From Chroococcales cyanobacterium PMM_0086 (lineage in GTDB: Bacteria; Cyanobacteriota; Cyanobacteriia; Cyanobacteriales; Microcystaceae), in NCBI GenBank assembly GCA_949127655.1, contig CASBQB010000312.1, forward strand, positions 1-35,361: DNA of 35,361 nt, written 5' to 3'. The notes beneath the pieces are model-generated. The model was not told the origin of the DNA and did no database searches. It saw only the letters and a list, made by a program, of their open reading frames with translations. Positions 1-35,361 of the stretch are shown piece after piece; the stretch's first letter is position 1, and the number at the start of each line of letters is the position of its first letter. The translations under genes were made by a program, and so were the position numbers.

Positions 1-53
1 TCTAAATAAATAACACTATGTTAACTTTTGTAAAATATCTGTAACTCGCTCCT

Positions 54-84
54 ATTGCCCATTCCCTATTCCCTATTCCCTATT
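54..84. repeat. Heptanucleotide tandem repeat (ATTCCCT)n
   Basis: Four tandem 7-base units are visible, one ATTGCCC followed by three ATTCCCT, plus a partial ATT. This is the short tandemly repeated repetitive type found in many cyanobacterial genomes. The last partial unit touches the stop codon of the truncated DUF4258 gene. A related array on the opposite strand lies at 27521-27552. Confidence 0.8.
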
Positions 85-296
85 TACAAGATAACCTTTA
101 TTTTCAACGACTTACTTAGAACACAAGCACCTTTAGGATAATCGGGATAGTCTTCTAAGATCGTAGCTTTAGTAATACTATTGATAATGTCTACGACAAA
201 AATATTGTCATTGGCCATTTCATCATAACCATGCGCTGATATTTTGATCTCTCTACTTTCAATCAGTTTGAGAATTTTGATGAAGGTTTCACTCAT
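84..296 (-). pseudogene. Truncated DUF4258 family protein
   Basis: The 70-residue product begins [20 protein letters not shown] and contains the DUF4258 core: the [12 protein letters not shown] segment near residues 19-30 and [13 protein letters not shown] near 48-60. Family members normally continue with a beta-strand segment after CVL and end in a conserved VVWGIP-like motif. Here homology stops at CVL and is replaced by [10 protein letters not shown] and a stop inside a heptamer repeat, so the C-terminal third is missing. DUF4258 genes often sit beside an MqsA/HigA-like regulator, but none follows here. Remnant status is inferred from the family's usual length. Confidence 0.6.
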
Positions 297-331
297 AAAG
301 TCTGAAGAGTGTAGAAACTGCTATTTCAATT

Positions 332-2146
332 TTACTTTGTTGGCTTAACCGTAAATTGACTAACAATACTAATAGGAGGTTGACTAGATAAAACTTTACT
401 TCTAGTCTGGGGATCATCTAGATCTGCTTCTGTATAAGGCGGAATGCCATAAGTTGTAACTAATAGTTTTTGACTTGTTGGGCTAATTTCAAACTCAGTC
501 CAACCGTAGGTATTAGTTGCAGTATAACCTCCTTTTAAAAGCGTTGCTTCAATCCGACTGTCTTTAAAAGAAGCCCCCAAAGTATTATAGGAAAGTAAAG
601 GATAACCAAAAGGCTTGAGAAGATTATTAACTAGTGTAATGATCATCTGTTCTTTAACAGTAGAAGATGCTGACTCATATGCCTCTTTTTGTTCAGAAGT
701 AACTAAACCCGCTTTATAACCTAATTTAACGGCATTTGGCCCAAAAGGAGCATCATAAGCAACCGGTCCTGTCACAATTTCCCAAGTCTTAGTAAGGTTC
801 TGTTCACCAAAGGGCGCATTCTGATAGGCAACAGTATTAATTAAAGTACCATGAAAATCAGCTGTGACAAAGACTACATTAGTTATTTTATTCTGTCCAA
901 TAAAACGCAAGAGATCAGAACGTTCTGCTGCATAACCTTCATAATGGTCTTCTCCACCGACAATACCTAAATTTTGTATAGGTTCGGGAATCATAATGAA
1001 TTTCCAGATAAGCCCTTTTTTCTGAGCATCTAAGAGATCTTGTTTAAGTTGCTTAAGTTGAGGAGAACCAAGATAGACGCGAGTGGGATCAAAACTTGTT
1101 TTAAGATAATTGGCTACAGCTTGTTTATCGCTAGGATTAATAAAGCCTATTTTAGGGTCTATACCAATTTCTCTATCTCGGAAAGAACGCGAATCTAAAA
1201 TTAAGATGGCTGCATCACTGCCAAAAGTATTATAACGGTAAAGTCGAGGCGTTTTATCAGTTCTAGTATCTTCAGTATTACTATAATATTCATCGCGTAG
1301 GGGATTATATTCTTGAAATGCTTGTAAAGCGTTTTTATAAATTTGAGTTTGGTTGGTGTAGGGTACCTCGGTATCTCCTAATGTTAAAGCAACCTGTTTA
1401 GGATCAGATTCTTTTGGTGGTGCTCCACCAGCAAAGTTATTAATTACCTCATGGTCACTGATTGTTGCATAAATAGAGGTAGAAGCGCGCAAATCTGACC
1501 AAGTATTCATCTCATAACGAGGGTAGTATACTTCATTATGTTTAGCTCGAAATTCATCTAAGTTCAGCGCAAATGTACGGGAACCTTTTGGAAAACGACT
1601 ATCAGAGACACCAGAAAAAGCAGGAGAAGGAACATCCGCATAAACTGTATCTCCATGTGCCACAAAAAAGTCTAGATCACGCCCGACTGCATTGATAATT
1701 GCTGTATAGGGGGCTAAATTTCCTCGCCAGTCTCCAGATACCCCAAAGCGTAACCCTCCATAAACTTTCAAAGGAAGTGCCGTTTTAAACTGCCCGGTTA
1801 GTGAGTCATTAGCAGCATTAGTGACTCTATAATAGTACTTAGTACCTGGGTTTAAACCGTTTATTTGTACCTTAACAGGCTGATTAATATCTGTAACTGT
1901 TTTCTCTACTTTCGCTAAAACTTTGGAAAAATCAGGCTCAGTAGAATATTCAAAAGTCACATTTCCTTGCTCTGTGCTACGTGTCCATAAAACACTTGAT
2001 GTCTGGGTTGTATCTCCTGCTGCTACTCCATTGGGTAATGTGTTTGTAAAAGAGAGAGCTTTTGCTACTTGAGTATTTGTTAGACTATAAATTAGGGCTG
2101 TTACTGTTAGAAAGATTAAAATTAGTCTCTTTTTAATGGAAAACAT
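332..2146 (-). CDS. phoD: PhoD-family alkaline phosphatase / phosphodiesterase, secreted
   Basis: A protein of about 604 residues likely to release phosphate from phosphomonoesters or diesters outside the cytoplasm. Numbering below counts from a GTG two codons upstream of the chosen ATG. An N-terminal signal peptide (KKR, then hydrophobic to about residue 28, AKA cleavage site) is followed by a beta-sandwich PhoD_N domain (VLWTRST, GLNPGTKYYYRV). The metallophosphatase domain follows: D141 in GVSGDWRG, HGDTVYAD at 166-173, SDHEVINN at 232-239 in place of the usual WDDHE, and VTADFHGT at 429-436. The leader has KK where Tat-exported PhoD proteins have RR, so Sec export is more likely. The ATG is preceded by AAGTGAG. 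It lies 60 bases downstream of parE on the same strand. No clear Pho box was seen in that gap, so phosphate control is unproven. Family assignment is firm; the exact substrate is not. Confidence 0.88.
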   Translation of the reverse strand: MFSIKKRLILIFLTVTALIYSLTNTQVAKALSFTNTLPNGVAAGDTTQTSSVLWTRSTEQGNVTFEYSTEPDFSKVLAKVEKTVTDINQPVKVQINGLNPGTKYYYRVTNAANDSLTGQFKTALPLKVYGGLRFGVSGDWRGNLAPYTAIINAVGRDLDFFVAHGDTVYADVPSPAFSGVSDSRFPKGSRTFALNLDEFRAKHNEVYYPRYEMNTWSDLRASTSIYATISDHEVINNFAGGAPPKESDPKQVALTLGDTEVPYTNQTQIYKNALQAFQEYNPLRDEYYSNTEDTRTDKTPRLYRYNTFGSDAAILILDSRSFRDREIGIDPKIGFINPSDKQAVANYLKTSFDPTRVYLGSPQLKQLKQDLLDAQKKGLIWKFIMIPEPIQNLGIVGGEDHYEGYAAERSDLLRFIGQNKITNVVFVTADFHGTLINTVAYQNAPFGEQNLTKTWEIVTGPVAYDAPFGPNAVKLGYKAGLVTSEQKEAYESASSTVKEQMIITLVNNLLKPFGYPLLSYNTLGASFKDSRIEATLLKGGYTATNTYGWTEFEISPTSQKLLVTTYGIPPYTEADLDDPQTRSKVLSSQPPISIVSQFTVKPTK

Positions 2147-2213
2147 ACTCACTTAGTTTGGTAGTTGCCTTTTGAAATTTTAACAATTAATTGCTATGTG
2201 GGACAGGCATCAA

Positions 2214-2513
2214 CTACTTATCATCTAGACGGGTTTCAACATCCATACGCTCATGTAAAATACGGATAATTTCTATCCCTTCAAAAGCAATACGATAAAA
2301 GATCACATGCCGTCCTACGTGATACTTACGATACCCTAGACGAATATCATTGCAAGCCTTTCCTCGCTGCGGTTGCTGCCCTAAAAACTGAAAACAATCA
2401 TCTAGTCTTTTAAGATAAATGTTTCTTTGCTCACGTCCCCATGTGTTCTGTGTATAACGGCCAATGGAACGTAAATCTTTTAGGGCTAGTTCAGTAAGGC
2501 GGAAAAGCGCCAT
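2214..2513 (-). CDS. parE: ParE/RelE-fold toxin of type II toxin-antitoxin system
   Basis: A 99-residue protein with the full ParE pattern: ALKDLRSIGRYTQNTWG near residues 10-26, the RNIYLKRLDDCFQFL helix, QQPQRGK, IRLGYRKYHVGRHVIFYRI, and the conserved end ILHERMDVETRL. ParE toxins poison DNA gyrase; related RelE proteins cleave ribosome-bound mRNA. The RILHERMD ending favours ParE. Its ATG overlaps the parD stop by one base (TAATG), so translation is probably coupled to the antitoxin. The gene looks intact. Confidence 0.9.
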   Translation of the reverse strand: MALFRLTELALKDLRSIGRYTQNTWGREQRNIYLKRLDDCFQFLGQQPQRGKACNDIRLGYRKYHVGRHVIFYRIAFEGIEIIRILHERMDVETRLDDK

Positions 2514-2755
2514 TAAACTGCTTGTTCCTTATCAAGTTCCTTCAGCAATTCATTTAAGGAATATTCGGCAAACTCGCTATTCTCACCTTCAGTTAATGCT
2601 CGTTGCAGTGCTGAAACCTTCATTTCATGTTCTTCTAGCAATCGCAGTCCTGCCCGAATAGCTTCGCTGGCTGAACCAAAACGTCCGCTATCAATTTGAG
2701 CAGAGATAAATGCTTCAAAATGCTCACCCAATATCACACTTGTATTTTTTTGCAT
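2513..2755 (-). CDS. parD: ParD-like ribbon-helix-helix antitoxin
   Basis: An 80-residue antitoxin that should bind ParE through its C-terminal half and its own promoter through an N-terminal ribbon-helix-helix. The strand is MQKNTSVILGEHFEAFI and the helices cover SGRFGSASEAIRAGLRLLEE (about residues 23-42). The flexible acidic tail ends in LLKELDKEQAV. A longer frame opens at 2878, but the start at 2755 is preferred. It matches the family's usual N terminus, and a consensus-like promoter with operator symmetry ends about 18 bases upstream of it. With the longer start, the promoter would lie inside the coding region. No Shine-Dalgarno sequence is evident. It forms a two-gene operon with parE. 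Confidence 0.9.
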   Translation of the reverse strand: MQKNTSVILGEHFEAFISAQIDSGRFGSASEAIRAGLRLLEEHEMKVSALQRALTEGENSEFAEYSLNELLKELDKEQAV

Positions 2756-2772
2756 ATTATTTATAAGACAAT

Positions 2773-2808
2773 ACATACCAATATATATTATTTCTTGGTA
2801 TGTGTCAA
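2773..2808 (-). promoter_or_regulatory. parDE promoter with overlapping palindromic operator
   Basis: On the minus strand there is a perfect TTGACA (2808-2803), a 17-base spacer and TATATT (2785-2780). A perfect 9-base inverted repeat, ACATACCAA (2773-2781) and TTGGTATGT (2795-2803), separated by 13 bases, covers the spacer and the -10 element. Transcription would begin near 2773, giving a leader of about 18 bases before the parD ATG at 2755. The layout suits autorepression by ParD or ParDE. The sequence elements are seen directly; binding is inferred. Confidence 0.72.
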
Positions 2809-2927
2809 ACAAACAAAATGTCATATGTGTATTTATTTCTTCTAAAGTCTTAAGTTTACTTTGACTCATATCCCTCAACTCCTTGTCTATTTTTAAATTG
2901 AGAATCGCTGTTAAATCTCCCTGATTA

Positions 2928-2957
2928 TTGCTCTCTGTCGGAAAAATCAGATATGAT
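2928..2957 (+). promoter_or_regulatory. Candidate rpsN promoter
   Basis: TTGCTC at 2928-2933 and TATGAT at 2952-2957 are separated by 18 bases and lie about 40 bases before the rpsN ATG. The -10 is good and the -35 is partial. Confidence 0.45.
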
Positions 2958-2994
2958 GGAGAATGCTGTCTTAAAATTAAGAAAAATCTAAACT

Positions 2995-3297
2995 ATGGCC
3001 AAAAAATCGATGATCGAGCGTGAAAAACGCCGTAAACTCCTAGCTGAAAAGTATGCTACTCGACGTGAAGACCTTAAAGAACAATTTCGTTCAGCCGAAG
3101 ATCCTATCGAACAGCTAGAAATTCACCGTGAAATTCAAAGACTACCCCGCAATAGTGCCCCCACTCGTCAACGTAATCGTTGTTGGGTTACAGGAAGACC
3201 TAGAGCTTACTATAGTGATTTTGGAGTCTGTCGTAATGTCCTGCGCGAATGGGCCCACCAAGGACTCCTCCCAGGTGTGGTCAAATCAAGCTGGTAG
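2995..3297 (+). CDS. rpsN: 30S ribosomal protein S14
   Basis: A 100-residue component of the 30S head. It starts [16 protein letters not shown], has the central [20 protein letters not shown] stretch, and ends with the conserved block [15 protein letters not shown] followed by [13 protein letters not shown] and KSSW. The paired CxxC zinc motifs of the short form are absent (only single Cys residues are seen), so this is the long zinc-independent type. It stands alone outside the main ribosomal operon, which is usual for cyanobacteria. No strong Shine-Dalgarno is seen before the ATG. Confidence 0.97.
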
Positions 3298-3345
3298 TCA
3301 GAAAAATTGTCTGTTGCGTGCAGTGAACAAGTGAACTAAGACAAC

Positions 3346-3681
3346 CTAGGCAGACCCGCAGCAGTCCTCAAAACCTAGGCGTTCTAAGATTAAATCACTC
3401 ACTGCATTGGCAATAGCAAACTCACTATAAAAACTCTTGCGAAAATCAAAGGCCTGCATCTCTGTGATTAAAGCAATGAGTAAAGAACCAAGGTCATTTT
3501 CACCCTCTAAGCGTTGTCTAACATAAATTTGGGCAGCGGTTTTAGCAATGATTCCATTGACTGCCTCAGGAAAATACTCTTGATCTAACCAAACCAGAAG
3601 AGTTTCTTTGAGCCAAGTCCCTTCTTTTTGGATATCTTCAAAGGGTGGCAAAGTAATTGAAGTTATAGGTTGAGCCGTCAT
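3346..3681 (-). CDS. Conserved small protein of unknown function
   Basis: A 111-residue, mostly helical, acidic protein that I do not assign to a named family. It has ITLPPFEDIQKEGTWLKETL near the N terminus, LDQEYFPEAVNGIIAKTAAQ in the middle, and ends LGFEDCCGSA with adjacent cysteines. No signal peptide or membrane segment is apparent. The start at 3681 is preferred over an upstream ATG at 3741 because GAAAGAGGT lies just before it and the longer version would run into aat. Only 24 bases separate its start from that of aat on the other strand. It is likely a cytosolic cyanobacterial housekeeping protein, but its function is not visible. Confidence 0.7.
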   Translation of the reverse strand: MTAQPITSITLPPFEDIQKEGTWLKETLLVWLDQEYFPEAVNGIIAKTAAQIYVRQRLEGENDLGSLLIALITEMQAFDFRKSFYSEFAIANAVSDLILERLGFEDCCGSA

Positions 3682-3705
3682 CGAGACCTCTTTCAGGCAA
3701 CATTG

Positions 3706-4275
3706 ATGAATATAGAGTCTATTATACAAGCCTATGCTCAAGGTTATTTTCTCATGGCAGATGATGAGGGTGCTTTGGGATGGTATTCGAGTTCACAACG
3801 TACTCTAATTCCTCTTGATGAGCGTTTTCACTGTCCTACTTCTCTGCGTCGTGCACTTAATCAAAATCGCTTTTCTGTAGCTATTAATCGAGATTTTGCC
3901 GCCGTATGTTCTGGGTGTGCTAATCGTCTAGAAACTTGGATTTCTCCACAACTGATGGAGATCTACTTACAATTAAATAGAGCGGGCTTTGCTTACAGTT
4001 TTGAAACATGGCAAGGTGATCAACTGGCTGGGGGTATCTTGGGTATAGTTATTAAGGGAGCTTTTATTGGTGAGTCTATGTTTTATAACATCCCAGAAGG
4101 TTCTAAGGTAGCTATGGTTAAGCTTGTTGAACACCTGAGAAAAAGAAAATTTGTTCTTTTTGATGCACAGATGCAAAATCCTCATCTAGAACGTTTTGGT
4201 TCTTATATTATTCAAAATAAAGACTATCAAGTATTGCTGAAAAAAGCACTTAGATATAACTGTTATTTTCGTTGA
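3706..4275 (+). CDS. aat: Leucyl/phenylalanyl-tRNA-protein transferase
   Basis: A 189-residue enzyme that adds Leu or Phe from aminoacyl-tRNA to N-terminal Arg or Lys of proteins, marking them for ClpS/ClpAP degradation. Family signatures are visible: AYAQGYFLMADDEGALGWYS near residues 9-28, RTLIPLDERFH, CANRLETWISPQL, AGFAYSFETWQGDQLAGGIL, and the catalytic-region GAFIGESMFY. A final LFDAQMQNPHLERFGS block corresponds to the Cys-Gln-Val segment of E. coli Aat with Ala-Gln-Met here. It is shorter than E. coli Aat (234) because the N-terminal extension is missing, as in other cyanobacterial copies. The ATG at 3706 sits 24 bases from the opposite-strand neighbour, so its promoter must overlap that gene. 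Confidence 0.92.
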   Translation: MNIESIIQAYAQGYFLMADDEGALGWYSSSQRTLIPLDERFHCPTSLRRALNQNRFSVAINRDFAAVCSGCANRLETWISPQLMEIYLQLNRAGFAYSFETWQGDQLAGGILGIVIKGAFIGESMFYNIPEGSKVAMVKLVEHLRKRKFVLFDAQMQNPHLERFGSYIIQNKDYQVLLKKALRYNCYFR

Positions 4276-4278
4276 CTA

Positions 4279-5019
4279 TTAGTTTCTGATTAAAGATTTA
4301 CCTTCGGCCTTTAATTCACCCTGGGAAAGCAATAAGGTAGAAAGTTCAATATCACTGCCAAGATCAATAGGGAGTTCTGTTAAGCTGAGTTGATAAGGTG
4401 CGGGTAATCCCTGAAGTTCTACAGAAGAAAGATAAAGAATATGTGCAGAAGCAAGTTTTAAACTAGATACCAAGGTAAAAGGATACTGTTGGCTATTGTG
4501 AAGAGTCCAGACTCCTTGCAGTTTAAATTGTTCGTCTCCTAACTCAATATTCTGCCAACTTAAATCACCCTGAGTCAAAATATCACCAGAGTTAGAGACT
4601 CCACTAGATTCTAATAACATTAAAACTAAATCACTCAAAGCATTAAAAAGAATCACTGAAGCAAGAGAAGCCTTTAAATCAGACTCAAGTATGTTAATCT
4701 GACCGGAAACCTGAATAGACTCTAAAAGCTGAAAAGGTTTTCCCCGCAGAATTTGTCCAATATTAATACGGATATTCTCAGCTAAAATTTTAATTTGATC
4801 TAGATGCAATCCTTGATAAATAGCCTCTTGAGTATATAAATGAACTAAGGGAATATAGCCGCGCAAAATCTGCTGATCTCGACCTTGAATTTGTAACCGG
4901 AGAACTTTTACCTGTTCAACCTGTGAACGCAACCAAAATTGTAAAGCAGGAGAGAGAATCTTACTAATAATCTGACTAGAAGAGCTTGAGACCATATCAC
5001 CTGAGAAGAAATTAGACAT
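4279..5019 (-). CDS. DUF2993 (LmeA-like) family protein
   Basis: About 246 residues. It shows the cyanobacterial DUF2993 pattern: a short N-terminal segment, then VEQVKVLRLQIQGRDQQILR, QEAIYQGLHLDQIKILAENI, RINIGQILRGKPFQLLES, and a repeated beta-structured region through to the C terminus. The family resembles lipid-binding tubular (LmeA/TULIP-like) folds; the Synechocystis role is not known to me. An alternative ATG at 5046 would add nine hydrophobic residues; neither start has a convincing Shine-Dalgarno. It is head-to-head with the rluB-like gene and tail-to-tail with aat (3 bases apart). Confidence 0.75.
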   Translation of the reverse strand: MSNFFSGDMVSSSSSQIISKILSPALQFWLRSQVEQVKVLRLQIQGRDQQILRGYIPLVHLYTQEAIYQGLHLDQIKILAENIRINIGQILRGKPFQLLESIQVSGQINILESDLKASLASVILFNALSDLVLMLLESSGVSNSGDILTQGDLSWQNIELGDEQFKLQGVWTLHNSQQYPFTLVSSLKLASAHILYLSSVELQGLPAPYQLSLTELPIDLGSDIELSTLLLSQGELKAEGKSLIRN

Positions 5020-5060
5020 AATGAATAATGTAGCCAAAAATATCATCTAGCGCCTAAGCA

Positions 5061-5810
5061 ATGCAACAGAGGGTTCAGAAAGTTTTATCACAATGTGGGA
5101 TAGCTTCTCGAAGGGAGGCAGAAAACCTAATTAGAGAGAAAAGAATCACCATTAATGGACAAATTGCTCAAATAGGGGACAAGGTTGACCCCCAAAAAGA
5201 CTCCATTCTCTATGATGGAAAGGTTATCAATCAGCGTCCTGATTTATTATATATTTTACTGAACAAACCCCTAGGCGTTGTTTCAACTTGTTTTGATCCT
5301 CAGAACCGTCCTACTGTTTTAGATTTACTCCCTATGGACTTGCGTACTGGCCAAGGACTGCATCCAGTTGGTAGACTAGATATAGACTCAACAGGAGCCT
5401 TACTTTTAACCAATGATGGGGATTTGACACTTAAATTAACACATCCTCGTTATCATCTCTCTAAAACTTATCATGTCTGGGTGCACGGGGAACCTCAGGA
5501 ATCTACTCTAGAACATTGGCGCAAGGGAGTGATATTAGAAGGTAAAATGACCTTACCTGCTCAGATCGAAAGAATCAAAAGCCAAAATGAACAGACCTTG
5601 TTAATGGTTATCATTAGTGAAGGAAGAAACCGTCAAATTCGTAAGTGTGGGGAAAAACTAGGTTACAAAGTAGTTAAGCTACATAGAACAGCTATTGGTC
5701 CGATTCGACTCGATTCTGGTAATCATTCTAAACTAAACTTTGGAAGCTATAGAACATTAAATGACTCTGAACTTGCCTTTCTTAAAAACCGCGTCAATTC
5801 AGGGACTTAA
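5061..5810 (+). CDS. rluB: RluB-type 23S rRNA pseudouridine synthase
   Basis: A 249-residue enzyme expected to isomerise a uridine in large-subunit rRNA. An S4 RNA-binding domain covers residues 1-60 (QKVLSQCGIASRREAENLI). The RsuA/RluB catalytic domain contains YILLNKPLGVVSTCFDP, the catalytic loop HPVGRLDIDSTGALLLTNDG with Asp107, LSKTYHVWVHGE, and EGRNRQIRKCGEKLGYKV near 189-206. Overall length fits RluB without a long C-terminal tail. The exact target base cannot be told from RsuA/RluE paralogues by sight, but the S4 domain and motif spacing favour RluB. It leads a same-strand run with rodZ-like and mrdA genes. Confidence 0.9.
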   Translation: MQQRVQKVLSQCGIASRREAENLIREKRITINGQIAQIGDKVDPQKDSILYDGKVINQRPDLLYILLNKPLGVVSTCFDPQNRPTVLDLLPMDLRTGQGLHPVGRLDIDSTGALLLTNDGDLTLKLTHPRYHLSKTYHVWVHGEPQESTLEHWRKGVILEGKMTLPAQIERIKSQNEQTLLMVIISEGRNRQIRKCGEKLGYKVVKLHRTAIGPIRLDSGNHSKLNFGSYRTLNDSELAFLKNRVNSGT

Positions 5811-5835
5811 GAATCAGTTGTCCCCCGCTATTAGT

Positions 5836-6597
5836 ATGTTTAAGCGGCAAAAACCCCCAAAAACAAACTTACAAAATGAACAACGTGAGAAACTAATAGA
5901 AATAGGCTCGCTCCTCCAAAAAGCACGTTTAGAACAAGCAGTTTCTCTTAAGGGTATCTCTCTAAAAACTCAGATACCAATTCGTACCCTAGAAGCTATT
6001 GAAGCAGGACTTTTAGAGGAACTTCCACACTCAATTTATATTAGGGCTATAGTTAAAAAATATGCGGCTATTCTGAACTTTGAGAGCAAAGAATGGTTAG
6101 AAGAGTTTTCTACAGAAATAGAAACTACTCAAGTTAAAGCTTCCCCTTGGTCTTTCAAATTACCTAGCTTTCAAATAAGAACTATACATATTTATTTATT
6201 TTATATTATTCTGGTCTCCTTCTCCCTGCAGAGAATTGCTGAGACTCTCGAACGACCTATAGTAGTAATCAATACAGAAAAGATAAATCAGACTAAAAGC
6301 ATTAACAAAAAAATCCCACTATCTCGTAAACCAAAAAATCACCCAGAAAGACCAGTCGTGATCAATATCAAGTTAAAAGAGCCATCTTGGCTCAAAGTAG
6401 TTGTAGATGGAAAGACTAAATTTGAAGGAACCCTTAAACAAGGTTCTCACCAAACCTGGAAAGCACAGCAGAAACTCACCCTCAGTACTGGTAACGCAGG
6501 TGCAGTAATGGTGGCCTTTAATAAAGAACAGGCTAAACAATTAGGGAAATCTGGACAAAAACAACAGGTTACTTACCATGCTAACTCTAATCTTTAG
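5836..6597 (+). CDS. rodZ: RodZ-like membrane protein with N-terminal helix-turn-helix
   Basis: About 253 residues. A cytosolic helix-turn-helix of the HTH_25 type comes first (IGSLLQKARLEQAVSLKGIS, then TQIPIRTLEAIEAG, LLEELPHSIYIRAIVKKYA). One membrane helix follows (IHIYLFYIILVSFSLQRI), then a basic linker and a periplasmic DUF4115-like domain (LKEPSWLKVVVDGKTKFEGT, GSHQTWKAQQKLTLSTGNAG). This is the RodZ order; RodZ tethers MreB and organises side-wall synthesis. The neighbouring PBP2 gene fits this role. A longer frame from 5761 overlaps rluB, but its extra residues do not look like a RodZ start, so the ATG at 5836, 25 bases after rluB, is preferred. Confidence 0.82.
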   Translation: MFKRQKPPKTNLQNEQREKLIEIGSLLQKARLEQAVSLKGISLKTQIPIRTLEAIEAGLLEELPHSIYIRAIVKKYAAILNFESKEWLEEFSTEIETTQVKASPWSFKLPSFQIRTIHIYLFYIILVSFSLQRIAETLERPIVVINTEKINQTKSINKKIPLSRKPKNHPERPVVINIKLKEPSWLKVVVDGKTKFEGTLKQGSHQTWKAQQKLTLSTGNAGAVMVAFNKEQAKQLGKSGQKQQVTYHANSNL

Positions 6598-6658
6598 TAG
6601 TCTAAAGAACCAGTCAAGCCAATAGCCCATCTAAACTAAATACTAAACAGAATCAATT

Positions 6659-8476
6659 ATGAGTCTTTTGACATGGCCTGGTCGTCGCCGAGTTCGTAGC
6701 CGACAAAGCCCCTTAGAAAAAAATGCCGGCAAAAAACAACAGGCTATTTGGTTAGTCTTGGTCATAACCCCTTTTTTACCGGGATTAATCATAGTACGTC
6801 TAGCCTATCTGCAATTAGTAAAAGGTAACTATTATCAAGAAAGAGCAGAAGATAATCGTATTCGCATTGTCCCTAAAGCGCCTGTAAGAGGTACTTTATT
6901 TGATCGTCAAGGACGAGTACTGGCCACGACACGTCTATCTCATGTTGCCTCCATTTGGCCAAATGCTCAAAAAAAACCGACCTGGCCAAAAACATCCAAA
7001 CGTCTCTCGGAAATCTTAGGAATATCCCAGCAAGAACTAGCGCAAAAAGTTGCCCAGGGAGAAACTAACCCTTCAACTTTGATCCGCATCGCTAGGAACC
7101 TCACTCCTGCCCAAATAACAGCCTTAGAAGAGTACAAAAACGGTCTCTCAGGTGTAGAAGTAGATATTGACACTATTCGTTATTACCCGAATAAAGAAAT
7201 CGCCTCTCATGTTTTAGGCTATACAGGAGAGCTTGATGCAGAAGGCTTAAAACAGCGTAAGGTACAGGGATATCGCCCAGGGGATGTAGTCGGTAAAATG
7301 GGTGTAGAAGATGCCTTTGAACCTCTCTTGAGGGGAGAATGGGGAGGTCTTCAAATGGAGGTAAATGGGGCAGGAAAAGTTACTAAAATCCTTGGACAAA
7401 AACCGGCTAAACCAGGTAAAGATGTCACCTTAACTCTGGATCTAGCGGTTCAAAAGGCCGCAGAGAAAGCTTTAGGTAACTATAAAGGAGCTATTGTCGC
7501 CCTTGATCCCAAAGATGGTGCAATTCTAGCTATGGCGAGTAACCCTAATTACGATCCTAATGTCTTTTCACGTCCTATTACTAGCAAAACTTGGAAGTCA
7601 CTACAAAAAAGCGGTAATCCCTTTCTTAATCGCTCCTTAAGAGGCTTTCCACCTGCTTCAACCTTTAAAGTTGTCACCCAAACAGCAGGAATGCAGTCAG
7701 GTAAATACCCTCCAGGTACCATGTTAAGTACGTCAGCCTATCTCAATGTCGGTGGCACAAATTTTGGAGAATGGAATAAAGCGGGTTTTGGGGTAATTGG
7801 CTATATTACAGCTTTGTCTATGAGTAGTAATACTTTTCATGGACAAATTGGGCGCGGTGTTGGTGGTGAGACTTTAATTAAATGGGCACATCTCTATGGT
7901 TTTGGTCAAAAGACAGGTATTGAACTAGCTGATGAAGAGTCTAAAGGTTTAATTGCTGACGATGCTTGGAAAAAAAAGAACTATAAATTGAAGTGGACAG
8001 ATGGCGACTCAGTTAATATGTCCATCGGACAGGGTTTTGTGCAAGCGACCCCTCTACAAATTGCAGTCATGTTTGCTGTTCCTGCTAATGGGGGGTATCG
8101 GGTCACACCTCATCTGTTGAAAAATCAGCAAAAATTCCTCAAAGCGCGTAAGTCTCTTCATCTTAAACCCACAACCATCTCAACTCTTAGGCAGGGTTTA
8201 AGGGGGGTCGTTACTAATGGAACAGGTCGCGCACTTGATGTGCCCTATCTACCTCCTTTGGCTGGTAAGAGTGGCACTGCTGAAGCTCCTCCAGGCAAAA
8301 CTCATACTTGGTTTGGCGCTTTTGCTCCTTTTAATAAGCCAGAAATAGTCGTAGTTGCTTTTGCTGAACATTCTGGGGGTGGAGGTGGCAAAATAGCTGG
8401 ACCAATGGTGCGTCAGGTTCTAGAAGCTTATTTTCATAAGAAAAATCCTGAAACACAGAGAAAGCCGTCCAAGTAG
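6659..8476 (+). CDS. mrdA: Penicillin-binding protein 2 (elongation transpeptidase)
   Basis: A 605-residue class B PBP that cross-links peptidoglycan during elongation. A basic cytoplasmic start (PGRRRVRSRQ) precedes one membrane helix at about 28-53. The dimerisation domain follows, with APVRGTLFDRQGRVLATT near residue 74-91 and the PBP2 signature YRPGDVVGKMGVE near 205-217. The transpeptidase domain has all three motifs: S334-T-F-K337, S389-S-N391 and K537-S-G-T540. Length matches MrdA, and the PNKEIASHVLGYTGELDAEG region separates it from FtsI. It follows the rodZ-like gene by 61 bases on the same strand, consistent with an elongasome unit with RodA and MreB encoded elsewhere. Confidence 0.95.
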   Translation: MSLLTWPGRRRVRSRQSPLEKNAGKKQQAIWLVLVITPFLPGLIIVRLAYLQLVKGNYYQERAEDNRIRIVPKAPVRGTLFDRQGRVLATTRLSHVASIWPNAQKKPTWPKTSKRLSEILGISQQELAQKVAQGETNPSTLIRIARNLTPAQITALEEYKNGLSGVEVDIDTIRYYPNKEIASHVLGYTGELDAEGLKQRKVQGYRPGDVVGKMGVEDAFEPLLRGEWGGLQMEVNGAGKVTKILGQKPAKPGKDVTLTLDLAVQKAAEKALGNYKGAIVALDPKDGAILAMASNPNYDPNVFSRPITSKTWKSLQKSGNPFLNRSLRGFPPASTFKVVTQTAGMQSGKYPPGTMLSTSAYLNVGGTNFGEWNKAGFGVIGYITALSMSSNTFHGQIGRGVGGETLIKWAHLYGFGQKTGIELADEESKGLIADDAWKKKNYKLKWTDGDSVNMSIGQGFVQATPLQIAVMFAVPANGGYRVTPHLLKNQQKFLKARKSLHLKPTTISTLRQGLRGVVTNGTGRALDVPYLPPLAGKSGTAEAPPGKTHTWFGAFAPFNKPEIVVVAFAEHSGGGGGKIAGPMVRQVLEAYFHKKNPETQRKPSK

Positions 8477-8498
8477 TCGATAGCATATAATAAGTGTG

Positions 8499-8584
8499 AT
8501 AACTTAGGGAAGCAAATATGATTTTTAGCCAAATCTACCTTATTTATTAATTCATAAGTTATACTTTCTTCCTTTGGCTAAAAA
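8499..8584. repeat. Interlocked inverted repeats downstream of mrdA
   Basis: A perfect 12-base inverted repeat, TTTTTAGCCAAA (8522-8533) and TTTGGCTAAAAA (8573-8584), is crossed by an 8-base pair, ATAACTTA (8499-8506) and TAAGTTAT (8555-8562). The order is A-B-A'-B'. The right arm of the larger repeat overlaps the left terminal repeat of the adjacent insertion-sequence remnant. It may also end mrdA transcription, but no T-run follows either arm. Confidence 0.6.
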
Positions 8585-8606
8585 ATGACATTTTCTGATT
8601 CACCTA

Positions 8607-9059
8607 TTACTGAAGCAATATAGCGGTTTCTGGACGTACTACTATTAATTTATCTTCAGTTAACTGTTCCAGAATTTCCTCAATATTTTCTTCAGACTTT
8701 TTTACTTGTTCTAAGAGACTTGCAGTTACGCCTTCCCTCAAGATATTTTGCCAATAGTTAAATATATTATGTGCTGCAGATTCGCTCACTTGAAATAATA
8801 AACCTAATAATTGAAACGATAGATGATGTCTAAGATATATTAGAGTTAAAACTATCTGTTCTTCTACAGATAGTTTAGGTAATCTTCCTCCACCATTTGC
8901 TATTAATCTAGGAGTTTTTTTATACTTTTCTTCTTCTTGTTTGTTATGTAGAAATTTTGCTTGTTCTATTAATTGCTCTAGCTACTCAAAACTAATTCCT
9001 AATAATCTTTTTGTCTCTTTTTGGTGCTTACGAATATATTCCCAAGTATAAACACACCC
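8607..9059 (-). pseudogene. Transposase N-terminal fragment (HTH_Tnp_4 / IS5-like), with nonsense codon
   Basis: Read in one frame from 9059 down, the sequence encodes VYTWEYIRKHQKE, RLLGISFE, a TAG at 8984-8982, then LEQLIEQAKFLHNKQEEE, GGGRLPKLSVEEQIVLTLIY, LRHHLSFQLLG, VSESAAHNIFNYW and ASLLEQVKKSEENIEEI. The LSVEEQ...LRHHLSFQLLG...VSESAAHNIF pattern is that of helix-turn-helix N termini of cyanobacterial IS5-related DDE transposases. The TAG stands where a Gln codon (CAG) would be expected, so one C-to-T change explains it; no frameshift is needed. The reading frame stops at 8607 after about 147 codons, before any DDE motif. It is clearly a dead copy. Confidence 0.8.
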
Positions 9060-9066
9060 TATGGGC

Positions 9067-9118
9067 GTTGACTTTAGACCCTACGGGCAGACCTTTAGTC
9101 AACAGCCCGTAGGGTCTA
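9067..9118. repeat. Interlocked inverted repeats with perfect 14-base arms
   Basis: TAGACCCTACGGGC (9075-9088) and GCCCGTAGGGTCTA (9105-9118) are a perfect 14-base pair with a 16-base loop. A second pair, GTTGACT (9067-9073) and AGTCAAC (9097-9103), crosses it, giving an A-B-A'-B' order able to form a pseudoknot in RNA. It is much more GC-rich than its surroundings. The core ACCCTACGGGC recurs at 12161-12171 beside the tnpB remnant. Confidence 0.75.
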
Positions 9119-9177
9119 CCTCTACATTTATAATCCTAAAGATTAGATTTTATTTTCTAATTATTTCATTTTTTACC

Positions 9178-9675
9178 ATTTTATCTTATTATGGAGATAT
9201 CTAATGGAATTGCTTAAGCTTTAGGGAATAGCTCAAAAACTCTAAAGATGATTGTTACTACTCCTCTACTTAAAGTGGTAATACCAATAAAGAGAACTCC
9301 CGTTATCTTGTCTCTTTTCATGTCTCAAAATGCCATTCTCAAAAGGTTTAAGGAGTAATGAGACAGAATATGCAAAAATCTATCGTTTAGGAACTACAAA
9401 ACGCTTAATCACTCTACTGAAAATGGTTTTAGCAAGAGCTGCTAAGCTAAATACTCTAATATATTTGGGCAGTTATTAGTACTTTGACTATTCAAGTTTT
9501 GAAACTTGTAATCCTTACGGAGTAAGGCTTTAAAGGTCATTTTGCACTATTTTACACGTATCTCGGCTTAACCACATTAAGTCCTGTTGCATTTTCCTGC
9601 ACCTTTTTAGGAAGTAAACTTCTTTTTCCTCTCAAGGAGATTTTAGGCTAATGTACATTTTTACCATCTCCACTC
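9178..9675. other. Intergenic stretch without an established gene
   Basis: About 500 bases between the insertion-sequence remnant and the oxidoreductase stop codon. Two small hairpins lie together: CAAGTTT/AAACTTG (9493-9508) and CCTTAC/GTAAGG with a 3-base loop (9513-9527). They are 150-180 bases past the oxidoreductase stop and could act as its terminator, although no T-tract is present. One short open frame is listed separately. No tRNA-like or riboswitch-like structure was seen. Confidence 0.5.
9330..9479 (+). CDS. Possible small ORF of unknown function
   Basis: A 49-residue frame starting MPFSKGLRSNETEYAK and continuing YRLGTTKRLITLLKMVLARA to LNTLIYLGSY. It is basic and could form an amphipathic helix. 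I recognise no family. There is no Shine-Dalgarno sequence, and the frame could be the remnant of a larger lost gene or chance. It is listed because the codon use looks protein-like in a stretch with no other gene. Confidence 0.2.
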   Translation: MPFSKGLRSNETEYAKIYRLGTTKRLITLLKMVLARAAKLNTLIYLGSY

Positions 9676-11943
9676 TTAATCGTATGACTCTTTATACACT
9701 ACTACTGGAACCCTTTTGTAAGCTGGCGTACCAGAGCGCGTTTCCGTTCTTGCTTTAAAAATAACATTCACTTCTGGATAAAACATCAAGGCAGCACCTT
9801 CCCGAACAGCACCGTAAATCACTTCTACATTGTCTAATTTGTCTGTATCACCTTTGACTGTAACTCGCTCATGTTCCACTAACCCAATCTTTTCTGCATC
9901 CATACGATTGATTAAAATACAATGACGATGGGGCATTCCTCGGTACTTATCACCAATTTTGTAAACCACTGTATTGTGTTGAGAATAGCTACGTCCAGTC
10001 ATTAATGCCAGTACGAGACTGTTTACCCGTTCATCAATGTTAAAGTCTTTGGCTTGAGGTAAAGTAAGAGTCGGCAGTGGCGTAGTAAACATTTTTGCCT
10101 TCCCTGAAGGCGTTTTGAAGGGGGGTTCGGTGACGATGCGCCCAGAGATGGTAAACTCTTCTTTCGTAATATCAATATCCGCGATTTTTTCATACCCAGG
10201 AATTGTCCTAGCAATCAATTGCCGCACGTAGCGAGTATCTTGTAACTTGCGCCAATCGACTGGATATTCATCCAGCAAGCGATGTGCCAGTTCGGTTAGA
10301 AATTCAACTTCTGAAATTACATCTGCATTTTTCGGGAGGTGAGTTTTGCCTTCATCATTGAGGCGCACAAAGTTGTTACCTGATTCTACGGTAGTTTTGT
10401 GGGGGTTTTCAAATCGGTTGAGCACTGGAATGATGATTGTATTTGTTTTTGCTAATCCGTTAAAGTGCCCAATATTAGGTTTAGTAGCAAGATAGATGAT
10501 AGTGTCAATGTTGCCTAGTGCCAGTTTTGCCTGTGCCGAGTCGGGATTAGCACCATAGAGATTTCCCCCTACACATATTAAACTATCAACTTTGCCAGCT
10601 TCGGCAGCTTCGATTAGGTCGCGAGTGTGATAACCCTTGGGTAGATTCAAAGAACGCCCCAACAACTGCTCCAATGCTTGTTTTATCTCTTCTTTAAGCT
10701 TGACTGTTACACCCATTGAACCAAAGCCCTGCACGTTGGAATGTCCCCGTATAGGCATGATTCCAGCTCCCATGGAGGCAATCTGTCCACTAATTAACGC
10801 TGTATTGGCGATGCTGTAAACATTATCAACACCATTTGTATGTTGCGTAATTCCCATTGCCCAAGCAAAGACTACACCTTTTGATGTACCAATAATACTT
10901 GCTGCTGTTTCAATTTCTGCTTTAGACACGCCACAAGTACTCGTGATGGTTTCCCAAGAGAGCGAGTGAGCCTGTTTCAATACGTCTTCCCACCCTTCTG
11001 TGTGCGCTTGCAAGAATGCCTGAGCAATTTGCCCCTGTTCAATTAACGCTTTTTGAATGCCAACAAACAGCGCCACATCACTACCAGGAATTGGTTGAAG
11101 ATAGAGCGAAGCAATGTCAGAACCTGGAATAAGAGATTTAATCGGGAATGCTGGAGAGCCAAACTTAACCAAGCCAATTTCCATCACAGGATTTATCACA
11201 ATCACTTTGCCACCCCTCTCTCGCAGTTTGATCAACTCATTCATCAAACGCGGATGATTGTAAGGGGAATTTGCCCCTGCTAATACCAGACAATCTGCCT
11301 GCTTTAAGCTTTCCAGACTGACTATCGAGGTATTTGTACCAAACATCTCTTTGAGGGCGCTTGTTGAAGGAGCGTGACAGAGATCCGAACAATCTGCTAA
11401 ATTATTAGAACCGAGGGTTCGCAGTAGTAATTGCAATAAAAAGGCTGCTTCATTGGAACCACGCCCAGAACTGTATGAGGCAACTCGTTCGGGTGGTTTT
11501 TCAAAAGCAGCCTTTGCTATGGTATAAATTTCATCCCAATTCAGGCGTTCATAATAGTCACTACCTGCCCGTCGAATCATTGGAAAGCTGAGCCGTCCTA
11601 AGCGATCTGCTTCTCTTGAAGACAACTTTTGTAGCTCGGCAATTGTGTGTGAATCAAAGAATTGAGCTGGAACAGGAGGTTTTATTTCGGCTGAAATTGC
11701 CTCTACACTTTTCATACAGCGTTGCAATTTCTCGCCTACTTCATTGGTGAATCCACCTTTTTGTCCACCTGTACCCCAAGCACAGGACAGGCAAGCACTA
11801 TGATGAAACAATGTTTTCCAGAGCTTTGGTCCCAATGGCGATAAAGTTTGCTCTGCCCAATATTCAATTACAGGCAAACCTCCGCCAATTTCTGGAGTCT
11901 CTTCATTAGTTTCGTGGAAGGGTGGTTGTGAGTTGGTATCCAT
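9676..11943 (-). CDS. FdhF/YdeP family molybdopterin oxidoreductase
   Basis: A 755-residue cytosolic protein of the DMSO-reductase superfamily matching the FdhF/YdeP group (TIGR01701-like). Its N terminus has C51-L-S-C54 and a third Cys at 76, possibly a reduced or unusual Fe-S site, because formate dehydrogenases need four Cys. Next come ASYSSGRGSNEAAFLLQLL (156-174) and NLADCSDLCHAPST, where Cys189 aligns with the selenocysteine/Cys metal ligand of formate dehydrogenase H. GMGITQH-like AMGITQHTNGVDN, RGHSNVQGFGSMGVT, CVGGNLYGANPD and a C-terminal dinucleotide-binding domain (TGRSYSQHNTVVYKIGDKYR) complete it. E. coli YdeP (759) is linked to acid resistance and no firm substrate is known, so calling it a formate dehydrogenase would overreach. 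No partner subunit, accessory fdhD or cofactor gene is nearby; mobile-element debris lies on both sides, suggesting acquisition or rearrangement. Confidence 0.88.
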   Translation of the reverse strand: MDTNSQPPFHETNEETPEIGGGLPVIEYWAEQTLSPLGPKLWKTLFHHSACLSCAWGTGGQKGGFTNEVGEKLQRCMKSVEAISAEIKPPVPAQFFDSHTIAELQKLSSREADRLGRLSFPMIRRAGSDYYERLNWDEIYTIAKAAFEKPPERVASYSSGRGSNEAAFLLQLLLRTLGSNNLADCSDLCHAPSTSALKEMFGTNTSIVSLESLKQADCLVLAGANSPYNHPRLMNELIKLRERGGKVIVINPVMEIGLVKFGSPAFPIKSLIPGSDIASLYLQPIPGSDVALFVGIQKALIEQGQIAQAFLQAHTEGWEDVLKQAHSLSWETITSTCGVSKAEIETAASIIGTSKGVVFAWAMGITQHTNGVDNVYSIANTALISGQIASMGAGIMPIRGHSNVQGFGSMGVTVKLKEEIKQALEQLLGRSLNLPKGYHTRDLIEAAEAGKVDSLICVGGNLYGANPDSAQAKLALGNIDTIIYLATKPNIGHFNGLAKTNTIIIPVLNRFENPHKTTVESGNNFVRLNDEGKTHLPKNADVISEVEFLTELAHRLLDEYPVDWRKLQDTRYVRQLIARTIPGYEKIADIDITKEEFTISGRIVTEPPFKTPSGKAKMFTTPLPTLTLPQAKDFNIDERVNSLVLALMTGRSYSQHNTVVYKIGDKYRGMPHRHCILINRMDAEKIGLVEHERVTVKGDTDKLDNVEVIYGAVREGAALMFYPEVNVIFKARTETRSGTPAYKRVPVVVYKESYD

Positions 11944-12127
11944 CTAGTTACGGCTACAAACTGGTTTGTCTTAATATAATATCAAATTAAAATTAAAAGA
12001 TAATAAATAGAGGTTAACTAAATAACGAAATTCCTTACTAAACTTATCTAAAGTTAACTAAAATCAACAAGTTGACCAGATAGTAGACAAATAACTCTAA
12101 AAGACTATGTACTAAAAGCAGGTCCGT

Positions 12128-12180
12128 AGGCGAAGCCGCCCAAAGGGTAAGAAATTACTGACCCTACGGGCGGCTACGCC
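12128..12180. repeat. GC-rich stem-loop upstream of the tnpB remnant
   Basis: GGCGAAGCCGCCC (12129-12141) pairs with GGGCGGCTACGCC (12168-12180) with one mismatch. AGGGT (12144-12148) and ACCCT (12161-12165) can extend pairing inside. The sequence is of the GTAGGCGAAGCC type that recurs in cyanobacterial intergenic repeats. It shares ACCCTACGGGC with the structure at 9067-9118, linking both edges of the oxidoreductase gene. Confidence 0.6.
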
Positions 12181-12181
12181 C

Positions 12182-12385
12182 ACAGAAAGGGTGCATAACT
12201 GTCCTGAATGTGGATACAAAACTAATAGAGATGTAGCCGCAGCACAAGTAATAAGAAATAAAGGAATTTCCGCCCAGGGGCACCCGGTCGAAACAAAACA
12301 AAATGTCTCAGGAGACGGTCTGACGGGGGTTAGTAGCGATGCTAGTCTAGTTAAGAGTCGTAGAGTGAGAAATCTTCGCGGGTGA
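12182..12385 (+). pseudogene. tnpB: TnpB (IS200/IS605) C-terminal remnant
   Basis: About 67 codons matching the end of TnpB. The second half of the zinc ribbon (C-P-E-C in HNCPECGYKTNRD) is followed directly by the third RuvC catalytic Asp in NRDVAAAQVIRNKGI, then a variable tail ending VKSRRVRNLRG. The N-terminal 300 or so residues, including the other RuvC residues and the first CxxC, are missing. The sequence upstream is the GC-rich stem-loop, not TnpB coding. TnpB is the RNA-guided nuclease of IS200/IS605 elements; this fragment cannot be active by itself. Confidence 0.82.
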
Positions 12386-12398
12386 CTCCCAAGAGAAT

Positions 12399-12417
12399 CC
12401 CCCGATTTATCGGTGGG
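12399..12417 (+). mobile_element. IS200/IS605 right-end hairpin
   Basis: CCCCCGAT and ATCGGTGGG form an imperfect hairpin with a TT loop, 13 bases after the tnpB stop, followed by AGTATGTCAA. The arrangement of tnpB stop, CCCC...GGGG hairpin and then TGTCAA is typical of cyanobacterial IS200/IS605 right ends. The element end is probably near 12426. No matching left end or tnpA was found upstream. Confidence 0.62.
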
Positions 12418-12473
12418 AGTATGTCAATTTAGCTTAGCTTCCACTTATCTCAGGAGGCAGAAGGTCATCTACC

Positions 12474-12497
12474 CCCTAAAGACTTTCATCTTCAGGG
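12474..12497 (-). terminator. Possible hairpin terminator for the aminotransferase gene
   Basis: CCCTAAAGA (12474-12482) and TCTTCAGGG (12489-12497) pair with one mismatch around a 6-base loop, 9 bases beyond the minus-strand stop at 12506. There is no clear T-tract, so it may be a transcript-end stabiliser or a leftover mobile-element hairpin. Confidence 0.4.
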
Positions 12498-12505
12498 AGT
12501 TATTA

Positions 12506-13678
12506 TTACTGATAGCGTAAACCGATTTCTTTCATGCGTTCAATAGCTTGATACATCTTTTCTTCAGGAACAGTTAAAGCCATGCGGAAAAAGCCTTCTC
12601 CAGCAGCACCATAACCATTACCAGGAGGAACAAGAATACCACACTTTTCTAAGAGGAAGGTGACAAACTCAGTTGAGGTATAACCAGGAGGTACAGGTGC
12701 CCAAACATAAAGAGTAGCTTTAGGAACATCTATTGGCCAACCCAGAGATTTTAAGCCCTCAACTAGAATATTTCTACGACGACCATAGACAGTCATTACC
12801 GCCTGTAATTGAGCTTCAGTAGTTTGAAATCCAGCCATAGCAGCCCTTTGGATAGCCTTAAAGACACCAGAATCTACATTAGTTTTAACCTGTCCTAATC
12901 CCTTAATTCCGATAGGGTTACCCGCTACAAAACCAACACGCCAGCCGGTCATATTGTAGGATTTAGAAAGACTATGAAACTCAATAGCTATATCTTTAGC
13001 CCCAGGTACTTCTAGAACACTAGGCGGCTTATAGCCATCATAGGCCATCTCTGAATAAGCGTGATCATGACAGAGCAAGATTTGATACTTCTTACAGAAA
13101 TTGACCATTTTCTCAAAATCTTCTAAAGTTGCTATTCCACCAGTTGGGTTATTGGGATAGTTGATCCAAAATAATTTAGCTTTTTGGGCAACTTCTTCGG
13201 GAATAGCATCTAAATCAGGTAAAAACCCATTTTTAGCTAGTAGAGGCATTGTATAGGGTTCTCCACCAGCAAAAATAGTTGAGGTACGATAAACAGGATA
13301 ACCTGGATCGCTAATCAGGGTATAGTCTCCTGGTTCCACAAAGGCTAAAAAGGTGTTATGTATAGCTTCTTTAGAACCTATTGAAGAAACTATCTCAGTA
13401 TTGGGGTCAAGTCCTTTAACCTTAAAACGGCGTTCCATCCACTCTGCTGCAGCTTGACGGTAGGAGATGGTTCCTTGATAGGGGGGATAGTTATGAGTCG
13501 AGGGATCATCAATTGCTTGGTGCATCGCCTCTACAATGTGACTAGGTGTTGGTTGATCTGGATCGCCTACACCCATGTTGATGATATCAACCCCTTTGGC
13601 AACTAATTCATCTCTCTTACGGTCTAATTCAGCAAATAAATAAGGGGGGATCTTCTCTAGGCGTTTAGCAAGTTGCAT
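12506..13678 (-). CDS. LL-diaminopimelate-type aminotransferase (class I/II, PLP)
   Basis: A 390-residue fold-type I aminotransferase. It begins MQLAKRLEKIPPYLFAELDR and includes the substrate/cofactor segment NMGVGDPDQPTP (34-45), NYPNNPTGG (173-181), HDHAYSEMAYDG (204-215), the Schiff-base Lys239 in HSLSKSYNMTGWRVGF, and the C-terminal PPGNGYGAAGEGFFRMALTV with the carboxylate-binding Arg. The pattern matches the group annotated as LL-diaminopimelate aminotransferase of the TIGR03540 kind. Cyanobacteria usually carry a different, plant-like DapL for lysine synthesis, so this copy may act mainly as an aspartate or other amino-acid transaminase. For that reason I give no symbol. It is intact and lies alone on its strand after the mobile-element remnants. 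Confidence 0.88.
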   Translation of the reverse strand: MQLAKRLEKIPPYLFAELDRKRDELVAKGVDIINMGVGDPDQPTPSHIVEAMHQAIDDPSTHNYPPYQGTISYRQAAAEWMERRFKVKGLDPNTEIVSSIGSKEAIHNTFLAFVEPGDYTLISDPGYPVYRTSTIFAGGEPYTMPLLAKNGFLPDLDAIPEEVAQKAKLFWINYPNNPTGGIATLEDFEKMVNFCKKYQILLCHDHAYSEMAYDGYKPPSVLEVPGAKDIAIEFHSLSKSYNMTGWRVGFVAGNPIGIKGLGQVKTNVDSGVFKAIQRAAMAGFQTTEAQLQAVMTVYGRRRNILVEGLKSLGWPIDVPKATLYVWAPVPPGYTSTEFVTFLLEKCGILVPPGNGYGAAGEGFFRMALTVPEEKMYQAIERMKEIGLRYQ

Positions 13679-13913
13679 GAGGATTTAACTACGACTCATT
13701 TTGTGTATACCAATATCCCACTTTACCAAACTCTGTGCTTAGCACCAAAATTTATCCAGATAGTAACTTTCTTTACCTTATTTCTACAAACAATTCCGCT
13801 ATTATTGAAAATTATTATTTCAGGGAAGTATTTAAGTAGTTTAAAAGTACCTTTACAAAGGTCAGTGATTACTTTATCTTAGAGAGCAAGCTAGTAATTT
13901 TCAGAAAACTCGG

Positions 13914-13919
13914 TATAAT
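13914..13919 (+). promoter_or_regulatory. Candidate -10 element for the STAS gene
   Basis: A perfect TATAAT at 13914-13919 lies 62 bases before the preferred STAS start at 13982. No good -35 is present at 16-18 bases, so activator dependence or another sigma factor is possible. A transcript from here would begin near 13926, leaving a leader of about 55 bases. Confidence 0.4.
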
Positions 13920-13981
13920 CACTCTTGTCTCTATTTCAATTCCCAATCAGGATCAATCTTAAAAAAGTGAGGAGAGAAAGT

Positions 13982-14329
13982 ATGATCAGGAATATATTAG
14001 TTAACTCAAAAGTGGCTAATTTTAGTCCGATGGGCTATGTAACAGCCGCTAATGTGGAACAGTTTCAGAACAAACTACAGGTGGAAATTACTAAACAGAA
14101 CTTCAATGTCTTTTTAGTGGATCTCTCAGAAGTAGTCTTTATAGATAGCGCAGGGTTGATGAGTTTAATTAAAGCGTTTCGATCAGTGCAAGAAATGGGT
14201 AAACGCTTTGTAATTTGTGGTATTACAGCACCAGTAAGAATCGTCTTTGAATTAGCTAGAGTAGATGAGGTTATAGAAATTTATCAAGAATACACAGACT
14301 TCGAGGCAACCATTTTAGCAGCAGCTTAG
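13982..14329 (+). CDS. STAS-domain anti-sigma factor antagonist
   Basis: A 115-residue single-domain STAS protein of the SpoIIAA/RsbV type. The core strand NFNVFLVDLSEVVFIDSAGL ends in the DSAG loop, with Ser56 in the position phosphorylated by partner-switching kinases. FVICGITAPVRIVFELARVD (about 78-97) follows. Such proteins release a sigma factor or response regulator when dephosphorylated; no kinase or phosphatase partner is nearby. A longer frame opens with TTG at 13925, but ATG 13982 has a strong GAGGAGA about six bases upstream and gives the normal family length. The gene is 53 bases upstream of the radical SAM gene on the same strand, possibly cotranscribed. Confidence 0.88.
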   Translation: MIRNILVNSKVANFSPMGYVTAANVEQFQNKLQVEITKQNFNVFLVDLSEVVFIDSAGLMSLIKAFRSVQEMGKRFVICGITAPVRIVFELARVDEVIEIYQEYTDFEATILAAA

Positions 14330-14382
14330 CTATCACTATAGAGTTATATTAGAGAGAACTTCTCCTTTGGAGGTTCTGAAGA

Positions 14383-16968
14383 TTGATTTTGCACCCTGAA
14401 CAACTAATTACCCCCAATATTGAGAAACCTGCGCGTTATCTAGGTAACGAAAAGGGCGCTGTACACAAGGACTGGTCAAGTGCCACAGTACGCTGGGTTT
14501 TAACCTATCCTGAAGTATATGAGTTAGGAGCCTCCAACCTAGGACATATTATTCTTTATAATATCCTCAACGCCCAACCTAGGCAACTCTGTGACCGTAC
14601 CTACCTACCGGGAAAAGATTTAAGCCAACTCCTCAGAGAAAGCAGTACCCCCCTTTTTGCTCTAGAATCGCGTCGTTCTTTACTAGACTTTGATATACTA
14701 GGCTTCAGTTTAGGTTACGAATTAGGGGCAACCAATATTTTAGAGATGCTCACTCTAGCCAATATTCCCCTAACATCAAGAGAAAGAGAACAAGGAGAAT
14801 ACCCTTTAATTTTTGCAGGTGGCCAAACAGCCACATCAAACCCTGAACCATATGCAGACTTCTTTGATTTTATCGCCCTAGGAGATGGAGAAGAACTCCT
14901 CCCAGAAATAGGATTGATTATAGAAGAAGCAAAAGACCAAGGACTCACTAAAGAAGAGTTACTCCTAGACTTAGCACAGGTTCCTGGTGTCTATGTACCT
15001 CGCTTTTACCAAGCTGATGCAAGAGGAACCGTTAAGCCAATTCGCCCAGATGTTCCCCCTAGAATACTCAGAAGAGTCACTACACCAATCCCTTTTTATT
15101 CTATAGGACTAGTGCCCTTTGTCGAAACCATCCACGACCGCTTAACTATAGAAATACGTCGCGGTTGCACTAGAGGATGTCGTTTTTGTCAACCAGGAAT
15201 GTTAACCCGTCCTGCAAGAGATGTAGAACCAGAACAAGTAATCGAGACAATAGAAAGGGGCACCAAAGCAACAGGTTATAATGAGTTTTCTCTACTTTCT
15301 TTGAGTTGTTCGGACTATCTCTCGCTTCCTGCAGTAGGAATGGAAATAAAAAACCGCCTCAAGGATGAAAACATTACCCTTAGTCTGCCTAGTCAGAGAG
15401 TAGACCGTTTTGATGACAATATAGCTAAAATCTTGGGCGGAAACCGTCAAGGCGGTTTAACTTTCGCACCGGAAGCAGGAACACAAAGACTAAGAGATGT
15501 AGTCAACAAAGGACTAACCAATGAAGAGTTACTCAGAGGGATAAAAACTGCAGTCGAACATGGTTGGGATAAAGTCAAGCTCTACTTTATGATAGGTCTA
15601 CCAGGAGAAACAGATGTCGATATCTTAGGTATAGCTGAAACTATTCAATGGTTGAGAAGGGAATGTCGTCTCAATGGCAGAAAGCGCCTTGATTTTAATC
15701 TCACTATCTCTAACTTTACTCCTAAACCTCATACCCCTTTTCAATGGCATTCTGTCTCAACCTCAGAATTCATGCGTAAGCAAGATCTACTCCGTCAAGC
15801 GTTTAGAGAAATTAAAGGAGTTAAGGTCAATTTTACCGATGTGAGAATCTCCGCAATGGAGGAATTTGTCGGAAGAGGAGATCGCAGTTTAGCACCAGTT
15901 ATCCGCCGTGCTTGGGAATTAGGCGCAGGTATGGATGCTTGGTGGGAAAACATTCTCCAAGCTTACTCTGCTTGGGAACAAGCCATTCAAGAAGCAGGAT
16001 TAACTTGGAAATACCGCCAAGTCCTCGAGGGTGAATGGAACGTTTTTGAAACATCCACAGAATCCCCCCTAGATGCCCCCCTACCTTGGGATCACCTGAA
16101 TACGGGTATCAGTAAGGAATGGCTCAAAGAAGACCTGCAGCGCGCCCTAAAAGCGGCAATCCTGCCCGACTGTTCCTTTGAGGGCTGTTCACATTGCGGA
16201 GTCTGTGGCCTGGATTTTGGACACAACATAGTCTTAGCAGCACCACCTATACCCACCTTTGCAGGTGAATTTCAACCCAATCAAGAAAGGGTACAACGTT
16301 TAAGAGTCTGGTTTGGTAAATTGGGGGATATGGCACTAGTCGGTCATTTAGATTTAGTACGCCTATATGATCGGATCATGCGTCGCGCCTCTATTCCCAT
16401 CTCTTTTACAGGCGGTTTCCATCCAGGACCACGTATTTCTATTGCTAGTGCTTTACCTTTAGGGGTTACTAGTAGTGGGGAAATAATCGACTTTGAATTG
16501 ACTAAACGTATATCAATAGAGGACTTTAAACAGCGTCTGGTTACTGAATTACCCTCAGATATGCCCATCTATCAAGTAGAAGAAATACCCCTACAAGCTA
16601 TCTCTGCTACCCGTCTTTTAGAACGCGCTCAATATCATTTATCTTTTGATAATCTAGACTCGACAACTGAGGAGGACTGGCAGAAGTGGTTACAAGAAAT
16701 TCTCAATAGGGAACAATTTATCAAAGAAAAAACAACTAAATCAGGTAAAAAAGTAGAAGTTGATTTAAGGGCGCAATTATTTGACCTCTCACTACTAGCT
16801 TATCAAGAGTCTGTCGTGACTATTTTCTATGAAGGCAGTTGTCGAAATGATGGCAGTCAGCTTGGGAGTCATCATCTAGTCTGGTTGTTAGAAGAGGTCT
16901 CAGGCAAATCTTTCCAACTTAAAAAAATTCACCGTCACTCTTTGAAGTTAGCCCAATCGAGATCCTAG
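14383..16968 (+). CDS. TIGR03960-type radical SAM protein fused to DUF2344
   Basis: An 861-residue two-part protein. Residues 1-240 form a B12-binding-like N-terminal domain (YPEVYELGASNLGHIILYNI, FAGGQTATSNPEPYADF, ALGDGEELLPEIG). The radical SAM core follows, with C262-x3-C266-x2-C269 in RRGCTRGCRFCQPGM, then LPSQRVDRF, TFAPEAGTQRLR and LYFMIGLPGETD. A Cys-rich knot is present (DCSFEGCSHCGVCGLDFGHN). The DUF2344 part begins LRVWFGKLGDMALVGHLDLV and SFTGGFHPGPRISIASALPL. The substrate of this fusion is not established to my knowledge; DUF2344 genes associate with rRNA/tRNA processing. TTG at 14383 is chosen because GGAGG lies nine bases before it and an in-frame TGA at 14377-14379 excludes a longer protein. 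Confidence 0.9.
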   Translation: MILHPEQLITPNIEKPARYLGNEKGAVHKDWSSATVRWVLTYPEVYELGASNLGHIILYNILNAQPRQLCDRTYLPGKDLSQLLRESSTPLFALESRRSLLDFDILGFSLGYELGATNILEMLTLANIPLTSREREQGEYPLIFAGGQTATSNPEPYADFFDFIALGDGEELLPEIGLIIEEAKDQGLTKEELLLDLAQVPGVYVPRFYQADARGTVKPIRPDVPPRILRRVTTPIPFYSIGLVPFVETIHDRLTIEIRRGCTRGCRFCQPGMLTRPARDVEPEQVIETIERGTKATGYNEFSLLSLSCSDYLSLPAVGMEIKNRLKDENITLSLPSQRVDRFDDNIAKILGGNRQGGLTFAPEAGTQRLRDVVNKGLTNEELLRGIKTAVEHGWDKVKLYFMIGLPGETDVDILGIAETIQWLRRECRLNGRKRLDFNLTISNFTPKPHTPFQWHSVSTSEFMRKQDLLRQAFREIKGVKVNFTDVRISAMEEFVGRGDRSLAPVIRRAWELGAGMDAWWENILQAYSAWEQAIQEAGLTWKYRQVLEGEWNVFETSTESPLDAPLPWDHLNTGISKEWLKEDLQRALKAAILPDCSFEGCSHCGVCGLDFGHNIVLAAPPIPTFAGEFQPNQERVQRLRVWFGKLGDMALVGHLDLVRLYDRIMRRASIPISFTGGFHPGPRISIASALPLGVTSSGEIIDFELTKRISIEDFKQRLVTELPSDMPIYQVEEIPLQAISATRLLERAQYHLSFDNLDSTTEEDWQKWLQEILNREQFIKEKTTKSGKKVEVDLRAQLFDLSLLAYQESVVTIFYEGSCRNDGSQLGSHHLVWLLEEVSGKSFQLKKIHRHSLKLAQSRS

Positions 16969-17081
16969 GTACATAGGCTCTATCTATCCTGACAATTCAA
17001 GCATTATCGAACAATAATGAATCAGAATAGTCTATGATTTCTCTTGGTGAGCACTTTCAACAACGCCCTTAGTGAATAATT

Positions 17082-17555
17082 GTGGTTGCTATTTATCCGG
17101 GAAGTTTCGATCCCATTACCCTAGGTCATTTAGATGTCATTGAAAGAGGAGTAAAACTCTTTGATCAAGTTATTGTCGCTGTTCTCTGTAATCCCAGCAA
17201 AGATCCTTTGTTCTCACAAGAGCAAAGAATAGAACAAATACGCTATTGCACACGACATCTGAGCAATGTAGAGGTGGATAGTTTCACCGGATTAACAGTA
17301 GAATATGCTAAACTACGTCAAGCCAGAGTACTATTAAGAGGACTGAGGGTGTTATCTGATTTTGAAAAAGAACTACAAATGGCTCACACTAACCAGACTC
17401 TCTGGGATGGAGTAGAAACTGTGTTTTTAGCGACAGCCAAAGAATATAGTTTTCTCAGTAGCAGTATAGTTAAAGAAATAGCTAAATTTGGCGGCTCTAT
17501 TTCACATTTAGTGCCAGAAAATGTAGCCAAAGATATCTGCTCATATTATAGTTAA
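17082..17555 (+). CDS. coaD: Phosphopantetheine adenylyltransferase
   Basis: A 157-residue enzyme transferring AMP from ATP to 4'-phosphopantetheine, the penultimate step of coenzyme A synthesis. The nucleotidyltransferase motif [20 protein letters not shown] is at residues 4-23, [20 protein letters not shown] near 84-103, and the ATP-binding C-terminal signature [18 protein letters not shown] near 120-137. The GTG start is supported by an in-frame TGA three codons upstream. It follows the radical SAM gene by 113 bases and precedes the DivIVA-like gene by 35. Confidence 0.96.
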
Positions 17556-17590
17556 GCTAGACTAGATTAACGATGGATTTTTTCTAAATT

Positions 17591-18250
17591 ATGTCGACTC
17601 GCGTGAACCCCAAATCTAATCAAAACTCTAATCAGTTGTCAGACGGTAATTTTGATATTCAAGATGAATTGAATCGTCTCGAAGATATGATTTTGGCTAG
17701 CCCGCGTATTCCTCTCAGTGGAAAGACTGTAATTGATGAAGCAGGAATTCTCGACCAGCTAGATCTCATTAGATTAAACTTGCCTACCGCTTTTAGTAAA
17801 GCAGCTGAAATTGTCAAGGAAAGAAATGACATCCTACAAGAAGCTCAGGACATTTCCAGTAATATGATTGAATCAGCCAGACATAGAGCAGCAGAAATAC
17901 TCGATGGCACCGGAATTGTTCAACAGGCTGAAATACAGGCACAGCAAATACTATTTCAAACAAAGCATGAATGTGAAGAAAGGTTGAGGCAAACCTCTGC
18001 CGAAACTGAGAATATGCGCCGTAATGCCGAGCAAGAACTACAACAGTATCAGCAGCAAATCATGGCTGAATGTCAAGAAAGAGAGGCAGGGGCAGATAAT
18101 TATGCAGCCAATGTCTTAGAACAAATAGAAAGAAATTTAACAAATTTAACTGATCACTTTGAACAGCATCTCAAAGTGGTTCGCAATGGACGCGAACAGC
18201 TATACAATAGTTCACAGCAACGGCAGACCAATTCTAATATTCAAGAGTAA
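17591..18250 (+). CDS. DivIVA-like coiled-coil protein (Cdv3-type, division/shape)
   Basis: A 219-residue soluble protein. A low-complexity start ([10 protein letters not shown]) is followed by the conserved cyanobacterial block [18 protein letters not shown] and [20 protein letters not shown] (about residues 30-77). A long alpha-helical coiled coil runs to about residue 200 ([20 protein letters not shown], then [20 protein letters not shown]). It resembles cyanobacterial DivIVA-like proteins such as Cdv3 that are needed for septum placement, and it is sometimes mis-annotated as an ATP synthase b-like protein because of the coiled coil. The last ten bases overlap the end of purE on the opposite strand. 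Confidence 0.72.
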
Positions 18251-18780
18251 GAAGACAAAACCTCTAAATATTCTAAGTAGCCAATTTCTTCTAGTTTTGT
18301 CTGTTTTTGTAAGACCATCTCTTCTAAACTCTGACTATATTGCTCTACTTGCTCTAATAGTAAAGCATCAGAACAAGCTAAGATCCTGATCGCTAATAGT
18401 CCCGCATTTTTAGCATTGCCAATACCTACTGTAGCGACAGGAATTCCTCCAGGCATCTGTACAATAGAATAAAGTGAGTCTACTCCTTGTAAATGTCTGC
18501 TTACTACAGGTACTCCGATCACAGGTAAAGGGGTTAAAGATGCCACCATTCCAGCTAAGTGTGCTGCCCCTCCTGCTCCTGCTATAATTACCCTGATACC
18601 CCTTTTATGCGCACCTTTGGCATACTCGATCATTTGATGCGGGGTACGATGGGCTGAGACTATTTTTACTTCACTCTCTACCCCAAACTCTTCACATACT
18701 TTGATCGCCTCTTTCATCGTTGGTAAGTCTGAGTCACTCCCCATGATGATCCCTATTATTGCTTTTTTTTCTGGCTGCAT
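18241..18780 (-). CDS. purE: 5-(carboxyamino)imidazole ribonucleotide mutase
   Basis: A 179-residue class I PurE, which converts N5-CAIR to CAIR in purine synthesis. [18 protein letters not shown] starts near residue 8, [13 protein letters not shown] near 38-50 contains the active-site SAHR, then [22 protein letters not shown], and [19 protein letters not shown] with the catalytic-loop GGIP. A short C-terminal helix follows. Its own promoter lies in the near-symmetrical interval shared with nagA. The stop overlaps the end of the DivIVA-like gene. Confidence 0.96.
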
Positions 18781-18905
18781 CTTGACTTCAATATTTTAAC
18801 TGTGCTATGATGTCTATATTATAATGGAAATCTGTGCTTTAATTTTAAAAAACAAAATATTCCCATTATGACATAAGCATATCAAAATAACCTCAACTTG
18901 TCAAG
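18781..18905. promoter_or_regulatory. Near-palindromic divergent promoter region between purE and nagA
   Basis: The whole interval is an imperfect inverted repeat. Outer arms are CTTGAC (18781-18786) and GTCAAG (18900-18905). GCTATGATGTC (18804-18814) pairs partly with GACATAAGCAT (18870-18880), and ATAATGGAAAT (18821-18831) pairs with ATTCCCATTAT (18859-18869) with one gap. Minus-strand CCATTATAAT (towards purE) and plus-strand CCCATTATGA (towards nagA) are candidate mirrored -10 regions. The -35 elements are not clear. Confidence 0.42.
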
Positions 18906-18920
18906 CCCGAAGAGCAAAAA

Positions 18921-20063
18921 ATGAAAAGATTGATTAACTGTAGAGTGATCGGCTATCAAGGACTACAAGAGATAGAGATTGACTTGGATAAGAAGATACA
19001 GTCTATTAAACCACAGGAAAGTGCTCAAGGGATAGATATAGAAGGGGACTGGGTATCATTAGGGGGTGTAGATATACAAATTAATGGTGCATTGGGGTTA
19101 GCCTTCCCGGATGTAGAGACTCAAGATATAGAGAAAGTCAAAGAAATAGGTTATTTCCTCTGGGAACAGGGGATAGATAGTTATTTACCAACAATAGTAA
19201 CCACATCTGTAGAAAAGATCCAGACAGCCTTGAGTATTTTAGGGGAAGTAATGGAATGGCAAAAAAACACCTCATTTAGTGGTGCTCAAATATTGGGTAT
19301 ACATTTAGAGGGGCCATTTCTCAACCCTGAAAAAAGAGGTGCTCATCCCGAAGAGTATCTTTTAAGTCTTTCTAAAGAAGCGCTAAAGTGGATAATAGGA
19401 GACTATGTAGATCTAGTCAAAGTGATTACCTTAGCACCAGAACTTGATACTAGAGAAGAAGTAATACCTTATTTAAGGTCATTGGGTATTATTGTCAGTC
19501 TAGGACATTCACAAGCGACAGCAGAACAGGCAAAAGTAGCCTTTAGACAAGGTGCGACAATGGTTACTCATGCTTATAATGCTATGCCTCCTTTACATCA
19601 TAGAAGACCAGGACTATTAGGAGAAGCAATGGTTAACCCTGAAGTTTACTGTGGGTTAATAGCAGATGGAGAACACGTTTCTCCCACTATGATTGATATT
19701 TTGTTGCGGGTAAGTAATTACGATCAAGGAGTCTTTTTAGTCAGTGATGCTTTATCTCCAATAGGCCTATCTGAGGGGATCTATCCTTGGGATGATCGAG
19801 AGATAGAAATAAAAAGGGGAACCGCTAGATTAAAAGATGGCACCTTAGCAGGAACTACAGTACCCCTTTTAGCAACAGTAGAGAATTTACTGCATTGGGG
19901 AATATGTGATGTAGAGACAGCTATTAGTTTAGCGACAGGTTCCCCTAGAAAGGCATTAGGACTTCATACTTTAGGGGAAGGACAACTTCTGACTAGTCTG
20001 TTGCGGTGGCACAATAAACAAGGAAAGTTAACTTGGCAGAGGATCTCAGATACGTTGGAGTAA
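18921..20063 (+). CDS. nagA: N-acetylglucosamine-6-phosphate deacetylase
   Basis: A 380-residue amidohydrolase releasing acetate from GlcNAc-6-P in amino-sugar recycling. SLGGVDIQINGALGLAF (47-63) matches the NagA start, where the usual HxH is naturally replaced by QxN. The metal ligand Glu130 is in GIHLEGPFLNPEKRGAHPE, His196 in LGHSQAT, and His217 in THAYNAMPPLHHRRPGLLG. The catalytic Asp276 is in LVSDALSP, and a C-terminal MAS/ISLATGSPRKALGL motif follows. AGAG lies 12 bases before the ATG. The 3' end overlaps the PHP gene by 18 bases, tail to tail. Confidence 0.92.
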   Translation: MKRLINCRVIGYQGLQEIEIDLDKKIQSIKPQESAQGIDIEGDWVSLGGVDIQINGALGLAFPDVETQDIEKVKEIGYFLWEQGIDSYLPTIVTTSVEKIQTALSILGEVMEWQKNTSFSGAQILGIHLEGPFLNPEKRGAHPEEYLLSLSKEALKWIIGDYVDLVKVITLAPELDTREEVIPYLRSLGIIVSLGHSQATAEQAKVAFRQGATMVTHAYNAMPPLHHRRPGLLGEAMVNPEVYCGLIADGEHVSPTMIDILLRVSNYDQGVFLVSDALSPIGLSEGIYPWDDREIEIKRGTARLKDGTLAGTTVPLLATVENLLHWGICDVETAISLATGSPRKALGLHTLGEGQLLTSLLRWHNKQGKLTWQRISDTLE

Positions 20064-20783
20064 ATCTAGACCATGTGTATCGGTTCCACAAGTATTTAAG
20101 AGACCATAGCTTTTACTGAGATCGAGGACTCTTTCGGTTTCTTTAAGACTAGGTTGCCAAGGCTTAGGGTTACCATAAGCATAAAAGGACTCTACTCCAT
20201 CAATACCCACCTGGGAAGCTGCCAGAATTAGATCCTCCGGGGTACTATGATAACGGACTGGATGCGCTAAAACAGCTATTCCTCGAGCTTGATGGATAGT
20301 TTCAATAACTTTAGCAGCTTTAGCCATCTCTCCAGTTGGACTTTCTCCTTGTAAGTAGGGAGATAGGCCGGGGTATTCTGGAGAAAAGCCATAAGCTAGA
20401 ATATGGACTTCTACATCTAGCAATTCTGAAGTGACTTCCAAACCTGTCCAGAGATGAGGTAAAACAGTATCCTCTGCTTGTTCTTCTAACCATTCTTGAA
20501 CAGTTTGATAGCCTTTGACACTATGGTGGTCAGTAATAGCTAGTCCTTTTAGTCCTATACTAATAGCTTGTTTTATTAACTCGATAGGATGTAGCTTCCC
20601 ATCAGAATAGAAAGTGTGCATATGAAAGTTATATTGATATGGACAGCTGCCTAGATCAAGTTTACTCAAGACCTGCTTTAACTTTTCGGTGTCTTCTGCC
20701 TTCGCTTTTTTTGACAATGGAACAACTTTATTTAGTCTCATAACCTGTGGTACTTTGCGATTATTGCAAAGTCTTAACTTCAT
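20046..20783 (-). CDS. PHP-domain metal-dependent phosphoesterase
   Basis: A protein of up to 245 residues with a classic PHP fold. The first motif is YQYNFHMHTFYSDG (HxH plus Asp), the second GLAITDHHSVKGY, then a Glu in WTGLEVT, LAHPVRYH and a final CGTDTHG. These supply the three-metal site seen in histidinol-phosphate phosphatase-like and YciV/RNase AM-like enzymes; the substrate cannot be read here. The first 35 or so residues are basic and not part of the domain; Met15 could be the true start. It converges on nagA with an 18-base overlap. Confidence 0.83.
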   Translation of the reverse strand: MKLRLCNNRKVPQVMRLNKVVPLSKKAKAEDTEKLKQVLSKLDLGSCPYQYNFHMHTFYSDGKLHPIELIKQAISIGLKGLAITDHHSVKGYQTVQEWLEEQAEDTVLPHLWTGLEVTSELLDVEVHILAYGFSPEYPGLSPYLQGESPTGEMAKAAKVIETIHQARGIAVLAHPVRYHSTPEDLILAASQVGIDGVESFYAYGNPKPWQPSLKETERVLDLSKSYGLLNTCGTDTHGLDLLQRI

Positions 20784-20987
20784 TGTAGATTTTTTTGGGC
20801 AAAATGGGAAATACGAAATTTATCAAGAAAGTCCTAAGTACTGCATCAGAGAAGTGTGGTATGGGCAACCAAGTTGTTTCAACTTCAGATTATCCTCAGA
20901 AACGGTAAAACCTGATTAGCGATAACGTGAATGTTTTCATCTGATCTATCAAAGCACTTAATATTTCTTACTAGTTATTATTTATCC

Positions 20988-21017
20988 TTGATCATTGAAA
21001 TGGTGTGATAATATAAA
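20988..21017 (+). promoter_or_regulatory. Candidate promoter of the PEP-CTERM gene
   Basis: TTGATC (20988-20993) and TATAAA (21012-21017) are 18 bases apart and end 27 bases before the ATG at 21045. The rest of the 261-base gap back to the PHP gene holds no recognisable gene; an open frame crossing it has no family resemblance I can name. Confidence 0.35.
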
Positions 21018-21044
21018 AGCAGAAAAATTACCAATACAAAAGGT

Positions 21045-22022
21045 ATGAAAATAAAGCTAGTTCTTAAAACAAGCTCGTTCATTCTTGCAAGTCTGGGGTT
21101 AATTACCATTGCTCCATCTAGCAGTCAAGCCAATGTTCTAGGATTTTATCAAACTGTATTCAACACTGACTGGACTCAGGTTGGTTATGGAGGAATGAGG
21201 GGTCTTGGGACAGGTTCTGTCAACCTAACAGGTGTGACAGGAACAGTAACCAGATCCTATCTTTACTGGCATGGACCAACTAACTCCTCTGATGCTAACA
21301 TCAACGCTAGTGTTACCTTTAATGGCACACCCATCACAGGTACAAATATTGGGTTTTCTGATGACAACTTTTGGGGTTTTGATAATAGTCAAGCCTATAG
21401 AGCAGATGTCACTAGTCTAGTGAGCGGAAACGGTCTTTACTCTCTAGCCAATTTTAACAAGTCATCGGCAGAAATTAATGGAGTTTCACTCCTAGCTTTC
21501 TTTGATGATGGTGATAGCAGCAATAACCGGGATGTAGTACTATATGAGGGCAATGATGCTAACTTTGCTAACCAATTTGATCCTGCTGGCTGGGATGCTA
21601 CTCTCTCAGGCATTAACTACAGTTCAGGAACAGCAAGTCTAGTTGCGGGCGTATCAGATGGACAAAATTTTGGTGCCTCTGATGATGGAGATTTGCGAGT
21701 TAATGGAACAATAATTGCTTCTGGAGGCATATTCCAAGGCAACTCAGTACCTAACGGACCTGGTGGTCCTAATAATGGAGGACTCTGGGATGTAAGAACT
21801 TTTGATATTACTTCCTCTCTCTCTCCAGGGACTAATAGCTTAAATGTCACTCTTCAAGCAGGTGTTAATGATGCTCTAAGCTTAATTAGCTTAGCAATAG
21901 ATCTACCAGCTGGTGCTGCGCCACCGTTACCTACTAGTACTCCTGAACCTAGTTTACTTTTAGGTCTCTTGACTCTGGGCATACTTGGTCTAGGGACAAC
22001 TCGGAAGGGAAAAACTCATTAG
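21045..22022 (+). CDS. Exported PEP-CTERM protein with DUF3344-like body
   Basis: A 325-residue secreted protein. The signal peptide runs to about residue 29 (hydrophobic SFILASLGLITIAPSSSQA). The beta-rich Gly/Asn/Ser body includes VTRSYLYWHGPTNSSD, ADVTSLVSGNGLYSLAN, GVSLLAFFDDGDSSNNRDVV and SPGTNSLNVTLQAGVND, resembling DUF3344-type extracellular domains. The end is a PEP-CTERM tripartite signal: TPEPS (299-303), a hydrophobic helix LLLGLLTLGILGLG, and basic RKGK. An exosortase, not encoded here, should process it. A role in the extracellular matrix or biofilm is inferred from the class, not from this gene. A strong hairpin follows the stop. Confidence 0.82.
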   Translation: MKIKLVLKTSSFILASLGLITIAPSSSQANVLGFYQTVFNTDWTQVGYGGMRGLGTGSVNLTGVTGTVTRSYLYWHGPTNSSDANINASVTFNGTPITGTNIGFSDDNFWGFDNSQAYRADVTSLVSGNGLYSLANFNKSSAEINGVSLLAFFDDGDSSNNRDVVLYEGNDANFANQFDPAGWDATLSGINYSSGTASLVAGVSDGQNFGASDDGDLRVNGTIIASGGIFQGNSVPNGPGGPNNGGLWDVRTFDITSSLSPGTNSLNVTLQAGVNDALSLISLAIDLPAGAAPPLPTSTPEPSLLLGLLTLGILGLGTTRKGKTH

Positions 22023-22035
22023 ATTGAAAAGTTGC

Positions 22036-22068
22036 CTGCTAAAAAGCATTTTAAATGCTTTTTAGCAG
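22036..22068 (+). terminator. Strong hairpin after the PEP-CTERM gene
   Basis: CTGCTAAAAAGCATTT (22036-22051) and AAATGCTTTTTAGCAG (22053-22068) are perfectly complementary, giving at least 13 paired bases once a loop is allowed. It starts 14 bases after the stop codon. No T-run follows on the plus strand, but the TTTTT inside the arm and the near symmetry make a bidirectional terminator plausible. Confidence 0.6.
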
Positions 22069-22095
22069 CTTATTAAAGCACTATCTATTTTGCTT

Positions 22096-22206
22096 TTAGC
22101 GATCTTCTAGAGGAGTACCATTAGGATTGAGAAAAAGAATCAGACCAGTCTCATTAGCTAAACTCAGTCCTATCCAACAGTCTGGGACTATTAAGCTGTT
22201 AAGCAT
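22096..22206 (-). CDS. Possible 36-residue ORF or gene remnant
   Basis: The minus-strand frame runs MLNSLIVPDCWIGLSLANET then GLILFLNPNGTPLEDR before TAA. The WIGLSLANETGLILFLNP stretch looks like a genuine beta-rich protein end, so this may be the last exon-sized piece of a lost gene; I cannot name the family. The rest of the 22023-22377 interval contains the hairpin at 22036-22068 and the repeat at 22241-22276, and nothing else recognisable. Confidence 0.3.
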   Translation of the reverse strand: MLNSLIVPDCWIGLSLANETGLILFLNPNGTPLEDR

Positions 22207-22240
22207 TTAAAGTGCTGGTGTAGTTCTCGTAGAGTAGATC

Positions 22241-22276
22241 GGGCGACTGGGTGTAGGGTGTAGGGCGACTGGGTGT
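22241..22276. repeat. Direct repeat GGGCGACTGGGTGT with GGGTGTA spacer
   Basis: GGGCGACTGGGTGT occurs at 22241-22254 and again at 22263-22276, joined by AGGGTGTA. It lies about 100 bases before the next gene and resembles the G-rich GGGTGTAGGG heptamer debris common in filamentous and colonial cyanobacteria. Confidence 0.7.
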
Positions 22277-22377
22277 GGGAGAAATCTTAGTATCCGATTT
22301 AAGTGCGTCTTAGCATAACTCTTTTGATCTACAGTTTTTCTCTTTCTTTAAGTGTTAATAGCACCACGGAAATTAAG

Positions 22378-24222
22378 ATGAGGTTAAGAGTTATCGTGAT
22401 AATTTTCCTGTTAACACTGAGTATTAGTTTAATAGGAGATACTTCTGTTGCCTCATCTGCATGGACAGAAGAATTAGAGCAAGAATGGAATGAAAGAGTG
22501 CAGACTATTCTGCAAGCTTATAGCAATATTGAATACTATGGAAGCAATTATGGAGAGAATGAAAAAAAGTCTTATCCTCGGGCGATGTTTGACCTTCTAT
22601 TGGGTCACAGGGAGAAAGCTTTAGAGTTCCTTCAGTCAGAGGATAGTGAAGCTAAAGAACACGCGCAGACAGAGGGTATAGACTATTATTATTGTTTTAC
22701 CCTCAAGGGACAGATTAGGAAATACTTTCTCTTTGGTCAAGATTTAGATCCTAATTATAAACAGAGAATGTTTCTCGGTGCTAAAAAATGGACAGCTAGT
22801 GATCCTTTAAAGCGTCCTCATCCCCTTTATGGTTATGGGAATAATCAAGGTAATGACTGGGATATTCGTCATCGTGGTCGTTGGGTGGATGGTAGAAATA
22901 CAGATAATTTAAGGGCAATGCGAGAAACTTCTGTTTATTTAATGGCAGAAGAAACAGGTAATGAACAAACTCGTTTATTATACAAGCAGAAAATCAAACG
23001 TTATGTTTGGGCACTGTATAACATAGGCATGGGTGAATGGGACTCACAGGTTTATCATGGACATACTTTTACACCTTATCTCAATCTCTATGATTTTGCC
23101 AAAGATCCCCAAGTCAAACAACTAGCTAAAAAGGCTTTAGACTGGTTATCTACTGCTGCTGCTATCAAATACTATCATGGCGCGTGGGGTGGACCTGTTA
23201 AGCGAGATTATGGCGATGCTAATCTAGTTTTTGGTGGACTTGCTGCTAAGACATTTTGGTTATATTTTGGGGACAATTCTTTTAAAGATACTGAACCAGA
23301 ATTAGATAGTTTATATTTAATTACTAGTAGTTATCGTCCTCCTTTAGCTGTAGTAGATTTAGCTAGGAAACAATTTAATAAACCTGTAGAAATCATTGCT
23401 AGTAAACCCCTTTATGAAAACTGGAAACCAGGCAATGATCAACAACCTGGTTACTGGGAAACCCAATATTTTGGCAATACCTATCAAATGGGTAGTCTTG
23501 TTTCTGCTTTTCCCGATGGTGATGTAGCACCTTTTAAACTTATGGCTAATAATACTCAAAGAGGCGTTGATTATTTTGTCGCAGCCACAGGAGATAATTG
23601 GTTTAAACCTAGTAAAAATCAGAGTGAAGAAATCGGGCAATATCGTAATCTTTTAATTTGGTTAAAATCCACTTCATCTGAAGATTTTGTCTTTCAATTA
23701 CCCAAGTCAGCCAAAGTAGAAATAGAAGATAATATCTGGTTTATTGAATTAGAAAAAACTTGGTTGGCTATCTATACTATTAATCTCTCATTACCTGTTA
23801 TTACGAAAATTCCTGAGCCAAACTTAGCCCAATTATATAAAGATGAGGAGAGTTGGAAAAGTACACCGCTAGCTAATAGATATAATGGTTTCGCTTTAGA
23901 AGTAGGAGAAGCTAATCAACAAATCTCCACATACAAAGAATTCAAAGAAAAGGTTAAAAAGAAAGGTAAACTAAATCTAACTAAATTAGATAAAGGTGAG
24001 GTTACCTTAATAGGTAGTCAAGGAAATCAACTCAAATATAAATATAATGAGCAGAACTTACTGCCTTTTATTGAACGGGATAGACTAAAATATGATTGGA
24101 TAGAACACCTAGACCTTTATAGAAGTATCAACCCTCAAGCAGAACCTGTCTCTCTAGGTTGGAAAAAAGGACGATTAACTATAAAGACCCTAAAACAACT
24201 CTATAGAATAGTCGGACCGTAA
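22378..24222 (+). CDS. Exported protein of unassigned family, alpha-helical toroid-like
   Basis: A 614-residue protein I do not place in a named family. A clear signal peptide (MRLRVIVIIFLLTLSISLIG, ending near SVASSA) favours ATG 22378 over the GTG at 22303. The N-terminal two thirds are helical with many aromatic and charged pairs: PHPLYGYGNNQGNDWDIRHR, GRWVDGRNTDNLRAMRETSV, ALYNIGMGEWDSQVYHGHTF and YYHGAWGGPVKRDYGDANLV. The last third is beta-rich (FQLPKSAKVEIEDNIWFIEL, EKTWLAIYTINLSLP). An (alpha/alpha) toroid followed by beta-sandwich domains is how polysaccharide lyases and some glycoside hydrolases are built, so a periplasmic or surface carbohydrate-active enzyme is a reasonable guess, not a finding. 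His, Arg, Asn and Tyr within these blocks are candidate catalytic residues. It precedes the radical SAM gene by 56 bases. Confidence 0.75.
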   Translation: MRLRVIVIIFLLTLSISLIGDTSVASSAWTEELEQEWNERVQTILQAYSNIEYYGSNYGENEKKSYPRAMFDLLLGHREKALEFLQSEDSEAKEHAQTEGIDYYYCFTLKGQIRKYFLFGQDLDPNYKQRMFLGAKKWTASDPLKRPHPLYGYGNNQGNDWDIRHRGRWVDGRNTDNLRAMRETSVYLMAEETGNEQTRLLYKQKIKRYVWALYNIGMGEWDSQVYHGHTFTPYLNLYDFAKDPQVKQLAKKALDWLSTAAAIKYYHGAWGGPVKRDYGDANLVFGGLAAKTFWLYFGDNSFKDTEPELDSLYLITSSYRPPLAVVDLARKQFNKPVEIIASKPLYENWKPGNDQQPGYWETQYFGNTYQMGSLVSAFPDGDVAPFKLMANNTQRGVDYFVAATGDNWFKPSKNQSEEIGQYRNLLIWLKSTSSEDFVFQLPKSAKVEIEDNIWFIELEKTWLAIYTINLSLPVITKIPEPNLAQLYKDEESWKSTPLANRYNGFALEVGEANQQISTYKEFKEKVKKKGKLNLTKLDKGEVTLIGSQGNQLKYKYNEQNLLPFIERDRLKYDWIEHLDLYRSINPQAEPVSLGWKKGRLTIKTLKQLYRIVGP

Positions 24223-24278
24223 TCTAAAAAATCTCACTTGCTCAATAAACCCTTGTAATCAAACACCCTAATTATTAT

Positions 24279-25865
24279 ATGAATGTCCTTCTTTTATATC
24301 CCCGCTTTCCCCAAAGCTATTGGTCGTTTGAGAAAACCCTAGCTTTACTCAATTTTAAAGCCATGTTGCCCCCATTAGGTCTAGTGACAGTCGCGGCTAT
24401 TTTGCCTCAAGAATGGTCATATAAGCTAGCGGATCGCAATCTACGTGAAATAACTGAAGCTGAATGGGACTGGGCGGATTTGGTCATTCTCTCTGCCATG
24501 ATTGTACAAAAGGAAGATTTACTAGTCCAAATTCAAGAAGCCAAGCGTAGGGGGAAAAAAGTAGCAGTAGGAGGACCTTACGCAACCGCCCTGCCCCATG
24601 AAGTGACAGATGTTGGTACAGATTATTTAATTCTAGATGAAGGAGAGATTACCTTACCCCTCTTTGTCGAAGCGATCCTACAGGGTAAACAGTCGGGAAC
24701 CTTCCGTTCTGATGGCAATAGACCAGATGTGACCCTCACCCCGATCCCCCGTTTTGACCTACTAGAATTTGAGTTCTACTCAGAAATGTCGGTACAGTTT
24801 TCGCGCGGCTGTCCCTTTCAATGTGAATTCTGTGATATTATAGTACTATATGGTCGCAAGCCACGCACCAAAACCCCAACACAAATACTAGCAGAACTCG
24901 AATATCTCTATCAACTTGGTTGGAGACGCAGTATTTTTATGGTGGATGATAACTTCATCGGCAACAAGCGCAATGTTAAACTCTTCCTTGAAGAACTTAA
25001 ACCCTGGATGATCGAGCATCAGTATCCTTTCTCCTTCGCTACAGAAGCTTCTGTAGACTTAGCCAAGGAACAGGATTTAATGGATTTAATGGTACAGTGC
25101 AACTTCGGCTCAGTCTTTCTAGGTATTGAAACCCCCGATGAAGAGAGTTTAAAGCTAACCCAAAAGTACCAAAATACCAGAGACTCCCTGAGTGATGCAG
25201 TTCAAGCCATTACCAAAACAGGACTAAGGGTTATGGCCGGGTTTATTATTGGCTTTGATGGAGAGAAGACAGGGGCAGGTGCTAGAATTGTACAGTTTGT
25301 AGAACAAACCTCAATTCCCACAGCCCTGTTCAGTATGCTACAAGCTTTACCAGATACAGCCCTTTGGCATCGACTAGAAAAAGAAGGCAGGCTCCGCAAC
25401 AAGTCTGCTAATATCAATCAAACCACCTTAATGAACTTTGTCCCAACCCGTCCTCTTGAAGAGATAGCAGGGGAGTATGTGGATGCCTTCTATCAATTAT
25501 ATGACCCAGAAAAGTTCCTAGACCGTACATATCGACACTTCCGCATTCTCGGTGAAGCGACATATCCCAACAAAGGCAAAAGAGTAAAAAAACCACTTAA
25601 CTTGCTGGTCATTCGTTCCCTCTTAATTATTTGCTGGAGACAAGGAGTCCTGCGTAAAACCCGTTGGACATTTTGGTACTATCTCTGGAATATGTGGTAC
25701 TACAATCGTGGTGGACTCAGCAGCTATCTCTCAGTCTGTGCCCAAATAGAACACTTTGTTGAGTACAGAGAAATTGTTAAAAAAGAAATTGATCTGCAAG
25801 TAGCGCACTTTTTACAAGAAGAAATAAAAAGCAAAGATAATCTCAAAGTTGAAGTAGTTGTTTAA
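24279..25865 (+). CDS. B12-binding radical SAM protein (DUF4070 type)
   Basis: A 528-residue enzyme of the cobalamin-dependent radical SAM class. The N-terminal B12-binding-like domain covers about 1-150 (MNVLLLYPRFPQSYWSFEKT, then LPPLGLVTVAAILPQEW and VAVGGPYATALPHE). The radical SAM core has C178-x3-C182-x2-C185 in FSRGCPFQCEFCDIIVLYGR, FMVDDNFIGNKRN and GFIIGFDGEKTGAGARIVQF. A DUF4070 C-terminal part follows (TTLMNFVPTRPLEEIAGEYV, LYDPEKFLDRTYRHFR). Relatives include the hopanoid C-2 methylase HpnP, but the motifs SYWSFEKT and CDIIVLYG differ from HpnP (SFGTFEHA, CDIPGLYG). It is probably a methyltransferase of unknown substrate. Confidence 0.88.
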   Translation: MNVLLLYPRFPQSYWSFEKTLALLNFKAMLPPLGLVTVAAILPQEWSYKLADRNLREITEAEWDWADLVILSAMIVQKEDLLVQIQEAKRRGKKVAVGGPYATALPHEVTDVGTDYLILDEGEITLPLFVEAILQGKQSGTFRSDGNRPDVTLTPIPRFDLLEFEFYSEMSVQFSRGCPFQCEFCDIIVLYGRKPRTKTPTQILAELEYLYQLGWRRSIFMVDDNFIGNKRNVKLFLEELKPWMIEHQYPFSFATEASVDLAKEQDLMDLMVQCNFGSVFLGIETPDEESLKLTQKYQNTRDSLSDAVQAITKTGLRVMAGFIIGFDGEKTGAGARIVQFVEQTSIPTALFSMLQALPDTALWHRLEKEGRLRNKSANINQTTLMNFVPTRPLEEIAGEYVDAFYQLYDPEKFLDRTYRHFRILGEATYPNKGKRVKKPLNLLVIRSLLIICWRQGVLRKTRWTFWYYLWNMWYYNRGGLSSYLSVCAQIEHFVEYREIVKKEIDLQVAHFLQEEIKSKDNLKVEVVV

Positions 25866-25894
25866 TTATCTTTGCTAAGCAATTGGTATAATTT

Positions 25895-25920
25895 GGCTAG
25901 GGAAATAATTTTCTCTAGCC
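25895..25920 (+). terminator. Hairpin after the DUF4070 radical SAM gene
   Basis: GGCTAG (25895-25900) and CTAGCC (25915-25920), with inner GAAA/TTTC pairing, form a hairpin 30 bases past the stop codon. No T-tract follows, so rho-independent termination is possible but not strong. Confidence 0.4.
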
Positions 25921-26041
25921 CTTCTAATTGCCAAATGTAACGAAGCTTCTATTAAACTGAAAAAAAAATTTAGTCTAACTCTGATAAGAGGCTAGGATAG
26001 AAGTAGATAGGACTAATCTTTTTAGCTCATAAGCGGATTGA

Positions 26042-26446
26042 ATGATGGCTTCCCAAGAACAAGTTAAATTTTATCTAGCCTATTGGTTTCAACTAGGCAA
26101 ACGAGTTGTCTTTTACCAGGAAGGAGTGGCAATTACCCCTGAACCGATCTTTACGATCAACCAATATTCAGCCACCTTTGAAAATTGTTGGCGACAACTC
26201 ATCGCACCAGAAAACAGACAGAGCTACTTAGAAGGGACTCTGCAAACTATCGAGGAACTGTTAAGCTCACAATGGGATATTGTACCCTGTGCTCGCTGCA
26301 GTATGCCTATTCCTCTCATGGAAATAGGGACTAGTTTTGGTAACTGTCCTTGTAATGATTTAGCTGTCTTTTCAATTCCTCAACTCAAAATTAGAGAAGA
26401 CTTGGAGAAAGAGACCCTTGACGACGTGGCACCTCGTAAGTCATAA
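26042..26446 (+). CDS. Conserved small protein with Cys-pair (zinc-like) motif
   Basis: A 134-residue protein with no named family that I recognise. It begins MMASQEQVKFYLAYWFQLGK and has the central QYSATFENCWRQLIAPENRQ. The metal-binding-like cluster is CARCSMPIPLMEIGTSFGNC then PCNDL, i.e. CxxC followed by CxC about 17 residues on, which could hold one zinc. The last 56 bases overlap the 3' end of rnz on the opposite strand. This is the largest tail overlap in the window. Confidence 0.7.
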   Translation: MMASQEQVKFYLAYWFQLGKRVVFYQEGVAITPEPIFTINQYSATFENCWRQLIAPENRQSYLEGTLQTIEELLSSQWDIVPCARCSMPIPLMEIGTSFGNCPCNDLAVFSIPQLKIREDLEKETLDDVAPRKS

Positions 26447-27347
26447 AGTCATAAGCCAAGATGGTGTTAGGGAAAATTGCCCTTGCCTCTTGTAGAAGAT
26501 GATCTAACTGTAGGGTGTTTCCTGGGGCATAGCGAGGGCTAAAATGAGTCATAATCAGTTGCTGCACTCCTGCCCCTAGAGCCACTTGGGCAGCCATTGT
26601 AGAGGTAGAATGTAGCCTCTCAAAGGCTAATGTCGCGTCTTGATGAGAAAAAGTAGCTTCATGGATCAGAACATCAGCACCTTGAGCCAATTCCACCGCC
26701 GACTCACAGAAAATAGTGTCTGTACAGTAAACAACTTTTCGGCCGGGTTCGGTTGGTTCACAAAGATCTTGTCCGCGAATGCGACGACCATCTTCTAGGG
26801 TAATAGTTTGACCATTCTTAAGTTTTCCATAAAGAGGTCCAGATGGAATACCAAGAGACTTGGCCTGTTCAACACGGAAGCGACCCGGACGATCTTTTTC
26901 TTCAATAGCGTAACCAAAAGCGGGAATGCGATGCTTAAGGGGAAGACATCTTACTATGTACTCCTCATCTTCATAGAGTAGACCCGGACGCGATGTATAA
27001 ACTTTGATCCGATTACTAAAATGGGTGTGAGAGTAGCGCGTACAAGCTTTAAGATAGTCTTCTAAGCCAGCAGGACCATGAATTTCAATGTGCTGGGCAT
27101 TTCCTGCTAGTCCACAACTAGCTAAAAGTCCCATTAAGCCGAAAATGTGATCCCCGTGCATATGAGTAACAAAGATCTTACTCAACTGAGACACTTTGAC
27201 TTCCGATCGTAAAATTTGATGTTGTGTTCCTTCTCCACAGTCAAACAGCCATACTTCTGCTCTTTGTGGTAAGCGCAAAGCAATACTAGAGACATTTCTT
27301 GCTCTTGTTGGTACCCCAGAACTCGTGCCTAAAAATGTTATTTCCAC
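26391..27347 (-). CDS. rnz: Ribonuclease Z
   Basis: A 318-residue tRNA 3'-processing endonuclease of the metallo-beta-lactamase fold. ITFLGTSSGVPTRARNVSS (3-21) and FDCGEGTQHQILRS precede the zinc motif THMHGDH with His62, His64, Asp66 and His67. Also present are LPLKHRIPAFGYAIEE, the exosite-like region, YCTDTIF with a bridging Asp, ADVLIHEATF, and LIMTHFSPRY with the final His. Length fits the short bacterial RNase Z. GAGTGGA precedes the ATG. Its 3' end overlaps the Cys-motif gene by 56 bases. Confidence 0.95.
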   Translation of the reverse strand: MEITFLGTSSGVPTRARNVSSIALRLPQRAEVWLFDCGEGTQHQILRSEVKVSQLSKIFVTHMHGDHIFGLMGLLASCGLAGNAQHIEIHGPAGLEDYLKACTRYSHTHFSNRIKVYTSRPGLLYEDEEYIVRCLPLKHRIPAFGYAIEEKDRPGRFRVEQAKSLGIPSGPLYGKLKNGQTITLEDGRRIRGQDLCEPTEPGRKVVYCTDTIFCESAVELAQGADVLIHEATFSHQDATLAFERLHSTSTMAAQVALGAGVQQLIMTHFSPRYAPGNTLQLDHLLQEARAIFPNTILAYDFMTYEVPRRQGSLSPSLL

Positions 27348-27520
27348 TCTGTTATCTAGACCACCACAAATTATTAAGTTATTATTTCATTACCATTCTA
27401 TCTGTGATTTTTCCTGGCGATTCAGTAGTATAACAGATAAACCTAGACTAATAAGCTCCAAAAACTAGTAAATGCTTTCTTTCTACACCAAACAATACAT
27501 TAGACTTCAGGCATTGGTCA

Positions 27521-27552
27521 GGCAATAGGGAATAGGGAATAGGCAATAGGGG
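27521..27552. repeat. Heptanucleotide tandem repeat (GGGAATA)n
   Basis: Four tandem units, GGCAATA, GGGAATA, GGGAATA and GGCAATA, are followed by GGGG. This is the complement of the ATTCCCT array at 54-84. It lies in the 264-base gap between rnz and the GT2 gene stop, which otherwise shows no gene or clear RNA. Confidence 0.8.
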
Positions 27553-27611
27553 AAAGAAATAGAGTTTTTGGGACTTAAATTGATTTAATTTTTATTTTTG
27601 CAAGAGGTCTA

Positions 27612-29783
27612 TTAGCCTCTAGCAGAAGTACTGGCGGTGCCTCTTGTGATAAATCTCCATAAAACCTTTACAAGTATGCTTAAAGATGCCAATTCTCCAG
27701 GTGTCTGACAATCTTTCCACTGTCCAGGGCGACAAAAAAGAGTTTCAATTAGTTTTCTTTGTTGAGTGGGCGATATTTCCAAGAAATTTACTTTAATCTT
27801 AAAAGATGAGTCTATTTTCTCTAATTTACTAACTAAAGCTTTTAATTTTAGATTACTTTCTAGTATTTCTATAGTGATTTCATCACCTATCAATAACTGC
27901 TGATTTAAGATTATCTCTGCTCCATTTTCTGAGAGTTTGAGCAGCTTGGCAGATAATAACTTGTCTTGATTAACTGTACATAATATTTTTTCTTCTCTAT
28001 CTAAAGATACCTCTTGATTTAATTGAGGTAGATCTAAAAGAGCTAAGAGAGCAAATATCAAATTAACAATATTATAGATTAGCCAGAAAACAAATATACC
28101 CAATCTTGAGGAATTTAGCGGCATAATCAAAAAAGCTACTAAACCGAGTATATTTATCATCAATATTGTCAATAAAGGGAAAGCTAATTGCCAATTATAA
28201 TAAGCCTTTTCGCGAGATATCCCTTTAGGGGTGACTGTAAAACCCTTACCAAAAGGGTTAAGCATAACTTTTACGACAGTTAACGCGACAGGAAAAAGGC
28301 AAATTAACTCATAAATGTCAGCAAAGACTGCAGAACGTGAGCGCAAATTCAACCAAGAAAAAACCAGTATATTGAAAAAGTAAAAAGGTAGAAAAATATA
28401 GATTAAATCATTGTTAGAAGTCAGAACTGGACTTAAATTAAATAGGAGACAGGGCAAAGGTAGTACCATAAATAAGATGCGCGGAAAGTTATCAAACCAA
28501 TGTAAAATTCCCTCTAAATGAACCAATCTTTGACGTATAGTTAAGCCCTTAATAGTGAGAGGATTAGATTTAATAAAGAAAGCTTGTAAAGTTCCCCTAG
28601 CCCATCTTAAGCGCTGTTCAACATGATTGGCTATACTTTCAGCCGCTAAACCAGCACTCAACTTTTCATTAAGATAAATCAGTTGATATCCTCTAGCAGA
28701 TAACTCAATACCTGTAAAATAATCTTCGCTGAGTGAGTCGGTTACAAAATAACCTATCTCAGTTAGTGCTTTACGTCTAACTACAAAAGAAGTTCCCGCA
28801 CAAACAACACTTCCATTAGCATCTTTAATTGGTTGTATTTGTCGATAGAATATCTCTTCTTCTGGCGGAATAATTTTCTCTAACCCTAGATTAAGAGAAA
28901 TTGGATCGGGATTATAAAAAGTTTGGGGAGTTTGAACTAAGGCAACTTGAGAACTTTCAAAAAAGCCCACTGTTCTAGTGAGAAAATTGCTAGTTGGAAT
29001 AAAGTCAGCATCAAAGACAGCTACTAATTCTCCTTCTGTTTTATCGAGTGCATGATTAAGATTACCTGCTTTAGCATAAAGATTATCACCACGCGTAAAA
29101 TATTGACAGCCTAACTCTTTAGCTAACTTAGCAATTTCGGGACGGTTAGTATCATCTAACAGATAGATGCTCTTATTAGCATAGTCTAGAGCTTGACAAC
29201 CAATGATTGTACGTCTGAGAATAAAATCAGGTTCATTATATGAAGGAATGAGAATATCTACAGAAGGCGAATAAAAATCACTTTGGACAGCTTGACTGTA
29301 CAATTGTGCCCTTTCACTCTGATTACTTACTCTAAGCATTAAAAATAGAGAAATTAAACTGCGAGTAATAAAAAAAAGTTCTAGTAGAAATATCCCTAAA
29401 CTTAAAAAAGCATCTAAAGGAGTAGCTAGGTTGAGTGTAGTTAGAGAACGCCAGAGTAAGTAACGTACTAATAATGCTAAGAGAATCGAGATAATTATTA
29501 AACGTGACCAAGTTTTAGGCTGTGGAGAGAGGCGAATAATTGCTAATGCGAAGAGAGAGAAGATGACAGTAGGTAAAAATACCTGATAGTGATGCTCAAA
29601 ACTAGGCGTTTGGACTAGAAAGAGTAAAGGACTTTCCCAAGTTAAAAAAGAGGATATACTGTCACAATTAAATTGAGCAATTAACCAAGCAATCAAAAAT
29701 CCGACTATTCCTAAAACAGCTAACCTAAAAAGTTTTTGGGGGGTAGGGTTTTTCTGGGAAATGGTCCAAAAAGATTGCAACAT
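27612..29783 (-). CDS. Cellulose-synthase-like GT2 glycosyltransferase with degenerate PilZ-like tail
   Basis: A 723-residue polytopic membrane enzyme for a beta-linked polysaccharide. Three or more N-terminal membrane helices lead to the GT2 domain: VDILIPSYNEPDFILRRTII (175-194), LLDDTNRPE with Asp210/211, FDADF with D258-A-D260, S352-E-D354 and Q390-R-L-R-W394, the processive-synthase motifs. Several more helices follow, for example LPCLLFNLSPVL and ALTVVKVMLNPFGKGF. A C-terminal PilZ-like domain (about 590-690) has LKLSENGAEIILNQQL, but the RxxxR that binds cyclic-di-GMP is not visible (REEKI instead). The product cannot be named as cellulose with certainty. It is last in a minus-strand run with the hydrolase (36 bases) and ubiA. 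Confidence 0.88.
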   Translation of the reverse strand: MLQSFWTISQKNPTPQKLFRLAVLGIVGFLIAWLIAQFNCDSISSFLTWESPLLFLVQTPSFEHHYQVFLPTVIFSLFALAIIRLSPQPKTWSRLIIISILLALLVRYLLWRSLTTLNLATPLDAFLSLGIFLLELFFITRSLISLFLMLRVSNQSERAQLYSQAVQSDFYSPSVDILIPSYNEPDFILRRTIIGCQALDYANKSIYLLDDTNRPEIAKLAKELGCQYFTRGDNLYAKAGNLNHALDKTEGELVAVFDADFIPTSNFLTRTVGFFESSQVALVQTPQTFYNPDPISLNLGLEKIIPPEEEIFYRQIQPIKDANGSVVCAGTSFVVRRKALTEIGYFVTDSLSEDYFTGIELSARGYQLIYLNEKLSAGLAAESIANHVEQRLRWARGTLQAFFIKSNPLTIKGLTIRQRLVHLEGILHWFDNFPRILFMVLPLPCLLFNLSPVLTSNNDLIYIFLPFYFFNILVFSWLNLRSRSAVFADIYELICLFPVALTVVKVMLNPFGKGFTVTPKGISREKAYYNWQLAFPLLTILMINILGLVAFLIMPLNSSRLGIFVFWLIYNIVNLIFALLALLDLPQLNQEVSLDREEKILCTVNQDKLLSAKLLKLSENGAEIILNQQLLIGDEITIEILESNLKLKALVSKLEKIDSSFKIKVNFLEISPTQQRKLIETLFCRPGQWKDCQTPGELASLSILVKVLWRFITRGTASTSARG

Positions 29784-29819
29784 AAATTAAGAAGTAAAAC
29801 AGATAAGGTGAAAAAATCT

Positions 29820-30728
29820 TTACTCTTGAGGCTCCAACCATTGCAATATAAGATGATTAATAAGTTCTGGACATTCATCTTGAGGACAATGTCCAATTCT
29901 ATCTAAAGGAACAAATTCAATTTGAGGGGCTAATTTAGCTATTCTAGAAGCTAAACGAAAGGGAATAATCCGATCTTCTTTTCCCCAAATTAGCAGAATG
30001 GGTGAAGTTACATAAGATAAAAGTTCTTTAATAGAAGGAGAAAAGTCAGATGTGCGTGCAGAACGGACTAAAGCTAAAAAAGCTAGATCGGCATCTTGAT
30101 CCTGCGGTGGAGTAGAAAAAATCTCAATTAGTTCATCTGTGACCTTATTGGGGTTAGAGTAAGCTAAACTCGTCAAACGCTGAATGATTTTGGGACTACG
30201 CAGAAAGTAGAAGAGAGGACGCAATAAGAAAGAATTAGCGACTAAGTTTTCTAGACTTCTTAAAAGAGGGAACAAAAGGGGGGGAATTTGTTTACTTCTG
30301 TCTCCTACATCAGGTATATTCAACATAATCAGTCTCCCTACTACTTCAGGATGTCTTGCAGCGACCGAAAGAGAGACTAGAGAACCGAGAGAGTTACCAA
30401 CAAGGACAACGGGACAATTAATGAAAGTGCGCCAGAAGTCATAAACTTGTGCTTGCCAAAGTGAAACTTGATATGAGGTAAAGACTTTTTGGGAAGCACC
30501 AAAACCTAATAGATCTATAGCATAGACGGGTCGATTTTTAGCTAGGCTAGGTATATTGTTCCTCCAATGTCCTATAGCTGCACCAAAACCATGTATTAAC
30601 AGTAAAGGAGGACATCTTTTATCTTGGTAATTGTCAGGACGATCAAAACTGTAACTTACTCGCCAACCTCGCCAAAACCAGTCTCTAGATTGCCCAATTT
30701 TTTCCTGCCATTGCCGCACTTCTACCAT
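29820..30728 (-). CDS. Alpha/beta hydrolase
   Basis: A 302-residue alpha/beta-hydrolase-fold protein. The oxyanion-hole motif LLLIHGFGAAIGHW (42-55) is followed by YAIDLLGFGAS, the nucleophile elbow GNSLGS with Ser113, a cap region with LENLVANSFLLRPLFYFL, WGKEDRIIPF supplying the acid, and IGHCPQDECPEL with the catalytic His. Cyanobacteria and plastids carry many such proteins near pigment or quinone genes, and the upstream neighbour here is ubiA, 77 bases away on the same strand. No specific substrate can be assigned. Confidence 0.88.
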   Translation of the reverse strand: MVEVRQWQEKIGQSRDWFWRGWRVSYSFDRPDNYQDKRCPPLLLIHGFGAAIGHWRNNIPSLAKNRPVYAIDLLGFGASQKVFTSYQVSLWQAQVYDFWRTFINCPVVLVGNSLGSLVSLSVAARHPEVVGRLIMLNIPDVGDRSKQIPPLLFPLLRSLENLVANSFLLRPLFYFLRSPKIIQRLTSLAYSNPNKVTDELIEIFSTPPQDQDADLAFLALVRSARTSDFSPSIKELLSYVTSPILLIWGKEDRIIPFRLASRIAKLAPQIEFVPLDRIGHCPQDECPELINHLILQWLEPQE

Positions 30729-30805
30729 ACTAACCTGTCTTTACAAACAGTTACATTTTAACTCAGATGAAAAAGTAGCCGCTATTGTCACCATTAAAAA
30801 GAAAA

Positions 30806-31717
30806 TTAATAGAATAGACAACCTGTAAACATACCGATCAGAAGAATAAAGCCAATAGTCACATTTTGACGAAACATTTCACCATAAAGAACAGATGAGA
30901 GTTGAGGCGATTTTAGGCGAAAATAATGCCATCCCCAACCTACTACAGAAACTCCCCAAGTTAACCAAAAACTCCAATGAAGCCCCATCAAGACAGCTAG
31001 ATAAGCTAAAAGAGCAGCAGTGAGAGTGTAAAATAGGGCAACAGCTTCAGGGACAAATTCACCAAAAAACAGAGCACTAGAATTGAGGCCTATTTTGAGA
31101 TCATCTTGGCGATCAGCCATTGCATAAACAGTATCAAAACCCAAAGTCCAAAAAATAGTAGCTAACCACAAAATCAGCGTCAAGCTTTCTAATTCCCCTG
31201 TGACCGCAGTCCAACTTATTAACACAGCAAAACCCCAAGCTAAAGCGAGAATTAACTGAGGGATAGGAAAGACCCTTTTAGCGAGTGGGTAACCGATAAT
31301 TACAGGAACAGCCGCTACAGAAAGCCAAAAGCTGAGAGCATTAAGATATAGAGCAAAAATAGCCCCGCAAGCTAGGGAAATGACTGTAACTACTACTCCT
31401 ACCTTAATAGAAAGAGTACGTGAAGCTAAAGGGCGATTTTTGGTTCTTTCTACTAGAGGATCTATATTGCGATCCCAAAGATCATTAATAACACAGCCTG
31501 CTGCACTGGTCGCTAAACTTCCTAAAATAATCACTACTACTAAAGCTAGTGGAGGAATGCCCCCAGAAGCCAAAACTACAGCCCATAAGGCAGGTATCAT
31601 TAAAATCAGTCGTCCTGCAGGTTTATCCCAACGCAATAGACGAACAATAGTCATCCAGGTAGGTTCTGCTACTGTGCTTGACTCGGGGAACATAAAGAGA
31701 TTAAAAGAAGTTCTCAT
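30806..31717 (-). CDS. ubiA: 4-hydroxybenzoate polyprenyltransferase (plastoquinone pathway)
   Basis: A 303-residue UbiA-family membrane prenyltransferase joining a solanesyl-type chain to 4-hydroxybenzoate, the first committed step to plastoquinone in cyanobacteria. The first prenyl-diphosphate motif is N78-D79-x2-D82-x3-D86 in INDLWDRNIDPLVERTKNRP; the second is D202-x2-D205-D206 in DTVYAMADRQDDLKIG. About eight or nine membrane helices are apparent, with LRWDKPAGRLILMIPALWAV before the first motif. The N-terminal 20 residues are not conserved, so a later start (for example Met22) is possible. It is divergent from ppx. Confidence 0.92.
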   Translation of the reverse strand: MRTSFNLFMFPESSTVAEPTWMTIVRLLRWDKPAGRLILMIPALWAVVLASGGIPPLALVVVIILGSLATSAAGCVINDLWDRNIDPLVERTKNRPLASRTLSIKVGVVVTVISLACGAIFALYLNALSFWLSVAAVPVIIGYPLAKRVFPIPQLILALAWGFAVLISWTAVTGELESLTLILWLATIFWTLGFDTVYAMADRQDDLKIGLNSSALFFGEFVPEAVALFYTLTAALLAYLAVLMGLHWSFWLTWGVSVVGWGWHYFRLKSPQLSSVLYGEMFRQNVTIGFILLIGMFTGCLFY

Positions 31718-31760
31718 CTAGTCTAAGCACTTTTCGGCATAACAGCTATGATTAGAGCGC

Positions 31761-31780
31761 AATCTCTATATCGAGAGATT
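31761..31780. promoter_or_regulatory. Inverted repeat in the ubiA-ppx interval
   Basis: AATCTCT (31761-31767) and AGAGATT (31774-31780) flank ATATCG. It lies just upstream of, and overlaps by two bases, the -35-like TTACTT of the ppx promoter, and is close to the ubiA start. It is a candidate regulator site for either gene. Confidence 0.4.
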
Positions 31781-31807
31781 ACTTTAAGTAAAATATAATA
31801 GTATAAT
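31779..31807 (+). promoter_or_regulatory. Candidate ppx promoter
   Basis: TTACTT (31779-31784) and a perfect TATAAT (31802-31807) are separated by 17 bases, about 60 bases before the ppx ATG. A second TATAAT at 31794-31799 has no matching -35. Confidence 0.5.
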
Positions 31808-31867
31808 TTACAGCAATCTTCCCTGCTTGAATCCCCACCACTCACTTAATGGACAGAACCTATTCAC

Positions 31868-33517
31868 ATGGTTAATACTTTAGAGGGATTGCAAGTTAAC
31901 TCTCTCCCCACTACTTCTACTCATCCTATTTTAGCTGCGATTGATATTGGTACCAATTCTGTACATATGATCGTGGTAAGAATAGATCCTACTTTACCTG
32001 CATTTAGTATTATAGCTAGAGAAAAAGAAACTGTCAGATTAGGAGACCGTGATCCCAAAACGGGTAATCTGACTAATGAAGCAATGCAGAGAACTATGTC
32101 TGCTTTAGGAAGATGTCGGGATCTGGCTTATTCTCTAGATGCCAATTATCTAGTTGCTGTGGCTACGAGTGCCACTAGAGAAGCGCCTAATGGTAAAGAT
32201 TTTCTACAGCAAATCGAAGCACAATTAGGTATTTCTGTCAACTTAATTTCTGGACAAGAAGAGGCTCGTCGAATATATCTGGGTGTTCTTTCTGGAATGG
32301 ACTTCAATCAACAATCTCGTGTGATTATTGACATTGGAGGAGGATCAACTGAATTAATCTTAGCTGATAGTGATGAGTCACGCTCTTTAAGTAGTACTAA
32401 GATTGGTGCTGTACGGCTGACACAGGAGTTGATTACCACAGATCCTATCAGTGTAAAAGAACAAATTGCCCTACGTGCTTATATACAGGGAATGTTAGAA
32501 AGACCCATTGAGGAGTTAAAGTCTAAGTTAAAAGCTGGAGAAGAGGTCGGATTAATTGGTACATCAGGCACCATTGAAACCTTAGCGACCATTCATGCGA
32601 TGGAAAAACTAGGCTACATTCCTAACCCTCTCAATGGGTATCAAATGAAGCGTCGTGACATTCGGGAAATGGTGCGTAACTTTGCTAGTTTATCCTGTAG
32701 TAGTAGAGCATTAATTCCAGGAGTTTCTGAACGTCGCAGCGAGATTATCTTTGCTGGATCTGTAATCTTACTCGAAGCAATGACCATGTTAGGAATAGAG
32801 ACAATTACCCTCTGTGAAAGGGCTTTAAGAGAAGGGATCATTGTAGACTGGATGCTGACTCATGGTTATATCGATAGTCGTCTTCGCTATCAAAGTGAAG
32901 TGCGTAGTCGAAGTGTATTTAAAATCGCTCATAAGTATCAAACTGACTTAGATTATAGTCAAAGAGTCGCCACTTTTGCGCTGAGTCTTTTTGAACAAAC
33001 TCGTGGAATACTACATTCTTTTGGAACAGCAGAAAAAGAGTTGCTTTGGGCAGCTTGTATCCTGCATAATTGTGGTGTTCATATTAGTCATTCTGCCCAT
33101 CACAAGCATTCTTACTATCTCATTCGGAATGCAGAACTACTCGGCTACACAGAGATAGAATTAGAATTAATAGCTAATATTGCCCGTTATCATCGTCGTA
33201 GTAAACCTAAAAGGAAGCATGAAGCTTATAGTCAACTTTCAGAGACCCATCGACAAATAGTACGTGAATTGAGCGCTATTTTACGCATTGCTGTCGCTTT
33301 GGATCGTCGTCAAATTGGGGCGATTTCTGAGATAGACTGCAAATATGATCCCGAATATCGCACTCTTCACCTTTATCTAGTTCCTACGAATATAGAGGAT
33401 GATTGTTCTTTAGAATTATGGAGTCTCAACTTTAAAAAACCAGTTTTTGAAGAGGAGTTTAAGGTTAAATTAGTCAGTACTTTGGCTAAACAACCCTTAA
33501 AAATGCTCACTAAATGA
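31868..33517 (+). CDS. ppx: Exopolyphosphatase (Ppx/GppA family)
   Basis: A 549-residue enzyme removing phosphate from long polyphosphate chains. The actin-like ATPase fold shows LAAIDIGTNSVHMIVVRIDP near the start, VAVATSATREAPNG, ISGQEEARRIYLGVLSG and VIIDIGGGSTELIL. A second half contains LIGTSGTIETLATIHAMEKL, LCERALREGIIVDWML and the C-terminal HD-like domain with LHNCGVHISHSAHHKHSYYL and IARYHRRSKPKRKHEA. The HD-like tail makes it a full-length Ppx, not a short GppA-like form. The stop overlaps the next ATG (ATGA), indicating coupled translation. Confidence 0.94.
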   Translation: MVNTLEGLQVNSLPTTSTHPILAAIDIGTNSVHMIVVRIDPTLPAFSIIAREKETVRLGDRDPKTGNLTNEAMQRTMSALGRCRDLAYSLDANYLVAVATSATREAPNGKDFLQQIEAQLGISVNLISGQEEARRIYLGVLSGMDFNQQSRVIIDIGGGSTELILADSDESRSLSSTKIGAVRLTQELITTDPISVKEQIALRAYIQGMLERPIEELKSKLKAGEEVGLIGTSGTIETLATIHAMEKLGYIPNPLNGYQMKRRDIREMVRNFASLSCSSRALIPGVSERRSEIIFAGSVILLEAMTMLGIETITLCERALREGIIVDWMLTHGYIDSRLRYQSEVRSRSVFKIAHKYQTDLDYSQRVATFALSLFEQTRGILHSFGTAEKELLWAACILHNCGVHISHSAHHKHSYYLIRNAELLGYTEIELELIANIARYHRRSKPKRKHEAYSQLSETHRQIVRELSAILRIAVALDRRQIGAISEIDCKYDPEYRTLHLYLVPTNIEDDCSLELWSLNFKKPVFEEEFKVKLVSTLAKQPLKMLTK

Positions 33518-34179
33518 AAGTACCTATGAGATGGAGTATTCATCCTCGTTTGCTCTTTTCCATTTCAGTCGCTGGCTTAACTTCAGTGTTTCTCCCCTCC
33601 TGGTTACAATTGATGACGAGGATTCTCTGTAGTTGGAATTCAGGTATGTTCAGCTTTCTGATTCTAACTTGGGTGGTGATGCTGAACATCAGTCCGGCTA
33701 TGATGCGCCGCAAGGCTAGGATGAATGACGAAAGACAATCAGTAATCCTTGTAATTATTACCACGGCGGCCTGTGCTAGTCTCTTAGCGATCGGTTATAT
33801 TATGCGTGAGGCTAAAACGGCTCCTTCTAATATGCTAATACTGCATCTGGGACTTTCTATAGCAACCATTGTCGGCTCTTGGTTATTAGTACATACTATT
33901 TTTACCGTCCATTATGCACATGGTTACTACCAAGCTGACGACCAGGCACCAAATGAGAAGGAAATAGGGGGATTAGATTTTCCAGAAACCCCAGAACCTG
34001 ATTACTGGGACTTTCTCTATTATTCTTTTGTCATTGGTATGACCAGTCAGGTTTCCGATGTACAGATAACTACACGTTCTATGCGGCGTTTATCTCTAAT
34101 ACATGGCGTACTTTCCTTTTTTTTTAATACTACAATATTAGCTATGAGCATTAATATCATTGCGGGTTTAATTAATTAA
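33514..34179 (+). CDS. DUF1345 membrane protein
   Basis: A 221-residue inner-membrane protein with about five hydrophobic helices. It has the DUF1345 order: a first pair of helices (LLFSISVAGLTSVFLPSWLQ), then RRKARMNDERQS, VHTIFTVHYAHGYYQADD, the conserved DYWDFLYYSFVIGMTSQVSD, and TRSMRRLSLIHGVLSFFFNT with a final helix. The family's function is unknown. The 4-base ATGA overlap with ppx suggests shared expression and perhaps related need, but this is inference. Confidence 0.88.
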   Translation: MKVPMRWSIHPRLLFSISVAGLTSVFLPSWLQLMTRILCSWNSGMFSFLILTWVVMLNISPAMMRRKARMNDERQSVILVIITTAACASLLAIGYIMREAKTAPSNMLILHLGLSIATIVGSWLLVHTIFTVHYAHGYYQADDQAPNEKEIGGLDFPETPEPDYWDFLYYSFVIGMTSQVSDVQITTRSMRRLSLIHGVLSFFFNTTILAMSINIIAGLIN

Positions 34180-34198
34180 AAGTACTAGTTTTTATAAT

Positions 34199-34804
34199 AT
34201 GCAAGATTTACTCAACCTGAACACTCTAGTCAGCCTGATTTTAGGGATCAGCCTTAGTGCGGCCTGTGGGTTGCGCGTTTTTCTACCTTTTCTGATTGTC
34301 AGTATTGGTGCAGATTTGGGCTATTTAACTCTTCCAGTGGATCTACATTGGCTAGGTACTAACCAGTCTTTAATTATGCTACTAATTGCTAGTATCGTTG
34401 AAATTCTTGGCTATTATATCCCCTGGATAGATAATTTACTCGATCCAATCGCCCTACCTTTGGCCACAGCAGCAGGTACTCTAGTCACTGCTGCGACACT
34501 TCCTGCAGAGACAAATTCTCTTGTTCAGTGGACATTGGCCTTAATTGTGGGCGGCGGTTCAGCTAGTTTAATTAAAGGTACAACAAGTTTATCCAGACTT
34601 GGATCAACTGCTCTATCTGGAGGACTGACTAACTTTCTCTTGTCTACTGTGGAATGGATGGGCGCAACAATTTTGACTATTTTAGCCTTGACACTGCCGA
34701 TCGTTTCAGGGGTTATCGTGTTCAGTTTTCTAGTTTTTGCCTTGGTCAAAGGGGGACAGCTTTTGAATAAACGATTAGTCACCAATTCCAACGCTAAAAC
34801 TTAG
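34199..34804 (+). CDS. DUF4126 membrane protein
   Basis: A 201-residue protein with about five membrane helices and many glycines. [20 protein letters not shown] (19-38), [36 protein letters not shown] and [20 protein letters not shown] are typical of DUF4126. No catalytic motif is visible and the function is unknown. It is the third gene of the ppx run, 19 bases after the DUF1345 gene. Its stop overlaps the hemC stop by 4 bases. Confidence 0.85.
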
Positions 34805-35361
34805 GCAATGATGCCAGGGTTTCTCTGAATTTCAGTAAAGATTTCTGCTAAGATTTGGTCAGCACCTTGATTACGTAAGCGTACAGCTAGTTGAATGCCG
34901 ATATTTTCTGCCTCTTCAAGAAGTCCTGTAACACTATCTTTAATCAGACGTTGACCATCTAAACTAGAGACCATCCCTGTTAAGGTTAAGAACTCATTTT
35001 CAATCTGAGTATTCACCCCGATAGGAACTTGACATCCTCCTTCTAACTCCCGTAAAAAGGCTCTTTCAGCTAAGCAACGATCTCTAGATGGTCCGTGTTC
35101 CAAGACTTTTAAAATTTCTAGAACTTCTTGATCACCTTCTCGACATTCAATCCCTAATGCGCCTTGACCTACTGCATGAAGAGATATTTCTGGGCCTATA
35201 ACTTGATGAATGCGTTCAATCATGTTCAGACGTTCTAGTCCAGCAGCAGCTAAAATTAGAGCATCATATTCTCCTTGATCTAGTTTTTTCAGACGAGTAT
35301 TGACATTACCTCGTACATCTTTAAAAACCAAATGAGGGTAATGATGTTTTAATTGTGCTAA
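34801..35361 (-). CDS. hemC: Hydroxymethylbilane synthase, C-terminal part (continues past window)
   Basis: The 3' part of hemC, about 186 codons of a protein near 320; the N terminus lies beyond the right edge. An apparent start at 35331 is only a TTG inside the gene, since the frame stays open to the last base (reading [18 protein letters not shown]). The enzyme polymerises four porphobilinogens for haem and chlorophyll. Visible signatures are [42 protein letters not shown] and [18 protein letters not shown], whose Cys carries the dipyrromethane cofactor. A C-terminal domain 3 follows. Confidence 0.94.

Follow-up and report, generated by a model that had tools for sequence, protein, structure and literature searches.

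The closest described systems are the polysaccharide lyases (PL) of the toroid and beta-sheet fold, whose catalytic residues are given in excerpts of two published accounts. In PL33 these residues are N238, Y291 and H444 (PMC11848413), and catalytic sets have been tabulated for PL8, PL12, PL15, PL17, PL21, PL23, PL35 and PL39 (PMC12088678). A histidine of the beta domain is described as essential in PL33 (H444; PMC11848413) and in PL35 (H401; PMC12088678), and the excerpted text places the histidine of the fold's families either in this domain or, for PL8 and PL23, ahead of the tyrosine by 8-9 residues (PMC12088678). The asparagine and the tyrosine are separated by 53 residues in PL33, by 54 in PL12 and PL35 and by 57 in PL17 (PMC11848413; PMC12088678); in heparinase III they are N240 and Y294, 54 apart (PMC12088678).

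Here, we focus on a gene in a window of 35,361 nucleotides, the whole stretch of DNA that was analysed, from Chroococcales cyanobacterium PMM_0086. We favour, with a probability of roughly 0.6, the reading that this gene encodes an enzyme which is exported and acts on a uronate polysaccharide outside the cytoplasm, and which belongs to an unnamed family of the (alpha/alpha)n-toroid and beta-sheet fold. The chemistry is likely that of a uronate lyase or epimerase, and the substrate is probably a uronic-acid-containing polysaccharide, most likely the extracellular polymer of the cell itself.

The gene and its N-terminus

The gene and the features around its start are as follows:

22378..24222, + strand: gene of 614 codons for the putatively exported, toroid lyase-like protein P0001 (ORF list and relatives)
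22303..22377, + strand: in-frame GTG extension, an alternative start judged less likely (25 additional residues, giving 639 aa)
22378..22455, + strand: signal-peptide-like N-terminus, residues 1-26 (by eye)

The ATG lies at 22378 and the stop at 24222, so that the coordinates, length and frame of the 614-residue ORF in the initial annotation are correct. A chance ORF is excluded, because relatives occur at 37 loci elsewhere, most of them near full-length, and because the 25-row alignment of the closer relatives contains 114 invariant columns. The ATG was kept as the start since the hydrophobic stretch MRLRVIVIIFLLTLSISLIGDTSVASS, recognised by eye, comes after it. A lipobox-like motif near the start (regular expression [LVI][ASTVILG][GAS]C) is present in 14 of the 25 sequences of this alignment, and the window protein is among those that lack it. 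The gene is present as a single copy in the host genome, and a search with a wide family profile revealed no second one.

Relatives in cyanobacteria and Verrucomicrobiota

A scan of genome contigs located the 37 loci in other genomes, nearly all of them cyanobacterial (Microcystis, Crocosphaera, Aphanothece, Chroococcus, Moorena, Symploca, Nostoc, Calothrix and others) and one in a Verrucomicrobia MAG. Two alignments are used below: a close alignment, comprising the window protein and 24 of the 37 loci at 43-62% identity to it, and a broad alignment of 46 rows, which includes both phyla and whose most divergent members share 18% identity with the window protein. Matches occur in 26 of 386 cyanobacterial genomes, the host genome counted, and the gene is thus patchy in cyanobacteria; eight of these matches are partial or distant. 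Five distant matches that were examined make up a second group within the cyanobacteria, in which motifs of the TENH and GEFHSSTYYGY type occur. Among the Verrucomicrobiota, 34 of 288 genomes contain matches, with a maximum of seven matched places per genome, and in genome G386 six matched places fall into five genes.

Some orthologues look broken: at L026 (6001-7714) the gene is split into two ORFs, at L054 (4607-5038) a fragment of 143 aa is left, and at L039 one TGA lies inside the matched frame. Judged from these sequences, decay of the gene seems to be under way in some lineages. Separately, the contig of L018 is labelled Candidatus Gracilibacteria and has the same gene order as the Hydrococcus locus L004 (common neighbour clusters); it is probably a cyanobacterial contig that was binned wrongly.

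The initial annotation had assigned the protein to no recognised family, and this holds for Pfam, NCBIfam and PDB sequences. All Pfam and NCBIfam models stayed below their cut-offs for the window protein, the 25 rows of the close alignment gave scattered weak Pfam matches with none over the cut-off, no Pfam model covered the family region of 10 distant Verrucomicrobiota proteins, and sequence searches of the PDB returned chance-level matches or nothing. The window protein and the rows of the close alignment were likewise unmatched by PF16889 and PF07940 (Hepar_II_III_N and _C), Lyase_8_N (PF08124) and PF07470 (GH88/GH105). Matches to G2P_X_C, DUF6792, PANTS-like and other Pfam models were rejected, being under the gathering scores where these were shown and scattered over unrelated families. 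No literature on the family was found in the open PMC subset for the terms used. As far as these model searches reach, the family is unnamed in Pfam and NCBIfam; a CAZy number may already exist.

Gene neighbourhood and host genome

Immediately downstream (24279-25865, + strand) lies a gene for a B12-binding radical SAM protein with DUF4070, for which all NCBIfam models were below cut-off, and upstream (21045-22022, + strand) one for a secreted protein that matched nothing in Pfam and NCBIfam. Of the two neighbours named in the initial annotation, the B12 radical SAM enzyme is therefore borne out, and the PEP-CTERM assignment of the other rests on a C-terminal tail recognised by eye. On the opposite strand, 3.4 kb downstream (27612-29783, - strand), lies a gene for a cellulose-synthase-like glycosyltransferase that carries a PilZ domain at its C-terminus; its CelA score of 459.6 bits falls short of the cut-off of 699.1 bits. 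This gene was given no weight, because the neighbourhoods are not conserved. The recurrent cyanobacterial neighbours are a thioredoxin, a NIL/4Fe-4S ferredoxin, a short unknown ORF, FtsH and a chorismate-binding enzyme; being unrelated and lacking a carbohydrate link, they led us to reject the gene neighbourhood as a guide to function in cyanobacteria.

In the Verrucomicrobiota, four sulfatases, two GH28 and one GH1 were found in 114 neighbours of the closer members together with the distant loci L073-L075, and two alpha-L-rhamnosidases and three LacI regulators in 60 neighbours of the distant members. These counts cover 114 of 124 and 60 of 62 neighbours, the remainder being ORFs truncated by the end of a locus, ORFs that overlap others and a single very long ORF. 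Loci L091 and L098 contributed no neighbours, since the ORF filter had removed the family gene at both; a regular expression for the sulfatase motif matched only two proteins. The evidence leans towards sugar use, but the counts come without a background and are not relied on. One distant Verrucomicrobiota member (L094:5572-8046) carries a fused FGE-sulfatase (sulfatase-modifying factor) domain at residues 608-819, a possible link to sulfated polysaccharide.

The host genome, which is 90% complete, was searched for two families, GH88 (PF07470) and Hepar_II_III_C (PF07940); neither was detected, and this speaks against a full uronate-degradation route. Taken together with the signal-like N-terminus and the lipobox-like motif in many relatives, it suggests action on the cell's own extracellular polymer and not feeding.

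Invariant residues and a profile link to heparinases

The residues on which the argument depends are encoded as follows, with counts from the broad alignment unless stated otherwise:

22906..22908, + strand: N177 codon, candidate carboxylate neutraliser (Asn 46/46; paired by hhalign with the catalytic Asn of heparinase III)
22909..22911, + strand: L178 codon (Leu 35/46; His in 11 distant members, TENH motif)
23035..23037, + strand: E220 codon, GEWDS motif (invariant, 46/46)
23053..23055, + strand: Y226 codon, candidate acid/base (Tyr 46/46; paired by hhalign with the catalytic Tyr of heparinase III)
23062..23064, + strand: H229 codon, candidate relocated catalytic His (His 25/25 in the close alignment, 34/46 in the broad one)
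23203..23205, + strand: R276 codon (invariant, 46/46)
23332..23334, + strand: Y319 codon (invariant, 46/46)
23638..23640, + strand: Q421 codon, beta domain (invariant, 46/46)

T175, S223, D255 and P321 are likewise identical in all 46 rows. The distance from Y226 to R276 is 50 residues throughout the broad alignment, and that from the asparagine to the tyrosine is 49 in the group of the window protein and 53-61 in the distant members. A mark of the fold group is a toroid in which the catalytic Asn and Tyr are conserved and lie some 50-60 residues apart; here both residues are present in 46 of 46 rows, at a spacing of 49-61. Of the two sequence blocks that had been singled out as conserved-looking, MGEWDSQVYHGHTF proved to be so, GEWDSxxYxxHT being present in all 25 rows of the close alignment; NNQGNDWDIRHR is variable in close orthologues and absent from the Calothrix/Nostoc branch.

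The assignment of N177 and Y226 comes from profile-profile alignment. A family alignment of 47 rows (31 closer and 16 distant members) was compared by hhalign with Verrucomicrobiota heparinase sets of 10 rows (PF16889) and of 24 rows, the latter obtained once PF07940 matches were added. Against the 24-row set the family scored 47.7 (P 1.2e-4, probability 54.5%), and 19 unrelated control alignments scored at most 26.2 against the family; against the 10-row set two runs gave 41.5 and 40.6. The 16 distant members alone reached 47.3 with the 24-row set; the 31 closer members alone gave 29.8 (P 0.019) with this set and P 0.085 with the 10-row set, both judged not significant. In the alignment, the partners of N177 and Y226 are N222 and Y276, respectively, of the protein at L100, and by phmmer these two residues of L100 align to residues 216 and 270 of the 4mmi chain (heparinase III; hand-counted). 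We took 216 and 270 to be N240 and Y294 because the distance of 54 is equal, which would imply an offset of 24. A sequence link to PL8, sought with a 10-row PL8-type set, was rejected, since the P of 0.026 came from just 29 columns.

Two of the three key lyase residues, Asn and Tyr, are thus kept and the standard catalytic His is missing. The earlier statement that no standard lyase motif is plain accordingly stands in part: no family model matches and the His is missing, but profile alignment does give a position for both the catalytic Asn and the catalytic Tyr.

Predicted fold

Two AlphaFold2 models were built, the first from the close alignment (pLDDT 80) and the second from the 46 rows of the broad one (pLDDT 92.9, pTM 0.92). 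Two domains are predicted:

22468..23367, + strand: helical toroid domain, residues 31-330 (AlphaFold2 model, Foldseek/VIA)
23386..24213, + strand: beta-sheet domain, residues 337-612 (AlphaFold2 model)

The helical N-terminal half and the beta-rich tail that had been described from the sequence are seen in both models, and the predicted structure, an (alpha/alpha) toroid followed by an antiparallel beta-sheet domain, is that of the fold group. In Foldseek searches of the PDB, all 20 matches of the second model at E<=0.001 were toroid polysaccharide lyases or dermatan sulfate epimerase 1, and all 24 matches of the first model at this threshold were lyases of the same fold group. By VIA-align, the best 50 rows for the second model all belong to the toroid lyase and epimerase group, the top row being 1ojo (Z 11.2, rmsd 4.7, 459 residues aligned); rows within 1 Z count as ties, so no single PL family is picked out. 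Foldseek TM-scores for the second model are low (0.21-0.41) and rmsd values high, so the likeness lies in the architecture and spans distant families. The toroid and beta-sheet fold can be predicted with confidence, and the proposal that the layout resembles polysaccharide lyases is upheld by a toroid in the predicted structure and by the agreement of Foldseek and VIA; the outcome named beforehand as refuting it, a structure lacking a toroid, did not arise.

The top Foldseek match of the second model is dermatan sulfate epimerase 1 (6hzn, E 2.4e-8), which also aligns by VIA (Z 9.5, rmsd 7.0, 453 residues) and which, according to excerpts of PMC11848413, has the same fold and acid/base Tyr as PL33. 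The protein might accordingly be a uronate C5-epimerase, which would modify the polysaccharide of its own cell and leave the chain uncut, in the manner of the human enzyme; the single copy in a host without GH88 or Hepar_II_III_C suits such editing. We nevertheless regard this as unlikely. The order of the top matches is not decisive, 8khw following at 4.9e-8, the window protein has Leu and not His next to the Asn, and the several copies per Verrucomicrobiota genome look more like degradation.

Less probable again is an inverting glycoside hydrolase that uses the toroid with the acidic residue at 176 and E220. Carboxylates are nearly or fully conserved at these positions (Asp or Glu at 176 in 45 of 46 rows), and in the first model the GH88/GH105 unsaturated glucuronyl hydrolases 1vd5 (Z 8.8, rmsd 4.5, 248 residues) and 4xuv (Z 8.8, rmsd 4.9, 255 residues) align to the helical domain. 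The GH88/GH105 rows cover only this helical half, though, and lie outside the best 50 VIA rows for the second model; PF07470 is unmatched, and the two-domain match together with the invariant Asn and Tyr suits lyases better.

The position of the histidine

A conserved histidine was not found in the beta domain, as no column in residues 337-612 of the broad alignment holds His in more than 21 of 46 rows. A PL8/PL23-type histidine before the tyrosine is not conserved either, position 217 being Gly in 44 rows and His in two, and position 218 being His in three. The candidate is instead H229, which follows Y226 by three positions and lies on the same predicted helix (226-240). All 34 rows with H229 have L178, and the 11 rows with H178 have Tyr, Phe or Glu at 229; L087, a long-branch divergent member, has neither. 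On the tree, the His state at 178 and 229 needs one change, and an exchange that is a single event gives no statistical proof of compensation; with L087 lacking either His, a reading of the exchange as compensation was rejected. A single His close to the Asn and the Tyr, as seen in 45 of the 46 rows, would fit a working but rearranged dyad.

In an enzyme of the favoured kind, N177 together with, presumably, R276 would hold and neutralise the uronate carboxylate, and Y226 would take the C5 proton and/or protonate the leaving O4. H229, one helical turn away from Y226, might take over from the usual His of the beta domain in tuning the Tyr, and the bond would break by beta-elimination. A fuller version, to which we give somewhat less than even odds, describes an unnamed lyase or epimerase family of cyanobacteria and Verrucomicrobiota whose catalytic His has moved within the toroid, to a place beside the Asn in the distant groups and to Tyr+3 in the group of the window protein, and whose cyanobacterial enzyme is exported or lipid-anchored and shapes the cell's own uronate-rich slime. 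Least probable of all is a non-catalytic polysaccharide-binding or structural protein on a lyase fold, which the missing canonical third residue and the lack of the relocated His in L087 would suit, but for which six invariant polar or aromatic candidate active-site residues over 46 divergent rows are more than a scaffold should need.

Possible significance for slime and polysaccharide turnover

Cyanobacterial slime keeps blooms and mats together, and to our knowledge the enzymes by which cyanobacteria cut or edit their own slime are poorly known. A conserved, exported protein of predicted lyase shape in Microcystis, Crocosphaera, Moorena and their relatives is thus a concrete gene target; going by the models, it may trim slime polysaccharides, and the suggestion that it is a new carbohydrate-active enzyme is plausible. 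Furthermore, since Pfam and NCBIfam have no label for the family, which is many-copied in Verrucomicrobiota, gene tallies of polysaccharide degradation made from these libraries miss it. The moved His, if true, would offer a clean case in which to probe the limits of rearrangement of the lyase dyad.

Comparison with known systems

With heparinase III (PL12), the family shares the predicted toroid and beta-sheet fold and a catalytic Asn and Tyr that align by profile with N177 and Y226; it differs in that the beta-domain histidine H424 of heparinase III has no conserved equivalent, and in an Asn-Tyr distance of 49 here versus 54. The hyaluronate and chondroitin AC lyases of PL8 provide the top VIA rows (1ojo) and share the Asn and Tyr, and PL8 enzymes carry an Arg after the Tyr. 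The published table lists no beta-domain His for PL8, a further likeness, but puts a His nine positions ahead of the Tyr (H233/Y242 in 1RWA; PMC12088678, Table 4), where most members of the present family have Gly. PL33 (BtPL33HA) and PL35 (GAGases II and VII) are top-ranking Foldseek matches in both models and have a similar Asn-Tyr spacing, whereas, by the excerpts, they need H444 and H401 of the beta domain (PMC11848413; PMC12088678), for which no conserved counterpart is seen here. Human dermatan sulfate epimerase 1 differs in being an epimerase and a human protein at about 10% identity, and the window protein has Leu beside the Asn. Judged by sequence, it is on the histidine that the family stands apart from the named PL families, with the Asn and Tyr held in common.
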